This document shows positions 1 to 64,000 of a stretch of 64,000 nt of DNA, in pieces. Source of the DNA: Cytophagales bacterium (GTDB lineage: Bacteria > Bacteroidota > Bacteroidia > Cytophagales > Cyclobacteriaceae); the NCBI GenBank assembly GCA_013298505.1, contig JAAFHY010000004.1, positions 38,421 to 102,420 on the forward strand, in the 5' to 3' direction. Position numbers and translations under genes: made by a program. The notes below the pieces were generated by a model. That model was not told the DNA's origin. It worked only from the letters and a program-made list of their open reading frames with translations, and did not search any database. Position 1 is the stretch's first letter. The number at the start of each line of letters is the position of its first letter.

Positions 1-354
1 TTAGATGCCTACAACGCAAATCCCAGCTCCATGCAAGCCGCGATTGAAAGTTTAGCAGCTCAAAAAGCATCTAAGAAAATAGCCATTGTGGGCGATATGT
101 TTGAATTGGAAGAAGACGCTGAAAAAGAACATTGGCAATTGGGCAAACTGCTCAACGAAAAAAAATTTGATCAGGTTTATTTGTGTGGCAAACTGATAAA
201 GGCGGCACTTCAAGAAATGCCAACTGCATATTATTTTGAAACGAGGGATTTACTTTTAGAGCACCTTAAGGCCAATCCTATACAAAATGCAACCATCTTA
301 ATTAAAGCTTCTAGGGGCATGGGGCTAGAAGTATGCGCAGAGGTAATTAGCTGA
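1..354 (+). CDS. murF: MurF, UDP-MurNAc-tripeptide--D-Ala-D-Ala ligase (3' part)
   Basis: This is the C-terminal end of the ligase that adds D-Ala-D-Ala to the UDP-MurNAc tripeptide, the last cytoplasmic step of peptidoglycan precursor synthesis. The reading frame is open from base 1 and begins DAYNANPSSM, the MurF signature, so the ORF-track start at base 31 is internal. The 117 visible residues cover the C-terminal Mur ligase domain (KIAIVGDMFELE near the front, ILIKASRGMGLE at the end). The family is usually 430-450 residues, so about three quarters of the gene lies before the window. Identification is firm because the motif is diagnostic. Confidence 0.93.
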   Translation, partial: LDAYNANPSSMQAAIESLAAQKASKKIAIVGDMFELEEDAEKEHWQLGKLLNEKKFDQVYLCGKLIKAALQEMPTAYYFETRDLLLEHLKANPIQNATILIKASRGMGLEVCAEVIS

Positions 355-459
355 TTGTAAAAGTAGAAATTGATTATCTTAGTCTATTATTTCTATCAAA
401 TTTGGTACTTTGCAAGTGTCTTTCACGTTAGGTAAACACCAATTATTAAAGCTGTGAGT

Positions 460-960
460 ATGAAAATTATAATTGCCTTATCAGGCTTACTTTTTTTGGC
501 AGGATGCCAGAAAAACGAAGTGGTTTCTGAGTTTACAGGCACGCAAGCTACTTATGCATTGGTGGCTGGCTCTGCATACAATATAAGCGGAACGGCCACC
601 TTTAAAGAGCGCAAAGATGGCACAAGCACCGTTTTGATTTCGCTAACGGGCACTGATGGCAATGCCCAATTTCCCGTTCACTTGCATTTGGGCGATTTGA
701 GTGTAGCCGATGCCGATGTTGCCCTCTTACTATCTCCGGTCGTAGCAGTAAATGGAAAGAGCGAAACAATCGTATCTCAATTGGCGAACGAAACCAAAAT
801 CACCTATAAAGAACTAATTCAACTGGCAGCCTGTGTTAAAATCCATTTAGCAGAGTCGGGTGCGGGCCGCTCGGTAATTTTGGCGGCTGGTAATATAGGC
901 GCAAGTAGTACAAACTTGGCGAGTGGCCGATTGGGCATAGGGCTTTGTAAATCAAATTGA
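460..960 (+). CDS. Small lipoprotein, possibly CHRD-like
   Basis: A 166-residue predicted lipoprotein: MKIIIALSGLLFLAGC is a short signal peptide with lipobox LAGC and the lipidated cysteine at 16. I start it at the ATG at 460, because the track start is a GTG at 454 that adds only two residues before the signal. The mature part is small-residue rich, with FPVHLHLGDLSVADAD in the middle and a conserved-looking AACVKIHLAE later. The histidine-glycine pattern resembles CHRD-type extracellular domains, but this is a weak match. It stands alone between murF and a DUF2461 gene and ends 10 bases before the next start, so co-transcription with that gene is likely. Function unknown. Confidence 0.75.
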   Translation: MKIIIALSGLLFLAGCQKNEVVSEFTGTQATYALVAGSAYNISGTATFKERKDGTSTVLISLTGTDGNAQFPVHLHLGDLSVADADVALLLSPVVAVNGKSETIVSQLANETKITYKELIQLAACVKIHLAESGAGRSVILAAGNIGASSTNLASGRLGIGLCKSN

Positions 961-970
961 TTGTAAGGCA

Positions 971-1639
971 ATGACAGAACTTACTGGAGTGCTGGCTTTT
1001 TTAAAATCGCTGGCGCGTAACAACAACCGCGATTGGTTTGAAAAAAACAAAAGCAAATACGTAGTCGCCAAAACCGAGTTTGAAGATTTTCTTGCAGCCT
1101 TTCACGGTAAACTCATTTTGTTTGAAGAAAAATTGGCATCGTTGAATCCGCGAAAGCAAGGTTTTAGAATTTATAGAGACGTGCGCTTCAGCAAGGACAA
1201 AAGCCCCTACAAAGTAAACATGGGCGCGGGGTTTTCGGCAAATGGAAAAATGGATCAAGAGCCAGGCTACTACGTGCACATACAACCCAATAACCAGAGT
1301 TTTGTAGCAGGTGGATTTTACATGCCCGATGCGCCTAATTTGGCCAAGATCAGACAAGAGATTGATTACAATTCTGTTTCGTTCGGCAAAATCTTAGCCG
1401 ACAAAAAATTCAAGAAAGCTTTCCCGAAAGGATTGGATTCTTTCGACCGACTAAAAACAGCACCGAAAGGTTTTGAAAAAGATCATCCGCACTTAGACTG
1501 GCTTAAGAACAAAAGTTTTGTGGTGTCTCATCCGTTTACGGATAAAGAAGTAGCCGATAAAAAATTTGCACATAAGGTTGCGGAAGTGTGCAAAACCATG
1601 AAGCCGCTCAATGATTTTTTACTGCACGCAGTTGCGTGA
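971..1639 (+). CDS. DUF2461 family protein
   Basis: This 222-residue protein belongs to the DUF2461/TIGR02453 family, recognised from RIYRDVRFSKDKSPYK and GGFYMPDAPNLAKIR, both typical of the family. No signal peptide or membrane segment is visible, so it is probably cytoplasmic. The length equals that of the usual family member. Biochemical function of the family is not established. It starts 10 bases after the lipoprotein stop and is the last ordinary gene before the restriction-modification pair. Confidence 0.88.
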   Translation: MTELTGVLAFLKSLARNNNRDWFEKNKSKYVVAKTEFEDFLAAFHGKLILFEEKLASLNPRKQGFRIYRDVRFSKDKSPYKVNMGAGFSANGKMDQEPGYYVHIQPNNQSFVAGGFYMPDAPNLAKIRQEIDYNSVSFGKILADKKFKKAFPKGLDSFDRLKTAPKGFEKDHPHLDWLKNKSFVVSHPFTDKEVADKKFAHKVAEVCKTMKPLNDFLLHAVA

Positions 1640-1693
1640 TTGGATTTAGACATAAAGGCACTGATTTTACAACTCAACTTTTGACAGAATTGA

Positions 1694-2458
1694 ATGAAAA
1701 ATAAATATGTAAACTTTGTTTCGGACGACCACTTATTGGACTGCATTGGCAATCTACATAAGGGTTATTTGAAGGCAAAGAACAACATCACCAAGAAGAA
1801 TTTTTATACCAACAAGGTTGACACAATAAAATTGACTTTTGATGCAAAATTCAACCACATAGACGAAGAAAGTCTTATCCAGTCAGAGATTTTGAGGCAG
1901 ATTGATAAGTCAATCAACAATTCAATTGGAACTTTTCACGAACAAGTTTTAGGCGGCATCAAAGGTTATGAAGCAGGAAATCTTAGCGGTTACGACATTA
2001 AAACCAAAGACAACACTTTGTTTGCCGACATCAAGAACAAACACAATACAATGAACAGTAGTGCAGCCGAAGCACTATTTCAAAAGTTAGCACGATACGC
2101 TAACGACTACAAAAAAGCAAAATGTTATTGGGTTCAGATTTTAGCCAAAGGAAGTTTTTGTGAGTTGTGGAGTGGCGACATTAACGGAAAAGAATACAGC
2201 CACAGTAGGGTTTACAAAATTTCGGGCGACCAGTTTTACGCCTTGATTTCAGGACAACACGATGCACTATTTCAACTTTACAAATTGCTACCAGTTGCTA
2301 TTAAAGATTATTTAAAATCAGCCGACAAAAGCGAAGCTATCGCAGAAAACTCTGCATTGGACGAACTAAAAGTAGGAACTAAGAAAAGTAAGCGAAGTAT
2401 ATTGGATCAAATCACTTTTGAAAATTACAGCTACTATTTGGGCTTTGATAAATTGTAA
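1694..2458 (+). CDS. Type II restriction endonuclease, Eco47II/Sau96I family
   Basis: A 254-residue endonuclease of the Eco47II type, expected to cut GGNCC or GGWCC sites; the exact specificity cannot be read from sequence. The core contains GYDIKTKDNTLFADIKNKHN, which fits a PD-(D/E)xK-like active site with the acidic residue followed by DIKNKHNTMNSS, characteristic of this family. It is cytoplasmic with no signal peptide. The partner methyltransferase lies on the opposite strand and the two genes overlap tail to tail by 25 bases (2434-2458). The pair sits between two unrelated housekeeping genes, which suggests an acquired module. Family assignment is from motif memory and is fairly sure. 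Confidence 0.88.
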   Translation: MKNKYVNFVSDDHLLDCIGNLHKGYLKAKNNITKKNFYTNKVDTIKLTFDAKFNHIDEESLIQSEILRQIDKSINNSIGTFHEQVLGGIKGYEAGNLSGYDIKTKDNTLFADIKNKHNTMNSSAAEALFQKLARYANDYKKAKCYWVQILAKGSFCELWSGDINGKEYSHSRVYKISGDQFYALISGQHDALFQLYKLLPVAIKDYLKSADKSEAIAENSALDELKVGTKKSKRSILDQITFENYSYYLGFDKL

Positions 2459-3672
2459 TAACTGTTCAAAAACTTCACAATAGAATAACCCACCTCGATT
2501 CCCAAATTTACGGGAACTGCGTTCCCGATTTGCTTGTATTGTTGAGCCATTGAACCCTCAAATTTCCAATCATCGGGAAAGGTTTGTATTCGAGCATATT
2601 CACGAACTGTAAACGGGCGGGTCTCATCGGGATGACATCTTTCAGTTTGCTTTTGTGCAGGGCTACAAGTAAGTGTTAAACAAGGTTCATCCCAACCAAT
2701 TCGCCTTGCTATTCCTGTTTTGCCACCGCCAAGATGAAAACTACCACCCATAAATTCTTTCTGAATTTTAAGTGGTAAATCTCTCCAGTAACCTTTTTGC
2801 GGAACTAAATCCAAAACAACTTTTTTGCTTTGAGGGTATTTTGCACCTGTTGACTTGGGAACATTCGTTCCAAACAACTCACCTTTTTTCAAAGCATCTT
2901 TTAAGTTGTAAATTTTCTTATAAGGCTTTGGGTATTCATACTGCAAGTCGATATCTTTTCTGATTCCGACTAAAATTAACCGCTCTCTTTTTTGTGGCAC
3001 TCTAAAATTTATTGCTTTCAATACTTGCACAGGCACAACATGGTAGCCTATCTCATCCAAAATTGAAACCATGCCTTGCAAAGTTTTTCCGTTTTCGTGG
3101 CTCAACAATCCACGGACATTTTCGCCAATACAAATGGGTGGGTTTACTTCTTTGACGACTCTTGCAAACTCATAAAACAAAGTTCCTCTTGCATCCGCAA
3201 GACCTAATTTTTTTCCTGCGTAACTAAACGCTTGACAAGGAAAACCACCCGTAACAACATCAACGCTGTTTTTATATTCTGAAAACTTAAACGCTTTTAT
3301 ATCACCTTCCAACACTTTCCAGTTCGGACGATTGCTTCTCAAAGTTTGACAAGCCCATTTATCAATCTCATTCAAGACAACACATTTCAAACCTGCCTTT
3401 TCCAGGCCAACAGCTAAACCGCCAGCGCCTGCAAACAATTCCAAAACGGTATAGTCGTAGCGTGGCTCAACATAATTTGTTACAGTTTCTTCAGCATCGC
3501 GGCTTAAAAAATCCGCAAACAAAGTTTCAACTTGTTGCCGCTTATAGACACGGTAGTTACTCATGGGTTCGCGGACAGCGGATAGTTTGCCTTCCCTGTC
3601 CCATCGTCTAAGAGTTTCTTTACTTTTGCCTATGAGTTCAGAGGCTTCGGAGAGTGTTAAGTATTCATTCAT
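2434..3672 (-). CDS. DNA cytosine-5 methyltransferase with N-terminal MerR-like helix-turn-helix
   Basis: A 412-residue C5-cytosine methyltransferase that should protect the sites cut by the neighbouring endonuclease. Residues about 1-60 (LTLSEASELIGKSKETLRRW) form a MerR/excisionase-like helix-turn-helix. The catalytic part then shows motif I (LELFAGAGGLAVGLEKAG), motif IV with the catalytic cysteine (GGFPCQAFSYAG), motif VI (ENVRG), motif VIII (PQKRERLILVGIR), and C-terminal motifs IX-X (REYARIQTFPDDW, QIGNAVPVNLG). I use the ATG at 3672; the track start is a TTG two codons earlier. The fused DNA-binding domain may control its own or the nuclease gene's expression, which is an inference. 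Confidence 0.93.
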   Translation of the reverse strand: MNEYLTLSEASELIGKSKETLRRWDREGKLSAVREPMSNYRVYKRQQVETLFADFLSRDAEETVTNYVEPRYDYTVLELFAGAGGLAVGLEKAGLKCVVLNEIDKWACQTLRSNRPNWKVLEGDIKAFKFSEYKNSVDVVTGGFPCQAFSYAGKKLGLADARGTLFYEFARVVKEVNPPICIGENVRGLLSHENGKTLQGMVSILDEIGYHVVPVQVLKAINFRVPQKRERLILVGIRKDIDLQYEYPKPYKKIYNLKDALKKGELFGTNVPKSTGAKYPQSKKVVLDLVPQKGYWRDLPLKIQKEFMGGSFHLGGGKTGIARRIGWDEPCLTLTCSPAQKQTERCHPDETRPFTVREYARIQTFPDDWKFEGSMAQQYKQIGNAVPVNLGIEVGYSIVKFLNSYYNLSKPK

Positions 3673-4002
3673 AACCAAGTTGCTTAACCTTATACAATGG
3701 TTACAAATCTATCACTAAAACTGAAACTAACAACGATTGATATCTCGCGCATAGCTAAATTGGGAGATTATGGAGGAAAATTTTTCCTGATTTGGTTATA
3801 CAATTGGATTATAGTTTATTCAGCAGTGACTAAAATAAATTGATTAAGGGCTAGGGCAAGCCCAGTTTTTTTACGCACGAATTTAAAATCTTTGTTTCCT
3901 GCTGCCTTAGCATCTTGGTGGCAAAATCCCCCAGTTACTTTAAATCTTAGTGCATAATTTGGGTTAAATTGATTTTCTTTGCAGTCCGTTTTCGGGCCAA
4001 CT
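3673..4002. other. 330-bp intergenic region before the amidohydrolase
   Basis: No credible gene is found here. The only track entry, a 70-residue minus-strand ORF reaching into the next gene, has no recognisable features. The segment is AT-rich and separates the methyltransferase start from the amidohydrolase start, so it should hold both promoters; I see no exact TAnnTTTG box. A terminator-like hairpin lies inside it at 3848-3872. Confidence 0.6.
3848..3872 (+). terminator. Terminator-like hairpin with T-run
   Basis: GGGCT pairs with AGCCC across a six-base loop and is followed two bases later by seven T residues, the form of an intrinsic terminator for plus-strand transcription. The stem is only five base pairs. 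There is no plus-strand gene just upstream (the endonuclease ends 1.4 kb before), so it may be a relic or chance. Confidence 0.35.
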
Positions 4003-4827
4003 ATGCAGGACTTAAAAATCACCATCATTCAGTCAGACCTCCATTGGGAAGATATTGGCGCAAATCTGGCCTCTTTCGAGGAAAAAATATGGCGTATTGG
4101 GCAATCTACCGATGTAATTGTGTTGCCCGAAATGTTTACCACGGGCTTTACCATGCGCGCAGGCAGGCTGGCCGAGCACATGAACATGCGCACTTTTAAG
4201 TGGATGCGCCAAATGGCTGACCAAACCGGGGCTTTGATTTTGGGGAGCTTTATTGCCAATGTTCACGATCGTTTTTATAATCGATTACTTTGGATGGAGC
4301 CAGGAGGCAACTTTAAAACCTACGATAAGCGACACCTTTTTAGAATGGCCGAAGAGCAGCAGGTGTATGCCCAAGGAGAAAGTTTGCTTATTGGCCATTG
4401 GAAGGGCTGGAGGATTTGCCCTTTGGTGTGTTATGATTTGCGTTTTCCGGTTTGGAGCCGCAATCGCTGGAATCCATCGCTAAAAAAATTATCGTACGAT
4501 GTACTCGTTTACGTTGCCAATTGGCCGGTAGTCAGGTCTGCCGCATGGGAAACGTTGCTAAGGGCACGGGCAATTGAAAATTTAAGTTATTCAGTTGGGG
4601 TAAACCGTGTTGGTATAGATGGAAACGGCATTGAGTACAATGGACAATCGTCTATTATTGGCCCCAAGGGCGATCAAATATTTTCGGTGGAAGGAGTAGA
4701 GTCGATTAAGACCATTGAATTAAGTGCGAATGCATTGCAAGCCTACCGCGATCGGTTCCCTGCGTTTTTAGATGCCGATGATTTTTCGATTGAAGCCGAG
4801 GCTTTTGAAGAAAGGGAATCGAATTAA
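4003..4827 (+). CDS. Carbon-nitrogen hydrolase, omega-amidase (YafV/Nit2) type
   Basis: A 274-residue cytoplasmic nitrilase-superfamily hydrolase. The catalytic triad is visible: glutamate 43 in LPEMFTTGF, lysine 109 in YDKRHLF and cysteine 143 in VCYDLRFPVW. The FTTGF and CYDLRFPVW patterns point to the omega-amidase branch, which hydrolyses alpha-ketoglutaramate or alpha-ketosuccinamate and also removes damaged deaminated metabolites; substrate is inferred from family. The ATG at 4003 gives MQDLKITIIQSDL, a normal family start; the track start at 3979 is a TTG eight codons upstream. Length matches the family. It stands alone with 108 bases before purH. Confidence 0.9.
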   Translation: MQDLKITIIQSDLHWEDIGANLASFEEKIWRIGQSTDVIVLPEMFTTGFTMRAGRLAEHMNMRTFKWMRQMADQTGALILGSFIANVHDRFYNRLLWMEPGGNFKTYDKRHLFRMAEEQQVYAQGESLLIGHWKGWRICPLVCYDLRFPVWSRNRWNPSLKKLSYDVLVYVANWPVVRSAAWETLLRARAIENLSYSVGVNRVGIDGNGIEYNGQSSIIGPKGDQIFSVEGVESIKTIELSANALQAYRDRFPAFLDADDFSIEAEAFEERESN

Positions 4828-4935
4828 GCAATTTGAAGATTTGAAAATACTTGCTTTACTATTTAGCTCCTAAACTTCTCTCGATATCATCTTCGGAATT
4901 TTCAAATCAACTAATTTTCAAATCGTCTAATTAAT

Positions 4936-6459
4936 ATGCAGAAGAAGATTAACCGCGCACTCATTTCAGTTTTTTATAAAGACAATCTAGAAAGCATTAT
5001 TCATTTTTTAGCAAAAAATAATGTTGAGTTTGTTTCTACTGGTGGCACGCAAGAGTTTATTGAAAAGCTTGGCTACAAGGTTACACCCGTTGAGCAACTA
5101 ACGGGCTACCCTTCTATTTTTGGAGGTCGCGTAAAGACACTTCACCCTGCCGTTTTTGGCGGTATATTGTTTCGCAGAGACGAACCTACCGATCTGACGC
5201 AAGCAAAAGAGTTTAAGATTGCACCACTAGATCTGGTGATCGTAGATTTATATCCATTTGAAGAGACCGTGGCAAAGGGCGGTGGCGAAGAAGAGATCAT
5301 CGAAAAAATAGACATTGGGGGCATATCTCTCATTCGCGCAGCAGCGAAAAATTATAACGATGTATTGATTGTGTCATCGCGCAGTCACTATGCCGAGTTG
5401 CTTTCTTTGTTAGAATCAAAAAATAGCTCAACTGATCTGGCCGATAGAAAGCGATTTGCCGCCAAAGCTTTTGACGTTACCTCGCATTACGATTCGGCCA
5501 TTTTTAATTACTTTAATCAAGAGCAACAACTGCCCAGTTTTAAAAGTAGTTTTCAGGCTGGCGAAGTTTTGCGCTATGGCGAAAACCCGCATCAAAAAGG
5601 AATTTACTATGGCGATTTGAAGGAGGTCTTTGAAAAGCTGAATGGCAAAGAACTTTCGTACAATAATTTGGTAGATGTAGATGCGGCCGTAAATCTGATG
5701 CAAGAGTTTAGCGGGGAAACAGCCTTCGTAATCATTAAGCACACGAACGCCTGCGGAGTAGCCACTGGCAATTCGGTGAAGGAAGCCTACCTTAAAGCGT
5801 TTGCTGCCGATACGCTCTCTGCGTTTGGAGGTGTGTTGGTCACGAATCAACCTATTGACTTGGCAGCTGCCGAAGAAATAAACAAACTCTTCTTCGAAAT
5901 CTTGATCGCGCCAAGCTATGATGCCGCAGCGCTGGAATTACTTCGCTCTAAGAAGAACCGGATATTGTTAAAGCAGCAACGGCCTTTAACCAATACAAAA
6001 CAATTCAAAAATTTATTGAATGGCGTAATCGAACAAGATGTAGATTTTAAAACCGATAATAGCACAGATTTAAAAACGGTAACCAAGTTGGCGCCAACCG
6101 CAGAAGAAGTTGCGGCTTTGTTATTTGCAAGCAAGGTTTGCAAGCACACCAAGTCAAACACCATTATACTGGCAATCGATGGCCAACTAATTTCAAGTGG
6201 TGTAGGGCAAACCAGCCGTGTTGATGCGTTAAAGCAGGCAATTGAAAAAGCGGGCTCGTTTGGGTTTAGTTTGAAAGGAGCAGTAATGGCTTCAGATGCG
6301 TTCTTTCCATTTCCCGATTGTGTAGAGATTGCCTCGCAGCATGGCATTCGGGCGGTGATCCAACCTGGCGGCTCTATCAAAGATCAAGATTCGATTGACT
6401 TTTGCGATCGAAACAATATGGCCATGGTGTTTACCGGATTCAGGCACTTTAAGCATTGA
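4936..6459 (+). CDS. purH: Bifunctional AICAR transformylase/IMP cyclohydrolase
   Basis: A 507-residue enzyme catalysing the last two steps of de novo IMP synthesis: formyl transfer to AICAR and ring closure of FAICAR. The N-terminal MGS-like cyclohydrolase domain (about 1-190) shows STGGTQEFIEKLGYKV and GGRVKTLHPAVFGGIL; the C-terminal transformylase carries RYGENPHQKGIYYG and the KHTNACGVA active-site stretch. Length equals the usual size. purH followed by mreB is an order I associate with Bacteroidota genomes; here a toxin-antitoxin pair separates them. A weak AT-rich inverted repeat (4838-4848 against 4898-4908 and 4914-4924) lies upstream. Confidence 0.97.
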   Translation: MQKKINRALISVFYKDNLESIIHFLAKNNVEFVSTGGTQEFIEKLGYKVTPVEQLTGYPSIFGGRVKTLHPAVFGGILFRRDEPTDLTQAKEFKIAPLDLVIVDLYPFEETVAKGGGEEEIIEKIDIGGISLIRAAAKNYNDVLIVSSRSHYAELLSLLESKNSSTDLADRKRFAAKAFDVTSHYDSAIFNYFNQEQQLPSFKSSFQAGEVLRYGENPHQKGIYYGDLKEVFEKLNGKELSYNNLVDVDAAVNLMQEFSGETAFVIIKHTNACGVATGNSVKEAYLKAFAADTLSAFGGVLVTNQPIDLAAAEEINKLFFEILIAPSYDAAALELLRSKKNRILLKQQRPLTNTKQFKNLLNGVIEQDVDFKTDNSTDLKTVTKLAPTAEEVAALLFASKVCKHTKSNTIILAIDGQLISSGVGQTSRVDALKQAIEKAGSFGFSLKGAVMASDAFFPFPDCVEIASQHGIRAVIQPGGSIKDQDSIDFCDRNNMAMVFTGFRHFKH

Positions 6460-6489
6460 TTTTTAAGTAACTTTGTTAAAATTGACATT

Positions 6490-6666
6490 ATGGTAATTAC
6501 CATTAAAAGAAGCGACTCGAAGAAAATAATTGCAAGGAAGCTGAAAGACTTACCCGAAAAAAAGGGCTTTGAGGCTTTCAAATATCACGGCAAAATAAAA
6601 GTGGAAGGAGACGGACTTGAAATCCAAAAGCAACTAAGAAATGGTTGGAAAGAACGTCTTCGTTGA
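6490..6666 (+). CDS. Putative antitoxin of the VapBC-type pair
   Basis: A 58-residue ORF absent from the supplied track because of its size. It starts with ATG at 6490, contains KRSDSKKIIARKLKDLPEKK and is strongly basic, and ends with TGA at 6664-6666. It overlaps the PIN-domain toxin start by 26 bases, the usual translational coupling of antitoxin and toxin genes. No clear AbrB or Phd fold can be named from sequence alone; the role is inferred from size, charge and position. It is expected to bind and neutralise the adjacent toxin and repress the operon. Confidence 0.7.
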   Translation: MVITIKRSDSKKIIARKLKDLPEKKGFEAFKYHGKIKVEGDGLEIQKQLRNGWKERLR

Positions 6667-7012
6667 TACCAACATAATTATCTATTTGATTGGTGGTTAT
6701 GATGGTGTCGCTGAGTTATTGGCTGGACAAAACCTTCACTTTTCCTTTATCACCGAGATTGAGTTACTTAGCTTTAAGAAACTGATCAAAAGAGATGAGC
6801 AATTGATAAGGCAAATACTCAATGAGGGTTTTGTTTTTCAAAGCGATTCGGAAATAACGTCAATGGCTACTAAACTAAGACTTAATTACGGATTAGAAGT
6901 ACCAGATGCCATTATTGCTGCTTCGGCCATCAGATACGATTTGCCATTGATTTCTGCGGATGCAGGCCTTTCAAAAGTAAGAGAACTTCAATTGATACAA
7001 TATTCCCTTTAA
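6641..7012 (+). CDS. PIN-domain ribonuclease toxin, VapC-like
   Basis: A 123-residue PIN-domain protein, expected to be a Mg-dependent RNase that blocks translation when freed from its antitoxin. The acidic metal-binding residues are in place: aspartate 9 in VFVDTNIIIYL, glutamate 41 in ITEIELLSF, aspartate 89 in VPDAIIAASAI and aspartate 107 in ISADAGL. Length is within the usual VapC size range. The upstream 58-residue ORF overlaps it and is the presumed antitoxin. The pair lies between purH and mreB and ends 47 bases before the mreB start. RNA target unknown. Confidence 0.87.
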   Translation: MVGKNVFVDTNIIIYLIGGYDGVAELLAGQNLHFSFITEIELLSFKKLIKRDEQLIRQILNEGFVFQSDSEITSMATKLRLNYGLEVPDAIIAASAIRYDLPLISADAGLSKVRELQLIQYSL

Positions 7013-7059
7013 TTCATAATTTTCGAATAATTTTAAACGCATAACAGCACTAACCATAA

Positions 7060-8085
7060 ATGGGACTTTTCGACTTTTTTACTCAAGACATTGCCATCGA
7101 CTTAGGCACTGCCAACACCCTTATTATTCACAAAGACAAAGTAGTGGTTGATGAGCCGAGTATTATCGCCATCGATAAAACGACTAACAAGGTGCTGGCC
7201 ATTGGGCGAGAGGCCATGCAGATGCACGAAAAGACCCACGACAATATAAAAACCATACGGCCACTTAAAGAAGGAGTGATTGCCGATTTCCATGCTGCCG
7301 AGATGATGATACGCGGCATGATAAAACTAATCGACACGGGCAAGCGACTTTTTCCACCTTCGCTGCGCATGGTTATCTGTATTCCATCGGCCATTACCGA
7401 AGTAGAGAAACGAGCCGTGCGCGATTCGGCTGAGCATGCCAATGCAAAAGAAGTTTACATGATACACGAGCCCATTGCTGCCGCCATCGGCATCGGCATT
7501 GATATCGAACAGCCCATTGGCAACATGATTGTAGACATTGGTGGAGGTACAACCGACATTGCCGTTATAGCTTTGTCGGGCATTGTGTGCGATCAATCTA
7601 TTCGCATAGCTGGCGATACCTTCAATCGCGACATTCTTGATTACATGCGCAGGCAGCATAACCTGTTGATTGGCGAGCGCTCTGCCGAGCGAGTTAAAAT
7701 TGAAGTAGGATCGGCACTAACCGAACTAGACGATGGCCCTGACGACTACGAAATCAGAGGGCGCGATTTGATGACTGGCATACCCAAGACCATTAAAATT
7801 TCTTATTCAGAAGTAGCCTTCGCCCTCGATAAATCAATATCGAAATTAGAAGAGGCGGTTTTGAAGGCACTGGAACTTTCTCCACCAGAACTTTCAGCAG
7901 ATATTTATGAGCAAGGCATTTACTTAACCGGTGGCGGAGCCATGCTACGCGGATTAGATAAACGCCTGTCGCTAAAAACAAAGCTACCGATACACGTGGC
8001 CGAAGATCCACTTCGTGCCGTGGTACGTGGCACAGGTGCTGCCCTTAAAAATTTAAACCATTACAGAAAAGTATTGATGACCTAA
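7060..8085 (+). CDS. mreB: Rod shape-determining protein MreB
   Basis: A 341-residue actin-like ATPase that forms membrane-bound filaments guiding lateral wall synthesis. Nucleotide-binding motifs are visible: DIAIDLGTANTLI (phosphate 1), MIVDIGGGTTDIAVIA (phosphate 2) and YLTGGGAMLRGLDKRL (adenosine). The N-terminal MGLFDFFTQD is a plausible membrane-attachment segment. It heads a five-gene operon with mreC, mreD, mrdA and rodA; the mreC start lies three bases after the stop. Length is normal. Confidence 0.97.
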   Translation: MGLFDFFTQDIAIDLGTANTLIIHKDKVVVDEPSIIAIDKTTNKVLAIGREAMQMHEKTHDNIKTIRPLKEGVIADFHAAEMMIRGMIKLIDTGKRLFPPSLRMVICIPSAITEVEKRAVRDSAEHANAKEVYMIHEPIAAAIGIGIDIEQPIGNMIVDIGGGTTDIAVIALSGIVCDQSIRIAGDTFNRDILDYMRRQHNLLIGERSAERVKIEVGSALTELDDGPDDYEIRGRDLMTGIPKTIKISYSEVAFALDKSISKLEEAVLKALELSPPELSADIYEQGIYLTGGGAMLRGLDKRLSLKTKLPIHVAEDPLRAVVRGTGAALKNLNHYRKVLMT

Positions 8086-8088
8086 TGA

Positions 8089-8928
8089 ATGGAGCGGCTC
8101 TTTAAATTCCTGTTTGAGTATAGGGCTTTCTTTACATTTCTTTTGCTAGAGTCGTTTTGTATTTGGATGGTAGTTGAAAACAATCAATACCAAAGCACTA
8201 CTTATTTTAATACATCAAATCGGATTGCAGCCAATATCATTAGCACTTCACAGCAAGTGCGCGATTATTTCGCGTTGGGTGAAATCAACACCAATTTAGC
8301 AAACGAAAACGCCAGCTTACGCAAAAAGCTAGATCAACAAAGTCACGCGCTTCAGTCGATTGAATTGGCTCAATTTAAAGATACGTTGTTAATCAACCGA
8401 TTTGAATATGTAAGTGCCAAGGTGATAAACAATTCTACAAGGCAATACAAAAATTTTATTACCATCAATCGGGGTAGCACGTTTGGCCTTGAACCGGGCA
8501 TGGCGGTAATCAGTCAGTGGGGCGTGGTGGGAAAAGTAAAATCCGTTTCGGCAAACTATGCCGTGCTCATTTCGCTTTTGAATATCGATGACCAAGTGTC
8601 TAGTAAAATAAAACGCACAGGTCATTTTGGAACCGTGCAGTGGGATGGCCTAGATGCGAGCGTTGTAGACTTGAAATATATACCGCGGCACGTAGCGCCC
8701 ATCGTTGGCGATACCATCGTTACCTCGGGCTACAATGCCGTTTTTCCCGAAGGAATTTTAATTGGCTTCATTAAAGAAGTAAAATTATCAGAAGAGTCGC
8801 CCTTTCACCAGATTAAAGTTGAGTTGTCACAAGATTTCGGAAAGCTTTCGTATGTAGAAGTAGTAAAATCTAATTTAAAGAAAGAGCAAGACTCGCTCGA
8901 AGTTTTAACTAAAGGTATTCCTAAATGA
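8089..8928 (+). CDS. mreC: Rod shape-determining protein MreC
   Basis: A 279-residue bitopic protein of the elongasome. An N-terminal membrane segment (FLFEYRAFFTFLLLESFCIW, about 6-25) is followed by a heptad-like coil (LANENASLRKKLDQQSHAL) and the periplasmic beta-rich domain with ITINRGSTFGLEPGMAVI, which is typical MreC. It links MreB inside to PBP2 in the periplasm. The stop overlaps the mreD start as ATGA. I use the ATG at 8089; an overlapping ATG at 8085 is in another frame. Confidence 0.95.
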   Translation: MERLFKFLFEYRAFFTFLLLESFCIWMVVENNQYQSTTYFNTSNRIAANIISTSQQVRDYFALGEINTNLANENASLRKKLDQQSHALQSIELAQFKDTLLINRFEYVSAKVINNSTRQYKNFITINRGSTFGLEPGMAVISQWGVVGKVKSVSANYAVLISLLNIDDQVSSKIKRTGHFGTVQWDGLDASVVDLKYIPRHVAPIVGDTIVTSGYNAVFPEGILIGFIKEVKLSEESPFHQIKVELSQDFGKLSYVEVVKSNLKKEQDSLEVLTKGIPK

Positions 8929-9437
8929 GTAGGTCAGGCATCGCTCAGTTTATTTTATTTTTTGTGTATGCCCTTGCACAAATTCTCTTATTGAAAAACC
9001 TGGTGTTGTTCAATTCTGCATTTTGCCTTCTCTACGTTTTGTTTATTCTGCTTCTGCCTGTTGAAACAAACAACTTATTGGTAATGCTAGCAGGATTTTT
9101 ACTCGGCTTTACCATTGATGTGTTTTACGATAGTTTAGGGATGCATGCGCTGGCCCTGGTGGCATTATCTTACTTACGCAATTATTGGCTTGGCGTTATT
9201 ACCCCGCAAGGCGGATATGACATAGGGTTGCCACCCACTATTTCCTCCTATGGCCTTCAATGGTTTTTGGTGTACACCATTCCGCTCATTTTCATCCATC
9301 ATTTTATTTTGTTCTTTGTTGAAGTGGCAGGGTTCTCATTTTTTTGGTTTACCATGCTTAAAGTAATGATGAGCCTGCTGTTTACATTGGTGGCAATACT
9401 TCTCTTACAATATTTAACCGTGAGCAGGCGCAGATGA
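8925..9437 (+). CDS. mreD: Rod shape-determining protein MreD
   Basis: A 170-residue integral membrane protein with about five hydrophobic segments (ILFFVYALAQILLLKNLVLF, LVMLAGFLLGFTIDVFYD and others). The GFTIDVFYDSLGMHALALV stretch, with an acidic pair in the membrane region followed by glycine and histidine, fits MreD, as does its place between mreC and mrdA. It joins its neighbours through ATGA overlaps at both ends, indicating tight translational coupling. Sequence conservation in this family is low, so the call rests mainly on order and topology. Confidence 0.92.
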   Translation: MSRSGIAQFILFFVYALAQILLLKNLVLFNSAFCLLYVLFILLLPVETNNLLVMLAGFLLGFTIDVFYDSLGMHALALVALSYLRNYWLGVITPQGGYDIGLPPTISSYGLQWFLVYTIPLIFIHHFILFFVEVAGFSFFWFTMLKVMMSLLFTLVAILLLQYLTVSRRR

Positions 9438-11248
9438 ACGAAGGACGAAAAGAAATACTGCAATTGGTTTTTGTGTTGGTGGCCATCATCTTCTTGATTA
9501 AACTTTTTTTTATTCAAGTGCTGGATAATAAGTATGCCGAGCTAGCCGATAGCAATGCCATTCTACGGCAAGTGGAATATCCCTTCCGTGGATTGATAAA
9601 AGATAGAAATGGTAAACTGATCGTATTCAACACACCTGAATATGATGTAACGGTAATTTTGAAAGAAGTCAAAAATTTCGATACCGCTTATTTCTGTCGT
9701 GTTTTTGAAATCTCGCGCGAGGAGGTAAGAAAGCGATTTAAAGAGATGAAATCGCGCAAAGAATTTTCGCCCGTAAAGCCAACTCTTTTTATCGACCAAC
9801 TCTCCAACGAAGATTTTGCCAAAGTGCAAGATCGCCTCGATGACTTTTCTGGATTTTACATTGAAGCCCGAACAACCCGAGCGTACAGCACCAACGCCCT
9901 GGCCAACGCCCTTGGCTACGTAAGTGAAATTAGTAAAGACCGATTAGAGAACGATGCCGATAAAATTTATAAGCAAGGCGATTACATTGGCCAAAGTGGA
10001 ATCGAAGCATTTTACGAAGAGCAATTGCGCGGTAAACGGGGTATTCGTTTTAAACTTAGAAATGTTAAAGGCATCGAGAAGGGATCTTTTAAAGATGGCG
10101 CGTACGATACCCTCTCTGTGCCAGGGCAAGATTTAATTACTGGAATTGATTTAGACTTACAGCTATATGGTGAGCGATTGATGCAAGGAAAATCGGGAAG
10201 CATTGCGGCCATCGAGCCATCGACTGGCGAAGTGTTGGCACTCGTATCGGGCCCTTCTTATGATCCCACACTTCTGACGGGAAAAAACTACAGCTCTAAT
10301 TTTAAATTTATCAGCACCGATTCGATGAAGCCTTTATTCAATCGGCCGTTGATGGCGCAGTATCGGCCGGGTTCGATTTTTAAAATAGCCCAAGCCATGA
10401 CAGCCTTGCAAGAAGGTGTGATTACACCCGATACTCGGTTCAGGTGCGATAAATCTTTAATCGGCTGCCACGCTGGCCATGATAATCAAGATTTGAGAGG
10501 TGCCATTGCCAACTCGTGCAACCCTTACTTTTTTGCCACGCTGCGCAAAATGCTTAACAAAAATATTTCTAATTCTCCATTTGAAGATACGCGCATTGGA
10601 TTAGCCGAGTGGAATAAGCACATCAATAGCTTTGGTTTTGGAAATAGACTGGGCATCGATTTGCCCAATGAAAAAAATGGATTGATACCCACTCCGGCAC
10701 ATTATGACAAAGCGTATAACAATCGGCCATGGAAATTTTCTAACATTTACTCTATTGCCATTGGCGAAGGTGAAAATCTCGTTGTGCCCATTCAAATGGC
10801 AAACTTTGCAGCTACCATCGCAAACCGTGGTTTTTATTATGTGCCTCACTTGGTCAAAGCTATTGGCAAAGATGGAAAGCCACTGCCGCAGTATACCGAG
10901 CGGCAATACACCACTATTGATTCGGCTTATTTTAAAATTGCTGTAGATGCCATGCAACAAGTAGTCGAAACGGGCACTGGGCAATACCGCGCACGGCTTG
11001 CCGATGTGATTGTATGCGGAAAAACAGGTACGGTGCAAAACGATCCACTACCAGCACACTCTGTTTTTATAGCCTTTGCTCCACGCGATAATCCTAAAAT
11101 TGCTATTTCTGTTTATGTAGAAGATGCCGGCCAAGGCGCACGTGCCGCGGCTTCAATTGCTAGCCTCATGATCGAAAAATATTTGTTTGGAAAAACCAAG
11201 CGCCAGTTTATTGAAGACTACGTATTGATTGGAAAATTCTTAGACTAA
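9434..11248 (+). CDS. mrdA: Penicillin-binding protein 2, elongation transpeptidase
   Basis: A 604-residue class B penicillin-binding protein that cross-links peptidoglycan during rod elongation. One N-terminal membrane anchor (ILQLVFVLVAIIFLIKLFFI) is followed by the dimerisation/pedestal region and the transpeptidase domain. Active-site motifs are present: SxxK as SIFK in RPGSIFKIAQ near residue 314, SxN as SCN in ANSCNPYFF near 361, and KTG in CGKTGTVQN near 530. Length is normal for PBP2. It overlaps mreD by ATGA and precedes rodA by four bases; PBP2 and RodA act as a polymerase-transpeptidase pair. Confidence 0.96.
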   Translation: MNEGRKEILQLVFVLVAIIFLIKLFFIQVLDNKYAELADSNAILRQVEYPFRGLIKDRNGKLIVFNTPEYDVTVILKEVKNFDTAYFCRVFEISREEVRKRFKEMKSRKEFSPVKPTLFIDQLSNEDFAKVQDRLDDFSGFYIEARTTRAYSTNALANALGYVSEISKDRLENDADKIYKQGDYIGQSGIEAFYEEQLRGKRGIRFKLRNVKGIEKGSFKDGAYDTLSVPGQDLITGIDLDLQLYGERLMQGKSGSIAAIEPSTGEVLALVSGPSYDPTLLTGKNYSSNFKFISTDSMKPLFNRPLMAQYRPGSIFKIAQAMTALQEGVITPDTRFRCDKSLIGCHAGHDNQDLRGAIANSCNPYFFATLRKMLNKNISNSPFEDTRIGLAEWNKHINSFGFGNRLGIDLPNEKNGLIPTPAHYDKAYNNRPWKFSNIYSIAIGEGENLVVPIQMANFAATIANRGFYYVPHLVKAIGKDGKPLPQYTERQYTTIDSAYFKIAVDAMQQVVETGTGQYRARLADVIVCGKTGTVQNDPLPAHSVFIAFAPRDNPKIAISVYVEDAGQGARAAASIASLMIEKYLFGKTKRQFIEDYVLIGKFLD

Positions 11249-11252
11249 CGGC

Positions 11253-12527
11253 ATGAGACGAGACGATGACATTAGCGGAAGTTTAGATTGGCCAACCATT
11301 TTCCTTTTCATAGCACTCGTTCTGCTGGGCTGGCTAAATATATTCGCAGCCATCTACGATGAAACGGCCAATCAAACAATTTGGGATTTGTCGCTCAGTT
11401 CGGGCAGACAGCTCATGTTTATTGCGGCAGCAATTATCATTATAGTAGGCATCGTAATTATTGATATGCGTTTCTACGAAACGTTCGCCTATCTTTTTTA
11501 TGGAGCTATACTCATCATGCTTTTTCTGGTCCCATTTATCGGCAAAGAAGTAGGCGGAAATAAAGCATGGATTGGAGTAGGTTCGTTTGGCGTGCAGCCT
11601 TCTGAGTTTGCTAAGTTTATTACCGCGTTGGCCGTTGCCAAGTTTGTGGGCTCAGTCGGATTTAGAATGGACAACCTCCGCAACCAAGCTATTTTATTTG
11701 CGCTGATCGGCATCCCCATTATTCTTATTCAACTTCAAAAAGATACGGGCACAGCACTCGTGTTCACTTCGTTTGTGTTGGTGTTTTACCGCGAGGGTAT
11801 GTCACCCTTTATTTTAATTGTGGGTATCTGTGCTGCTACTATTTTTATTCTTACACTGCTAATCCCCAACCAATGGTACTTGCACGGGTCCATCGCACTT
11901 ATTTTAGCTGGCCTAATTTATTTTGGCAAGAAGAAATTTAAACGGATTGCTATTTTAACCATTGGGGCATTGCTGATTAGTGGCGTAATTGAAAGCGTAG
12001 ACTATGTGGTTAACGATGTGCTAAAGCCGCACCAGCAAAACAGGGTAAAAGTGTTGATCAATCCAGATATAGATCCGCTTGGTGTGGGATGGAACGTAAC
12101 GCAATCTAAAATTGCTATTGGTAGTGGGGGTTTTTTTGGGAAGGGATTTTTGAAAGGAACACAAACAAAGTTTGATTTTGTTCCGAAACAAAGCACCGAT
12201 TTTATTTTTTGCACGATTGGTGAAGAGTTCGGCTGGGTTGGAAGCGTGGTGGTGATAGCACTTTTTGTTGCCTTGATGCTTCGAGTTGTTTTTTTGGCTG
12301 AACGCCAGAAAAGTCGATTTGCCAGAACCTATGGCTACAGCGTGGCTTGTATTTTATTTTTTCACTTTGCAATTAATATCGGCATGACCGTTGGCCTTTT
12401 TCCGGTAATCGGAATTCCGTTGCCGTTTTTTAGTTATGGTGGTTCCTCGTTGTGGGGCTTCACCATCCTCTTATTTATTTTATTGAAGCTAGATGCTCAT
12501 AGAGGAGAGATGCTGCAACGAGTATAG
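11253..12527 (+). CDS. rodA: Peptidoglycan glycosyltransferase RodA
   Basis: A 424-residue SEDS-family membrane enzyme that polymerises lipid II into glycan strands with PBP2. Family stretches include WIGVGSFGVQPSEFAKF, LQKDTGTALVFTSFVLVFYR, DFVPKQSTDFIFCTIGEEFG and the C-terminal GIPLPFFSYGGSS. About ten membrane segments can be seen. It is the last gene of the mre operon and converges with the minus-strand gene that follows, with only 15 bases between stops, so I see little room for a separate terminator. Confidence 0.96.
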   Translation: MRRDDDISGSLDWPTIFLFIALVLLGWLNIFAAIYDETANQTIWDLSLSSGRQLMFIAAAIIIIVGIVIIDMRFYETFAYLFYGAILIMLFLVPFIGKEVGGNKAWIGVGSFGVQPSEFAKFITALAVAKFVGSVGFRMDNLRNQAILFALIGIPIILIQLQKDTGTALVFTSFVLVFYREGMSPFILIVGICAATIFILTLLIPNQWYLHGSIALILAGLIYFGKKKFKRIAILTIGALLISGVIESVDYVVNDVLKPHQQNRVKVLINPDIDPLGVGWNVTQSKIAIGSGGFFGKGFLKGTQTKFDFVPKQSTDFIFCTIGEEFGWVGSVVVIALFVALMLRVVFLAERQKSRFARTYGYSVACILFFHFAINIGMTVGLFPVIGIPLPFFSYGGSSLWGFTILLFILLKLDAHRGEMLQRV

Positions 12528-12542
12528 TTTAAATAAAACGCG

Positions 12543-13511
12543 TTAACTAAATCGTTTGGTAAGTACTTCCAAGAACTCTTCGTACTCTTCGCTTTCTCTG
12601 TCCCACGTAGGGTGGGCTTCGCCAATAAATGCAAGGGCGTGGTTTAAGGTTTCGAGCGAGTCGATCTTATCGATTACTTCAGAAAAAATTTCAAAGTCTC
12701 CTTTAAACAGGATTTTTGTAAACATAAATTTCTGATTGATCGTAAGGCTTTCTTTTAGCTTGCTTACTTTTTGCCGAGCCAAATTTTCGGTCACGGTTGG
12801 TTTGGTTTCGGTCGCATTCACCACCTCGCGCTTTGGGTGGTTGATGGGTTTAGGTTCTACTGGGCGCGCACTTATTTTTGCTTCAAATAATCGTTCAACT
12901 TGTAACGGTACAAGCTTCGAGAATTGATTTAAGTATGCGTCAAAATCGGCTGGTGTAAAATTAACTTCTTCGAGAATAGAGTCGAGCATGCCAAATGCTT
13001 CGTTGCCAGTAATGACATCTCGCTTTTGTTGCTCTAGTTTTGAAACCAATTTTTCGAGCGGTGCCTGATTGATTCGCAGGTATTTTACCTCATTTTTTAA
13101 AAAGTCCGTTTTAAGATAACCTTTACCATACCGATCGAGCGTGTCAGAATAGAAATCGTATGGGGCAAGTATTAGGTAAATGGTTTTAGTAACGGCTGTT
13201 TCGAGTAAGGGAAGAAAATCTTTTCGGTTAACCGAAATATGATTGGAGAGTGTATTTTGGTAGTGAACGAGTGCCTCTTTTACAATTGATGAATTATAAT
13301 CAAAATACGGGCTTTTCAATTTCTCTGCTTCTTGTTTCCAAGCGTGCATCAATTCGCGAACGATAAACAAGTTGACTTGCTTTACTTCGCAAAGGGTAAG
13401 TATTTCGGGTCCGCTGATGGTTTCTTTTTTACTGAAAAAAAGATCAGCTAATTTAGAAGCATATTGCTCGCTATATTGCCCGATTGCTTGTGAGCTGATT
13501 TTTTCGTCCAT
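12543..13511 (-). CDS. Conserved hypothetical protein, cytoplasmic
   Basis: A 322-residue protein without signal peptide or membrane segment. It is rich in charged residues and looks mostly helical. The central region (about 215-245) is proline- and lysine-rich and probably an unstructured linker. The C-terminal part, INQKFMFTKILFKGDFEIF then WDRESEEYEEFLEVLTKRF, resembles a motif I recall ending many unnamed Bacteroidota proteins, so this end may be a shared interaction module. It is divergent from the ferredoxin gene with 27 bases between the starts. Function unknown. Confidence 0.8.
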   Translation of the reverse strand: MDEKISSQAIGQYSEQYASKLADLFFSKKETISGPEILTLCEVKQVNLFIVRELMHAWKQEAEKLKSPYFDYNSSIVKEALVHYQNTLSNHISVNRKDFLPLLETAVTKTIYLILAPYDFYSDTLDRYGKGYLKTDFLKNEVKYLRINQAPLEKLVSKLEQQKRDVITGNEAFGMLDSILEEVNFTPADFDAYLNQFSKLVPLQVERLFEAKISARPVEPKPINHPKREVVNATETKPTVTENLARQKVSKLKESLTINQKFMFTKILFKGDFEIFSEVIDKIDSLETLNHALAFIGEAHPTWDRESEEYEEFLEVLTKRFS

Positions 13512-13538
13512 AGGTTTAACTCTACTACATCGTTAAAG

Positions 13539-13862
13539 ATGCCAAAGATAGTAATTGAAAATAGGAGTGGAAAAGAAGTAATGTTTCAGGGGCAATCTCG
13601 CTCTATTTTAGCGCTGCTGCAAGCCGAACGAGTAGATTGGATGCACGCTTGTGGCGGAAAAGGCCGATGTACCACGTGCAAGTTTACCATAGTAAGCGGA
13701 GCCGAATACCTCTCGCCAGTTACCCATCACGAGTTGCGCTATCGGCAGCAAGGCCTCTTGCGCGATAACGAGCGACTGGCCTGCCAAGTACGGACGGTGG
13801 ACGATTTAGTGATACGAGTACCTGAGGAAGGCAAGTTGCCTCATATCAAGTACAACTTGTAA
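13539..13862 (+). CDS. 2Fe-2S ferredoxin
   Basis: A 107-residue electron carrier. Cluster ligands appear to be cysteines 38, 44, 47 and 82 in HACGGKGRCTTCK and LACQVR. The CX5CX2C spacing is that of adrenodoxin-type rather than plant-type ferredoxins. The N-terminal beta-grasp part carries a usual ubiquitin-like pattern. No reductase or oxygenase is adjacent, so the partner is not known. It precedes tdk by 54 bases. The family call is firm; the role is open. Confidence 0.9.
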   Translation: MPKIVIENRSGKEVMFQGQSRSILALLQAERVDWMHACGGKGRCTTCKFTIVSGAEYLSPVTHHELRYRQQGLLRDNERLACQVRTVDDLVIRVPEEGKLPHIKYNL

Positions 13863-13916
13863 TGCAAGACCCCGATTTCATACTCGTAAACTCAAACCTA
13901 ATTTTTACATTGCACA

Positions 13917-14513
13917 ATGTTTATAGAGCCACACATTGGTAGAAATACAAGGACCGAAAAAAACGGATGGATAGAAGTGGTTTGTGGCTGTATGTTTTCG
14001 GGCAAAACCGAAGAGCTGATTCGCAGATTAAACAGGGCATTGATTGCAAAACAAAAAGTAGAGATTTTCAAACCCGCTATTGATAAACGCTACGATGATC
14101 AAAAGATCGTTTCCCACAGCGAGCGTGAAATCCGCTCAACGCCTGTAAATTTTGCAGGCGATATTTTGTTGCTGGCTGGCGATTGCGATGTGGTGGGTAT
14201 TGATGAGGCTCAATTTTTTGATGATGCTATTGTGGATGTTTGCAACGCCTTGGCCAATGCAGGCAAGCGTGTAATTGTTGCCGGATTAGATATGGATTAT
14301 GAGGGAAAGCCGTTCGGCCCCATGCCTAATTTATTGGCCATTGCAGAATTTGTAACAAAAGTACACGCCATCTGCGCCCAAACGGGCGAGTTGGCATCTT
14401 TTTCTTTTCGCCTGACTGATAGCAAATCGAAAGTATTGCTGGGCGAAAAAGATAAGTACGAAGCCCGGAGCAGAAATGCTTTTATAACGGGTCAAGATGA
14501 AAAACTGAAGTAA
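13917..14513 (+). CDS. tdk: Thymidine kinase, zinc cysteines reduced
   Basis: A 198-residue type II thymidine kinase that phosphorylates thymidine with ATP for the salvage pathway. Walker A is [12 protein letters not shown], the DEAQFF motif supplies the catalytic acidic residue, and [20 protein letters not shown] is the usual glycine-rich substrate part. The C-terminal zinc ribbon normally has four cysteines; here only [13 protein letters not shown] and SRNAFITG remain, so at least three ligands are missing. Either the zinc site is lost in this branch or replaced. Length is otherwise normal. recO follows after 19 bases. Confidence 0.94.
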
Positions 14514-14532
14514 GGTATTTTAAAATTTATAA

Positions 14533-15201
14533 GTGCTTCATAAAACACGAGGGATCGTTTTTAGATTTACTAAGTACGCTGAAACCTCTATCATCGTAAC
14601 TGTATTTACCGAGCAGTTTGGCATTCAAACCTACATTGTAAACAATGTGCGCAGTAAATCAGCAAAGGGAAAAATTGCGCTTTACCAGCCACTCACGCTA
14701 TTAGATTTGGTGGTTTATCATAAGGAAAGCGCATCCATCTTGCGGATCAAAGAAGTTCGGTGTGTGCATCCTTACCAAACGATTACGAGCAATTTTAAAA
14801 AATCAACAATCGCCTTGTTCTTAACCGAAATGATTAACAAAGCCATCAAAGAGCAAACCCACGCCCGCGAAATTTGCGATTTTTTGTTCGATTCATTTAT
14901 TACGTTGGACAGAGATCAAATACAAGTAGAAAACTTCCACCTTATTTTTTTAATCCAGCTAAGCAAGTTGCTTGGTTTTGGCCCTACGCACACATCCGAA
15001 ATCCTCACTCCATTTTTTTCAGACGATGAAGAAGAAAAAATCTTGAAGCAACTGCTAACGGCAACTTATCAGTCTACCCTTTTGATTAACCAAGCGCAAC
15101 GAAGAAATTTGCTCGATGTATTACTGCGTTTTTATGCTCAGCATATTGAAGGATTGGGTGAAATAAAATCGTTGGCGGTAGTGCGCGATTTAATAAACTA
15201 G
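14533..15201 (+). CDS. recO: DNA repair protein RecO
   Basis: A 222-residue recombination mediator that helps load RecA on SSB-coated single strands with RecF and RecR. The N-terminal OB-fold pattern LHKTRGIVFRFTKYAETSII is characteristic, and the rest is a helical domain with the FHLIFLIQLSKLLGFGP stretch seen in RecO. The start is a GTG at 14533, the only usable one before the conserved LHKTRGIV. The zinc-binding cysteines of some RecO proteins are not visible. The stop is two bases before the next ATG, indicating an operon with the thioesterase. Confidence 0.9.
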   Translation: MLHKTRGIVFRFTKYAETSIIVTVFTEQFGIQTYIVNNVRSKSAKGKIALYQPLTLLDLVVYHKESASILRIKEVRCVHPYQTITSNFKKSTIALFLTEMINKAIKEQTHAREICDFLFDSFITLDRDQIQVENFHLIFLIQLSKLLGFGPTHTSEILTPFFSDDEEEKILKQLLTATYQSTLLINQAQRRNLLDVLLRFYAQHIEGLGEIKSLAVVRDLIN

Positions 15202-15203
15202 AT

Positions 15204-15662
15204 ATGACAAAATTTGAAATACCCATTCAAGTGCGCTGGTCAGATATTGACCAGAACCGCCACCTGCGCCACTCCGCTTACTATGACTATGGTGCTACCA
15301 CCCGCATCGCTTGCTTTTCGCAACATGGACTGACTAATCTAAAATTTGAAGAACTGCGCATCGGCCCCATTTTGTTTAGAGAAGAAGCTATCTTTAAACG
15401 AGAGATAAAATTTGAAGATTTGGTTACAGTCGATTTAGTGGTAACAAAAGCCACCAAAGACTTTGCGCGGTGGAGCATTCGCCACCATATTTATAAAGAA
15501 GATAGAACGATTGCTGCAATTCTTAACATGGACGGTGCTTGGATAGACATGACCAAACGAAAGCTAGCCGTGCCTAATGAGTTTATACAAAACGTGTTTG
15601 TGGATTTTCCGAAAGCGGAGGATTTCTTATGGCTTCCAACTAAGCCATCAACTTCTCAATAA
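15204..15662 (+). CDS. Acyl-CoA thioesterase, 4HBT hotdog family
   Basis: A 152-residue hotdog-fold thioesterase. IQVRWSDIDQNRHLRHSAYY near the N terminus matches the 4-hydroxybenzoyl-CoA thioesterase pattern with the catalytic aspartate. It likely hydrolyses acyl-CoA esters in the cytoplasm; substrate unknown. Its start follows the recO stop by two bases. The last residues and the stop at 15660-15662 lie inside a copy of the moxR 3' end (15646-15697), which means this gene once overlapped moxR tail to tail. Confidence 0.88.
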   Translation: MTKFEIPIQVRWSDIDQNRHLRHSAYYDYGATTRIACFSQHGLTNLKFEELRIGPILFREEAIFKREIKFEDLVTVDLVVTKATKDFARWSIRHHIYKEDRTIAAILNMDGAWIDMTKRKLAVPNEFIQNVFVDFPKAEDFLWLPTKPSTSQ

Positions 15663-15697
15663 TGCTATCTACCGAAATGCCTTCTGCTTTAAAGTTT
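15646..15697. repeat. Direct repeat copy A: relic of the moxR 3' end
   Basis: The first 42 bases are identical to 20183-20224 inside moxR and the next ten (tttaaagttt) match 20231-20240; six bases (ctcggc) present in moxR are missing here. Read on the minus strand it encodes NFKAEGISVDSIIEKLMA and a stop, against NFKAEAEGISVDSIIEKLMM in the intact gene, so the deletion is in frame. The thioesterase stop lies within it. This is one border of the 4.5-kb inserted segment. Confidence 0.9.
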
Positions 15698-15752
15698 AAA
15701 ACTATACAAATACTCTTTTTGCAAAGAATTGAAAGTTGAGTTACTTTTAAAA

Positions 15753-18560
15753 ATGCACCTATCTGTTTTAAACTCTGTTGATAATCTTTTTAAGCGAGGC
15801 ATTCGACTTTTATTACTTTCTATCCTGACTTTTATTTCCAAAGACAGTATTTGCCAACTCTCTTTTGATCCTCCCGCCAACTATCGCCTTATAGGTTCTA
15901 GTGTATTCAATAATATCTCAAGTGGTGATTTTAACAACGATGGCAATATTGACATAGTAGTGTCAAGCGCCAGTTTTGATTCCGTCAGTGTTTTTATCAA
16001 CAAAGGTGGAGGGACTTTTGACCCAGCTAAGAACTATGCCGCAGGAAGGCAACCATCTGGTGTTAGCATAATTGATTTAAACAACGATGGTCATTTAGAT
16101 ATTGCCGTTGCGAACTATATCAGCAATACCGCAAGTATTTTTTTTGGAAATGGGACTGGAAACTTCCGTCAGCAACAAATATTTGAAACCGGTGATGGAC
16201 CTCAAACACCGCTCCCTGGCGATTTTAATGAAGACGGGCTTATAGATTTTGCGGTCGCCAATTACACCAGTAAGACAATAGCCATCTTTTTGGCAAGCAA
16301 TAATGGAAGTTATGCAAAGTCTTTTTCCTACCCCGTTGGGGATAGCCCCTTTGCTGATGTAAAAGATTTAAACAAAGATGGACATCTGGATATAGTCATT
16401 GTAAACGATATCGTAAATGGAAGATTGAATGTACTTTTGGGGATCGGCAATGGTGAGTTCACCTCTCCCAAAAGTTATGTCACGGGCAGCTATCCAAGTT
16501 GCCTAACTTATGGAGATTTCAATCAAGATGGCATACTGGATATTGCCAATGGCAATCTCAACAGTAACACCATAAGCATCCTGATTGGTGTTGGTCATGG
16601 TTCCTTTAATGAAGCCACCTCTTTTCCTTCAGTAGCACCAAGTACCATCCTTACTGACGACTATAATAAAGACGGTATTGTTGATTTGGCTGTATCCAAT
16701 TCAAAAGACAATACGGTAAGCATTTATGTTGGAAATGGAAAAGGTTCTTTTGGTTTTTATCAGCTTATTTCTGTCGGAACAAATCCGGGCATAATGCGGC
16801 TGACGATGTGTGACCTTAATAAGGATGGGTTAAAAGATATTGTCTCTACTAATAACGGATCGGACATCGTAAGTGTTCTTCTTGCTAATGTTCCTTCCAC
16901 CCCTCTGTGGAGAACATGGTGGGCAGGGATAACTTATAGTCTTGTCTTCGTAGGCATGCTCTTCATAGGCAAACGTGTAGTAACAAAACGTGAGCGCAAA
17001 AGGGCGCAAGTTGCCATTGATCAAAAAGAAAAAGAAGCCTTGAAAAAATTGGATACCCTCAAAACCAAATTTTTCTCCAATATCACTCATGAGTTTCGCA
17101 CCCCTCTCACACTTATACAAGGGCCCGCAAATGAATTGCTTGAAAAGACGAATGACCCAGAAGCCCATCAGCTTTTGATAATGATCAAAAACAATTCAGA
17201 ACGATTGCTAAGGCTCATTAATCAACTGATGGATTTGGCACGGTTAGATGCGCATGAAATGAAATTGGTGAATAAGCCAATCCGATTGGAGACCTTTCTA
17301 AAAACCATTATTTCTCAATTTACATCATTGGCCGAATCGCGGGGCATACAATTTAGTTGGAATATAAAAGGGATTGATGACGCTATGTTGCTAGTGGATG
17401 AAGGTAAGGTAGAAACTGTTTTAATCAATCTTATCTCCAACGCATTGAAGTTTACACAGGCTGGCGGAAACGTCACTGTTAATGCTCAATTGAAAGATGA
17501 TTTGTTTGAAGTCATTGTAAAAGACAATGGCCGCGGCATTCCGCCCGAAAAATTAGTTCATATTTTTGATCGATTTTACCAAGTAGAAGCTACCGATAGC
17601 AGTCATGCCGAAGGTACTGGGATAGGGTTGGCTTTGGTGAAAGAATATGTGGAACTAATGAAGGGCACTGTTCATATTGACAGTATAGTTGGTTTGGGTA
17701 CACGCGTTACTGTTTCCATTAGGTTAACCCCAGCCCCCAAAACTCTTGAACAGAATTCGCAACCTGCTGCAAAGCCAACTATTAATAGTATTAAAGAGCA
17801 ACCTATTGAAATAATAGAATCTCCACTCTTGCTCATTGTGGAAGATGACGAGGACATACGGGTTTTTATCAAAACCTGTTTGGGGCCAACATACAGATAT
17901 ACTGAGGCTAAAAATGGGCGCGAAGGTTTAGAAAAAGCTATTCATGAAATTCCTGATATCATTATCAGTGACTTAATGATGCCAGAAATGGATGGCCTAG
18001 AGCTGTGCCGCGAAATCAAAAAAGAGGAACGAACAAACCACATCCCTTTCATCATGCTCACGGCCAAGGCAGAAGAAAGTGACAAAATAGAAGGGCTTCA
18101 AACTGGGGCGGATGATTATTTGATAAAACCTTTTAATAAACTGGAGCTAACTCTGAAAATACAAAACCTGATTGTGCTGCGCGAAAAACTTCAGGCACAT
18201 ATAAAAAACCAATTATTGATTCAAGGCAAACCCGTAGAGGCTCATTCAGCATCAGAAAAATTTATTGTAAAGGCAAAAACATTTATTGAAGCACACCTTG
18301 CAGAAGAATCACTTACGGTAGAAACGTTGGCCGATGAAATGAACTTGGGGCGCGAACAATGCTACCGCAAGATTGTAGCACTAACGGGTATCTCACCATC
18401 TGCGTTTATACGAAAACTAAGACTTCAAAAGGCGGCCGCTCTTTTATCAGCAAAATGGGGCTCTGTATCTGAAGTAGCCTATGCTGTTGGTTTCGAGAGC
18501 CTATCTTATTTCAGCAGAGCGTTTAAAGAAGAGTTTGGAAAACTGCCCAGTCAAGTCTGA
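15753..18560 (+). CDS. Hybrid two-component regulator with FG-GAP propeller sensor
   Basis: A 935-residue one-protein signalling system. After a signal/anchor sequence come seven FG-GAP/VCBS repeats (GDFNNDGNIDIVV, IDLNNDGHLDIAV and five more of the form DxNxDGxxD), probably a calcium-binding seven-bladed propeller in the periplasm, then a membrane helix near 388-408. Inside the cell are HisKA (SNITHEFRTPLTL, His near 446), HATPase (NLISNALKF, DNGRGIPPEK), a receiver domain (LLIVEDDED, Asp near 739 in SDLMMPEMDG) and a C-terminal AraC DNA-binding domain. This is the layout of Bacteroidota hybrid regulators but without the usual Reg_prop/YYY sensor. I start at ATG 15753 because the track start is a TTG. 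Probably controls the next gene. Confidence 0.93.
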   Translation: MHLSVLNSVDNLFKRGIRLLLLSILTFISKDSICQLSFDPPANYRLIGSSVFNNISSGDFNNDGNIDIVVSSASFDSVSVFINKGGGTFDPAKNYAAGRQPSGVSIIDLNNDGHLDIAVANYISNTASIFFGNGTGNFRQQQIFETGDGPQTPLPGDFNEDGLIDFAVANYTSKTIAIFLASNNGSYAKSFSYPVGDSPFADVKDLNKDGHLDIVIVNDIVNGRLNVLLGIGNGEFTSPKSYVTGSYPSCLTYGDFNQDGILDIANGNLNSNTISILIGVGHGSFNEATSFPSVAPSTILTDDYNKDGIVDLAVSNSKDNTVSIYVGNGKGSFGFYQLISVGTNPGIMRLTMCDLNKDGLKDIVSTNNGSDIVSVLLANVPSTPLWRTWWAGITYSLVFVGMLFIGKRVVTKRERKRAQVAIDQKEKEALKKLDTLKTKFFSNITHEFRTPLTLIQGPANELLEKTNDPEAHQLLIMIKNNSERLLRLINQLMDLARLDAHEMKLVNKPIRLETFLKTIISQFTSLAESRGIQFSWNIKGIDDAMLLVDEGKVETVLINLISNALKFTQAGGNVTVNAQLKDDLFEVIVKDNGRGIPPEKLVHIFDRFYQVEATDSSHAEGTGIGLALVKEYVELMKGTVHIDSIVGLGTRVTVSIRLTPAPKTLEQNSQPAAKPTINSIKEQPIEIIESPLLLIVEDDEDIRVFIKTCLGPTYRYTEAKNGREGLEKAIHEIPDIIISDLMMPEMDGLELCREIKKEERTNHIPFIMLTAKAEESDKIEGLQTGADDYLIKPFNKLELTLKIQNLIVLREKLQAHIKNQLLIQGKPVEAHSASEKFIVKAKTFIEAHLAEESLTVETLADEMNLGREQCYRKIVALTGISPSAFIRKLRLQKAAALLSAKWGSVSEVAYAVGFESLSYFSRAFKEEFGKLPSQV

Positions 18561-18694
18561 GCCTGGCATTTTCTTTTTTTTTATTGCTGCGGTTTTTCGT
18601 GCAAGGTCAAAAAGCTTCTCTTTCTGCTATAAAAATCAACTTTTGCAACATCAGGGCAAGAGAATGCCTCATCAGGGTTAATTGTTTCGGGTTC

Positions 18695-18709
18695 CAAAAT
18701 TCAATTTTG
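18695..18709. promoter_or_regulatory. Short palindrome upstream of the repeat lipoprotein
   Basis: CAAAATT and AATTTTG form a perfect 7-1-7 inverted repeat 31 bases before the ATG of the lipoprotein. It could be an operator for the adjacent regulator or a chance AT-rich palindrome; AraC-type proteins more often bind direct repeats, so confidence is low. Confidence 0.3.
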
Positions 18710-18740
18710 AACCATCAAAAAAAACACTAAAAACCCTTTT

Positions 18741-20012
18741 ATGAAAAAATTAATCAAACCGATTATCGTTGGTTTTCTTACGCTAATGGTAGTTGCTACC
18801 ACTCAACTTTTTGTTGGTTGTAAAAAAGATGAAGCTACTGTGACTAAAAGTTCAAAGCAGATTACCGCCTTTAGTTTTGCGAGCCTCGCGCCACCACTTG
18901 TAGGTTCAATAAATGAAACTACACGTACCATAAGCTTCACTGCTGTGGGGGCAATTTCTCTGGCCGATCTTGTACCAACCATAACCCATACAGGTAAAAC
19001 AATAAGCCCAGCTGCTAATGTAGCTCAAGATTTTAGCAGCCCCGTTGTTTATACCGTAACGGCAGAGGATGGTAGCCTTCAAGTTTATACAGTTACCGTA
19101 ACGGTTCTAGACGTTTATATAGCAGGCTATCAAATGAACGCGAAATTTATAGGTGACGCAACTAAATCAGTCGCAACTTATTGGAAAAATGGCATACCGA
19201 CTGCGCTCACTAACGGAACGAAGATAGCTATTGCCACTTCAATTAAAATAGTCGGCTCAGATGTATTTGTGGCTGGAATTGAATATAATGATTCCGAAAA
19301 ATCTGTTGCTAAGTATTGGAGAAATGGAACTCCAACAACTCTTTCGGACGGAACGAGTAATACTAATATCGCAGACATTCAAGTAGTGGGAAATGATGTT
19401 TATGTTGGAGGAAAAGATAATGGCAAGGCTACTTACTGGAAAAATGGCGATGCTGTTGTTTTAAGTTCTGAACCTTCTACTGTTACGAGGTTGGCAATAG
19501 TTGGGAGCGATGTTCATGTTATAGGAATGGTTAAAGATCAAGCAAAATATTGGAAAAATGGAGTGATCACCGAATTACCCCTAACTGGTAACACCAGTTA
19601 TAATGCTATACAAATCGTAGGTAATGATGTATTTATAGTAGGGACTGAACTTCTCGCCTCATCTATTTCAGTCGTAGTATATTGGAAAAATGGATCTAAA
19701 AATACAGTTACTGACGGTACTAAGAATTGTGGAGGCTCATCATTAGCTGTGATTGGAAACGATGTTTACATTGGTGGTACTGAAGCAGGCAACGCCACCT
19801 ACTGGAAGAACGGTACAGCGGTTAGGGTTTCTAGTCCTTCTTCAGCTCTTTCTGAAGTTTATCTTTATGATATCAAAGTAATTGGATCAGATGTTTACAC
19901 AGTAGGCCATCAGGATTATGCTCCAGCATATTGGAAAAACACTAGTCTGACAGCTCTAACAACTACTGATCAAACAAAATATGGCGAGGCTTCTTCAATA
20001 ATTATTAAGTAA
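18741..20012 (+). CDS. Lipoprotein with Ig-like domain and seven WKNG repeats
   Basis: A 423-residue predicted lipoprotein (signal ending QLFVGC, lipid cysteine 27). Residues about 38-120 (ITAFSF, VYTVTAEDGSLQVYTVTV) look like a DUF5018-type Ig-like domain. The rest is seven repeats of about 40 residues, each with a VGxDVxVxG strand followed by YWKNG or close variants (YWRNG once, YWKNT last). Seven sheets of this length would fit a closed beta-propeller exposed on the cell surface or in the periplasm. The gene lies 180 bases behind the FG-GAP regulator, inside the same repeat-flanked segment, and is followed by a strong terminator. Ligand and function are unknown. Confidence 0.85.
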   Translation: MKKLIKPIIVGFLTLMVVATTQLFVGCKKDEATVTKSSKQITAFSFASLAPPLVGSINETTRTISFTAVGAISLADLVPTITHTGKTISPAANVAQDFSSPVVYTVTAEDGSLQVYTVTVTVLDVYIAGYQMNAKFIGDATKSVATYWKNGIPTALTNGTKIAIATSIKIVGSDVFVAGIEYNDSEKSVAKYWRNGTPTTLSDGTSNTNIADIQVVGNDVYVGGKDNGKATYWKNGDAVVLSSEPSTVTRLAIVGSDVHVIGMVKDQAKYWKNGVITELPLTGNTSYNAIQIVGNDVFIVGTELLASSISVVVYWKNGSKNTVTDGTKNCGGSSLAVIGNDVYIGGTEAGNATYWKNGTAVRVSSPSSALSEVYLYDIKVIGSDVYTVGHQDYAPAYWKNTSLTALTTTDQTKYGEASSIIIK

Positions 20013-20114
20013 AATTTAAAATTTTAGGTTCGTAACCGAGAATTGATAACTTATAAAGATAAGAATGTGTTGAAGACTAGTTCTTGGAAAATCTAAAAGA
20101 TCTATAACTGAGTA

Positions 20115-20152
20115 AAAAATGAGTCATCACAAATTTGTGATGACCCATTTTT
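20115..20152. terminator. Bidirectional intrinsic terminator
   Basis: AAAAATG-AGTCATCACAAA pairs with TTTGTGATGAC-CCATTTTT: 19-base arms with one mismatch and no real loop, an A-run before and T-run after. It separates the plus-strand lipoprotein from the minus-strand moxR and should stop both transcripts. Confidence 0.85.
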
Positions 20153-20176
20153 GTTATTGATTCCTAAACGAAAAAA

Positions 20177-21145
20177 CTACATCATCAACTTCTCAATAAT
20201 GCTATCTACCGAAATGCCTTCTGCCTCGGCTTTAAAGTTTCGAACAATGCGATGGCGAAGTACTGGCTTAGCTACCGCTTGCACATCTTCAATATCGGGC
20301 GAATACTTTCCGTTGATAAGGGCATTACACTTGGCACCTAATACTAAGTATTGAGAAGCGCGCGGACCTGCTCCCCACTCTAGCCATTCGGTGGCAATCG
20401 AAGAGCCGTCTTTTCCGGGGCGCGTAGCCTGTACTAATTTTACGGCATACTCCACCACGTTATCGGCAATGGGCACTCTTCTTACTAAATGCTGGTAGGC
20501 CACAATCTCATCTGCGGTAAGCACCTTGTTAACTTGCTGCGTAACATCTGCTGTGGTATTTTTTACAATACTTATTTCTTGTTGGTAGCTCGGGTAGTCT
20601 AAGAAAATGTTAAACATAAACCGATCTAGCTGCGCTTCGGGCAGTGGGTAAGTTCCTTCTTGTTCGATGGGGTTTTGTGTTGCTAATACAAAAAATGGCT
20701 GTGGCAATACGTAGTTGTTGCCAGCTATCGTCACGGCATACTCTTGCATCGATTCTAGCAAGGCAGCTTGTGTTTTTGGAGGCGTTCGGTTGATCTCGTC
20801 TGCTAAAATGATGTTCGCGAAGATGGGACCTTTAACAAATTGAAAATTTCTTTCTTTATCCATCGTTTCGGCCCCAACAATATCCGATGGCATTAGATCG
20901 GGCGTAAACTGAATGCGTTTAAAATTCAGGTCGAGCGAAGTGGCAATGGTTTGAACGAGCAATGTCTTGGCTAAACCAGGAACACCCACCAACAGCGAAT
21001 GCCCTTTGCAGAATATCCCCGTCAAAACTAATTTAACTACATCGTCTTGGCCTACAACTATTTTGGCAATCTCGTTTCTTAGATTTTGATAAGCTTGCGC
21101 GAGGGAGTTGGCAGCTTCTACATCGTTATTAAATTGTTTTGCCAT
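20177..21145 (-). CDS. MoxR-family AAA+ ATPase
   Basis: A 322-residue AAA+ ATPase of the MoxR group, thought to act as a chaperone assembling or activating VWA-domain partners. Walker A is GVPGLAKTLLVQT, Walker B ILADEINRTPPKTQAALLESM, and the C-terminal lid holds WLEWGAGPRASQYLVLGAK, typical of the family. It is the last gene after ppiC - surA, 59 bases behind surA, so it may be co-transcribed with them. No DUF58 or VWA gene is next to it, which is unusual for moxR. Its final 58 bases are the intact counterpart of the relic at 15646-15697. Confidence 0.94.
   Translation of the reverse strand: MAKQFNNDVEAANSLAQAYQNLRNEIAKIVVGQDDVVKLVLTGIFCKGHSLLVGVPGLAKTLLVQTIATSLDLNFKRIQFTPDLMPSDIVGAETMDKERNFQFVKGPIFANIILADEINRTPPKTQAALLESMQEYAVTIAGNNYVLPQPFFVLATQNPIEQEGTYPLPEAQLDRFMFNIFLDYPSYQQEISIVKNTTADVTQQVNKVLTADEIVAYQHLVRRVPIADNVVEYAVKLVQATRPGKDGSSIATEWLEWGAGPRASQYLVLGAKCNALINGKYSPDIEDVQAVAKPVLRHRIVRNFKAEAEGISVDSIIEKLMM
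20183..20240. repeat. Direct repeat copy B within the intact moxR 3' end
   Basis: This stretch matches 15646-15697 in the same orientation over 42 plus 10 bases, with ctcggc (20225-20230) extra. To the left of 20183 and to the right of 15697 the sequences no longer match, so these points mark the two ends of the inserted segment. Confidence 0.9.
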
Positions 21146-21204
21146 GTTTTATTTTGAAAGAATTCAGAAGTTAGAATATGGTAGTTGGAATTTAGGAGTC
21201 AGTA

Positions 21205-22569
21205 TTATTCCAAAATCTTACAATAATTATAACTTGGGTCAATGTTGATAAACACATCTTGCCTAGACTTAGTAAACCACTTGCCAATCATCTTGTCTTT
21301 CTTCTCGGCTAGTGCAGCCGATTGAATGCGGTGCCAATCGTCTTTTAAGTTCGCTTGGTGTGGGGCAATTTTCGCTTTGAAGTAAAGAACGCGCACCGCC
21401 TCTTTGCCATCTTCCGTTCGGTAAGTAAGTGGTTTACTCACGTTTCCTACTTTCATGGTGTCAATGGCAAGGTAAACTACCGGGTCAATCTCACGCAACG
21501 AAACGTGTATGCCTCCATCTTGGTCGGTAAAATATCCACCATGTCCTTTTGTAGCTGGATCGTCAGAGTTTTCTTTTGCGGCATACTCAAACTTCAAACT
21601 GTCTTTAACAATCTTATTTCTAAGACTATCTAAAAATCGCTCGGCACTCTTCACGTCTTCTTGCGAAGGCACGCCCTGCAATAAAATATGGCGCGAATTA
21701 TATTCGTTGCCTCTGCGATCGATCAGTTGCATAATGTGAATGCCGAAGGTAGATTCAAATGGCTGTGAAATTTCTCCTTTGCGAAGTTTGAAAGCCATCG
21801 CTTCAAATTGAGGCACCATTTGGCCACGGCCTACAAATCCCATTTCTCCACCGTTCGATCGTACACTGGGATCTTCAGAAAATTTTTGAGCGAGGGTATT
21901 AAAATCTTCGCCTGCCAATATGCGATCTCTAATTTCGCTTAGCCTTCGCTTGGCTTCTTCTTTTTGGGCGTTGCTGATTTTTACATTTTTTACAATCTGG
22001 CCAATCTCTACATCCGATGAGTAGAATGGTAAACTATCGTTAGGGATTTTGTTAAAAAACTTCTTTACTTCGGCAGGGGTAATTTTAATGTCTTTCGTAA
22101 TGCGACCCGTCATCTCCCGAGCCAAAAGTTGCTCGCGAATTTGGTCTCTTAGTTCAATGCGAATTTGCTCCAGGCTTTTGCCGTACCTGCGCTCTAGCTC
22201 TTCGGGCGAGTTGCCCGAGTTTTGCAAGATGGCATTCATGCGTTGCCCCGTGTTTTGATCTACTTCAAGATCGGTAACTAGCACCGAATCTATTTCGGCT
22301 TTGGCTACCATCAATTTGTTCATGATTAGCCGATTGAAAAGTTGACACTTGGCTTCTTCCGATTGGGGGTTGCCCTCGGACAGATAGCCCTGATAGGCAG
22401 ACTCAAGCTCGGATTTGATAACAATATAATTATCAACTTTTGCTATGATTTTGTCTACCACAAAACCGGTTTTTTCTGCTTCTTGAGCTAGCACCGGTGC
22501 CATACAGGCGAGCGATAGCAAACTAAGGGTTAAAAACCTCGAAATCTTTACGTTTGGCTGCATTTTCAT
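21205..22569 (-). CDS. surA: SurA-like periplasmic peptidyl-prolyl isomerase
   Basis: A 454-residue periplasmic chaperone/isomerase expected to assist outer-membrane protein folding. The signal peptide is VKISRFLTLSLLSLACMAPV to VLAQ. A SurA N-terminal helical domain (VDNYIVIKSELESAYQGYL) is followed by a parvulin domain (about 175-290: EDFNTLAQKFSEDPSVRSNG, FGIHIMQLID) and a second, degenerate one (SRHILLQGVPSQEDVKSA). I chose ATG 22569; ATG 22563 is equally possible. The track start at 22596 lies deeper within the previous gene, which it overlaps by 47 bases in my model. Third of three isomerase-type genes in a row. Confidence 0.9.
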   Translation of the reverse strand: MKMQPNVKISRFLTLSLLSLACMAPVLAQEAEKTGFVVDKIIAKVDNYIVIKSELESAYQGYLSEGNPQSEEAKCQLFNRLIMNKLMVAKAEIDSVLVTDLEVDQNTGQRMNAILQNSGNSPEELERRYGKSLEQIRIELRDQIREQLLAREMTGRITKDIKITPAEVKKFFNKIPNDSLPFYSSDVEIGQIVKNVKISNAQKEEAKRRLSEIRDRILAGEDFNTLAQKFSEDPSVRSNGGEMGFVGRGQMVPQFEAMAFKLRKGEISQPFESTFGIHIMQLIDRRGNEYNSRHILLQGVPSQEDVKSAERFLDSLRNKIVKDSLKFEYAAKENSDDPATKGHGGYFTDQDGGIHVSLREIDPVVYLAIDTMKVGNVSKPLTYRTEDGKEAVRVLYFKAKIAPHQANLKDDWHRIQSAALAEKKDKMIGKWFTKSRQDVFINIDPSYNYCKILE

Positions 22570-23416
22570 AAACCTCGTCCTCCAATTTTTTGGCAAGTTC
22601 TACTTTTCTTTTGTTTAAAATAATGTTTTTGATGTCCTCTTCAACAAATTCAATAGGCGACACGTTATCCGAGATTTTGAAGGCATCAATTTTTAACAGA
22701 TACAGAAAGTTGGCGTCATTGGTTTCATAAAATCTGTAGTTGTACAAAAATTGAACTTTGTTGGGGATATCGGCCAAGGGCGAGTTTGCCGTTAACTTAT
22801 CAAATTCGATCCACGTAGAGTCGGGCAGTTGATAGGCTGCCGAAAAGCTAAGGCAGTACGACTTCAGTTCGTTTTTATCGCTTGCTTTGGTGGCATACAT
22901 TAACTCTTTTATTCGCTGAATGCGCGGGGCGGTTTTAGGAACTTTTATGTAGCAACCCTGTATAATGTTTTGCTTCAAAATAAAATTATCGAGGTGGGCT
23001 TTATAGTATTCTTCAATCTCGGCTGGGGTAATGCTGTCGTTTAGGTTTTTTTTGATGTAAAAATTTTGAAACTCGTAGCCAATCAAGCTGTAGCGATAGT
23101 CGAGCACTTTTCGCTCTACTTCGGCTTCGTTGATGTCAATATTTTTGGCCGCCTCGGTAAGTAATAGCTGCTTGCGTATCCAACTGTTTACATACGATGA
23201 GATTCTGGCCGAGCTATCTTCTTTGGAGGCATCTGCCGGAACGATACCTTTCAACTCGTCTAAATACAGGTACGAATCATTTACCCTCGCTATTGGTTTA
23301 TGTTCAGCGTTTTCGTCACCATTGCCTTTCTTCATCCTGATCAAATCGCAGCCAGCTAGTATAGATGCTACCAAGCAGCCTAATAATAAAGTTCTATTTG
23401 ATAAGTGCGCGTTCAT
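22523..23416 (-). CDS. Lipoprotein with SurA/PpiC N-terminal helical domain, no parvulin domain
   Basis: A 297-residue lipoprotein (lipobox LAGC, cysteine 23). After the anchor it has IARVNDSYLYLDELKGIVP, the pattern that opens SurA/PpiC chaperone domains, and a helical region around SWIRKQLLLTEAAKNIDINE. I find no HIL...GG...F parvulin signature, so catalytic activity is unlikely and a holdase role is inferred. Its start overlaps the previous isomerase stop by one base (TAATG) and its end overlaps surA, which marks an operon. Length is short compared with catalytic relatives. Confidence 0.85.
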   Translation of the reverse strand: MNAHLSNRTLLLGCLVASILAGCDLIRMKKGNGDENAEHKPIARVNDSYLYLDELKGIVPADASKEDSSARISSYVNSWIRKQLLLTEAAKNIDINEAEVERKVLDYRYSLIGYEFQNFYIKKNLNDSITPAEIEEYYKAHLDNFILKQNIIQGCYIKVPKTAPRIQRIKELMYATKASDKNELKSYCLSFSAAYQLPDSTWIEFDKLTANSPLADIPNKVQFLYNYRFYETNDANFLYLLKIDAFKISDNVSPIEFVEEDIKNIILNKRKVELAKKLEDEVYENAAKRKDFEVFNP

Positions 23417-25365
23417 TATTTTTTAACCAGTGCTGATAAAACGGCCTTCTTTCCTTTTTTATTGATTGATACTGGGTATTTTTTTCGTAAGGTCTCTAGC
23501 CATTGCCGTTCTAATTCTGATTGAAAGTCGGTAATGATAGATGCTCGAGCCTCGGCAAAAGTTTTAACACCAGGCGCAATCAATCGGGCAATTTCAACAA
23601 GATAATAATTCTTGTCCGCTTCAACTTCATATAAGCCACCCGCCCAGCTTACTTTATCGATTATTTTGCTTTCTCCTTTTTCGTAATTGCGAAAAGGCTG
23701 CACCGACTTAAATTTCTTAAGGTCATCGGTTTGCAGTGTATCGCCTTTTTGAATTTTTTTTCTAACCTCGTCTATCGTGTTCTTTTCTTGGGCAGTAAAA
23801 ATTCTAGCTTCAACACGACCTCCGGCTTTGTATTTTTCAAGATGCGATTGATAGTACTTTTGTTGACCGAGGGTATCTTCAGAAGCCTTGTTCCAAACCT
23901 GTTTTTCCATGATCTCAAAAAACAAAATCCCTTCGTGGTATTCGGTGAGCAGGTTTCTGAATTCGGGTTTTTCGATCATCAGTTTTTCCTCTTCCAGTTT
24001 AGTGATTGCCTCATCAACGTAAGTTTGATACAGTTGGTCAATATAAGCAGATGGAGCGAGTGACGAGACAGATTGATTTTTAACAACGTATTTACTGAAA
24101 TCGCCCACTGAAAAAGTTTTTTTAGAAACAACGAAGAGACTCTTCGATCGAATATTTACTGGCAGATTATTTTTCCACTTGCCCGCAGTTAACGTTGAAT
24201 CGGCCAACTTAAAAAATTCCTTTTTCACCTCTTCAAGCTCTTGTAGATTAAACTCTTTTCGCTTTTTAATAGACAAAGCCTTTTGCGAAACTTGCAATCG
24301 TTCGTCTCTGGCAATTTTTCTTTTTAGTGAGGCTTCCAATTCAGCATAGGGTGGCAATGGAATTTTTTTCTCTAAGCGCACAATGTGCCAACCGATGGCC
24401 GATTGAAATGGATCAGAAATATCACCCACTTTTTGAAGGCCGAAAGCGGTGCTCTCAAACTCGGGTACCGAAGCCAATGCGCCAACTCCAAAGGGGCGTA
24501 AGCGGCCGCCTGTATTTTTTGTATTTGCATCTTCCGAATATTCTTTACAGAGTTCGTCCCAGCCGCGCCCTGCTTTTAGTTGATCAACAATTTCAAAGGC
24601 GGTGTTTTTTACTTTCACATCGGTTGGTGAATTAGTGCGAAGCAAGATGTGCGAAACCTCTACTTCGCCTCGGGCGGGTTTTTGATCGATTACTTTTATC
24701 AGATGGTAGCCGAATTGTGTTTTTACAATATCAGATAGTTGGCCTGGTTTTGTTTTGTAGGCTGCATCTTCAAAAGGGTAAACCATTTGCATGGATGTAA
24801 AATAACCTAAGTTGCCTTGGTTATATTTTGCGCTAGGGTCCTCAGATAATTCTTGTGCCAGTTTTTCAAAACCTTCACCAGCAATAACTCGCTTTTTGAT
24901 TTCTGTTATTTTTTGAAAAGCCAGTAGCGTATCGCTTGGTGTTGGTTGCGCGTTTAATCCAATCAAAATATGAGATGCTTTTATTTCTTTGGTGAGCCGT
25001 TCGTAAACTTCTTTGCTTAATTTGTCGAGTAGATCAGGCTCCGCCCGATAGGGTTTCTTTAAGTCTTCGCGGTAAGTGGCAAACTCTTTTACAAATTTGG
25101 CGGTGGTGTCTAAGCCGAGCTTGCGCGCTTCGGTTACTTTTAATTTAAAGTTGATGAAAAGGGTTAGGTACTCATCGATTTTCTTTTCGGTGAAATCCTC
25201 TGGCTTATTCTGATGATTTTTTTTGTAGAGGTAAACAAATTCATCTACGGAAGTAGGGATGCGATCAACACTAAAAACGGGCAATGCCTTTTGGCTCTTG
25301 GTAGATTGTGCAAAAGTGTGATGAGAGAATGCTAGTAACAGCCAAACAAAGAAAAACCGATACAT
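23416..25365 (-). CDS. Periplasmic PpiC/parvulin peptidyl-prolyl isomerase
   Basis: A 649-residue secreted protein with signal peptide MYRFFFVWLLLAFSHHTFAQ. Two parvulin domains are clear: the first near 120-220 (KASHILIGLN, GNLGYFTSMQMVYPFEDAAY, FGYHLIKVID), the second near 235-340 (EVSHILLRTN, GGRLRPFGVGALASVPEFES, IGWHIVRLE). The last 300 residues have no recognised domain and are rich in charged helices. It likely catalyses proline isomerisation and chaperones outer-membrane proteins. First gene of the isomerase - lipoprotein - surA - moxR set. Confidence 0.92.
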   Translation of the reverse strand: MYRFFFVWLLLAFSHHTFAQSTKSQKALPVFSVDRIPTSVDEFVYLYKKNHQNKPEDFTEKKIDEYLTLFINFKLKVTEARKLGLDTTAKFVKEFATYREDLKKPYRAEPDLLDKLSKEVYERLTKEIKASHILIGLNAQPTPSDTLLAFQKITEIKKRVIAGEGFEKLAQELSEDPSAKYNQGNLGYFTSMQMVYPFEDAAYKTKPGQLSDIVKTQFGYHLIKVIDQKPARGEVEVSHILLRTNSPTDVKVKNTAFEIVDQLKAGRGWDELCKEYSEDANTKNTGGRLRPFGVGALASVPEFESTAFGLQKVGDISDPFQSAIGWHIVRLEKKIPLPPYAELEASLKRKIARDERLQVSQKALSIKKRKEFNLQELEEVKKEFFKLADSTLTAGKWKNNLPVNIRSKSLFVVSKKTFSVGDFSKYVVKNQSVSSLAPSAYIDQLYQTYVDEAITKLEEEKLMIEKPEFRNLLTEYHEGILFFEIMEKQVWNKASEDTLGQQKYYQSHLEKYKAGGRVEARIFTAQEKNTIDEVRKKIQKGDTLQTDDLKKFKSVQPFRNYEKGESKIIDKVSWAGGLYEVEADKNYYLVEIARLIAPGVKTFAEARASIITDFQSELERQWLETLRKKYPVSINKKGKKAVLSALVKK

Positions 25366-25432
25366 GTGGGTATGTTTTAATCCGTAAAAATAAGGTTAAA
25401 AATGAAGAGATGGATAGCCTAAAGAGAGCCGT

Positions 25433-25843
25433 TTAGACTGTTTTTGTTAGGCGGCACACATTTTTGCCACCTTCGTGCAGGTATTCTATTTTATCCATGA
25501 TGGTTTTTACGAGCCGTATGCCCAGGCCGCCCTTTCTTTTTTCGTGAACTAAGTTATCCAGTTGAGGTTCTTGAAACAAGTTGATATCAAACATAAGGCC
25601 ATCGTCTACAATTTCAAAAACGAAGGTTCTTTTTGATTCAATATGGATATTCATTGCGATAAAGTGATCGGGGTTGCAATGGTGGGCGTGTATCATCAGG
25701 TTAGAGCACATTTCGTCAAGCGCCAATACGATTGCCCCCGTCTCTAGATCAGATACGTCATGGCCTTCTAGCGACTTGCGGATAAACTCGCGCACGCCCT
25801 TCAAGTTGTTAAGGCTACATCCTATTTTATACTGATAGCTCAT
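25433..25843 (-). CDS. RsbW-like anti-sigma/serine-kinase ATPase
   Basis: A 136-residue GHKL ATPase of the RsbW/SpoIIAB type. The N-box ALDEMCSNLMIHAH (Glu 44, Asn 48), IVDDGLMFDI and GGLGIRLVKTIMDKIEY are the ATP-binding motifs. Such kinases phosphorylate a STAS protein on serine and release or capture a partner depending on that. It overlaps the STAS gene by 17 bases, and a PP2C phosphatase lies just upstream. No sigma factor is adjacent, so the controlled partner is not known. Last gene of the three-gene unit. Confidence 0.92.
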   Translation of the reverse strand: MSYQYKIGCSLNNLKGVREFIRKSLEGHDVSDLETGAIVLALDEMCSNLMIHAHHCNPDHFIAMNIHIESKRTFVFEIVDDGLMFDINLFQEPQLDNLVHEKRKGGLGIRLVKTIMDKIEYLHEGGKNVCRLTKTV

Positions 25844-26177
25844 CGGCCAACTTTTTCGCTTCTTGCTTTGTCTCTCGAATATTTAGCAAATCGGCAAGCC
25901 CCAAAATGCTGAATGTATTTAGTACACGCTCTTTCATCCCGAAAAGCACAAAACTTATTCCCTTGTCTTTTAATTCCTCGATGTACGACATAAATACACC
26001 CAAGCCTGCAGAAGAGATGTATTCCAAGGCTTGGCAGTCTACTATTATTTTCTTGAATCCTTCGCCTACGCTTTTTGCTATGGCCAAATCTAACTCGATA
26101 GATGAGCTGGCATCAATTTCGCCTACAATGGCAATAATGTCTGCCCCATCTTCTTGTAGCCTTTTTATGTGAACCAT
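25827..26177 (-). CDS. STAS-domain anti-sigma factor antagonist
   Basis: A 116-residue single STAS domain protein of the RsbV/SpoIIAA type. The phosphorylation loop is LEYISSAGLGVFMSY with serines 55 and 56, one of which is the expected kinase target; the more common DSSG is ISSAG here. It should cycle between the kinase encoded downstream (phosphorylation) and the phosphatase upstream (dephosphorylation), and the unphosphorylated form binds the kinase. It lies 35 bases after the phosphatase gene. Confidence 0.92.
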   Translation of the reverse strand: MVHIKRLQEDGADIIAIVGEIDASSSIELDLAIAKSVGEGFKKIIVDCQALEYISSAGLGVFMSYIEELKDKGISFVLFGMKERVLNTFSILGLADLLNIRETKQEAKKLADELSV

Positions 26178-26212
26178 ATAGTTGTAACGGTTAAATGTTT
26201 TTTATGTTCTTG

Positions 26213-28276
26213 TTAGTTAAACTTCACAGTCATCGATGTATAGTCATCGTTAATATCTTCTGAACCCGAAAATTGGTACAACGCTTTAATCACGCTTTCT
26301 TCAATTTCTTTCGAACTTTTTGAGGCGTTTTTTTGTAGTTCTTGCGCCAATCGCTCGTTGCCAAATTCTTCACCTTTATTGTTTTTGGCTTCTGTAATTC
26401 CATCGGTGTATAGAACCATTACATCGCCAGAGGCATAACTAAATTGGTTGTCTTCAACAAAATTGCAGTAATCGTGACTTCGCACCATGCCCAATGCTGT
26501 TCCTTTATCTTTTAAGTAGTCGGCAGTTTGCGATGATGTTCTAAACAACAGAACGGGGCAATGGCCGGCCCGTGAGTAAAACACTTTTTTACTTTGCGTA
26601 TTGATCACAAAATAAGTAGCCGAAATAAACGACCCTCTCTCTAAACAATAAACTAATGCCTTATTGGCTTTTGCCATAAAGTCTTTTGGGTTAGGACCCA
26701 GTTGCGCTAAGCTGTGGAAAATGCCCTTCATCTGCGACATGTGGAAAGCAGCTGTGGTTCCCTTTCCCGAAACATCGGCAATAATCAATGCAATTTCATG
26801 TTTGCTGATGCGGAGGGTATCATAATAATCGCCACCTACTTCATCTGCGGAAGCAGAGAAAGCAGAAATTTCAAAGTCGGCATCCTGCTCTAGTTTGGTG
26901 GGCAATAAACTTTTTTGAACGGTCTTCGCAATTTTTAATTCTTCTTTGTAGCGTGCATTTTGAAAAGCTTCTTCTAACAACCTAAAGTTTTCGATGGAAA
27001 TACCCGCCTGATTGGCGAAGGCAGAAATGATGCGTGTCATCTCTTTATTGAACCCATCGGGCAGCTCTTTCAGTAGGGCTAGCGTGCCAATGGTTTCGTC
27101 TTTTACTTTGATGGGGAAAGCCAGTAGAGATCTAAATCGCGAGTTTTTTAACGAGCCAAGGTGCTTCGATAAATTTTTTGTTTTGTCGCTGCTTTGATCG
27201 AGTGCTCCTTTTATCTTATTCTTTTCAAGATGGTTGTGAATATCTTTCGTTTCTTTTTCGGTGATCTGAAAAGTATACAGTTTTTGTTCGTTGGCCGAAC
27301 CCTTTATTTCGAGCCACGCGGCATCGGCAAAGACAGATCGCACCGAACTTTCTAAAAGGATATTGTACACACTTTCTTCGCTCTGCTCGGTTTGTATGGA
27401 TTGGCTGATTCGTTGAAAATTAATTACCTCTTCTAATTTTTGCTCGAATACCGAAGAGGTGGGTAAATTGAACAATACCACTAAAAACGAAAACGTCATA
27501 TACGTAAGCGCAAAGGCCAGCAGCGCAATGTTGAAGGCATGGCTTTGAAAATCAATAAACGCCTGCGATTGCTGGCTGATTTGATCGGACCAAATCGTAA
27601 CCGAATAAAGAAAATATACCAAGTAGAAAAGTGAGAGCAATAGCAGCAATAAGCTCGTCCACTTTTGCTTAAAGTTTAGATAAGCAACCCACCGCATATT
27701 GGCCGAAAGAACGAGCCCCAATAGGCTGGTAACAACGATGGCAATGGTGGATATGGTTTCAGAAAGAACAATGTGAATGCTGTCATAAATCAAAATGCTG
27801 AGTAGCAGTAATTCGAAGACAAGCCACGCCCGCATCAACCATTTTGACTTTTGATACAAGATGAGGCGCTTCCAACACGTGTACGCAGCCAGTAAAAAGT
27901 TGACAAAAAGTGCCAGATTGATTTGATAAACAAAATCAATGAAAAGAATATTGGAAGGCAGCTTGGTGCTGCCCAGTAAAAATAATATTAGCCTTACGGC
28001 AAGAGAAATAACGGTGGCAATAAGGCCAGTGGCAAATACTTTCCAGAGTAGGTCGGTAAATGTTAAGCTCTCGTCTCGCTCAATTTTAAATTTATAGTAA
28101 TAAAACAGGGCAATCACATACACATCTAGCATTACCCGTGGAAGCCATACGGGCACATCAGATGGTAGTGACTTGATGTCGCTAAATAAAACAGTGATAT
28201 CTGAAAAAACCAAAATCACCCAAGCCACGGTGGCGCAGAGCGATGTAAAACGGGTTACGGCTTTGGTCTTAAACAT
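26213..28276 (-). CDS. Membrane PP2C/SpoIIE phosphatase with GAF domain (RsbU type)
   Basis: A 687-residue sensor phosphatase. The first 270 residues have about eight membrane segments (for example VFATGLIATVISLAVRLILF, TSLLLLLLSLFYLVYFLYSV). A GAF domain follows (about 290-430), then a coiled linker (QNARYKEELKIAKTVQKSLL) and the SpoIIE/PP2C domain from about 455 with metal-binding ADEVGGDYYD, IADVSGKGTTAAFH and VMVLYTDGITEAKN. It probably senses a membrane or small-molecule signal and dephosphorylates the neighbouring STAS protein. It heads the operon; the guaB terminator lies just upstream. Confidence 0.93.
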   Translation of the reverse strand: MFKTKAVTRFTSLCATVAWVILVFSDITVLFSDIKSLPSDVPVWLPRVMLDVYVIALFYYYKFKIERDESLTFTDLLWKVFATGLIATVISLAVRLILFLLGSTKLPSNILFIDFVYQINLALFVNFLLAAYTCWKRLILYQKSKWLMRAWLVFELLLLSILIYDSIHIVLSETISTIAIVVTSLLGLVLSANMRWVAYLNFKQKWTSLLLLLLSLFYLVYFLYSVTIWSDQISQQSQAFIDFQSHAFNIALLAFALTYMTFSFLVVLFNLPTSSVFEQKLEEVINFQRISQSIQTEQSEESVYNILLESSVRSVFADAAWLEIKGSANEQKLYTFQITEKETKDIHNHLEKNKIKGALDQSSDKTKNLSKHLGSLKNSRFRSLLAFPIKVKDETIGTLALLKELPDGFNKEMTRIISAFANQAGISIENFRLLEEAFQNARYKEELKIAKTVQKSLLPTKLEQDADFEISAFSASADEVGGDYYDTLRISKHEIALIIADVSGKGTTAAFHMSQMKGIFHSLAQLGPNPKDFMAKANKALVYCLERGSFISATYFVINTQSKKVFYSRAGHCPVLLFRTSSQTADYLKDKGTALGMVRSHDYCNFVEDNQFSYASGDVMVLYTDGITEAKNNKGEEFGNERLAQELQKNASKSSKEIEESVIKALYQFSGSEDINDDYTSMTVKFN

Positions 28277-28285
28277 GAATTAAAC

Positions 28286-28311
28286 AAAAAGCCAACCGAT
28301 AGATTGGCTTT
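28286..28311 (-). terminator. Intrinsic terminator downstream of guaB
   Basis: On the minus strand AAAGCCAA pairs with TTGGCTTT around an eight-base loop, and a TTTTTG run follows. It lies between the guaB stop and the phosphatase start and should end guaB transcription, making the two units separate. Confidence 0.8.
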
Positions 28312-28352
28312 GCAATATCAATAAAAGGAAGGCCTTTGAAAAATACAACAGC

Positions 28353-29825
28353 CTATTTTCTGCTATAATTCGGAGCCTCTCGGGTTATGCTTACATCGTG
28401 CGGGTGACTTTCATGCACACCCGCTGCGGTTATTTTTACAAACTTGGCCGTCTTCAATCGTTCAATATTTTTTGCGCCACAATAGCCCATGCCGGCTTTC
28501 AATCCCCCCACTAATTGATACAATATTTCTGCCACCGAGCCTTTAAATGGCACGCGACCCGAAATACCTTCTGGCACTAATTTTTTAATGTCGTCTTCCA
28601 CATCTTGAAAGTAGCGGTCTTTCGATCCATCTTCCATTGCTTCTAAAGAACCCATGCCTCGATAAGACTTGAATCTTCTTCCTTCGTAAATAATCAATTC
28701 GCCCGGTGCTTCTTCGGTGCCCGCGAGCAATGATCCGATCATCACGCTATCCGCCCCAGCGGCCAATGCTTTTACAATGTCGCCCGAAAAGCGAATGCCA
28801 CCATCGGCAATTGCTTTTACACCCGAGCCTTTTAGCGCTTTCGCGGATTCGTACACGGCAGATAATTGAGGCAAGCCGATGCCAGCTACAATGCGTGTAG
28901 TGCAAATGCTACCAGGGCCTACGCCTACCTTTACTGCATCTACGCCAATTTTTGCCAATGCTCTGGCTGCTTCGCCCGTGGCAATATTGCCTACAATTAA
29001 TTCGAGCGATGGGTATTTCTTTTTTACTTTTTTGGCCGCTTCGATTACCCCTTTGGAATGGCCGTGTGCCGTATCGATACTGATTACGTCTACGCCTGCA
29101 TTTTTTAATGCCTCAATCCGATCTAAAATATCGTGCGTTACGCCAACCGCTGCCCCAACCCTTAATCTTCCAAACTTATCTTTGCACGCGTTGGGTTTGT
29201 TTTTCTTTTTCAGGATGTCTTTGTACGTAACAAGCCCCGTCAGTTTCCCTTTTTTGTTTACGATGGGCAGCTTTTCGATTTTATAATCTTGCAAGAGCAA
29301 CTCCGCTTTTTCTAGTGTAATCCCTTCGGGTGCTGTGATCAAGTTTTCTTTGGTCATTATTTTTTCTACTGGCACCGACATATCTTTTTGAAAACGCAAA
29401 TCGCGGTTGGTGATAATGCCAACTAGTTTCCCGTTTTGGTCAATTACCGGAATGCCCCCAATCTTAAACTCGCGCATTATCTTTTCGGCATCGCGCACAG
29501 TAGAACTTACTTGCAGCGTTACCGGATCTAAGATCATTCCACTTTGCGAGCGCTTCACTTTACGCACTTGGTCTGCCTGTGCTTCAATGCTCATGTTTTT
29601 GTGGATGAACCCAATGCCACCCTCTAGTGCCATGCCAATGGCCAAACCCGCTTCGGTAACGGTGTCCATTGCAGCTGAAACAATAGGAATATTGAGTTTG
29701 ATGTTTTTTGTTAAGAACCCAGAAGTGTCAGTTTCCCGAGGAAGTACTTCGCTATACGCAGGAACTAAGAGCACGTCATCATAGGTGAGTGCTTCGAACA
29801 AAAATTTGGAAGAATCGAGTGCCAT
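28353..29825 (-). CDS. guaB: IMP dehydrogenase
   Basis: A 490-residue IMP dehydrogenase that makes XMP from IMP with NAD, the committed step of GMP synthesis. The catalytic loop is [15 protein letters not shown] with the active cysteine; two CBS domains lie between about 95 and 215 ([38 protein letters not shown]). [20 protein letters not shown] is a normal start. A TACCTTCG sequence about 40 bases before the ATG is a possible -7 box. Length is standard. Confidence 0.97.
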
Positions 29826-30019
29826 GGCAAATAATTTACGAGTGATTATTTGCGGGGCGAAGGTAAAGGGTTATGCCTTAAGAAACTAATTTTAAGTCGC
29901 TATAATTTCCCAATATCTGTTAGCAGTGGGGTGTAATGAAAAAGAGTAGGGGGCATTAGAAGTAATACCCATTTACGACAAAGGAAAATTTTTCGATTGT
30001 GATCAAAAAAAAGTTACTA

Positions 30020-30628
30020 CTAAAGCCCGCCCGTCAAATCTTTAAACAATTCGGGCACATACCAAACTACGGCTCCGTAGCCGGCAAAGCGAATAACACG
30101 CGTAATGCAAATGAGTAAAAAATATTTGATGTTTAAATTTACAGAGCCAGCTAGCATACAAGTGGCCGAAAAAGGAACAGGGGTAACTGCACCAACAAAT
30201 ACTAAGTAGCCACCGTATGTTTTTAATTTCCCTTCATATTGCTTCAAATATTTTTCGCGGATGCGCTCTTGGTAAAATTTAGTTTTTGAAAATAGCTTCC
30301 CAATGTAATAACCCAAAATTCCGGCTGCATAAGAGATCAACGTAAGAATAGCCAAGTTGGTGATAAACCCACTCAGATCAATTTTATCCAAAATCCAAAT
30401 CATCATAAAGATTTCGGGAGGAAGGATGCCGAATACTATTTCTGATGCAGTATAAATTCCGTAAAGAATGCCTGGGTTTGCACGAATGGTATCAATGTGC
30501 TCTTGAAAATTTTGCTGGATATATTTTTCTAAAAAAACAAACGCGATAATAATTACGGCAAACCATGCCAGGCCCTTCAACAGGTTGCGGAATAGAAAAC
30601 TGGAGCGAGTTTCTTCTTTCTCTTGCAC
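30020..30628 (-). CDS. VTT-domain (DedA/SNARE-associated) membrane protein
   Basis: A 202-residue inner-membrane protein with about five hydrophobic segments. IVFGILPPEIFMMIWILD and FVGAVTPVPFSATCMLAGSV have the re-entrant glycine/proline patterns of VTT-domain proteins related to YqaA and DedA, a family linked to lipid scrambling or flippase activity. The start is a GTG at 30628. It follows the GNAT-like gene by 13 bases and is the end of the kinase operon. Substrate unknown. Confidence 0.82.
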   Translation of the reverse strand: MQEKEETRSSFLFRNLLKGLAWFAVIIIAFVFLEKYIQQNFQEHIDTIRANPGILYGIYTASEIVFGILPPEIFMMIWILDKIDLSGFITNLAILTLISYAAGILGYYIGKLFSKTKFYQERIREKYLKQYEGKLKTYGGYLVFVGAVTPVPFSATCMLAGSVNLNIKYFLLICITRVIRFAGYGAVVWYVPELFKDLTGGL

Positions 30629-30641
30629 AGGGTTTGATTTT

Positions 30642-31811
30642 TTAACTTAAAATACGATGCCTTGTAAAGGGCTTGGTTTCGTCAAATAGCTTTCGGTAGG
30701 TAATATGCGTTTTTGAAACGAACCCTCCAACTTGCTCTACTACATTAATCATTTTTGGGTTAAAATCACCAATCCAATTCATCTCGTATTGGTCATATCG
30801 TTTGTATTGGTCTTGCAATACTTTACGGGCGGCCATAATCATTGCTCCATCGGCTCCTTTGCCTTGGTGCTCGGGCACTACACCAAACAATATCCCAAAT
30901 GCCTTGGTATTTATTTTTCTAAGCTGAAACCAAATAAACTTGATTTTGCCAAGCCAATCGAGTTGCCCGTTTACGTGCTTAAAGATTTGGTTAATTTCTG
31001 GCAACGAAAGAAAAAAGGAAATGGGTTCGCCTTTATAAAATCCAAAGTAAAGTAGCTTCTCGTCTAAAATGGGTTTCATTTGCTTCACGATTAGCGCAGC
31101 TTGTGCAGCGGTGATCTCTGGATTTTCGGCTCGATTGGCCCAGGCTTTGTTATATACTGTTCGTAGATATTCTCCTAGCAATTTAATTTCATCTTTGCGC
31201 AAATGCCTAAACTCGTAGCCTTGTTCTTTGGCAATCAACTCGGCTTTATAAGCCAACTTTGGTGAGAGCGGATCTTTAATCCTGCGAGCAAAAGTAAACT
31301 GGTTAAAATATGTTTTGAATCCATATTCTTCAAAATAGTTTTGATAATATGGCGGATTGTAGTTGCATTGATAATTTGGCTCGCGATCAAATCCATCTAC
31401 CAACAAACCCCACCACCGATCGCGGCTACCAAAGTTAATAGGTCCATCCATGGCTTCCATTCCTTTTGCGTGCAACCACTCTTTACATTTATCAAAAAGT
31501 AGAAACGCTGCATTTTTGTTTTCTACACACTCGAATAGACCCATGCCCCCCGTAGGCTGATCGTTTCCTTTGTTCACCGTTTTTTGATCGATAAATGCGG
31601 CAACGCGTCCTATCGTTTTATGGTGATCGTCTTTTAAAATCCAGCGAATGATCTCTCCGTGCCGAAATGTTTTATTTTTTTCTGGATCGAAAACATTCTC
31701 AATATCTTTATCTAACGGGCGAATCCACTTTGGAAAATTTTTATAAAGCGCAAGGGGAAATACTAAAAACTCATTTTTATCGGCTGCGCTTTTAACTTCG
31801 TGAACGGTCAT
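30642..31811 (-). CDS. GNAT-like acyltransferase family protein
   Basis: A 389-residue cytoplasmic protein without membrane segments. The first part has GMGLFECVENKNAAFLLFD and GPINFGSRDRWWGLLVDGF, and the C-terminal part (about 200-380) LLYFGFYKGEPISFFLSLPE and VVPEHQGKGADGAMIMAAR, the last resembling the acetyl-CoA binding stretch of GNAT proteins (Q/RxxGxG/A). I recall this architecture from unnamed GNAT-family proteins of Bacteroidota. I chose ATG 31811; the track start is a TTG two codons before. Acceptor substrate unknown. Confidence 0.8.
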   Translation of the reverse strand: MTVHEVKSAADKNEFLVFPLALYKNFPKWIRPLDKDIENVFDPEKNKTFRHGEIIRWILKDDHHKTIGRVAAFIDQKTVNKGNDQPTGGMGLFECVENKNAAFLLFDKCKEWLHAKGMEAMDGPINFGSRDRWWGLLVDGFDREPNYQCNYNPPYYQNYFEEYGFKTYFNQFTFARRIKDPLSPKLAYKAELIAKEQGYEFRHLRKDEIKLLGEYLRTVYNKAWANRAENPEITAAQAALIVKQMKPILDEKLLYFGFYKGEPISFFLSLPEINQIFKHVNGQLDWLGKIKFIWFQLRKINTKAFGILFGVVPEHQGKGADGAMIMAARKVLQDQYKRYDQYEMNWIGDFNPKMINVVEQVGGFVSKTHITYRKLFDETKPFTRHRILS

Positions 31812-31822
31812 GAACAATAGAC

Positions 31823-34054
31823 TTACTTTGTTTCTGCTAAGGTATGATTGGGCAGCTTCAATTCAAATGTGGTGCCTCGCCCAATTTCGCTCGATACTTT
31901 TAGGATGCCCCCCAATTTATCAACGGCATTTTTTACGATGTATAACCCAAGGCCCGAGCCATCCGATTGCTCGCTGGCGCGATAAAACATTTCAAAAATT
32001 TTATTCAAACTGGGTTTGCTTATGCCAATGCCGTTATCTTCAAAAATAATGGTGGCACGTTGTGATCCACTTTTAATCTTAATATGAATGTGTGGGTCGC
32101 TCTTACCAAAATCTCTATATTTGATTGCGTTAGAGATCAGATTTCTAAAAATTTCTCCGATGCGCCACGGGTCGCTGTGAAAAGATGTACCTTCAATTTC
32201 AACGGTTCGTTTAATTTCATTGGCACCTTTCAGGTAACTTAAATCGGCAAAAGTTTGATCCGCTAATTTTTGTAAGTTGATGGGCTCAATCTTTACCTCC
32301 AACTTCAAGTTTTTAGAGTGGCTAAGCACATCACTAATAAAATGATCGAGTTGTTTTACTTTTTCTCCGATCAACTTAATGTAATCTGCCAAGCTATCAT
32401 CGTTGCCTTCGAGGCTTGCTAAATTTACAAGGCCTAATACGGAAGAGAGCGGTGCGCGCAAATCGTGCGATACTTTATAAACAAAGTTATCTAATTCGAT
32501 ATTACGCACTTTCAATTCTTCTTCAATTCGCTTTTGATCAGTAATGTCTACATACACACCAAAAATAGAAATGGTTTTATCTTCTAAAGGCACTGGCACA
32601 CCGTAAATGATTACCGAAATAGGTGTCCGGTTTTTGTGGTGGCGTGTACTTTCAATACGGATGATCTGCTCGCTAGAGATGATCGAATTCAAATCATTTC
32701 CTTCTGTTTCCAACTCTTCGGGAACGATAAACTCATTTAAGCTATTTCCAACTAATTCGGTTTGGGTGTAGCCAAAGGTTTTGGTAAAGCCCTCGTTGAT
32801 TTGAACTACTTTTCCGTGTTCGTTCAACATCACCAATCCAAATGGCGAACTTTTAAATAATTGCGAGAACAGGGTTTCTGTTTTCCGTTTCTCAAGTTGT
32901 GTTTTGCGCTCTTCAGTAGTGTCTTTAATAATTATCTGTATTGCTGGCTTACTCCGAAAAACAAGTGTATGCGCAGACACTTCTACCACCATCTCGCTGC
33001 CATCTAGGCGAATGTATTTTTGATGGATAGTAGGCACTTGCCCACCTTCTTTTAACGTATTGATTCGTTGTAGTGAAACCGAAATAAAATCGGGATGTAC
33101 AAATTGTAGCGCAGGCAGGCCAACAATATCGCTCGGGGTGGTAGCGCCAAGCATACTGGCGGCTGCCTCGTTGGCAAAAACCACTTTGTTATCTTGATAA
33201 ATAACAATGCCCAATGGTAGGGTTTCCACTAGTTCGCGGTACCTACCTTCGGTTTCTAATGCTAACTGCTCTTGTGTTTTTCTATTTTCAAAATCTTGTA
33301 AGGTGCCCACGGTGCGCAGGGCATTGCCATTCAAATCAAACTCTACTATTTGGCCTCGCTCCATGACCCACCGCCAATTGCCATTTTTCAGTTGAAACCG
33401 ATAGACCACTTCATAAAAATCCGTTTCTTTCTTCAAATGCCTATCTATGCTTGCCGAATAATTGGGTCTGTCTTCGGGGTGGATAAAATCTTCGCAGTGG
33501 CAAAACATCTCTTCTAACTCAGCTTTGGGGTAGCCAATGATCTCTGCCCACTTCTCGTTGATGATGGTAACGTTTGTTTTATAATTGTAATCCCAAATGC
33601 CCAACTCCGATCCTCTCAGTGCCAACTCAAGCCGCTGCTTATTTTCTTTATTAGCCCGTTCTATTTCTTTTTTAGCCGTTTGATCGGTGAACAATCCAAC
33701 CCATACTATTTTTCCTCCTGCAACTTTGGTTGGCGAAGAACTGGCATCTACCCATTTTACATTGCCCGATGGCGTTACGATGCGACCTTCCCATCTAAAC
33801 TCTTCTGCCTTTGAAAGCGATGTGTTTACTTCTGCTAAAAAAACTGGGCGATCTTCTTCGTGAATAAACGTGTCAAGCGGACTCGTTCCATCCATCAACT
33901 TTTCGATCTTCGTTTCGAAAATTTGCTCGCAGAACGGACTAAAATAGGTGAAGTCTCTTTTGCCATCGGCAAAAAGAGTGTATTCAAAAACAGCCGCTTG
34001 CAGTTTGTCAATGATTTGGGTGTGATGTTCTACTGCCGAAAGGGATTGTTTCAT
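31823..34054 (-). CDS. Four-PAS sensor histidine kinase, cytoplasmic
   Basis: A 743-residue histidine kinase without membrane segments or signal peptide. Four PAS/PAC units can be followed (about 5-130, 140-265, 270-390, 400-510), then HisKA with VYKVSHDLRAPLSSVLGLV (His near 529) and HATPase (NLISNAIKYR, FEDNGIGISKP, GSGLGLYIVKNAV). It lacks a receiver domain and no response regulator lies nearby, so it is an orphan. A TATCTTTG box lies nine bases before its ATG. It heads the operon with the GNAT and VTT genes, with 11 bases to the next start. Signal likely intracellular. Confidence 0.93.
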   Translation of the reverse strand: MKQSLSAVEHHTQIIDKLQAAVFEYTLFADGKRDFTYFSPFCEQIFETKIEKLMDGTSPLDTFIHEEDRPVFLAEVNTSLSKAEEFRWEGRIVTPSGNVKWVDASSSPTKVAGGKIVWVGLFTDQTAKKEIERANKENKQRLELALRGSELGIWDYNYKTNVTIINEKWAEIIGYPKAELEEMFCHCEDFIHPEDRPNYSASIDRHLKKETDFYEVVYRFQLKNGNWRWVMERGQIVEFDLNGNALRTVGTLQDFENRKTQEQLALETEGRYRELVETLPLGIVIYQDNKVVFANEAAASMLGATTPSDIVGLPALQFVHPDFISVSLQRINTLKEGGQVPTIHQKYIRLDGSEMVVEVSAHTLVFRSKPAIQIIIKDTTEERKTQLEKRKTETLFSQLFKSSPFGLVMLNEHGKVVQINEGFTKTFGYTQTELVGNSLNEFIVPEELETEGNDLNSIISSEQIIRIESTRHHKNRTPISVIIYGVPVPLEDKTISIFGVYVDITDQKRIEEELKVRNIELDNFVYKVSHDLRAPLSSVLGLVNLASLEGNDDSLADYIKLIGEKVKQLDHFISDVLSHSKNLKLEVKIEPINLQKLADQTFADLSYLKGANEIKRTVEIEGTSFHSDPWRIGEIFRNLISNAIKYRDFGKSDPHIHIKIKSGSQRATIIFEDNGIGISKPSLNKIFEMFYRASEQSDGSGLGLYIVKNAVDKLGGILKVSSEIGRGTTFELKLPNHTLAETK

Positions 34055-34062
34055 AGCCGTGT

Positions 34063-34070
34063 CAAAGATA
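34063..34070 (-). promoter_or_regulatory. -7 box (TATCTTTG) of the PAS kinase operon
   Basis: An exact TAnnTTTG element on the minus strand, nine bases before the kinase ATG. That implies a very short leader. A clean TTTG -33 box at 19-21 bases is not seen; CTTG lies slightly further away. Confidence 0.5.
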
Positions 34071-34128
34071 GCGTAAGCCGCTTATAGTAATAGCAAGTGG
34101 TAGTAAATTGAGGTGAATTATTCCGAAA

Positions 34129-34848
34129 TTAGCGATTGGCCTGCAGGTGTTTCACATTGGCTAGATTCCATTCAATTACCAGTCCTTTGCCAATGCCTTC
34201 GGCCACTTTTTTTCCGTATAACAACTCGACTAAATAAAGGGCAGCATCGTACGATTTGGCACCACCTGCCGAGGTAATCATTTTGCGGTCGTGAACAAAA
34301 CTGACTTCTTCATGCACCGTTAAGTGCGGAAATTTTTGTTTGAACCGAACAATATCTGCTGGAAAGGTAGTGCAAGCATACGAGTCAAGTAATTTTGCTT
34401 CGGCCAGTACAAATGCGCCATCGCAAAGCGATAAATTGTAAAGCGAATTTCGACCGATGGTATTTACAAAATCAATCAATAGCTTGTTGCCCAAATCCGT
34501 ATCCATGCTATGCTGTGCACTGGGCACCACCAGAATATCTATTTCGGGGTGAGCCTCATTAAACGAATAATCGGGAATTATTTTTAATCCCTCAAAAGTG
34601 GTGATGGTATCGCGCTGTGGCGCAATGGTAAATACCTTTATGCCCTTGGGCGTATGAAATTGCGTATGTTGAAAAACATCCATCGGTGCGATCAGTTCTG
34701 AATTGTACACGCCATCGACAACTAAAAAGGCAGCATTCAATTCTTTGGTAGGATGCACAGGCGGGCCATCGAGAGTGGTTTTTTGTTTGGCAGACTCTTG
34801 GCAAGAAATAACCCAGCTAAATAGAACTCCGATTAGTAAAATGCGCAT
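34129..34848 (-). CDS. DJ-1/PfpI-family lipoprotein
   Basis: A 239-residue protein with a lipoprotein signal (MRILLIGVLFSWVISC, cysteine 16) followed by a DJ-1/PfpI class I glutamine amidotransferase-like domain. The nucleophile elbow is NLSLCDGAFVLAEAKLL and TSAGGAKSYDAALYLVELL follows the GlxA/AraC-type pattern (usually fused to a DNA-binding domain), here absent. Secretion and lipid anchoring are unusual for this cytoplasmic family. No operon partner: the next gene on either side is on its own. Substrate unknown. Confidence 0.88.
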   Translation of the reverse strand: MRILLIGVLFSWVISCQESAKQKTTLDGPPVHPTKELNAAFLVVDGVYNSELIAPMDVFQHTQFHTPKGIKVFTIAPQRDTITTFEGLKIIPDYSFNEAHPEIDILVVPSAQHSMDTDLGNKLLIDFVNTIGRNSLYNLSLCDGAFVLAEAKLLDSYACTTFPADIVRFKQKFPHLTVHEEVSFVHDRKMITSAGGAKSYDAALYLVELLYGKKVAEGIGKGLVIEWNLANVKHLQANR

Positions 34849-34885
34849 ATAATTTTTTATTAATTTCAGATTCGATTTACAAGAT

Positions 34886-35410
34886 ATGGATAAAGAAGTT
34901 CAAAAAAAGAAGCCTATGGCAACGAAAAAGCCCATCCGAAAAGAGTTTGTCGGAACGCTTGAAGACCCACAACTATCAATTGATGCCGCTTTTATAACCT
35001 TTCCGTATTCTGTTGAAGATCTTTTTGGCACTCGAGGACAGGTAAAAGTGAAAGTTACATTTGACGGCTACCCATATCGCGGCATTCTATCTACCATGGG
35101 CGGAGGTGCGCACGCCATTTTGGTGCGCAAAGATGTACGAGCGGCCATCAGAAAAAAAGTGGGCGATAAGGTAGCAGTGGTAGTAGAGCAAGACCTTGAA
35201 GAAAGGTTGGTAGATATGCCCAAAGAGCTAACAGATTTGTTGAATCGGAATAAAAAAGTGTTGGCTTTTTTTGAATCACTCTCATTTACCAATCGAAAAG
35301 AGTACGCACTTTGGATCAGTTCTGCCAAACGAGCGGAGACTAAGACGAGTCGATTAGAGCAGGCACTAACAAAACTTTTGGCCAAAAAGAAAAACCCTTC
35401 TGAAAAGTGA
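34886..35410 (+). CDS. DUF1905/YdeI family protein
   Basis: A 174-residue cytoplasmic protein. The first part fits DUF1905 (VKVKVTFDGYPYRGILSTMG, ILVRKDVRAAIRKKVGDKVA) and the C-terminal part YdeI/OmpD-associated (LNRNKKVLAFFESLSFTNRK, YALWISSAKRAETKTSRLEQ), two units commonly found joined. The YdeI group is associated with stress and bacteriocin protection in some reports, but a molecular function is not known. An ATG at 34886 is used; an in-frame ATG at 34916 (MATKKP) is an alternative. Divergent from the DJ-1 lipoprotein. Confidence 0.87.
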   Translation: MDKEVQKKKPMATKKPIRKEFVGTLEDPQLSIDAAFITFPYSVEDLFGTRGQVKVKVTFDGYPYRGILSTMGGGAHAILVRKDVRAAIRKKVGDKVAVVVEQDLEERLVDMPKELTDLLNRNKKVLAFFESLSFTNRKEYALWISSAKRAETKTSRLEQALTKLLAKKKNPSEK

Positions 35411-35428
35411 CCGCGCATTTAAAAAAAT

Positions 35429-35436
35429 TATCTTTG
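35429..35436 (+). promoter_or_regulatory. -7 box (TATCTTTG) upstream of rlpA
   Basis: An exact TAnnTTTG element 46 bases before the RlpA-like start. No clear -33 TTTG box is seen at the usual distance. Confidence 0.4.
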
Positions 35437-35481
35437 AGCGGTAATTATTCGTTTTCAATAGAATTAAAAAGATAAAAACAG

Positions 35482-36207
35482 ATGAAAGGATTTTTGTTCG
35501 CGCTTTGTGTTGCGTTACCTACCATTCAGGTAAACGCACAAACCGAAAAGCCTTCTTTTGAAGCCGATAAGCTTGAGGCCAAGCCCATTCAAACAGGCAA
35601 GGCTTCTTTCTATGCCGATAAATTTGAAGGCAAGCCCACAGCCAGTGGCGAAAAATATAAGGCAAGTAAACTCACGGCTGCACACAGATCGCTTCCGTTT
35701 GGCACCAAAGTAAAAGTTACCAATATCGCTAATGGCGAATCGGTGGTGGTTACGATCAACGATCGTGGACCATTTGTAGAAGGCAGGATTATAGACGTAT
35801 CGAAAGCTGCAGCTGAAAAGTTAAGTTTTTTTAACCAAGGCACTGCCGATGTAAAACTAGAAATAATAGATGGCACCAACGGAAAGGGCGATACGCAGCC
35901 CATTATGGTAGACCATGTGGTGGTAGAAGATAAAGAAACCTATGATTTTGATATTAAACGAATAAAGCCATCAGGTTTTGGCGTACAGTTGGGCACCTAC
36001 CAAGAGTTGGTAAACGTGATGAAGATAGTAGACAACTTAAAGAAGTCATATAAAAAGAGAGTGGCCGTTCAAGTAAAGATTGTAAATGGGGTAAAATTTT
36101 ACAGTATTCTTTTTATGGGATTTTCTAAACGCGACAAAGCGCAGGCCATGCTTCCAGAGCTGAAGAAAAAATTTCCTGATGCGTTTGTGGCCGAATTTGA
36201 AAAGTAG
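35482..36207 (+). CDS. rlpA: RlpA-like septal lytic transglycosylase with SPOR domain
   Basis: A 241-residue secreted protein (signal MKGFLFALCVALPTIQVNAQ). The double-psi beta-barrel domain (about 35-135) shows GKASFYADKFEGKPTASGEK, LPFGTKVKVTNIANG and INDRGPFVEGRIIDVSKAA, the RlpA core that cleaves glycan strands without stem peptides in characterised members. A C-terminal SPOR domain (about 165-240, GFGVQLGTYQELVNVMKIV) should target it to denuded glycan at the septum. A short self-copy, SFEADKLEAKP and SFYADKFEGKP, lies before the barrel. It follows the YdeI gene with about 70 bases between. Confidence 0.93.
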   Translation: MKGFLFALCVALPTIQVNAQTEKPSFEADKLEAKPIQTGKASFYADKFEGKPTASGEKYKASKLTAAHRSLPFGTKVKVTNIANGESVVVTINDRGPFVEGRIIDVSKAAAEKLSFFNQGTADVKLEIIDGTNGKGDTQPIMVDHVVVEDKETYDFDIKRIKPSGFGVQLGTYQELVNVMKIVDNLKKSYKKRVAVQVKIVNGVKFYSILFMGFSKRDKAQAMLPELKKKFPDAFVAEFEK

Positions 36208-36230
36208 CACTCCTACAATTCTTTTTTAAA

Positions 36231-36355
36231 GCCATCTCAAAAATATTACGTCTTTGCGAGCGGAGTGAAGCAATCTCCATCCACGAAGCCAAAAAAGGGA
36301 TTGCTTCGGTCGTGCCTCCCTCGCAAAGACGATATTTTATGATTTTTGAGATGGC
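36231..36355. repeat. Imperfect 125-bp inverted repeat
   Basis: GCCATCTCAAAAAT at the left end matches GATTTTTGAGATGGC at the right end, then CGTCTTTGCGAG matches CTCGCAAAGACG inside, followed by GAAGCAATC/GATTGCTTC. The arms contain small indels. The core resembles a family of intergenic repeats with TTTGCGAG and GAAGCAATCTC I recall from Bacteroidota genomes, perhaps MITE-like or REP-like. No coding function; it fills the gap between rlpA and the permease and could fold as a long hairpin in RNA. Confidence 0.85.
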
Positions 36356-36422
36356 ATTTAATAATCCACGAACAGGTTGTAACAATTGCGCTGCGCGAAA
36401 GTCTTGTGCCTGAATTCTTGTT

Positions 36423-37646
36423 ATGCTAAAAAAACTTGTCCCTTCTTTTCAAATGGCCTTTAGGGCACTACAAGGTCACTTCTTTCAAACCTTTTTGTCC
36501 ATACTTGGAATGATCATAGGCGTGGCTGCGTTGGTCGGCATCCTTTGCTTGATTGATGGTATGGAACAATTTGCCAAAGATCAAATCAGCCAAACCACTT
36601 CACTTAAGTCTATTGTAGTAACATCTCGAACAACAAAAAGCGAAAACGGAGTTATCTTAAAAAAAGACACGTTTGCCTACATCACACCGAAAAAATTTAT
36701 TGCGTTGCAAAATGATATTACGTTCAAAACGAGTTACGCATATTTAATTTCTACTCAATCTAACGAGGCCAGTTATGCCCCTACCAATAAAAAAATAATC
36801 AGTTTGCTGAATGGTGTTACCGCTATAACACACAACAAGGATAAAATCGTAGCAGGCAGTCCGCTGAGCGAAGCAGATATTTTGGAGAAAAGAAAGGTAG
36901 TGGTAGCAAATAAGTTATTCGTCAAATTGATTTCGCCTTCTGATTCGACCCATACTAAGATTGGGTCAAAACTTATTATTCGTGGAGAAGAGTTTGAATT
37001 AATTGGTATTGTTAATCAAAATTCTCAAAGCCCAGAGTTGTTTGTCCCCATTACTCATTTTTCAGATACTGATTTAAAAGATTATCCACCCACTGCTATC
37101 ATCGAAGTGGAAGAGATCGATCAGGTGGGTGCTGCCAAAGAATTTATTACGCAATGGTTGAGAAAAGAATATGGAGCGCAAAAAAATTTCGATGTGATGA
37201 CCAATGGATTTCGGGTAGAACAGGCGGAGCAAGGGTTTAGGCTGTTTCGTGTTATCATGGGTTTGATCGTTGGCATTTCTGTTTTGGTAGGTGGCGTGGG
37301 TGTGATGAATGTGATGTTGATTTCGGTAACACAACGAACCACCGAAATTGGAGTACGCAAGGCACTGGGTGCGAAGCGTAGCGATATTATGTATCAATTT
37401 TTGGCAGAGTCTATTTCCATTTCTACGATGGGTAGCATCTGCGGATTGGTGCTGGGTGTGTTGGGCACTATGGCCACTATTCCAATCATTAAGGCAATTA
37501 CAAAAATTCCGTTCCAAGCTTCGTATACATGGAACACGATTATTTTGGTGGCGATTATTGCGGTTGTGGTGGGTATCGTTTTTGGCACCTACCCGGCTTT
37601 GCGCGCATCGCGGCTCGATCCGGTTGAGGCCATGCGCAGAGAGTAA
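36423..37646 (+). CDS. FtsX/MacB-type ABC transporter permease
   Basis: A 407-residue inner-membrane permease with one N-terminal membrane helix (TFLSILGMIIGVAALVGILC), a MacB-like periplasmic core domain (about 45-270) and three C-terminal helices around IMGLIVGISVLVGGVGVMNV, QFLAESISISTMGSICGLVL and a helix before YPALRASRLDPVEAMRRE. GVRKALGAKRSDI is typical of FtsX/MacB permeases. These work with an ATPase, usually next door, but no ATPase or membrane fusion protein is adjacent. Substrate unknown. Confidence 0.92.
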   Translation: MLKKLVPSFQMAFRALQGHFFQTFLSILGMIIGVAALVGILCLIDGMEQFAKDQISQTTSLKSIVVTSRTTKSENGVILKKDTFAYITPKKFIALQNDITFKTSYAYLISTQSNEASYAPTNKKIISLLNGVTAITHNKDKIVAGSPLSEADILEKRKVVVANKLFVKLISPSDSTHTKIGSKLIIRGEEFELIGIVNQNSQSPELFVPITHFSDTDLKDYPPTAIIEVEEIDQVGAAKEFITQWLRKEYGAQKNFDVMTNGFRVEQAEQGFRLFRVIMGLIVGISVLVGGVGVMNVMLISVTQRTTEIGVRKALGAKRSDIMYQFLAESISISTMGSICGLVLGVLGTMATIPIIKAITKIPFQASYTWNTIILVAIIAVVVGIVFGTYPALRASRLDPVEAMRRE

Positions 37647-37675
37647 ATGAGTAGAAGCATTTTACTTCGTTAAGA

Positions 37676-38776
37676 TCACATCACAGAATTCTTCAACAAA
37701 AGGAGTTTGTCTTTTAACGCAATCGCTGCCCCTCGATCAATCATATTTGATAGCTGATCTAACGCCATTTCAATTTTTGAATTCGCTTCTTTTTTATCCT
37801 CAAGTACTAAGATAGCTGCCTCGGTAGCGAACACTTGTGCTTTTGGGATGATAGCCGATGGCTTAAATTGACTCCAATATTCTTTTGCCTTACCCAAATC
37901 TTTTTTTGCCATTGCATAAAAGAACGCGGCATCGAGCCACACCATACCACGGATTCCATCGGGTATACTTTCGCTTTCATCTACATAGGCTTGCAAATAT
38001 TCTTCGGCAGTTTCGAGGTTGCCTTTATCCCAAGCAGATTGATGAAAAAAACTTTTGATGTAAACGGCAAAGGGAGAGTTCAATTTCTGTCCGAGTTTGC
38101 TAGCTTGATTCAATTCGTTCCAATCCAATAAACTGGGTCGTAATCCGCCTGCACTTTGTGATATAATTTTTAATGTGAGTACTTCAAATAGAGCAGCTTC
38201 GCCACCCCGCAGCAAATTCAAAATTCGCCCGCCATCAGATGTAAAACCGCCCATGTGAAAAGGGATAATCGTAACCCCAAAAATCAAAAGTGAAAAGAAA
38301 GCGATTAACAAAAAGAGAAACCCAATCATAGAAGGAACCAGCAAATAGAAAGCATAGCATAAGCCAGCTAAGACTAAGCTGGCAACCGGGCCACCAGCCG
38401 CGTAAACGGAAAATCGTTTTTTTAAATTCTCCGTACCGGTGGGCATACAGATCACCATTCCGCCTGCGGTGTTTACATTTTTATTCCATTTGAATTTCCA
38501 CCCTTCTTGTTCTTTGTCCCACATGAAGGGTCCTACCACATACATTCTAAAATCAAAATTTTGCCAAACACCTGCCACCGCATGACCCGCCTCGTGAAAC
38601 CCGATCACTAAAAAGAACACTGGTATGAATGCGAGTGCCCACATCAGCGCAACACCATCTGGTAGATCTTTGCCAGCCTGAGAACCTGCTTTGCCAATGA
38701 AATAGCCAATGGTGCCGCAAAGCGCCATCATTAAAAGGAAGGGGATAATTTTTGATTTTTTATTTTTCATCGTCAT
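37676..38776 (-). CDS. M50-like membrane metalloprotease
   Basis: A 366-residue membrane protein with an HEAGH zinc site (His 61, Glu 62, His 65) inside FLVIGFHEAGHAVAGVW, which fits site-2-protease-like M50 peptidases. A further membrane domain carries GGPVASLVLAGLCYAFYLLV and GGFTSDGGRILNLL, whose DGG could be the third metal ligand. The last 150 residues are helical and cytoplasmic-looking. I start at ATG 38776; the track start at 38818 adds 14 residues that do not belong to a usual beginning. No known substrate. Convergent with the permease. Confidence 0.85.
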   Translation of the reverse strand: MTMKNKKSKIIPFLLMMALCGTIGYFIGKAGSQAGKDLPDGVALMWALAFIPVFFLVIGFHEAGHAVAGVWQNFDFRMYVVGPFMWDKEQEGWKFKWNKNVNTAGGMVICMPTGTENLKKRFSVYAAGGPVASLVLAGLCYAFYLLVPSMIGFLFLLIAFFSLLIFGVTIIPFHMGGFTSDGGRILNLLRGGEAALFEVLTLKIISQSAGGLRPSLLDWNELNQASKLGQKLNSPFAVYIKSFFHQSAWDKGNLETAEEYLQAYVDESESIPDGIRGMVWLDAAFFYAMAKKDLGKAKEYWSQFKPSAIIPKAQVFATEAAILVLEDKKEANSKIEMALDQLSNMIDRGAAIALKDKLLLLKNSVM

Positions 38777-38829
38777 GGATGGAAATGGTTTTGCTATTAG
38801 TATGCAAACCACGCACAAAATTACATGGG

Positions 38830-40134
38830 TTACTTAGATTTTGGTTTCAACCCAAACAAAAACCGCATCACATTAAACGGCTGAATCAACAAAAGATAAA
38901 AGGCTGCACAGCTTACCAGCGTAAGAAAGCAAATCGTCCAATACTTGGCGGCAATCGACCATGGCAGTTGGCAGATGTAGTAGCCAATGGCTATGATGAC
39001 TGTCTGGTGCAAAATGTAGAACGGGTAAAGTCCTTCGCTGATTTTTGACAGCCACGGATGTGGCTTGTTTAAGTAGTGTTGACCGTAGGCGATAATGGTA
39101 ATCACCGTAAACCAACTGACGAAGATGGCAATTACATCAAAGACTGTTTCGACTTGGTCATCTGTCCAGGGAAGTACAATCAAATCACGAAAGTGGAAAT
39201 AGCAGATATAAAACGGAATGATGGATATGATAGTAGCGATGAGCAAATGTTTACGGTTATTGCCAATCGCCTGCCACAGTGCAGGGAAGGAATAACAAAT
39301 AATTCCCATCACAAAAAATATAAAATAGAAAGTGAAGTATGCCCAGTCTTTAAGTAGATCATGGGTTTCTTCGGGAAAATAAGGTCTAAGAATGATTTGC
39401 GTAAACAGAATGAAAACAGAAGGAATAAAAAGTAACGCAGCCGGAGATGACAACAGCCATAAATATTTTTGCTTAAAATTCTCTGACTTGGGCGAACAGA
39501 GGTACTTTAGAAAAGGTAATGCCATCATCGAATAGATGAGCAAATACAAAATAAACCACAGGTGGTGCCAGCTAAAACTTCCTTTAGGATATGGAACAAA
39601 ATTAAAAACCGTTTTGTAAAAATCCCAATAGCCTGAGTACTCTTTGATATGCTCATAATAAATCTGCGGAGGCACAATAACGAACATGCCAAAAATCAAT
39701 GGAATGAACAATCGCTTAAATCTCTCCACACGAAATTTAGCAGGAGTGCGTTTACCCAACGCCATATAAGTGCCCGCTCCTGAAATGAAAAGTAAGAGAG
39801 GCATCCTGAAATAATGCGACCAAATCATCCAATACTGAAAAGAATAGCTCAGCTCGTTATTTTTCACATGCCAGCCCCAGTGGTTGAACCACATGCCTGT
39901 GTGAAAAAAAAGTAAGATGGCGATGGCAATAAAGCGCAGCCAGTCGAGGTCGTATCTTCGTTGTTCGTTAATGGTTGGTTCATAATCAGATTTTTTTTCG
40001 GCAAAGAAACGGGCATGACTCGCCCAAGTAAGGCTCTTTTTATAGTCTAGGAGGCCGATTTTATAAAGTCGAACACAGTTTGTGCTCGTTTTCCAACCTT
40101 CTGGCGGTGCTTCGTGTCTTAGGTATGGAAACAA
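38830..40134 (-). CDS. Acyltransferase 3 family membrane protein
   Basis: A 434-residue multi-helix membrane protein of the acyltransferase 3 family, which O-acylates surface sugars or lipids. RYDLDWLRFIAIAILLFFHT near residue 60 is the family's opening pattern, and RMPLLLFISGAG with the following helices continues it. Roughly ten membrane segments are seen. The start is uncertain: the only in-frame canonical start upstream is a TTG at 40134, 11 bases from a divergent lipoprotein start, while residues 1-54 look poorly conserved. An ATT at 39972 would place the start next to the domain. Substrate unknown. Confidence 0.83.
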   Translation of the reverse strand: MFPYLRHEAPPEGWKTSTNCVRLYKIGLLDYKKSLTWASHARFFAEKKSDYEPTINEQRRYDLDWLRFIAIAILLFFHTGMWFNHWGWHVKNNELSYSFQYWMIWSHYFRMPLLLFISGAGTYMALGKRTPAKFRVERFKRLFIPLIFGMFVIVPPQIYYEHIKEYSGYWDFYKTVFNFVPYPKGSFSWHHLWFILYLLIYSMMALPFLKYLCSPKSENFKQKYLWLLSSPAALLFIPSVFILFTQIILRPYFPEETHDLLKDWAYFTFYFIFFVMGIICYSFPALWQAIGNNRKHLLIATIISIIPFYICYFHFRDLIVLPWTDDQVETVFDVIAIFVSWFTVITIIAYGQHYLNKPHPWLSKISEGLYPFYILHQTVIIAIGYYICQLPWSIAAKYWTICFLTLVSCAAFYLLLIQPFNVMRFLFGLKPKSK

Positions 40135-40145
40135 AAAATAACATT

Positions 40146-40583
40146 ATGAGAAAATTAATCATTCTGCTAGTATTTGGACTGGCAAGTTGTTCGAATGAGT
40201 TGTCTTTGATTGAAATGACGAAAGAGTTGGATGCATCAAGTCAACAAAAGTGGGTGCTGGTAAAAATGACGGGAGGGTTTGGAATAGGGTCTACCACAGG
40301 GTCAGCGATGCAGTGGCAGGAATATTATATTTTTAACAACGATGGTACGTTTAGCAGGTATCGCCAACAAGATAATGCTACGAAGTCAGCGAACGGAACA
40401 TTTACCACTGTGACCGAATCGGATCAACAATTTCTGGAGTTAACATATTCAAGTGGAGATGAACTGAAAACAAGTTGTTATCCAAAAGAACGATTGCATT
40501 CTGTCTCGGCCTATCGGTTGCAAGGAACTTGGGGACACTGCGATGGCCCAACGCTTGAATACGCAAGGCCAAGCGATCAATAA
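40146..40583 (+). CDS. Small lipoprotein, lipocalin-like
   Basis: A 145-residue predicted lipoprotein (LIILLVFGLASC, cysteine 15). The mature part begins with QQKWVLVKMTGGFG and has WQEYYIFNNDGTFSRYRQ and GTFTTVTESDQQFLELTYSS, the strand-rich pattern of small lipocalin-like domains of Bacteroidota. I use ATG 40146; the track start at 40080 has no signal. It is divergent from the acyltransferase and convergent with the AraC gene. No ligand can be named. Confidence 0.75.
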   Translation: MRKLIILLVFGLASCSNELSLIEMTKELDASSQQKWVLVKMTGGFGIGSTTGSAMQWQEYYIFNNDGTFSRYRQQDNATKSANGTFTTVTESDQQFLELTYSSGDELKTSCYPKERLHSVSAYRLQGTWGHCDGPTLEYARPSDQ

Positions 40584-40622
40584 TTTTTTAACAGATGTAG
40601 GGAGGGTAGGGAAAGTGGGGCA

Positions 40623-41762
40623 TTAGCCCCTCTTTTGTTTTTCTGATAAATTTCTCCATTCACTGGGCGTCATCGCTACTATTTTTTTAAAAGCTGTATT
40701 GAAAGAAGATTTAGAATTGTATCCCACTTGCTCGGCAATCTCCTCCACTTTGATGTTGGGTTGGTCATTTAGCAATTGCTTCGCTTCTTCTACGCGGTAT
40801 TCTGCGGTCATTTCAAAAAAACTTTTGCCCAAGCCATCGTTGATTACTTGTGAAAGCTGGTGGGTGGAAATTTTAAGTTGACCGGCCAAATCTGGGAGCG
40901 AAAACTCAGGTCTCAAAAAAGGTTTCTCTGATTTCATTAAGACTGACAATTTTTCAAGAATTGCTTTTTGGTCTTCAGCAGAAAGAGATGACCTCTTGTA
41001 TTTCTGTGGCTCCGATAAATTGGGTTGTCTGAAAAACCCTGACTGGCGCACCACCTGAAAGCTGATGATATAAATCGGCACCGTCATGTAGGCAGCAAAC
41101 AAGTGGTCGCCCAAGTCATCTTTATTGACGAGCTTGACCACAAAAATTAACACAGTCACAATCAAAACCTGTAGTAGCGATGAGCGCAGTTTTTTAAATG
41201 CTTCCAGTTCCGTTCTCCAAAATGATTGGTTTCTCCCTTTGAACGCTTGAAGGATTATCCAAAACCCGAGAAACACATAAATAGTCAAGTGTGCCAATAT
41301 AAACTCAGAGTGATACTGTGGCGTGAAAAAACTTTCGGTCTCCACAAAAGAAAGCCCAGGCGGATGATAAGCTCCAACCCAAGCATTGTACTTTGCCGCG
41401 TTACCCTGTATCAAAAAAGGCACTTGTAACCCGAGCCAAATAAGAGCCGGGATAAAATGCAAGTACCATTTACTTCCCGCTTTGCCATCAATCAGGCAAA
41501 CAATCATCAAGTAAAACGAGGGGCCAATCAGAAAAGCAAACGACTCAGAATAATCCACCAACCACAACACATTCAAAATGAAACCAGTGTAGCAAAGCAA
41601 AATCTCGAAGCCGCAAGCCGCCAAGGCTGCAATCATGATTCCCTGAAAAAAATTGGCCTGAACCTTTCTGTTTTCTTTTGAAAAGAAAAATAAGCAGAGG
41701 AAAACCGCTTGAACGATTCCTAGAAAAATGAAAATTGAGTAAAGGTCGATTTTATGCACCAT
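40623..41762 (-). CDS. AraC-family regulator with N-terminal membrane sensor
   Basis: A 379-residue regulator with about seven membrane helices in its first 230 residues (YSIFIFLGIVQAVFLCLFFF, IMIAALAACGFEILLCYTGF and others) and a C-terminal AraC helix-turn-helix (LPDLAGQLKISTHQLSQVIN, IAEQVGYNSKSSFNTAFKKI). This 7TM-AraC design is common in Bacteroidota and may be a membrane-bound transcription factor. Start at ATG 41762 (MVHKIDLYS); the track start is upstream without support. It is divergent from the GNAT gene with 39 bases between starts and back-to-back -7 boxes. Confidence 0.92.
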   Translation of the reverse strand: MVHKIDLYSIFIFLGIVQAVFLCLFFFSKENRKVQANFFQGIMIAALAACGFEILLCYTGFILNVLWLVDYSESFAFLIGPSFYLMIVCLIDGKAGSKWYLHFIPALIWLGLQVPFLIQGNAAKYNAWVGAYHPPGLSFVETESFFTPQYHSEFILAHLTIYVFLGFWIILQAFKGRNQSFWRTELEAFKKLRSSLLQVLIVTVLIFVVKLVNKDDLGDHLFAAYMTVPIYIISFQVVRQSGFFRQPNLSEPQKYKRSSLSAEDQKAILEKLSVLMKSEKPFLRPEFSLPDLAGQLKISTHQLSQVINDGLGKSFFEMTAEYRVEEAKQLLNDQPNIKVEEIAEQVGYNSKSSFNTAFKKIVAMTPSEWRNLSEKQKRG

Positions 41763-41781
41763 CGGATTCTGGCAGAAGATG

Positions 41782-41797
41782 CAAAGTAATATATTTG
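41782..41797. promoter_or_regulatory. Back-to-back divergent -7 boxes
   Basis: TATATTTG on the plus strand (41790-41797) is an exact TAnnTTTG box four bases before the GNAT ATG, and TTACTTTG on the minus strand (41789-41782) is one base from consensus and 20 bases before the AraC ATG. They share a boundary, so only one could be occupied at a time. The plus box is close enough to suggest a leaderless mRNA. Confidence 0.45.
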
Positions 41798-41801
41798 GGT
41801 T

Positions 41802-42320
41802 ATGTATGCTCAAATTTTAAAGGCGCAATTGAATGATGCGCAAGCCATCAACCAACTTGTCAACTCTGCTTACCGCGGAGAGGGTTCAAAACAAGGCTGG
41901 ACCACCGAAGCTGACTTACTAGATGGCACCCGCATTGATGAGGCGGCTGTAGCCGAATTGATTGCAAAACCTGACACAACCATTCTTAAATATGTGGAGG
42001 GCGATCAGATTATTGGATGTGTTGAACTACGCAAGGAAAAAGACAAATTGTATTTGGGAATGCTATCGGTAGCGCCCAACACACAAGGCAAAGGAGTTGG
42101 CAAAAAACTGTTGATAGCGGGTGAAGACCACGCGAAATCACTTAACATCGATACGATGGTTATGACGGTGATCTCCGTTCGCAATGAGTTAATTGATTGG
42201 TATGTGCGCCATGGCTATCAGCTCACGGGCGAAACAAAACCGTTTGTTGTACCGGATACACGGTGGGGCATTCCGAAACGGCAATTAGAATTTGTGGTGT
42301 TGGAAAAAAGGCTCAGTTGA
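41802..42320 (+). CDS. GNAT-family N-acetyltransferase
   Basis: A 172-residue acetyltransferase. LYLGMLSVAPNTQGKGVGKKLL is the acetyl-CoA loop (V-x-Q-x-x-G-x-G), and DWYVRHGYQLTGETKPF is the typical C-terminal segment. Acceptor is unknown. It starts with ATG at 41802, four bases after an exact -7 box. mtgA follows 16 bases later, so the two may share a transcript. Confidence 0.92.
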   Translation: MYAQILKAQLNDAQAINQLVNSAYRGEGSKQGWTTEADLLDGTRIDEAAVAELIAKPDTTILKYVEGDQIIGCVELRKEKDKLYLGMLSVAPNTQGKGVGKKLLIAGEDHAKSLNIDTMVMTVISVRNELIDWYVRHGYQLTGETKPFVVPDTRWGIPKRQLEFVVLEKRLS

Positions 42321-42336
42321 GTTTTGTACATACAAA

Positions 42337-43035
42337 ATGCCAGTTTCCTACTCCTTGAAAAAATTGTTAAAGAAAATCCGAAGTCTGTTTCTGATTTTAG
42401 TTGTATTTCAGTTTGCCTATATCATTGCGCTGAAGTGGGTTGATCCTCCGCTCACCATTACGCAGTTGGTTAGTTTCTTTCAAGGGCATGGCTTATCGCG
42501 CGATTATGTTTCGAAAGAAAACATTTCACCCAATGCACGACTGGCCGTAATGGCTTCGGAAGATCAGTTGTTCCCCGAACACAATGGCTTTGATTTGAAA
42601 AGCATAAAAAAGGCATTCGAAAGCAACAAAAAAAAGCCAAAGCGAATACGAGGCGCATCCACTATCAGCCAACAAGTGGCGAAAAATGTTTTTTTGTGGC
42701 AAGGTCGCAGCTGGGTGCGCAAAGGGTTAGAGGTGTATTTCACTTTTATGATTGAATGGATTTGGGGAAAGGAGCGAATATTGGAAGTGTATTTAAACGT
42801 TGCTGAAATGGGGAAAGGAATTTTTGGCATTGAGGCCGCCAGTCGCCATTACTATAAAAAACCAGCCAAAAAATTAACACGCACCGAGGCCGCCCAGATT
42901 GCAGCGATACTTCCCAACCCCAAAAAATATCTGATCAAACCGATCTCTAACTATGTGCAAAAGCGTGCCAACTGGATACAGCGGCAAATGAATAATTTGG
43001 AATCGGATCCTGACATTGAGGTACTTATCAAATAG
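42337..43035 (+). CDS. mtgA: Monofunctional biosynthetic peptidoglycan transglycosylase
   Basis: A 232-residue family GT51 enzyme that polymerises lipid II. One membrane helix (LFLILVVFQFAYIIALKWV, about 17-35) precedes the catalytic domain: ASEDQLFPEHNGFD with catalytic Glu 75, RGASTISQQVAKNVFLW, and KERILEVYLNVAEMGKGIFG. No transpeptidase domain is present. I start at ATG 42337; the track start at 42292 lies in the previous gene. Length is normal for MtgA. Confidence 0.95.
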   Translation: MPVSYSLKKLLKKIRSLFLILVVFQFAYIIALKWVDPPLTITQLVSFFQGHGLSRDYVSKENISPNARLAVMASEDQLFPEHNGFDLKSIKKAFESNKKKPKRIRGASTISQQVAKNVFLWQGRSWVRKGLEVYFTFMIEWIWGKERILEVYLNVAEMGKGIFGIEAASRHYYKKPAKKLTRTEAAQIAAILPNPKKYLIKPISNYVQKRANWIQRQMNNLESDPDIEVLIK

Positions 43036-43047
43036 ATAAAACCCAGA

Positions 43048-43287
43048 ATGGACATCCAAGTTTCCAAAGGTGAATTTAAAAACTTGTATTTCAGATTCGC
43101 TCAGCCAAATAGTGGTTGGACGGCAGACTATTGGCATCAATTTTTTGAATGCGAAATATTGGCGAAGTACTATTTTGAACAACCACATTCGCCCACGGCC
43201 AATCGAATGATGATTTCATCTGGCAATGGAAGTCATCGCATGTTTTTCTTGACAGAAGGCGCGGAGGAATCATTTTTTGGGTCGTAG
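43048..43287 (+). CDS. Hypothetical protein, 79 residues
   Basis: A short ORF starting 12 bases after the mtgA stop. Its composition (YFRFAQPNSGWTADYWHQFF, NRMMISSGNGSHRMFF) is protein-like, aromatic-rich and free of membrane segments, which favours a real small gene, but I recognise no family. A minus-strand ORF covers the same region and is less likely. Probably cytoplasmic; co-transcribed with mtgA if real. Confidence 0.55.
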   Translation: MDIQVSKGEFKNLYFRFAQPNSGWTADYWHQFFECEILAKYYFEQPHSPTANRMMISSGNGSHRMFFLTEGAEESFFGS

Positions 43288-43388
43288 TTCTCCATTCTTG
43301 CCTTACGAACAAAAATCTGTGACTTTAAAAAATTACTGCTAAAAGTATGCTCTCAATTCTCTATTTTTAGCGACTAACAAAAAATTGT

Positions 43389-44855
43389 ATGAGATATCTT
43401 ATAACCGTATTCGCCTTTTTAGTTGCATTCCCGCTGTTTTCACAAAACCCAGATTTGCCCTCTGATTTCCTTACAAAGGAATTTCACAAAGAGAGAAGAG
43501 AAAAACTGCGTGCTAAACTGCCGACCAATTCGGTAGCGGTATTTTTTGCCAGTCCGGTACGCAACCGCGCCAACGATGTAGACTATGTTTATCATCAGGA
43601 TCCCGATTTTTTCTACTTGAGCGGTTACAAAGAGCCCCATGCAGTACTCTTTATTTTTAAAGACATACAAACGGCTAACAACGGTACGCAATACAATGAA
43701 ATTCTATTTGTTCAACCCCGCAATGAACAACAGGAAATGTGGACTGGCCGTAGATTGGGTGAGAAGGGAGTAAAAGATGTGCTGGGCTTTTCGCAAGCTT
43801 TTAATAATACAGAGTTTAAACGTTACGATGTGAACTTTTCTAAGTTCGATAAAATACTTTTTACAGATTTTTTCAACGATGTACGTAACGACCCACGCGA
43901 TTCTTCGGATATGTTCGATTTGCAAGCGCAGTTCAAAGCGAAAGTAAATTATCCTGATAAGAAAGGAGTGACGTTGACTGTCGAGCCAACGAAGAATAAC
44001 TTAGATATGGCAGGTCTGGATCCTATTATGGATGACTTGCGCGGTATTAAAGCTCCTGAGGAATTGAGCATGGTGAAACGTGCGGTACAAATTTCTTGTA
44101 TGGGTCAACTCGAAGTGATGAAGGCGATGAAACCTGGCATGAGCGAACGCGAAATCCAAGGGATTCATGAATTTGTGTTTAAAAAATACCAAGCGGAAGA
44201 TTTGGGTTATCCTTCTATAGTAGGTGCCGGTCACAACGGATGTATTCTTCACTACATCGACAACTACAAACCCAATATCTCTAATAAAGAATTAATTCTG
44301 ATGGACTTGGGTGCCGAATATCGTGGCTATACGGCTGACATTACCCGCACCATCCCGGTTAACGGAAAATTCTCGCCCGAGCAAAAGATGATTTATGAGT
44401 TGGTTTTGAAAGCACAGGAAGAGGCTATGAAAATCTGTAAGCCGGGCGCTACCTTTCGCGAGCTGACGGCTGCCACACGTATCACGGTCAATAAAGGATT
44501 GGTTGAATTAGGCATCATTAAAAATCCAGATGAAAAAAACACCTACTATCCTCATGGCTGCTGCCATCACATTGGCTTAGATGTGCACGACCGCGGCACC
44601 TACGACAAGTTGCAAGAGAATATGATCATCACCATCGAGCCGGGCATTTACATTCCCGAAGGAGCTCCTTGCGATAAAAAATGGTGGGGCATAGCGGTGC
44701 GAATTGAAGACGACTACCTGATTACCAAAGCAGGATACGAGCATTTATCGGCTCTCGCACCTCGCACCGTAAAAGACATTGAAGCCGCAATGAAGTTGTC
44801 GAGCCCTCTGGATAATTTTATTTTACCAGAGTTGGGTAAAGAGAAGAAGAACTGA
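43389..44855 (+). CDS. pepP: Secreted Xaa-Pro aminopeptidase (M24B)
   Basis: A 488-residue metallopeptidase that removes N-terminal residues preceding proline. Metal ligands are all present: Asp 306 and Asp 317 in LMDLGAEYRGYTADITRT, His 393 in CCHHIGLDVHD, Glu 417 in ITIEPGIY and Glu 440 in VRIEDDYL. The N terminus RYLITVFAFLVAFPLFSQ is a signal peptide, so it is exported, unlike cytoplasmic E. coli PepP. A TATTTTTA box lies about 20 bases upstream. Length is within the family range once the signal is allowed for. Confidence 0.94.
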   Translation: MRYLITVFAFLVAFPLFSQNPDLPSDFLTKEFHKERREKLRAKLPTNSVAVFFASPVRNRANDVDYVYHQDPDFFYLSGYKEPHAVLFIFKDIQTANNGTQYNEILFVQPRNEQQEMWTGRRLGEKGVKDVLGFSQAFNNTEFKRYDVNFSKFDKILFTDFFNDVRNDPRDSSDMFDLQAQFKAKVNYPDKKGVTLTVEPTKNNLDMAGLDPIMDDLRGIKAPEELSMVKRAVQISCMGQLEVMKAMKPGMSEREIQGIHEFVFKKYQAEDLGYPSIVGAGHNGCILHYIDNYKPNISNKELILMDLGAEYRGYTADITRTIPVNGKFSPEQKMIYELVLKAQEEAMKICKPGATFRELTAATRITVNKGLVELGIIKNPDEKNTYYPHGCCHHIGLDVHDRGTYDKLQENMIITIEPGIYIPEGAPCDKKWWGIAVRIEDDYLITKAGYEHLSALAPRTVKDIEAAMKLSSPLDNFILPELGKEKKN

Positions 44856-44875
44856 TTATACAAGGAGTCATCTTA

Positions 44876-45016
44876 ATGACCACACTTTTACCCATTGCCC
44901 TTGGCATCACTATGCTAGGGCTGGGTTTGTTGCTTTCAATAGAAGACTTTAAGTACGTGATCAATAGATGCATTTACCTTTTTATCCCAAAGGCACTACG
45001 ATCAAAATGCGATTAA
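44876..45016 (+). CDS. Small membrane protein, 46 residues
   Basis: A small ORF not in the track. An AGGAG sequence lies nine bases before its ATG, rare in this window, and it follows pepP by 20 bases. The protein begins MTTLLPIALGITMLGLGLLL, a single membrane helix, followed by a basic amphipathic tail with RCIYLFIPKAL. It overlaps the convergent alcohol dehydrogenase by four bases. The ribosome site and composition support translation; function unknown. Confidence 0.55.
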   Translation: MTTLLPIALGITMLGLGLLLSIEDFKYVINRCIYLFIPKALRSKCD

Positions 45017-46059
45017 CCTAGACTTTTAATATCAATCACAAAGCGGTAGCGCACATCATTTTTCGCCATGCGTTCGTAGGCATTATTGATTTCTTGAATC
45101 GGAATCAATTCAACATCGGCTACAATGTTTTTCTCTGCGCAGTAGTCAAGCATTTCCTGTGTTTCCTTTATGCCGCCAATGGACGATCCGGTAATGCTTC
45201 TTCGATTGGTTAAAATATCAAACGGCCGCACTACAGGGGCTTGTGCCGGAATACCTACAATCAACATGGTGCCATCTAATCCTAATAATTTCAAATAAGG
45301 AGAATAATCATGATTAGCAGAGACAGTGTTGAGTAACACATCAAACTGACCGCGATGCTGGCGCATTTGTTTTTCATCAGACGAAAGTAAAAAATGATGA
45401 GCGCCTAATCGTTTGGCATCGGCTTCTTTGGAGGCAGATGAACTGATGAGTGTTACTTCGGCACCAAAGTTGGCCGCGAATTTTAAACCCATGTGGCCAA
45501 GTCCGCCCAGCCCGATGATGCCCACTTTCATGCTTTTGCCCACTTTGGCATAACGCAATGGTGAGTACGTAGTGATGCCTGCGCACAGCAACGGAGCCAC
45601 TGCTTTGAGGTCTAACTTCTCAGAAATGTGCAGCACATATTTTTTATCGACTACAATTTGTGAGGAGTAACCACCCTGTGCAATGGTTTTGCCATCGCGC
45701 TCATACGCGTTGTAGGTGCCTGTCATTCCTTCTTCGCAATATTGCTCTAAGTCGTTCATGCAATTTTTACACGTACGGCAAGAGTCTACCATCACACCTA
45801 CACCTGCCAGTTCGCCAACAACAAATTCAGTTACATTAGCACCCACTCGCGTTACTTTTCCTACAATTTCATGACCGGGCACCATGGGGTACATCGAGCC
45901 GCCCCATTCGTTGCGCGCCTGGTGCAAGTCGCTGTGACAAACACCGCAATACAGAATTTCTACTTGCACATCATCCGGACGAAGATCTCTTCGCTCAAAT
46001 TGAAAGGGTACGAGTGGTGTGGTAGCGCTGAGAGCAGCATAGGCTTTGGTAGGGAGCAT
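45013..46059 (-). CDS. Zinc-dependent alcohol dehydrogenase (cinnamyl-type)
   Basis: A 348-residue medium-chain dehydrogenase using NAD(P)H. Catalytic zinc ligands are in CGVCHSDLHQARNEWGG and VPGHEIVGKV; the structural zinc lobe has DSCRTCKNCMNDLEQYC; the Rossmann motif is GLGGLGHMGLKFAANFG. This resembles the YahK/cinnamyl alcohol dehydrogenase group, broad aldehyde reductases. It overlaps a small membrane ORF tail to tail. It is 84 bases upstream in coordinates of hmgA and transcribed in the same direction after it. Confidence 0.94.
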   Translation of the reverse strand: MLPTKAYAALSATTPLVPFQFERRDLRPDDVQVEILYCGVCHSDLHQARNEWGGSMYPMVPGHEIVGKVTRVGANVTEFVVGELAGVGVMVDSCRTCKNCMNDLEQYCEEGMTGTYNAYERDGKTIAQGGYSSQIVVDKKYVLHISEKLDLKAVAPLLCAGITTYSPLRYAKVGKSMKVGIIGLGGLGHMGLKFAANFGAEVTLISSSASKEADAKRLGAHHFLLSSDEKQMRQHRGQFDVLLNTVSANHDYSPYLKLLGLDGTMLIVGIPAQAPVVRPFDILTNRRSITGSSIGGIKETQEMLDYCAEKNIVADVELIPIQEINNAYERMAKNDVRYRFVIDIKSLG

Positions 46060-46143
46060 AGTTCTTTTAATTAAGTACTTCTATTTTTTCTTAGATGAGC
46101 TTTGTGCTTTCGTGCCTTGTGTCTATAGTTCTGTTTTCAATGA

Positions 46144-47337
46144 TTAAGGAGTATTCACTTCATGAAAACCACCCTCAGAGTTATCTGTCCAACTCATCGG
46201 ATAATTTTTGTCAATAAACTCCAATGATTGATCCGTTAAATGAAGTGGATGAAACGTATCGATCATCACAGCCAATTCATGCGTTTCCTTAGCTCCGATG
46301 CTTTTTTCTACCGTGCCCGGATGCGGGCCGTGTGGTAAGCCACCCGGGTGCAACGTGAAAGATCCACGCTCAATGCCCCTGCGACTCATAAAATTTCCTT
46401 CTGCATAATAGAGCACTTCATCGCTATCAATGTTGCTGTGATTGTACGGTGCCGGAATCGCCTGCGGATGGTAATCAAACAGACGCGGTACAAAAGAACA
46501 CACCACAAAATTGCGCGCCTGAAATGTTTGATGCACTGGTGGCGGTTGATGAATGCGTCCAGTGATCGGCTCGAAGTCGTGGATGGAAAAAGCATACGGC
46601 CACAAAAACCCGTCCCACCCAACCAAATCCAGCGGACTGTAATCATACAGGTAATGATGAAGGAAACCCTGTTTTTTTATTTTTACTAAAAAATCACCAC
46701 GACTGGTGTCGGTGATTAATTCATAAGGCGCACGAATATCTCGTTCGCAATAGGGCGAGTGCTCTAGCAACTGACCTAAATCATTACGGTAGCGCTTAAC
46801 GGTTTCAATAGGCGAAGCGGATTCAGTAATTAATAAACGAAGCGGTCCTTCTTCAAACTCAAATTTGTAAATCACTGTGCGCGGAATGATGATGTAATCG
46901 CCCTGACGTACATCCAACTTTCCAAAAGGAGAAATTAAAACACCTTTTCCATCGTGCACGAAAATCAGTTCATCGCCTTCTGCATTTTTATAAAAGTAAT
47001 CCATCTTGCGCTGTTTAGGCGAACAAATGGAAATAGAGCAATCATTATTCATCATTAACACTTTACGTGCCGATAAATAATCGTCTCCGGTGGAGGCCAC
47101 CTTTGAGGTATTCAAATGCGTTTGTCGCAAAGCATAGTCATCAATCCGTTTTGCCCCATAGCGTGTAGGCTCGCCAATGGATTTGATGCGCGTGGGCGGA
47201 TAGACGTGATATAGCGTGGAATATATACTGGAAAATCCTTCTGAGCTTACCAATTCCTCTTTGTACAAACTGCCATCGGGCTGGCGAAATTGCGTGTGAC
47301 GTTTGGGCGGGATTTTTCCGAGTCGGTGGTAGTACAT
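46144..47337 (-). CDS. hmgA: Homogentisate 1,2-dioxygenase
   Basis: A 397-residue iron dioxygenase opening the ring of homogentisate in tyrosine and phenylalanine breakdown to maleylacetoacetate. Recognised from MYYHRLGKIPPKRHTQFRQP, FGKLDVRQGDYIIIPR, PYNHSNIDSDEVLYYAEG and HPGGLPHGPHPGT, with Fe-binding histidine and glutamate stretches conserved. Slightly shorter than the human enzyme, as in many bacteria. No other gene of the pathway is within the window, so those must lie elsewhere. A short gap of 84 bases separates it from the dehydrogenase. Confidence 0.95.
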   Translation of the reverse strand: MYYHRLGKIPPKRHTQFRQPDGSLYKEELVSSEGFSSIYSTLYHVYPPTRIKSIGEPTRYGAKRIDDYALRQTHLNTSKVASTGDDYLSARKVLMMNNDCSISICSPKQRKMDYFYKNAEGDELIFVHDGKGVLISPFGKLDVRQGDYIIIPRTVIYKFEFEEGPLRLLITESASPIETVKRYRNDLGQLLEHSPYCERDIRAPYELITDTSRGDFLVKIKKQGFLHHYLYDYSPLDLVGWDGFLWPYAFSIHDFEPITGRIHQPPPVHQTFQARNFVVCSFVPRLFDYHPQAIPAPYNHSNIDSDEVLYYAEGNFMSRRGIERGSFTLHPGGLPHGPHPGTVEKSIGAKETHELAVMIDTFHPLHLTDQSLEFIDKNYPMSWTDNSEGGFHEVNTP

Positions 47338-47432
47338 AACAATGAGATTTAGATCACAATTTAATGCAGTTAGACAAGAAAACGCAAAGACGACAAAACT
47401 TTACTTTGTCAGCCCAAAAGCAATTCAATCTT

Positions 47433-49007
47433 TTATCGTGCAGGCAACGGGTCGATAAAATTGCCTTTATATTTTCGCAAGCGATAAAAGAAAATATATC
47501 GCATCGGTTTATTAGCACGTGTAATCGTTACCGTGTCCATCGGTTCGATTTGTTCAAAATAGTTACCGAAGAGCTCCTGCGGATCACGGTAAAAATTACT
47601 CAACCCCACATGATAGTAATCTTTTCCTTTTTCAAGGCCACCGCGCTTGCTATTCAGCCACGCGTACATGTGAATGTCGTCCAACGTTCCCATGCCAAAA
47701 ACTTTTCGGTGATTGTATTGCGCTACATAAAAGTCCAAATGGGCAGCCGGAAACATTTTATTTGAAATAAGATCGGATTGCGGAGCCATGGTTCCTTGTG
47801 TCTCTTCCCGGGTAGCTACTTTTTTAAAAGCCTCATTTACCTGATGCCATCCGTACATATCCTGCGTGAAGTCATCTTCGCCAAAGGTTTTGATCTCCGA
47901 TGTTTTGCCAAGTTGTAAGGGTGAATAATTGATGAGCCAAACTGCAATGACCAGAAGTACACCCAAAAAAATAGATCCCGCTTTCATCCAGTACCGGGCC
48001 TTCACCTGATTTTCGTGCCAAGCCCAGTAGGCTGCTGCCAATACAATCAACGAAACAAAGGCTGGTGCTGACCAATGCGGTAACGTAGAACGAAATACAG
48101 AAAAGGATGTGAACACAGCCCACAGTGGTAGCGCTTGGCACAGAAGAATTTTTGCGTAAGAGGAATTGATAAACTCTTTTTTACGAAACCACGCTACCAA
48201 TGCAATCACAATCAAAACATAAACGATTGGATTGTTGTAGGCAACTTGACCCAACACTTCGGTGAGAAAATAATCGGGACGAATTTCCCATGCAGGTGTA
48301 ACACGACCCGAGTGGTAGTTGAAGCTGATAAAATTGTTTTGGATATTCCAGATTAATATTGGCAGTAGGAAAATGGCAGAAATCATTCCCGAGAGGTAAA
48401 AGGAAACTTCTTTCAGCCATTCGCGATTGAATAAAAACACGTAAACAAAAACACCAATCCATAAGAAGGCTCCCTGATATTTAGAGATCATGGCTAAGCC
48501 TGCATAAACTCCAAAAAGAAGAATTTTTTTGCGACTTTGGCTATCGATTGATTGAGCTGATAAAAAATCGAGCATTACCTCAAGCGCCAACAGCCAGAAC
48601 AATATAAGCGGTGAGTCAGGAATGAAAGAAAACCCCGCGATGATAAAGCAATAGATGGAACCTGTATAGAGATAGGCAGCATACAAGCCGGAGCGTTCGT
48701 CTTTTACTTTAACGCTAATGCGGTAGATTAGCCACGTGCTAATGGCTGATAAACAAATCGGACCAAAACGCAGAAAGAAGTCATCCGTAAAAAAATGATG
48801 AAGGGAAAAAATATCCCCAACAACTCCCACCATCAACGGATGATCAAAGTGACTCCAGTCAGGGAAGAGTACAAAGTTCCAGTAGTAAACTTCATCGATG
48901 CCCAACTCGAGCACCAGTGCTAAAACAATTCGCGTGGCAGTAGCAACGCCAATCAACGTCAACACTTTTTTTTCAATAGCAGACAAATGTTGCAAGCGGT
49001 TGATCAT
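47433..49007 (-). CDS. GT39-type glycosyltransferase, membrane
   Basis: A 524-residue membrane protein with about eleven helices, of the ArnT/PMT (GT-C) fold. The first periplasmic loop carries GIDEVYYWNFVLFPDWSHFD, whose acidic pair is the expected catalytic site, then HPLMVG. It likely transfers a sugar from a polyprenyl-phosphate donor to a lipid or protein acceptor outside the membrane. It follows the GT9 gene by 24 bases in the direction of transcription, so both belong to one operon, perhaps with LPS or surface glycan roles. Confidence 0.87.
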   Translation of the reverse strand: MINRLQHLSAIEKKVLTLIGVATATRIVLALVLELGIDEVYYWNFVLFPDWSHFDHPLMVGVVGDIFSLHHFFTDDFFLRFGPICLSAISTWLIYRISVKVKDERSGLYAAYLYTGSIYCFIIAGFSFIPDSPLILFWLLALEVMLDFLSAQSIDSQSRKKILLFGVYAGLAMISKYQGAFLWIGVFVYVFLFNREWLKEVSFYLSGMISAIFLLPILIWNIQNNFISFNYHSGRVTPAWEIRPDYFLTEVLGQVAYNNPIVYVLIVIALVAWFRKKEFINSSYAKILLCQALPLWAVFTSFSVFRSTLPHWSAPAFVSLIVLAAAYWAWHENQVKARYWMKAGSIFLGVLLVIAVWLINYSPLQLGKTSEIKTFGEDDFTQDMYGWHQVNEAFKKVATREETQGTMAPQSDLISNKMFPAAHLDFYVAQYNHRKVFGMGTLDDIHMYAWLNSKRGGLEKGKDYYHVGLSNFYRDPQELFGNYFEQIEPMDTVTITRANKPMRYIFFYRLRKYKGNFIDPLPAR

Positions 49008-49031
49008 GGTGAATTTGATTATGGCACGAAA

Positions 49032-50270
49032 CTATGCTTTGGCGGGTGATAAAGGCGAAGTTTCGAGAAGAAAATTTTTCAATCGAGCTGTAACCACTTT
49101 TGGGGAAATACCCGTAATACACGGCCTCGATTCACAACTTGTCTTGCGATGATTGGCGGCACTCACACACGGTGAGCAAGGCAGGCCGAGGTAGAAAGGC
49201 TCTGCATTCCCGCCAATGGGTAAGTAAAGTGCTGGAGTCTCCGGTCCGAATAAAACAAAAACTTTTAGAGGCGTAACCGCAGCAAAATGGGCAGGGCCTG
49301 AATCATTGGTGAGCATGAAGGTGCTGATTTGATACAGTGGCACGAGTTCTTCAAATTGAAATACGCCTGAGGAATTAACACAGCGCGCATGATTAATTTG
49401 ATTGCTTACTTTTTGCACATAATCGCGCTCGGCTGGTGAGCCGGTCAGCACGATCAGAATATTCGGAAATTCTGCCAACAGGTTTTTGCCAACTTCCGCA
49501 AAGTTTTCTTGCATCCATCTGCGCTGGGGAAGAAGGTCAGATGCATTTACATTGAGAAGCACCACCAATTCGTTAGTCCAGGCTGGGTATAATGTTTTTA
49601 TCTTTTGTCGCACCGCAGCGATGCCCGGTTCAGAAACAGCCGCACGTTCTAACTTTAAACTTTCGAATGGTACTTCGACTGTTGGATAGGCGTTTTCAAA
49701 AAGCCCCAGTGCTTTGTTGATCAACGAAATAAAGTTAACTGCAATGTGTACGTGCGGATTGTAGCGCACCGATTGGTTAATAATGTTTCCCCGAAACAAA
49801 CCTTCATCGTGCAAGTTGGTGAACCCTACCCGATCGCGGGCACCGCTGAAAAAACTAAGCAAAGCCGTAAATCGTGAGAACAACTCAAGATCGATAACTG
49901 TGGTGATCTTATTTTTCCGGCACCAGATCATAAACCGAATGACCTCTCCCGTCAGTTGAAAGAGATTATCCGAATTCATTTTGAAAATATTTTCAGAGGG
50001 AATGGTGTTCAACAGAACAAGGCTTTTGTAGTTTTTGGTGAAGATGGCGAAGTACAATGTGGCATTACTTTCTTGTTGCAGTTTGCGCATGGCCGGATCT
50101 ACAATGATCGAACTGCCCATTTCAGAAAGCTCAATAAAAAGTGTACGGCTTATATCAGGTTTCGCGGTGCGACCTCTTAGCAAATCGATTAGCCAGACAA
50201 ACGGCATGATGAGCAAACAGAGCACCACACCCACATTCTGATCAATCTTGCGCATTGAGTCTACCGTCAT
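49032..50270 (-). CDS. Glycosyltransferase family 9 (heptosyltransferase-like)
   Basis: A 412-residue protein. A membrane-attachment stretch (VGVVLCLLIMPFVWLIDLL) near the N terminus is followed by a GT-B fold; LTNDSGPAHFAAVTPLKVFV and FGPETPALYLP are the GT9 nucleotide-sugar motifs. A cysteine cluster (CSPCVSAANHRKTSCESRPC) lies near the C terminus, a metal-site-like feature also known from some GT9 relatives. Probably transfers a heptose-like or other sugar in lipopolysaccharide or glycan assembly on the cytoplasmic side. ATG at 50270 used; ATG 50255 (MRKIDQ) is possible. Confidence 0.88.
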   Translation of the reverse strand: MTVDSMRKIDQNVGVVLCLLIMPFVWLIDLLRGRTAKPDISRTLFIELSEMGSSIIVDPAMRKLQQESNATLYFAIFTKNYKSLVLLNTIPSENIFKMNSDNLFQLTGEVIRFMIWCRKNKITTVIDLELFSRFTALLSFFSGARDRVGFTNLHDEGLFRGNIINQSVRYNPHVHIAVNFISLINKALGLFENAYPTVEVPFESLKLERAAVSEPGIAAVRQKIKTLYPAWTNELVVLLNVNASDLLPQRRWMQENFAEVGKNLLAEFPNILIVLTGSPAERDYVQKVSNQINHARCVNSSGVFQFEELVPLYQISTFMLTNDSGPAHFAAVTPLKVFVLFGPETPALYLPIGGNAEPFYLGLPCSPCVSAANHRKTSCESRPCITGISPKVVTARLKNFLLETSPLSPAKA

Positions 50271-50417
50271 AGAAATACTAATAAGTTAAGGCGGTAAAGG
50301 TAACTAGTAACTTCTAAGAATGAAAAATCATTTCTCCTCCGTTCTTAGTTGATCATCAAATTTTATCAATCACTTCGCAGCATTCGGTTCATTAGAAGGA
50401 TGAAGTTATTCGGTTGC

Positions 50418-52043
50418 CTACATCTTTCCCTTGTCTAATTCGCGCGGTATTCTATCAAATAATTTAATCGCTTGTTGTAGCACTTCGTTGGTTTCATTGA
50501 AGATTGGATAGAAGTGACTATTGTCCCACACATGCCGAGCAATTTCTGCTTTGATGTAGATCTGAAATAGTTTTTTGTTTTTATTCAGATCTTTAAAATC
50601 GGGGGGTATATTGTTTTTCTCGCCAAGCTCAACCACTTGATTTAGCATCGCATCGCTCACTACAAAATTCTGCTGGTAATCGCGAAAGTTCTTTGCCTGT
50701 AATTGTTTAAGATTTAGTTCGGCATAATTGAAAGCATACTCGCGCAGCACGTTGGCAAAGGCAAGCTCATTAAAATAGGCGCTGGTCAATGTAGTATCGA
50801 GAGGCACAAAATAATCGGGCATAATGCCCCCGCCACCATATACAGTGCGGCCATGCGCAGTTTTAAATTTTAGCGAGTCATTAAACTTTACGCTATCGGC
50901 TGTGAAGAATTCTCCCCGTTTGTAGCGCTTTACAATATCTCTATCGTAGTCAATTCCGTTGTCGTATGGTTTTTGAATGGAGCGACCACTGGGTGTATAG
51001 TAGCGCGAAATCGTTAAGCGTATTTCAGAGCCATCGTTTAAATCGAATGGGCGTTGTACCAATCCTTTGCCAAATGATCTGCGGCCTACTACTAAAGCTC
51101 TGTCGTTGTCTTGCAAGGCTCCACTTACAATCTCAGAAGCAGAAGCACTGCCTTCATTCACCAATACAATTAAGTCACCTTGTTCAAAATCACCTTCGCT
51201 GGTTGCCATGGCATTTTCATTATATCTTTTTTCTTGGCCATTGGTAAAAACTATTTTTTCGCCTGCGGGCAAAAATTCATCGGCAATCGAAATGGCCTGA
51301 TCCATATAGCCGCCCGGGTTTCCTTGCAGATCCAACACTAATTTTTTCATTCCTTCCTTTCGTAGTTTCGCCATGGCTGTCTTTACTTCTTCGTGCGTGG
51401 TCTGCGAGAAACGATTTACTTTAATATAACCGATCTCTACATCAACCATGTACGAGGCGTCTACCGAAAACTGAGGTATCTTATCGCGGATGATGGTGAA
51501 GGTGATAGGCTCTTTTTTATTTTTTCTTAACACTTCAATTTTCACTTCGGTACCTTTAGGGCCTTTGAGGTGGCGCTGTACATCGCGATTGGTAAGTTTT
51601 ATTCCAGCGATGATGGTATCGTTTACTTTTACAATTTTATCGCCCGAGCGAAGCCCGACCGCTTCAGAGGGACCTCCGCTTAATGAGGCTACCACCACTA
51701 GTGTGTCGTGAAAAATATTGAACTCAATGCCAATACCTTCAAAGTTTCCTTTTAAATCTTCGTTGGCCGAAATACGATCGCGAGCCGATATGTAAGCAGA
51801 GTGTGGATCAAGTTTTCCTAATAAGTGTTCAATCGCATCGTCAACCAATCCATCGGTTTTTGTTTCATCTACATATTCTTTTTTTACAAGCGTTAATACT
51901 TCGCGAAGTTTCTGAATATCTTTCCCTACTTCTCCGCTAGTCGATTTTGAATTGAGGCTAGCCCCAATCAATACGCCTGCGGCCAGGCCAATGCATAAAA
52001 CAAGGGGTAAACTGATTTGCGATGTCGAATTCTGACTCTCCAT
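50418..52043 (-). CDS. S41 carboxy-terminal processing protease
   Basis: A 541-residue periplasmic serine protease anchored by an N-terminal helix (ISLPLVLCIGLAAGVLIG). It has a PDZ domain (about 95-165, LVVVASLSGGPSEAVGLRSG) and an S41 catalytic domain with VNEGSASASEIVSGALQ (serine near 300) and RRSFGKGLVQ (lysine near 325), the Ser-Lys dyad. It trims C termini of periplasmic or outer-membrane proteins, substrates unknown. It is 147 bases from the GT9 gene, transcribed before it. Confidence 0.95.
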   Translation of the reverse strand: MESQNSTSQISLPLVLCIGLAAGVLIGASLNSKSTSGEVGKDIQKLREVLTLVKKEYVDETKTDGLVDDAIEHLLGKLDPHSAYISARDRISANEDLKGNFEGIGIEFNIFHDTLVVVASLSGGPSEAVGLRSGDKIVKVNDTIIAGIKLTNRDVQRHLKGPKGTEVKIEVLRKNKKEPITFTIIRDKIPQFSVDASYMVDVEIGYIKVNRFSQTTHEEVKTAMAKLRKEGMKKLVLDLQGNPGGYMDQAISIADEFLPAGEKIVFTNGQEKRYNENAMATSEGDFEQGDLIVLVNEGSASASEIVSGALQDNDRALVVGRRSFGKGLVQRPFDLNDGSEIRLTISRYYTPSGRSIQKPYDNGIDYDRDIVKRYKRGEFFTADSVKFNDSLKFKTAHGRTVYGGGGIMPDYFVPLDTTLTSAYFNELAFANVLREYAFNYAELNLKQLQAKNFRDYQQNFVVSDAMLNQVVELGEKNNIPPDFKDLNKNKKLFQIYIKAEIARHVWDNSHFYPIFNETNEVLQQAIKLFDRIPRELDKGKM

Positions 52044-52131
52044 TTACTTAGTTTGGGTTAATCAAGTAGTAAACGCTGATTTAGCAGCAAGGTTATCTGC
52101 AAAAAAGAGCAAAATAAGTGAGGGCAGCAAC

Positions 52132-52163
52132 TTTGGCCTAGCCCCGATAGATTATTATATTTA
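52132..52163 (+). promoter_or_regulatory. Probable promoter of the hemerythrin operon
   Basis: TTTG (52132-52135) lies 20 bases before TATATTTA (52156-52163), a -33/-7 pair with one mismatch from TTTG-N19-21-TAnnTTTG. The ATG is six bases after the -7 box, so the transcript may be leaderless. Confidence 0.5.
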
Positions 52164-52169
52164 CGATCG

Positions 52170-52928
52170 ATGGAAAGAGGTTCGTACCGAAACACTAAAA
52201 TTTCAGACTTAATTGAGCAAGACAATGAAGCGGCTCAAGTACTCTATTATTTTGGCATTCGGTTTTATGAATATGGAAGCCAAACCTTGGGACAGATTTG
52301 CCAATTGAGGGGACTAAAGTTAGATCTACTGGAAAATGAATTGCGATCGCCACGCTCTAATTTTCATGAAGAAGACATCCCTCTTTTTTCGTACCCGATT
52401 GATCTGATCATCGAATATTTGAAACACGCTCACTATCTTTTTGTAAAACATAAACTTCCATTCATCGGAAAGCTGATCGAGAATTTCAAAGCCAACCATG
52501 AACAGTATAACCAAGTAGAGCGCGATTTAAAAACTCTCTACCCATTGTTTTTAGAAGACTTCATCCATCATATCTATTTAGAAGAAGATACGGTGTTTAA
52601 ATATATTCGATCGCTGCAACTGGCAGCAAAGAAAAATCACTACTCAACACGCCTGTATTTTCAAATGGAAAAGCATTCGTTGCAGACGTGCGCTGTCGAA
52701 CACGAATCGCATGACGATGAAATGGAAGGAATTAGAAGAATAACTAAAGACTACCTCCTTACGCCCGATGCACCTTTGCATGTGAAAGTAATTTTTTCTG
52801 AGTTGCAACAATTTGAGAAAAGCCTGCAAATGCATGCGCGTATCGAAAACGAAATTTTGTTTCCAAAGGCAATGGCATTGGAAAATAACGTGCGCCTTTT
52901 ACTTTCGGAGAAGTTTAAGCAAAATTAA
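52170..52928 (+). CDS. Hemerythrin-like protein, ScdA/Ric-related
   Basis: A 252-residue cytoplasmic helical protein. The C-terminal part (about 85-245) has paired H...HxxE/D patterns of HHE hemerythrin: KHAHYLFVKHKLP, HHIYLEEDTVF, HESHDDEMEG, HARIENEILFP. Ahead lies an ISDLIEQDNEAAQVLYYFGI region resembling the DUF542/ScdA N-domain, but the usual cysteine pair there is absent (YEYGS). Characterised relatives repair iron-sulfur clusters or bind oxygen/NO; the missing cysteines make a plain copy of that function uncertain. First of a three-gene operon. Confidence 0.85.
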   Translation: MERGSYRNTKISDLIEQDNEAAQVLYYFGIRFYEYGSQTLGQICQLRGLKLDLLENELRSPRSNFHEEDIPLFSYPIDLIIEYLKHAHYLFVKHKLPFIGKLIENFKANHEQYNQVERDLKTLYPLFLEDFIHHIYLEEDTVFKYIRSLQLAAKKNHYSTRLYFQMEKHSLQTCAVEHESHDDEMEGIRRITKDYLLTPDAPLHVKVIFSELQQFEKSLQMHARIENEILFPKAMALENNVRLLLSEKFKQN

Positions 52929-52929
52929 T

Positions 52930-53349
52930 ATGGAATGGCTGGCAATAGCGAATGCCGGTGTGTTTTTTGCCTTGGGCGCTTTACACTTCTATTGGGCTCT
53001 TGGTTTCAAATGGGGAACTTATGGAGTGGTGCCGACTCATCCCAACGGAGAAAAATTTTTCCAAACATCCGTAGACTCGTGTCTGGTGGTAGGTGTGGGA
53101 TTATGGTTAATGGCCGTAATACACCTAGCCAATGCAGGTTCGTGGCTGAATGAATTTCCCTTAATTATAAAATATAGCACACTGGCTATAGCACTTATTT
53201 TTACGATGCGCACAATAGGAGATTTTAAGTGGGTAGGGTTGTTTAAACAAATTACATCAACTCCATTTGCCAGAAACGACACTCGCTACTATGTGCCAAT
53301 TTGCGTTTTTCTATCGGCTTCTTCCTTACTATTATTTTTTCTTCGATGA
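52930..53349 (+). CDS. DUF3995 membrane protein
   Basis: A 139-residue protein with about four membrane helices: ANAGVFFALGALHFYWALGF, SCLVVGVGLWLMAVIHLANA, KYSTLAIALIFTMRTIGDF and ICVFLSASSLLLFFLR. The pattern GxLHFYWAxG fits the DUF3995 family. It begins one base after the hemerythrin stop (TAA then T ATG) and overlaps the thioesterase by ATGA. The track start at 52813 is inside the previous gene. Function unknown. Confidence 0.85.
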   Translation: MEWLAIANAGVFFALGALHFYWALGFKWGTYGVVPTHPNGEKFFQTSVDSCLVVGVGLWLMAVIHLANAGSWLNEFPLIIKYSTLAIALIFTMRTIGDFKWVGLFKQITSTPFARNDTRYYVPICVFLSASSLLLFFLR

Positions 53350-53804
53350 GTTTAAGCAAACTGCATACATTGCGCGAAGTAGCCCGTTGCGGCAACTTCA
53401 GTGAGATTGAAAATTTTTTCAATGCTTCGGCACAGCTAAAGCAAATGCACATTAGGGTCGACTTATCGAATGCAGATGAGCCGAAGGTTTGTATAGACGA
53501 AGTATTGGAAATACACAAAGGTGGAATTGGCACAGAGGCCGTGAATGGCGCGGTGATTGCCTTGCTGGTAGATTTGGCAATTGGGTTATTGGGCGTTCGC
53601 TATTATGCAGAAGGGATGACAGCCACTTCGAATTTGAATATCAACTATGTGAAGCCGCTGTTGGCAAACAAGGTTATAGTGTGTGCCAGAGAGACAGAAG
53701 TAATAGGTAAACGTATTTTTGGAATTGCCCGTGTAATGAATGAAAATGGAGAAGTATGCGCCTATGCCACTGGCTCGCTAGCCTCTGGAATTGTGATTGG
53801 TTGA
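53346..53804 (+). CDS. PaaI-type hotdog thioesterase
   Basis: A 152-residue hotdog protein. GIGTEAVNGAVIALLVDLAI is the PaaI/HGG-type core helix with the nearby acidic residue, and YYAEGMTATSNLNINYVKPL a usual strand pair. It probably hydrolyses acyl-CoAs. ATG 53346 overlaps the DUF3995 stop, giving tight coupling; the track start at 53301 is not supported. It meets the response regulator gene tail to tail with no gap. Confidence 0.87.
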   Translation: MSLSKLHTLREVARCGNFSEIENFFNASAQLKQMHIRVDLSNADEPKVCIDEVLEIHKGGIGTEAVNGAVIALLVDLAIGLLGVRYYAEGMTATSNLNINYVKPLLANKVIVCARETEVIGKRIFGIARVMNENGEVCAYATGSLASGIVIG

Positions 53805-54422
53805 TTAAACTAAATTATTCGCGTAAGCATATTTTACCAACCCGACTAAATTAGTCGCCCCCGTCTTCTTAAGAATATTTTTGCGGTGTGTTTCAACAGT
53901 GCGCTCGCTGATAAATAAGATTTCTGCAATTTGTCTGCTGTTAAATTCTTTGGTCACCAACTTCAGCACTTCAACTTCGCGCGTAGTCAATGCACCTCGC
54001 TCTTCTTCTTCGGGTAGGTTAATTAATAGTTCGGCTACTTCATCACTTAAAAAGCGTTTGCCTTCCATTACTTTTCCAAGTGCATCGGTCAAATTTTTGT
54101 AGGTATCTTTTTTTAAGATGTAGCCATTAACACCAGATCGCAACAGCTCTTTTACAACCGCTGGATCATCGTGCATGCTTAATACAATAATTTTTAAATC
54201 AGGCTGCGCTAGGCGAGCTGCCTTTACCAACTCTAAGCCCGTAATACCTGGCATTTCATAATCAGTAATCAGTAAATCAAAATCAGTTGATTTGATTAGC
54301 TCTAGTGCGGCAAGTCCCGATGTAGCAATATGAGTAACCTCAAACGGATCGCGAATAAGATTTCTCATTCCCTCCAGTAGAATGGGATGATCATCAACCA
54401 GCAAGACGGAATGTTTTTCCAT
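53805..54422 (-). CDS. NarL/FixJ-type response regulator
   Basis: A 205-residue regulator with receiver domain (LLVDDHPILLEGM, phospho-Asp 54 in LLITDYEMPGITGLE) and a LuxR-type DNA-binding domain (LTTREVEVLKLVTKEFNSRQ, IAEILFISERTVETHRKNIL). I use ATG 54422; the track start at 54464 adds 14 residues outside the fold. It follows the TPR kinase gene by about 100 bases in the same direction and is its likely partner. Probable DNA targets are the 7-2-7 inverted sites at 56549-56564 and 59641-59656. Confidence 0.94.
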   Translation of the reverse strand: MEKHSVLLVDDHPILLEGMRNLIRDPFEVTHIATSGLAALELIKSTDFDLLITDYEMPGITGLELVKAARLAQPDLKIIVLSMHDDPAVVKELLRSGVNGYILKKDTYKNLTDALGKVMEGKRFLSDEVAELLINLPEEEERGALTTREVEVLKLVTKEFNSRQIAEILFISERTVETHRKNILKKTGATNLVGLVKYAYANNLV

Positions 54423-54521
54423 GCTGCGTAAAATTCGACCAAATGACTTACTTAACCAAATCACAATGTGGAGATTTAATACTGCAAAGCAACACAGCGG
54501 CTACGCAAATCAAAATACCGA

Positions 54522-56525
54522 TCACTCGGTATTTTGCACCTTTTCAGTGGCTGGATTTGTTGCCATGGCTGGCACCTGAATGGTGATTGTGTTATTCTTT
54601 CTTCCCGTCACCACATCAAAGTCAATAAACCCCTTCATTAAGTTAGTGCGGGTTTGAATGGTGCGCCAACCATTGCTCGAAGTGTTGTTTTGAAATTTTG
54701 CGAGGTCATAACCAATTCCATTATCTTCTAGGGTAAGAATTACTTCCTTCTCGTGGCCAGTGAACGAAATCGCTAATTCGGTTGCATCGCTGTGTTTAAG
54801 TATGTTTGAAATTAACTCTTGTATAATTCGGTAGATTGAAATCTCAACCACGTTTGAAAAACGAGTAGGCACATCGTGCACCGAGAGGGTGGCTTGTAGT
54901 TGCGATGCTTTGTTTACTCTTCGAATAAGCTCACGCGTTGCAGGGATCAATCCTTCTTTTACCAATACAGGCGGCATAAGATTGAACGCAATGTTTCTGA
55001 TCTCTGACTGAATATCGTTTAGAAGTTGCTCAGAGTTCTCGACCAATGAAACAGTCTTTTCTTGGTCTTGTGTATTTTTGATTGACTGAACCGTAAGTTG
55101 CAACGCAGCTACCAACTGACCCATGCCATCGTGCAAGTCGGAAGCGAATCGTTTGCGTTCTTGTTCTTGCGATTCGATAACGGACGTAATTTGAGCCTCG
55201 CGAATTCGAATTTTCTGTTCGTTTAACACTACCTGTCGGTCACGCTCACTGCGCAGCCTCCAAACATAAAATAAGGCTATACCCAGCAAGAACAACGCCA
55301 GCACTCCGCCAATAAAAAAATAATTTCGCTCAATGGTGGCAGCCTTCAGATTATTGTCTTTACTTAAATCAGAAATTTGGCGGTCTTTCTTCTCGGTATC
55401 GTACTTGGTTTGCAGTTCGAGCAGTTGCTTTGATTTCTGCTGCTGAAACAAAGAATCTTTTACAGCGCTATACTCAATATGCTCTTTATACGCACCTCGA
55501 AAGTCTGCCGCTTGTGCTTTGCTTTCAGCAAGGGCTTCATGCGCTTGCATGATTTGCTCCATCGCCTTTATACTGGTAGCGATATTTAGAGCCTGCTCAC
55601 CGTAGGCAATCGCCTCAGTCTTGTTTCCTTGCTTTGCTTCCAAGCGAGCTAATTGCGAAAGCGTAAATGATAATTCTTTTTTATTGTTGTAGTCTTCATG
55701 CAATTTTTTTGCTTTGGCAAAGTAAAATTTCGCTTTTTCGTTTTGCCCTGACTTTGCATAGGCGATAGCCGCATTGCTCAAGGTAGTAGGCAAAAACTGC
55801 CGCACATTTTGCGCTTCAAACTCTTCACTTGCCAGCAGTGAATAGTATATGGCGCTGTCGTACCGGGTGAGGCTCAGATAAACAGCTCCCAAATTAGAGT
55901 GGCACGCAGCTTGCCCAAACTTGTTTCCCAACTTTTGATAGATGGTCATGGCTTGGCGGTAATAGCTGATGACTTTTTCATACTCCTTTTGGGCGCGAAG
56001 GACGATACCAATGTTGGTCAGCACCATCGCGATTTTACTTTCATCTTGTAAGCCTTCGTAAATTTTACGTGCATCAAAGTAGTGGCTTAGGGCTTTTTCA
56101 TAGTCACCTCGTTCATCATGGATGATTCCAAGTGTATTAAGTGTGTTTGCAATTTTAGATGAGTCACCCAGCTTTTTTCGTAGGGCAAGCGCCTGCGACT
56201 CGTATATGAGCGCTTCGTCATAATTTCCCTGCGCCTCGTATGTTACACCAATATCATTGAGTGCCTCAGCTTCCAGGTCTTCGGATTTTTCCTTCTTCGC
56301 TAGGTCTAACGCTATCAATCCGTACATGCGAGCTGAGTCGGCATTGGTAAAGCGATACTCCCAACATATTTCCAATAGCGTAGTAACCCTCGCAATACCT
56401 TCGGTCTTTTGCAGGACGCCTTTCAAGCTATCTAGATTTTTTGTTTGGGATAAAACCACAGAGGGTTGAACTCCGAATAGAAACGCAATAAAAGTGACGG
56501 ATGGAATAAGAAATCGTCTAGGCAT
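54522..56525 (-). CDS. TPR-containing histidine kinase (HisKA_3)
   Basis: A 667-residue sensor kinase with a signal peptide (RRFLIPSVTFIAFLFGV), about seven TPR repeats (40-350, for example ALNDIGVTYEAQGNYDEALI), one membrane helix (about 400-420) and a NarL-partner kinase core: HisKA_3 RKRFASDLHDGMGQL (His near 465) and HATPase (ILTLEDNGIGYDL). The TPR array is outside the membrane and may sense a protein or wall-related ligand. The start is ATG 56525. It is divergent from a run of secreted-protein genes, and an element with a NarL-type site lies 19 bases upstream. Confidence 0.92.
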   Translation of the reverse strand: MPRRFLIPSVTFIAFLFGVQPSVVLSQTKNLDSLKGVLQKTEGIARVTTLLEICWEYRFTNADSARMYGLIALDLAKKEKSEDLEAEALNDIGVTYEAQGNYDEALIYESQALALRKKLGDSSKIANTLNTLGIIHDERGDYEKALSHYFDARKIYEGLQDESKIAMVLTNIGIVLRAQKEYEKVISYYRQAMTIYQKLGNKFGQAACHSNLGAVYLSLTRYDSAIYYSLLASEEFEAQNVRQFLPTTLSNAAIAYAKSGQNEKAKFYFAKAKKLHEDYNNKKELSFTLSQLARLEAKQGNKTEAIAYGEQALNIATSIKAMEQIMQAHEALAESKAQAADFRGAYKEHIEYSAVKDSLFQQQKSKQLLELQTKYDTEKKDRQISDLSKDNNLKAATIERNYFFIGGVLALFLLGIALFYVWRLRSERDRQVVLNEQKIRIREAQITSVIESQEQERKRFASDLHDGMGQLVAALQLTVQSIKNTQDQEKTVSLVENSEQLLNDIQSEIRNIAFNLMPPVLVKEGLIPATRELIRRVNKASQLQATLSVHDVPTRFSNVVEISIYRIIQELISNILKHSDATELAISFTGHEKEVILTLEDNGIGYDLAKFQNNTSSNGWRTIQTRTNLMKGFIDFDVVTGRKNNTITIQVPAMATNPATEKVQNTE

Positions 56526-56543
56526 CAATAACAAATTTTATAG

Positions 56544-56592
56544 TCATATACCTACTATTGGGTATATGCAAATTACCAATTTCCACGGATTG
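56544..56592. promoter_or_regulatory. 49-bp element, copy 1, with NarL-type 7-2-7 site
   Basis: This stretch matches 59636-59684 over 49 bases with no gap and few mismatches. It holds TACCTAC-TA-TTGGGTA (56549-56564), an inverted pair of 7-mers two bases apart, the layout of NarL binding sites. Each heptamer differs from TACYYMT by one base. It lies between the TPR kinase and the first secreted gene, so it may control both. Confidence 0.6.
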
Positions 56593-56635
56593 CTAAAGAG
56601 GGTTTTGGCCGGTTTCTTTGTAACGCAAATATACG

Positions 56636-56670
56636 ATGTATAAGACGAGCCAAGGGAGTGTCTTATACAT
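56636..56670. promoter_or_regulatory. Perfect 11-bp inverted repeat
   Basis: ATGTATAAGAC (56636-56646) and GTCTTATACAT (56660-56670) pair exactly, with 13 bases between. It is in the intergenic region 87-121 bases before the secreted gene at 56757. No T-run follows, so an operator is more likely than a terminator. Confidence 0.5.
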
Positions 56671-56756
56671 TCAAAAGATTGTGATGGCTGGTTGGGATGG
56701 CAGATTCCCGAACCGCTTTAGTTTGAATACCCCGCGGTAAAAATTAAAATTAACCC

Positions 56757-58511
56757 ATGAAACAAAAAACAAAAAATTGCTTGCTGAAACTGAGTGTTCT
56801 TTTTTTTGCTTTCACCATTGCCACAACATCGCTGGCACAAGAAAAAAAGAAAAAGAAGGGCTTCAACCTTGGTGAGCGCATTGGCAAACTGACGGGCGAT
56901 ATTCTCACTTCCAAAACTGCAGATCTCAAACTTACAGTAGCTAAACCCACGTACTATTGTGGCGTTTTTCCAATGAGTGTGGGCACTACCGAATCTAAAT
57001 TAATGCCAGCTACTACCGTGGAAGGCGACCATGTGGTAAGCATCTCCTTCTTTAAGAACCAAGGAGCAGGTGTGTATAAGATTGAAGGAGATGTGAAACT
57101 CAACGGAGAGCCGATGAAATACTTGGGCCTGGGTTCTTACATGTCGAACTCGTCTATTCCGTATGCCAATAGCCCCATAATTGAAATTACAACCAAGACA
57201 GGCGATAAGGCTTCCTTTGTGCTTGACGCGATTCCGGAAATAAAATTACTGTCGGTGAACGGCCAGAGTTCATTGCCGTTGGTAGATGTTTCAGAAGACT
57301 TGGAAATAGAAATTTTCAATCCTGCTGGAGCCGAAAAAACACGTATAAAGGTTTCGTTGCTTACCGATGTAATGGGTGTACGCGCGTTTAATCACTTCGC
57401 AGATTTTGAAAGCGGCCCTGCTGGCGCACGAAAAATAAAAATCCCAAAGGCTTCGCTGGCTAACCCCGAGACGGCAGGAAAACTAAATGCAGGTAATTTC
57501 AATAAAGGCGAGAATTTATTGTTGGTGGAGCGCATGCTGGTTACTGAAAATGATAAACTTTCTTCCGCCCAGCAGAAAGGCAATATTCATTCGGCAGAAT
57601 TGCGGAGCGTTTCGTGCGCCTCCATGCCAGTAATTGTAAAAGGTAAACAGGAAGGAGGGCTAAATGTAGGGCTCATGATTACTGGGTATGCACCCAACAC
57701 CAATCTTGGTTTTGACTTTCAAAAGCCCAATGCCGCTACAGGTATGCCGCTTTCCATGGCATCGAAGGTTGGTCTCACCTCATTAATGTTGGATGGCCGC
57801 ACGTTCAAAGAAGAATCTTTTTCAAGCTCATCCAGCTCTACGATAGGTGGCACCACCTACACGCGGACTACCACTACTACTTATACGTATCAGTTTCCAC
57901 AGTTGCCCACCGAACATTGGCAATATGTATTGGATGTTCTCTACACCGAGATGGCGAAGCTTTTTCGTGAAAAGCATAAAATTGACTTTGTGCCTGTGGA
58001 AAAGGTAACGGGCACCACCCAATATCAAACATTGTTTCCGGCAGAAGCGGCTAATACAAAAAGTGCCATACAAACTACTTACAAGAACACGTTGCGTTCG
58101 AGCCCCGAAAAACTATCCGAAGTATTCGGTTCAATTTCATCCAATCAAACTTCTGACGTGCCCATTGTAAATATGATGAAGGAAGCCGATGTAGACGGTT
58201 TGATAAGCATTACGTTGAAAATGACTGTGGGAGCCGATAAGAATGACAAAGTAATTCTGAGCCCACAGTTGCATTTCAGCATGGCAGGTCGCGATGAAAA
58301 CAATGCAAATAAACAAGGCACCTATGTGGTTGGGTTGATTGGCGGAGCGGGTGTTCCTTTCAATAGCGATGCTGTAAAAAATGATAAGCGTGCGCTGGTA
58401 GAAGCATGTAGTATTCCGCAATTGATAAAAGCGCTAGACTATGCGCTGACAACAACCAAAGCGAAAGAGATTGAGTTTGGGTATGATGCTATTTGGAGTA
58501 TTGGGAAGTAA
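56757..58511 (+). CDS. Secreted protein of unknown function, 584 residues
   Basis: A signal peptide (LSVLFFAFTIATTSLAQ) is followed by a lysine patch (EKKKKKGFNLGERIGKLTG) and a mature protein without membrane segments. A serine/threonine-rich stretch lies near 355-380 (SFSSSSSSTIGG, TYTRTTTTTYTYQ). The C-terminal part from about 390 has LDVLYTEMAKLFREKHKIDF, ADVDGLISITLKMTVGAD and VVGLIGGAGVPF, a layout that loosely parallels the later protein at 59797. It is the first gene facing the TPR kinase. I recognise no named domain. Confidence 0.83.
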   Translation: MKQKTKNCLLKLSVLFFAFTIATTSLAQEKKKKKGFNLGERIGKLTGDILTSKTADLKLTVAKPTYYCGVFPMSVGTTESKLMPATTVEGDHVVSISFFKNQGAGVYKIEGDVKLNGEPMKYLGLGSYMSNSSIPYANSPIIEITTKTGDKASFVLDAIPEIKLLSVNGQSSLPLVDVSEDLEIEIFNPAGAEKTRIKVSLLTDVMGVRAFNHFADFESGPAGARKIKIPKASLANPETAGKLNAGNFNKGENLLLVERMLVTENDKLSSAQQKGNIHSAELRSVSCASMPVIVKGKQEGGLNVGLMITGYAPNTNLGFDFQKPNAATGMPLSMASKVGLTSLMLDGRTFKEESFSSSSSSTIGGTTYTRTTTTTYTYQFPQLPTEHWQYVLDVLYTEMAKLFREKHKIDFVPVEKVTGTTQYQTLFPAEAANTKSAIQTTYKNTLRSSPEKLSEVFGSISSNQTSDVPIVNMMKEADVDGLISITLKMTVGADKNDKVILSPQLHFSMAGRDENNANKQGTYVVGLIGGAGVPFNSDAVKNDKRALVEACSIPQLIKALDYALTTTKAKEIEFGYDAIWSIGK

Positions 58512-58556
58512 AAAGACGGAATAGCGCAACTGTATTTGAAAACTTAAAAAGACAAA

Positions 58557-59033
58557 ATGATGAAATCAACTATCCTACAATCTTCTCTACTTGCTTTGCT
58601 CTTCCTTATAGGCTGCGCCAAAGAAGAAAAATTTTCGTGTAACCTAGATGGGCAGTATACTTTAAATGGCAACCCATTTTGTGCGGATGCCTGGGTAAAG
58701 AGACATGCAATACAGGAGACCGGCACGCTCTCCGAAGACCTGACGCTTCTATTGGGGGATTTTCAACTAACTGTAACCATGTCAAAAGAAATTTTTCAGG
58801 TGGGAAAGGCTTACACTAATTTGATGATGGCCAGGCCCCAAACACCCGCGGCATGGGTTAATTCCACTTCATTAGACTTACAAGGCATAGACCTATTTTC
58901 CGTAACCTTCACCAAGCTTGACAGGGCGAACAAAATCATGTCAGGAACATTCACACTGGACACCAAGCATATAGTGGCAGGTAAAGCCGAGTCTTTGGTT
59001 AGCAGTGGTTCATTTACAGATGTAGCTTATTAA
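58557..59033 (+). CDS. Small lipoprotein of unknown function
   Basis: A 158-residue predicted lipoprotein (LLALLFLIGC, cysteine 20). The mature protein looks beta-rich (DLTLLLGDFQLTVTMSKEIF, KIMSGTFTLDTKHIVAGKAE), and a cysteine pair (SCNLDGQY, FCADAW) could form a disulfide. It starts 45 bases after the previous secreted protein and is likely part of that transcript. No family recognised. Confidence 0.75.
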   Translation: MMKSTILQSSLLALLFLIGCAKEEKFSCNLDGQYTLNGNPFCADAWVKRHAIQETGTLSEDLTLLLGDFQLTVTMSKEIFQVGKAYTNLMMARPQTPAAWVNSTSLDLQGIDLFSVTFTKLDRANKIMSGTFTLDTKHIVAGKAESLVSSGSFTDVAY

Positions 59034-59096
59034 GTTCATCCAACTCAACGACATAACCTAGATAAACAAAGATTTTTAACTAATAACTACTGAAAA

Positions 59097-59519
59097 ATGA
59101 AAAAGAGCACGATTATCCTATCCAGTATTGTCCTTAGCCTTGCCTTTTCTGTATGCCGGGGTCAAGCACTTGTACTCCCCACCGAGGCCGATGTTTGGGG
59201 TAGCCCACAAACCATTACTTTGAATGGCGGCAGCCTTCAGTTGCGCACCAAGTTTATCAAGCACTTTGGCACCACCTGTATTTTCAACATTGAGTTTACC
59301 AACACGGGCAATGTGGCTCTTAAAGAGGAAGCACAACTGACCAAGCCAGGGTCGCCCATCTATACTCATTGGTCAACCTCCATAAAGTTGAAACCGGGCG
59401 AGATTGCAGTATTCGAAATGGAGCGGAGAGAGTGTTCCCCGATTTTCGGAAAGAAGAAACAGAAGAATATCAGTAAATGCGCGGAATGCAATCCAACCAT
59501 ATCGTTCCTCAAAAAATGA
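59097..59519 (+). CDS. Secreted protein, 140 residues
   Basis: Signal peptide MKKSTIILSSIVLSLAFSV followed by a beta-rich domain with RTKFIKHFGTTCIFNIEFTN and LKPGEIAVFEMERRECSPIF, and a basic, cysteine-bearing tail (KKKQKNISKCAECNP). It may be an Ig-like or immunoglobulin-fold domain; I can not name it. It follows the small lipoprotein by 63 bases on the same strand and belongs to the same group of exported proteins. Confidence 0.75.
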   Translation: MKKSTIILSSIVLSLAFSVCRGQALVLPTEADVWGSPQTITLNGGSLQLRTKFIKHFGTTCIFNIEFTNTGNVALKEEAQLTKPGSPIYTHWSTSIKLKPGEIAVFEMERRECSPIFGKKKQKNISKCAECNPTISFLKK

Positions 59520-59635
59520 AGTCAGTCAGTTACCAGATGGATAAATCAAACTTATGGTTTTGAACCCTTATTACAACCCGCATTGGCATTTCGAGTCTAG
59601 TGTTTTCTTCCACCTCGAACAGTTCTTAGATAATC

Positions 59636-59684
59636 TCATATACCTACCGTTAGGTATGGCCAAATTACCAAAATCCGCGGATTG
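59636..59684. promoter_or_regulatory. 49-bp element, copy 2, with NarL-type 7-2-7 site
   Basis: The second copy of the element at 56544-56592, in the same orientation. It holds TACCTAC-CG-TTAGGTA (59641-59656), a nearly perfect inverted 7-mer pair, then caaattaccaa and cggattg that are shared with copy 1. It lies 113 bases before the ATG of the secreted protein at 59797 and is likely the control site of that gene. Confidence 0.6.
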
Positions 59685-59796
59685 ATATAAGATATAGAAC
59701 GCTCTTCCTTTGATGAACAGAAATAAGGAGACCAGCAACCTTGCAAACGGGGCGAAACCGAAAAGCCATACGAGTAGGATTACAAACACTATCATC

Positions 59797-60756
59797 ATGA
59801 AACACCTAACTCTTATCACTGTACTTGCCTTCGCCTCGCAGCTTTCATTTGCTCAAAGCGATGGAGAGAAATTTCAGATCCTGTCCAAGTCAAAAATTAT
59901 TTCCAAGCTCTCTAAACTTGCCCTAGCTCAAATCACAGTCAACTACAAAATCACGACCGAAGAACGGGTCATCGGGAAAGAAAAGCGCTCAGGGTCGGTA
60001 GCGGGTGCCAAAATTACCGCGTACCTCCAAACTACCGATGGTGATTTAACGGAGAGCGACTTACAAGAAGTGACCGACTATTTTTATTCCTATTTCCAAA
60101 AAAAGCTAAAGGCAAGTGGTATTGATACTGTTGGTTGGAGCAGAATAGCTGCCACAGATTTCTATAAAAGTAACCAAGTGGACGAAGAAAAGGGAGGTGG
60201 CGAACGCGCAGGGAATGTTTGGGTAACCCGTAGCGCCCGCAATGGAAATACAATCTATGGAGGAGGACTGACCCCCGTTTTTCCCTTCTTAAAGCTGAAA
60301 AGGGCAAGTAAATTTAGTGATGAAATTGGTGCGCCTGCGGCTTCCTTTCTTATAACGGTGGATTTCGCTGATGTGATGGTAAACGTAGACATCAAAACAG
60401 GTACTTCAGAGGGTCTTTACTACACTAATAAAACGAAGATTACTAAATTCAAATCGGCCGTAAGGCCAGAAGTGAAAGTAGTGGCTACAAATCAGTTTTC
60501 ACTTTTTTGGAATGACAAAATGCATCAAGAAAATTTGCTTTTGAAGGAAGACTTAGCATCCGTTGGGGGTTATTCGGATAACATTAGTGAAGATGCATCG
60601 AAGGCAAGGTCGGGCTTGGCCAAGGCATTTGCTTTTAGAAAAGAAATGGCACCGGTAGTGATTGAGACAACCCGCGAAAAATATAAAACTGCTGCCAAGA
60701 AAGCGTTGGAGAAATATGCCGATGCATTTGTGGAAAAGGCAAAGGAAGGAAAATAA
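59797..60756 (+). CDS. Secreted protein of unknown function, 319 residues
   Basis: Signal peptide MKHLTLITVLAFASQLSFAQ, then SLALAQITVNYKI-like strand and helix pairs. TDYFYSYFQKKLKASGIDTV and RIAATDFYKSNQ parallel LDVLYTEMAKLFREKHKIDF and following residues of the 584-residue neighbour, so the two may share a fold. The last 50 residues are helical and basic. I use ATG 59797; the track start at 59710 adds 29 residues without a signal. It has its own copy of the 49-bp element. Function unknown. Confidence 0.82.
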   Translation: MKHLTLITVLAFASQLSFAQSDGEKFQILSKSKIISKLSKLALAQITVNYKITTEERVIGKEKRSGSVAGAKITAYLQTTDGDLTESDLQEVTDYFYSYFQKKLKASGIDTVGWSRIAATDFYKSNQVDEEKGGGERAGNVWVTRSARNGNTIYGGGLTPVFPFLKLKRASKFSDEIGAPAASFLITVDFADVMVNVDIKTGTSEGLYYTNKTKITKFKSAVRPEVKVVATNQFSLFWNDKMHQENLLLKEDLASVGGYSDNISEDASKARSGLAKAFAFRKEMAPVVIETTREKYKTAAKKALEKYADAFVEKAKEGK

Positions 60757-60841
60757 TAGGTGATAGAAGGTGAAAAAAGGGCGCGAGTGATTGCGCCTTT
60801 TTGTGAGTTAAAATCTATTCGAATAATAAAAAAAAACTTTT

Positions 60842-61603
60842 ATGAAATCAATATTATTAATTGCCTTGGTGGCAATATCCGGGGTGTTGAATGGTCAGTC
60901 TTTTTTAGATATGAAAGACAAGAAAGGCCGCTCGCTCTATGAAGACAATTGGTTTAACTTGATGATCCGCTATACCCATGTTACTGGCAAAGGCAATGAA
61001 AGTTTTGGTGGCTTTACAGGCAATGTTTCCATACGCAGTGCCAAAGCAGGCAAAGGCGAAATTAGTGTAAACTATGAAAACGTTACACTCGGTGATTTTT
61101 TTTGGAAGCTCGCCAACCTAAAACAAAGTCAAAAATTAAACCAGGCTTTTGGTGCTGGATTTTTAGGTTGGGTGCAAGGGTATTACAATGTGGTAGCCAC
61201 CGATAAATTGATCATCGCGCCCGGTGCAAGCCTTGGCGACTATATTTTTGGATCAGAAATCACTACGCCAGTACCTCCAAATTTACTTTCGAATGAGCCT
61301 TTCGGTTATTACTTTACAGTGGGGCCATCCATAAAAGCCAGTTACCTGATCAACGATAGTTTTTGGGTAGATGGTATTTTTACTGCAGATATTCCGTTTG
61401 CCAAACTAAACAAAGGCACTGGAGCCAATTATGTAAGTGAAGAAGGTTATCCAAACCCTTGGTTTATTAACATTACGGGTACGATTTACCACAAGTCAAA
61501 ATTATTCTTGAGTGTTAGGGTTAATCAAGCTATAGATCGTGGGGCGAATAATGGTAGTGCGAGTCGTTTAGATATTTCACTTGGCTATCAGATATTACAT
61601 TGA
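60842..61603 (+). CDS. Secreted beta-rich protein, 253 residues
   Basis: Signal peptide SILLIALVAISGVLNGQ is followed by strand-rich sequence with aromatic and glycine content (SFGGFTGNVSIRSAKAGKGE, FGYYFTVGPSIKASYLINDS, FWVDGIFTADIPFAKLN) ending RLDISLGYQILH. The alternation and the final aromatic-hydrophobic strand suggest a small outer-membrane barrel, an inference. It lies 85 bases behind the previous gene and is probably the last gene of the group. Confidence 0.78.
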   Translation: MKSILLIALVAISGVLNGQSFLDMKDKKGRSLYEDNWFNLMIRYTHVTGKGNESFGGFTGNVSIRSAKAGKGEISVNYENVTLGDFFWKLANLKQSQKLNQAFGAGFLGWVQGYYNVVATDKLIIAPGASLGDYIFGSEITTPVPPNLLSNEPFGYYFTVGPSIKASYLINDSFWVDGIFTADIPFAKLNKGTGANYVSEEGYPNPWFINITGTIYHKSKLFLSVRVNQAIDRGANNGSASRLDISLGYQILH

Positions 61604-61622
61604 TGAGTACTTAATAAATTAA

Positions 61623-61659
61623 GCCAACGCTAAAAATTCACTCGTTGGTTAGCGATGGC
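61623..61659. terminator. Possible terminator between convergent genes
   Basis: GCCAACGCTAA pairs with TTAGCGATGGC (ten of eleven positions) around a 15-base loop, located between the convergent stops at 61603 and 61668. No strong T-run follows in either direction, so termination is only suggested. Confidence 0.35.
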
Positions 61660-61667
61660 TATAACAA

Positions 61668-64000
61668 TTAATTCTCCCAATCAAAATAATCATCTTTTTC
61701 TAATTCCAATTCTTTTTTCTTCTTCTTGCCTTTCAATTGAAAGGCTTCTTTCAATTCTTTCACTTCTTTTTTTAGATCGTTAACAATTTTCTTTTTCACA
61801 GCTTCTTGGTCGTAGCTTATTTTATACTGATCGGTTGTTCCAGTTATCTTCAAAAATACTTGGGTCTTTCCCTTGCTTGTTTCTTCGATCGCGCCAAACG
61901 CTTCGTCTGGATCTATTTTCTTTTTGTTGCGAAGCGGAGTAATGATTCGATACGCAATCCGTTGATCGAAGGTATGTGTGCCGCTCAATTCCAAAGTGGT
62001 TACGTTGCTTTTTATCTCCATTTGCGGAATGTAAATCGTTTCATTCTCGATGTGGATTTCATTTTTCAAATCAGCAAAGCGAAGTTTGTTTAACTCTTCA
62101 TCATCTACATACTTGGTTAATCCTTGAAGTGGCTCAAAATTATTCAGCTCTCCCTTTTTGATAACGGCACTAATATCGGCAACCAAACTTTTATTAACCA
62201 GTTTCAAATTTTCGGTTAGCGCCATTTCCATGCTTACATCGGCAAAAGCCTGGCCTTTTAAATGCTTATCTTCAATAAATGTTTGTCGAAAGTTCTCGAA
62301 TACATAAAAAACACTATCAATGTAGATTCCATCTAACTTAAATGAATTTGATACTTCAATGGCAGTTGCTCTTTTTGCATCCACAATGCCGTTAAATTGT
62401 AAACTTCCGCCCATAGTTTTCATTTCAATATTTCTAGCAACGGCTACTTGATTTTTTACCAACAGATTTCCTTTCAGTTGTTTTGGATGGAATCGTTTGT
62501 AAGCAAGGTCTTCTATATCACAATTGAAATTAAGGTATACGTTGGGAGAAATATGAAAATTAAGTTTAGTTGAGAGTTCTTCGCCAAAACCGATTTTGAA
62601 AAGTTGATCGACATCTAAAAAATCTGATTTCAGATCGGCTTCGATACCAATCGGCTGATCTTCGAACAGTAGAAAAGTAACAATGTTTTTGAAGTACCCA
62701 TTCAATAAGAAGTCGCTGTTTTCAAACTCGCCTTTAAAATTGCTCATTGCCAAATCGCTATTGTTGAACTGTAGCGATCCGTTCAAATTTTTCCATTTCA
62801 TGTCTTTTGTCGCTAAATGCAAATTGACATTGGTCAGATCGACTGTGCCGCTCGTTTTAACTTGCAGTGCCGTGTTTTTATTTTTCAACGCTTCGATGGG
62901 TCCGTTAATCGAAAAATCAGCCAGTAGATCTCCTTCTATACTTTTGATGGCAGCAATGGGGTAGAAGTCTTGTATCGATGCAGCATTCAATTCCCCCTTG
63001 AAATCAAATTGAATGATGGGGTGGTCGAAGTTCTCAATCGAGAGGTTACAACTAAATGGCTTATCGTTTAGTTTGGCTTCAACATTCCTCAGGTGCAAGA
63101 CTGACTGAGAGTAATCGGTAAGCGAGGGCGTTGCAAACGATCCTTCTAATTTGGCTTTTGTTATTTTCGATTTGTATTGCGGATGGGTAAACGTGGCATC
63201 TTTAAAGCCAAAGCGAATAGATAGGAGAGGGTCTTTCGCTCTACTAATCTCCCCGGCCAGTGATAGATCAAAGAAAACGGTGCCTTCGCTTTTATAAGCT
63301 GCTAGCTTTTGGGTGATCTCATCTGGCAAAAGAGCCAGAATAGTTTGAATGGATGTCTCTTTGCCTGCTAGCTTTAAGTCGATAAGATTTTTTTCTTTAA
63401 ATGCGTAGCTACCCTTTACGGTAAAAGCAGATTGGTTGATTGATAAGTTGGCACTCGCTATTACCACATTTTTTCTCGCATCATCATATTCAATTTCAGC
63501 AGCAATCAAAAAGTGTTTGTTCTTTAAAAAGGTTCTATCTTCTATTTGCACTTTTTCTGACAACACATCACCTTCGGTTATTATTTTGTACTGATCGCCA
63601 CGCACAGAGATCGAAGCGGTAAGTTTTTCGCTCTCAAATGAATGATCTTGCTTGGTAAGCAGGTCAGCATAATTGATTTTTGTATCACTCAATTTTACAT
63701 CTTTCAAGTCAAACGAAATGCCATTCGTTTTGGCATTAGTAGCTTTTACGATGGTAAAATTGTTTTCACCTTTTTTGTTAATCTTTAAATTGGTTTCACT
63801 GGATTTGATTTCTAAACCCTGTATTGAATAATTTCCTTGCCATGCTTCAAGCGCATTCATCGAAAAGGAAATTCTTTTGGCCGTAAGCAACGGAAACTCT
63901 TCTGTATGGCTATCCTCTACATACACATTGCTGAAGACAATTGAAAGATTGGGAAAATCTTGCCAAGCTGAAATCTCAACCTTTCCGATTTTTACAGGCG
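61668..64000 (-). CDS. AsmA-like outer-membrane biogenesis protein (N terminus outside window)
   Basis: At least 776 residues of an AsmA/DUF748-type protein. Upstream of the track start (a GTG) the frame stays open to base 64000 and reads VEISAWQDFPNLSIVFSNVY, the usual AsmA N-terminal beta repeat, so the true start lies beyond the window. The middle shows repeated beta-bridge strands (LKDVKLSDTKINYADLL, LAGEISRAKDPLLSIRFG) and the end a lysine-rich helix (KKEVKELKEAFQLKGKKKKK). AsmA-like proteins bridge the inner and outer membrane and move phospholipids. A normal AsmA starts with a membrane helix; it is not visible here. Confidence 0.88.
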   Translation of the reverse strand, partial: PVKIGKVEISAWQDFPNLSIVFSNVYVEDSHTEEFPLLTAKRISFSMNALEAWQGNYSIQGLEIKSSETNLKINKKGENNFTIVKATNAKTNGISFDLKDVKLSDTKINYADLLTKQDHSFESEKLTASISVRGDQYKIITEGDVLSEKVQIEDRTFLKNKHFLIAAEIEYDDARKNVVIASANLSINQSAFTVKGSYAFKEKNLIDLKLAGKETSIQTILALLPDEITQKLAAYKSEGTVFFDLSLAGEISRAKDPLLSIRFGFKDATFTHPQYKSKITKAKLEGSFATPSLTDYSQSVLHLRNVEAKLNDKPFSCNLSIENFDHPIIQFDFKGELNAASIQDFYPIAAIKSIEGDLLADFSINGPIEALKNKNTALQVKTSGTVDLTNVNLHLATKDMKWKNLNGSLQFNNSDLAMSNFKGEFENSDFLLNGYFKNIVTFLLFEDQPIGIEADLKSDFLDVDQLFKIGFGEELSTKLNFHISPNVYLNFNCDIEDLAYKRFHPKQLKGNLLVKNQVAVARNIEMKTMGGSLQFNGIVDAKRATAIEVSNSFKLDGIYIDSVFYVFENFRQTFIEDKHLKGQAFADVSMEMALTENLKLVNKSLVADISAVIKKGELNNFEPLQGLTKYVDDEELNKLRFADLKNEIHIENETIYIPQMEIKSNVTTLELSGTHTFDQRIAYRIITPLRNKKKIDPDEAFGAIEETSKGKTQVFLKITGTTDQYKISYDQEAVKKKIVNDLKKEVKELKEAFQLKGKKKKKELELEKDDYFDWEN

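What the first reader, a model, noticed from the sequence alone, without database searches (positions are those of the whole stretch)
56544..59684. A 49-bp element with NarL-like 7-2-7 sites occurs twice beside the TPR kinase / NarL regulator
56544-56592 and 59636-59684 align without gaps and share 38 to 40 of 49 bases. Both centre on TACCTAC-NN-TTRGGTA, an inverted pair of heptamers with a two-base gap, the arrangement recognised by NarL-type proteins. The adjacent regulator gene at 53805-54422 has that type of DNA-binding domain. One copy faces the kinase and the 584-residue secreted protein, the other precedes the 319-residue secreted protein, so this looks like a small self-controlled regulon.
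Basis: partly seen in the sequence, partly recalled or inferred. Interest (0 to 1): 0.75.

Follow-up and report, generated by a model that had tools for sequence, protein, structure and literature searches.

The report
Conserved switch site controlling secreted-protein genes
Two copies of a short DNA switch, very probably read by the neighbouring sensor-kinase/regulator pair, sit in front of secreted-protein genes; the same switch is kept in related bacteria while the kinase's sensing part and the genes behind the switch have been exchanged.

Summary
In detail: 56544-56592 and 59636-59684 share 40 of 49 bases, each with a perfect TACCTAC-NN-TTRGGTA, the only exact copies in the 3.96 Mb genome. 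In 63 congeneric genomes the extended element occurs essentially only where the regulator has an ortholog, always beside the kinase start. Twelve aligned copies show a promoter: distal 7-2-7 site (centre -68.5), degenerate proximal 7-2-7 site (-43.5), TTG, exactly 20 bp, Bacteroidota-type -7 box (TTYCTTTG). This is a small autoregulated, NarL-type regulon, probably activated; a candidate further target is an outer-membrane-protein/caspase operon elsewhere. The genes behind the promoter differ between species, and the window's kinase is recombinant (TPR sensor from one lineage, kinase core and regulator from another), so the two copies are probably different lineage versions, not an in-place duplication. 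Binding, start sites and direction of control are inferred, not shown.

The parts
53805..54464 (-). NarL/FixJ-type response regulator (receiver + GerE/LuxR HTH); GTG start at 54464 more likely than ATG at 54422
   Evidence: Pfam Response_reg 2.4e-25 and GerE 4.4e-18; the 14 codons upstream of the ATG are conserved (pattern xxWxxxxFxRIL) in orthologs
54485..54492 (-). Predicted -7 box of the regulator promoter, TTGCTTTG
   Evidence: TTnnTTTG-like box (GTGATTTG in one) exactly 23 bp downstream of the 7-2-7 site in 11/11 orthologs
54516..54531 (-). Third 7-2-7 site TACCGAG-TG-ATCGGTA, over the kinase stop codon, centre -43.5 from the predicted regulator start site
   Evidence: conserved in 11/11 orthologs; only zero-mismatch match of site + N23 + -7 in this genome; top weight-matrix hit in the window (part of the training set)
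54522..56525 (-). TPR-sensor histidine kinase (HisKA_3 + HATPase_c); chimeric: TPR sensor of G010/G057 type, kinase core of G042/G066 type
   Evidence: Pfam; identity profile; domain trees and AU tests
56549..56564 (.). Copy 1, distal 7-2-7 site TACCTAC-TA-TTGGGTA, centre -68.5 from the predicted S584 start site and 24 bp upstream of the kinase ATG
56568..56575 (-). TAATTTGC on the kinase strand, candidate -7 box of the kinase gene (SM5-like TAnnTTGY); speculative
   Evidence: CAAAT invariant in 12/12 copies; TAnnTTGY box of F. psychrophilum in PMC9723704
56574..56589 (+). Copy 1, proximal degenerate 7-2-7 site TACCAAT-TT-CCACGGA, centre -43.5
   Evidence: second-best weight-matrix hit at this register in 12/12 promoters; the equivalent site is retrieved by the regulator-promoter pattern with 1 mismatch in 6 other genomes
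56590..56592 (+). Predicted -33 element TTG, copy 1
   Evidence: TTG in 11/12 (TTT in one), exactly 20 bp before the -7 box in 12/12
56613..56620 (+). Predicted -7 box TTTCTTTG, copy 1 (start site ~56625)
   Evidence: conserved CTTTG core and N20 spacing in 12/12; Bacteroidota TAnnTTTG consensus
56757..58511 (+). S584 secreted protein, no Pfam family; 95% identical in G010, behind the same promoter
59641..59656 (.). Copy 2, distal 7-2-7 site TACCTAC-CG-TTAGGTA
   Evidence: element nearest to that of G057 (41/44), not to copy 1 (35/44)
59666..59681 (+). Copy 2, proximal degenerate 7-2-7 site TACCAAA-AT-CCGCGGA
59682..59684 (+). Predicted -33 element TTG, copy 2
59705..59712 (+). Predicted -7 box TTCCTTTG, copy 2 (start site ~59717)
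59797..60756 (+). S319 secreted protein; homologs (43-46% identical) in G054, G056 and G060 lie directly opposite the kinase, behind this same promoter

Best explanation
The 49-bp element is the operator-plus-promoter core of a small autoregulated regulon of the adjacent TPR-kinase/NarL-type regulator. Shown by sequence: in the secreted-gene direction each copy has a strong 7-2-7 site, 25 bp further on (centre to centre) a degenerate 7-2-7 site, then TTG-N20-TTYCTTTG; the regulator gene has one 7-2-7 site at the same distance (23 bp) from its own -7 box. Inferred: the TPR sensor perceives a periplasmic signal and the kinase phosphorylates the regulator; the regulator binds as dimers at -68.5 and -43.5 and recruits RNA polymerase to weak promoters (-7 boxes lack the consensus A), switching on the secreted-protein genes (S584, S319) and its own gene. 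The kinase is divergently transcribed from the same element, possibly from a -7 box inside it whose start site falls in the distal operator, so regulator binding may limit kinase expression. Shown across species: the operator stays, while the gene behind it is exchanged (S584, S319-like, or a 536-aa protein followed by further secreted proteins and a CHAT protein), and the TPR sensor is exchanged relative to the kinase core and regulator.
For: Only 2 exact copies in 3.96 Mb. Extended pattern in 63 congeneric genomes: clean hits in the 10 regulator-ortholog genomes with assembled upstream regions, plus G044 (kinase relative, 73% complete assembly), control 0; Fisher p ~9e-10. Element columns average 1.5-2.0 bits against 0.3-0.4 in spacer and flanks. 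N20 exact in 12/12; N23 exact in 11/11 at the regulator promoter. The pattern defined on the regulator promoter retrieves the proximal site of the secreted-gene promoter in 6 genomes with 1 mismatch. A matrix from regulator sites finds copies 1 and 2 as its next-best hits in the window and the proximal site as second-best hit at the same register in 12/12. GerE domain. E. coli NarL activates from 7-2-7 sites at -44.5 and -77.5, and also from -67.5 (PMC7419079). Chimeric kinase: sensor clade with G010/G057 (99/99), core+regulator clade with G042/G011/G066 (100/99), AU p 0.033 and 0.0005 for the alternatives.
Against: No binding, start-site or expression data. The 12 copies are related by descent, so 12/12 counts are not 12 independent events. 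The recognition helix is near-identical in the paralog (SERTVETHRKNI), and the paralogous system in the same genome has a similar site 23 bp before CATCTTTG, so another regulator could also use these sites. G045 and G072 carry a similar site before the outer-membrane gene without a detected close regulator ortholog. The proximal site is degenerate (GGGA/CGGA for GGTA) and may be mainly promoter sequence. The -7 boxes deviate from TAnnTTTG.
Confidence: 0.82

Rival explanations
1. The sites are real NarL-type operators but are read mainly, or jointly, by a paralogous NarL-family regulator (for example the 44%-identical one 60 kb away on the same contig).
For: The paralogous system has its own 7-2-7 site with N23 to a -7-like box just after its kinase gene in G000, G054 and L125; recognition helix nearly identical; G045 and G072 have the outer-membrane-gene site without a close ortholog.
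Against: The extended divergent element tracks the ortholog, not the paralog: regulators of 42-50% identity are widespread in the 63 genomes, the element is not. The sites lie beside the ortholog's own genes in every case.
Confidence: 0.12
2. The regulator acts as a repressor at these promoters (distal site over the kinase start region, proximal site over -33) rather than as an activator.
For: NarL can do both (PMC7419079); the proximal site abuts TTG and the distal site is 24 bp from the kinase ATG.
Against: -43.5 matches the activating NarL position at yeaR/ogt-type promoters; the -7 boxes are sub-consensus, as in activator-dependent promoters; two sites at -43.5 and -68.5 resemble ogt.
Confidence: 0.2
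3. The palindrome between kinase and regulator genes is an RNA hairpin/terminator, not an operator.
For: It is a near-perfect palindrome at the kinase stop codon with flanking A/T runs in some species.
Against: Inner positions are not kept paired (positions 5 and 12 mismatch in about half of the orthologs, e.g. TACCTAG-CA-GTCGGTA), while the TACC/GGTA ends and the exact 23 bp to a -7 box are kept; no long T run follows.
Confidence: 0.07
4. The two copies are a recent in-place duplication of a mobile or recombinogenic element without regulatory meaning.
For: Two copies within 3.1 kb.
Against: Copy 2 is closer to G057's element (41/44) than to copy 1 (35/44), and copy 1 is closest to G010's (41/44); strict promoter spacing; single copy in all other genomes.
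Confidence: 0.03

Closest known systems
Escherichia coli NarL 7-2-7 operators, especially the ogt promoter (sites at -44.5 and -77.5) and yeaR-yoaG (single site next to -35); PMC7419079
   Same: Inverted heptamers with a 2-bp gap; tandem sites upstream of one promoter and a single promoter-proximal site at another; GerE-type regulator; predicted centres -43.5 and -68.5 (E. coli NarL also works from -67.5)
   Different: Bacteroidota RNA polymerase and -33/-7 promoter; heptamer about TACCKAS rather than TACYYMT; kinase has a TPR periplasmic sensor; targets are secreted proteins; kinase and regulator genes lie beside the sites
Porphyromonas gingivalis FimS-FimR (TPR-sensor kinase + response regulator controlling fimbrial clusters); PMC11053733, PMC1974823
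   Same: Bacteroidota two-component pair with periplasmic TPR sensor; regulator activates genes for surface proteins
   Different: No operator motif is given in the passages read; targets are fimbriae; orthology not tested here
Bacteroidota sigma-A promoters (TTTG / TAnnTTTG; PMC7366714, PMC9723704)
   Same: TTG about 20 bp before a TTTG-ending -7 box
   Different: Second base of the -7 box is T instead of A in nearly all copies, as expected for an activator-dependent promoter

Membership tests
NarL-type 7-2-7 operator | Two inverted heptamers separated by 2 bp | tested here: met
   TACCKAS-like heptamers, inverted, in 12 divergent and 11 regulator promoters
NarL-type 7-2-7 operator | Agreement with NarL heptamer consensus TACYYMT (own knowledge; the term occurs in papers found) | tested here: met
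   TACCTAC agrees at 6 of 7; the last base is C/G/A, not T
NarL-type 7-2-7 operator | Bound by a phosphorylated NarL-family dimer | not testable with these tools
   adjacent regulator has receiver + GerE domains; binding not testable
E. coli ogt/yeaR-type NarL-activated promoter | 7-2-7 site next to the -35/-33 region, centre about -44.5 | tested here: met
   centre -43.5 at regulator promoters, fixed in 11/11; degenerate site at -43.5 in 12/12 divergent promoters, assuming the -7 box spans -12 to -5
E. coli ogt/yeaR-type NarL-activated promoter | Activation by the regulator | not testable with these tools
   no expression data
FimS/FimR family | Kinase with periplasmic TPR sensor | tested here: met
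   TPR repeats followed by HisKA_3 + HATPase_c; periplasmic location inferred from an N-terminal signal-like segment and a hydrophobic stretch before the kinase core
FimS/FimR family | Orthology to FimS/FimR | not tested
   no comparison with the P. gingivalis proteins was run
FimS/FimR family | Regulator directly activates surface-protein genes | not testable with these tools
   inferred from site positions only
Bacteroidota sigma-A promoter | TAnnTTTG -7 box | tested here: inconclusive
   TTYCTTTG / TTGCTTTG, 7 of 8 specified and free positions with the A missing; the outer-membrane-gene promoters have perfect TAGATTTG/TAGCTTTG

The most novel reading that the evidence does not exclude
The locus evolves by exchanging input and output around a fixed operator: a cassette of TPR sensor domain, divergent operator and secreted-protein gene moves by recombination onto a resident kinase core and regulator, which makes chimeric kinases; the displaced resident output gene keeps its own operator copy. 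This would explain why only this genome has two element copies.
Probability: 0.35. Interest if true: 0.68.

Novelty: new member of a known kind. Interest (0 to 1): 0.52.

Why it matters
NarL-type regulators, many with TPR-sensor kinases, are numerous in these Bacteroidota (dozens of regulator-like candidates per genome), and I found no described operator for such a pair in a limited literature search. This case gives a concrete operator, a fixed promoter geometry and a short target list that can be tested directly. The natural chimeric kinase and swapped targets offer a way to ask which sensor goes with which secreted protein. CHAT and caspase-fold (Peptidase_C14) proteins among the possible targets suggest that these systems may control secreted caspase-like proteins, whose role is unknown.

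Tried and rejected
Loose 16-mer scans are useless: at 3 mismatches the control exceeds the signal. Hits of the extended element outside the genus (391 genomes of the order) carry 1-2 mismatches; the best one (G416) lies inside a coding sequence, so I treat them as chance. AlphaFold models of S319 and S584 were worthless (mean pLDDT 30.5 and 33.1), so no fold search was made; an idea that their C-terminal parts share a CsgG/TolB-like fold is untested. Pfam finds nothing for S584, S319, the 253-aa or the 536-aa protein. The RNA-hairpin reading of the kinase-regulator palindrome was rejected because inner pairs are not kept. S319 homologs in G046, G005 and G055 have no 7-2-7-like site in the fetched DNA, so S319 is not bound to this operator everywhere. 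Association of the outer-membrane-gene site with the regulator is suggestive only: 3 of 4 genomes with the ortholog have it, 2 of 8 without.
Full report
OBSERVATION. Both stated copies exist and are 40/49 identical (81% over 52 bp). The 16-mer TACCTACNNTTRGGTA occurs exactly at 56549 and 59641 and nowhere else in the 3.96 Mb assembly. With 3 mismatches it is not above the reversed control. Copy 1 lies 24 bp upstream of the kinase ATG (56525) and 193 bp upstream of S584; copy 2 lies 141 bp upstream of S319.

SETTING. The regulator has receiver and GerE domains; the kinase has TPR repeats, HisKA_3 and HATPase_c; the secreted proteins have no Pfam family. Named genomes with kinase relatives are Cyclobacteriaceae/Flammeovirgaceae/Bacteroidetes MAGs.

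FOOTPRINT. Regulator orthologs (about 65-92% identity) occur in ten congeneric genomes besides the window's own. The sequence directly upstream of the kinase holds the element in every one where that region is assembled. A genus-wide search with the extended pattern TACCNANNNNTNGGTANNNNCAAATTACCAA (63 genomes) gave clean hits in the ortholog genomes plus G044, whose kinase sensor groups with that of G067; the control gave none. Remaining 2-mismatch hits are G052, G021 and G058; the G058 one sits 19 bp upstream of a kinase gene near a 58%-identical regulator. Only the window's genome has two copies. Co-occurrence with the ortholog: Fisher p ~9e-10. Across the order (391 genomes) no clean hit falls outside the genus.

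ANATOMY. Aligning 12 copies in the secreted-gene direction: positions 1-16 distal 7-2-7; 21-25 invariant CAAAT; 26-41 TACCAAA-NN-NNNSGGA; 42-44 TTG; exactly 20 variable bases; 65-72 TTYCTTTG. Mean information is 1.5-2.0 bits in the elements and 0.3-0.4 bits in spacer and flanks. Taking the Bacteroidota -7 box at -12 to -5 (PMC9723704), the 7-2-7 centres fall at -68.5 and -43.5. The -7 boxes have T where TAnnTTTG has A.

THIRD SITE. A palindrome over the kinase stop codon (54516-54531) is a 7-2-7 site ending exactly 23 bp before TTGCTTTG, in front of the regulator gene. The 23 bp is exact in 11/11 orthologs. The proximal site of the secreted-gene promoter ends at the same 23 bp from its -7 box. 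The pattern written from the regulator promoter, searched in 63 genomes, retrieved that proximal site with one mismatch in six genomes, and a weight matrix from regulator sites placed its second-best hit at this register in 12/12 promoters. Inner bases of the palindrome do not stay paired, which argues against an RNA hairpin.

KINASE PROMOTER. On the kinase strand the conserved block reads TAATTTGC. This fits the TAnnTTGY box described as SM5 in F. psychrophilum and would put the kinase start site inside the distal operator. Copy 2, which has no kinase next to it, is the only copy with the last base changed (G to C at position 20). This is one data point and stays a hypothesis.

OTHER TARGETS. 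In this genome a site TACCTATTCTTGGGTA-N23-TAGATTTG (G000:C1:263379) precedes an outer-membrane beta-barrel gene followed by a secreted WD40-Peptidase_C14 (caspase-fold) gene. The same pattern search had independently picked sites before homologs of this gene in G042, G045, G066 and G072; in G042 the caspase gene also follows. Because G045 and G072 lack a detected close regulator ortholog, and a paralogous kinase/regulator pair carries a similar site, I treat this operon as a candidate target only. In G055 the same architecture lies between another NarL-type regulator and a secreted 119-aa gene.

TURNOVER OF INPUT AND OUTPUT. The gene behind the promoter is S584 in the window and G010; S319-like in G054, G056 and G060; and a 536-aa family followed by further secreted proteins and a CHAT protein in G066, G067 and G057, with the same start of the first gene in G042 and G011. 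G010 and G057 have near-identical sensors but different output genes, and their sequences part at the element. The window kinase is a mosaic: residues about 40-360 (TPR sensor) are up to 100% identical to G010 per 40-residue block (90% overall) and 61% to G042; residues 520-600 are 80-88% to G042 and 45-68% to G010; the regulator is 92% to G042 and 71% to G010. Trees agree: sensor with G010/G057 (99/99), core+regulator with G042/G011/G066 (100/99); the alternative groupings are rejected (p-AU 0.033 and 0.0005). S584 and promoter copy 1 are about 93% identical to G010 at DNA level up to the distal site, where identity drops. Copy 1 is nearest to G010's element (41/44), copy 2 to G057's (41/44), and they share only 35/44 with each other. 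The simplest reading is that sensor, copy 1 and S584 came from a G010-like donor, while S319 with copy 2 was already there or came separately. The kinase signal-peptide region matches neither, so several breakpoints or fast change must be allowed.

MECHANISM. Most likely: the sensor activates the kinase, the phosphorylated regulator dimerises on the 7-2-7 sites and activates the secreted-gene promoters (two sites, ogt-like) and its own gene (one site, yeaR-like). E. coli NarL activates ogt from -44.5 and -77.5 and can work from -67.5 (PMC7419079). P. gingivalis FimS-FimR is a characterised Bacteroidota TPR-kinase pair that activates surface-protein genes (PMC11053733, PMC1974823). Shown here: sites, spacing, conservation, co-occurrence, recombination. 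Inferred: binding, activation, signal.

VERDICT. An ordinary kind of regulatory circuit, but well defined, with a promoter geometry not previously described for this group as far as a limited search could tell, and with an interesting history of exchange.

Noticed in passing
window 54422-54464: The regulator probably starts 14 codons upstream (GTG 54464): the extra residues (xxWxxxxFxRIL) are conserved in orthologs and leave a short ~16-nt leader from the predicted start site.
   Followed up: partly
G000:C1:263379-266000 (L008, L191): Site + N23 + perfect -7 box before an outer-membrane beta-barrel gene and a secreted WD40/Peptidase_C14 gene; homologous gene with the same kind of site in G042, G045, G066, G072.
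   Followed up: partly
L067:2887-9512, L072:4922-10806, L068:4743-10486: In relatives the operon behind the same promoter ends in a secreted TPR-CHAT (caspase-like) protein of about 960 aa.
   Followed up: no
window 60842-61603: The 253-aa protein after S319 is 46% identical to the second gene of the CHAT-type operon in G066 (L067:4635-5396), so it may be a remnant of an older operon at this locus.
   Followed up: no
window 58557-59033; L081:10701-11123: The 158-aa lipoprotein has a 28%-identical relative directly beside a 54%-identical regulator in G016, suggesting a recurrent association with this regulator family.
   Followed up: no
L198:3285-6465 (G000:C141:29-32.5 kb): A paralogous TPR-kinase/NarL-regulator pair in the same genome has its own 7-2-7 site 23 bp before CATCTTTG right after the kinase gene.
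   Followed up: partly
window 56440-56560 against L073: Kinase leader and signal-peptide region is unrelated to G010 although both sides (S584/promoter and TPR sensor) are about 90% identical.
   Followed up: no
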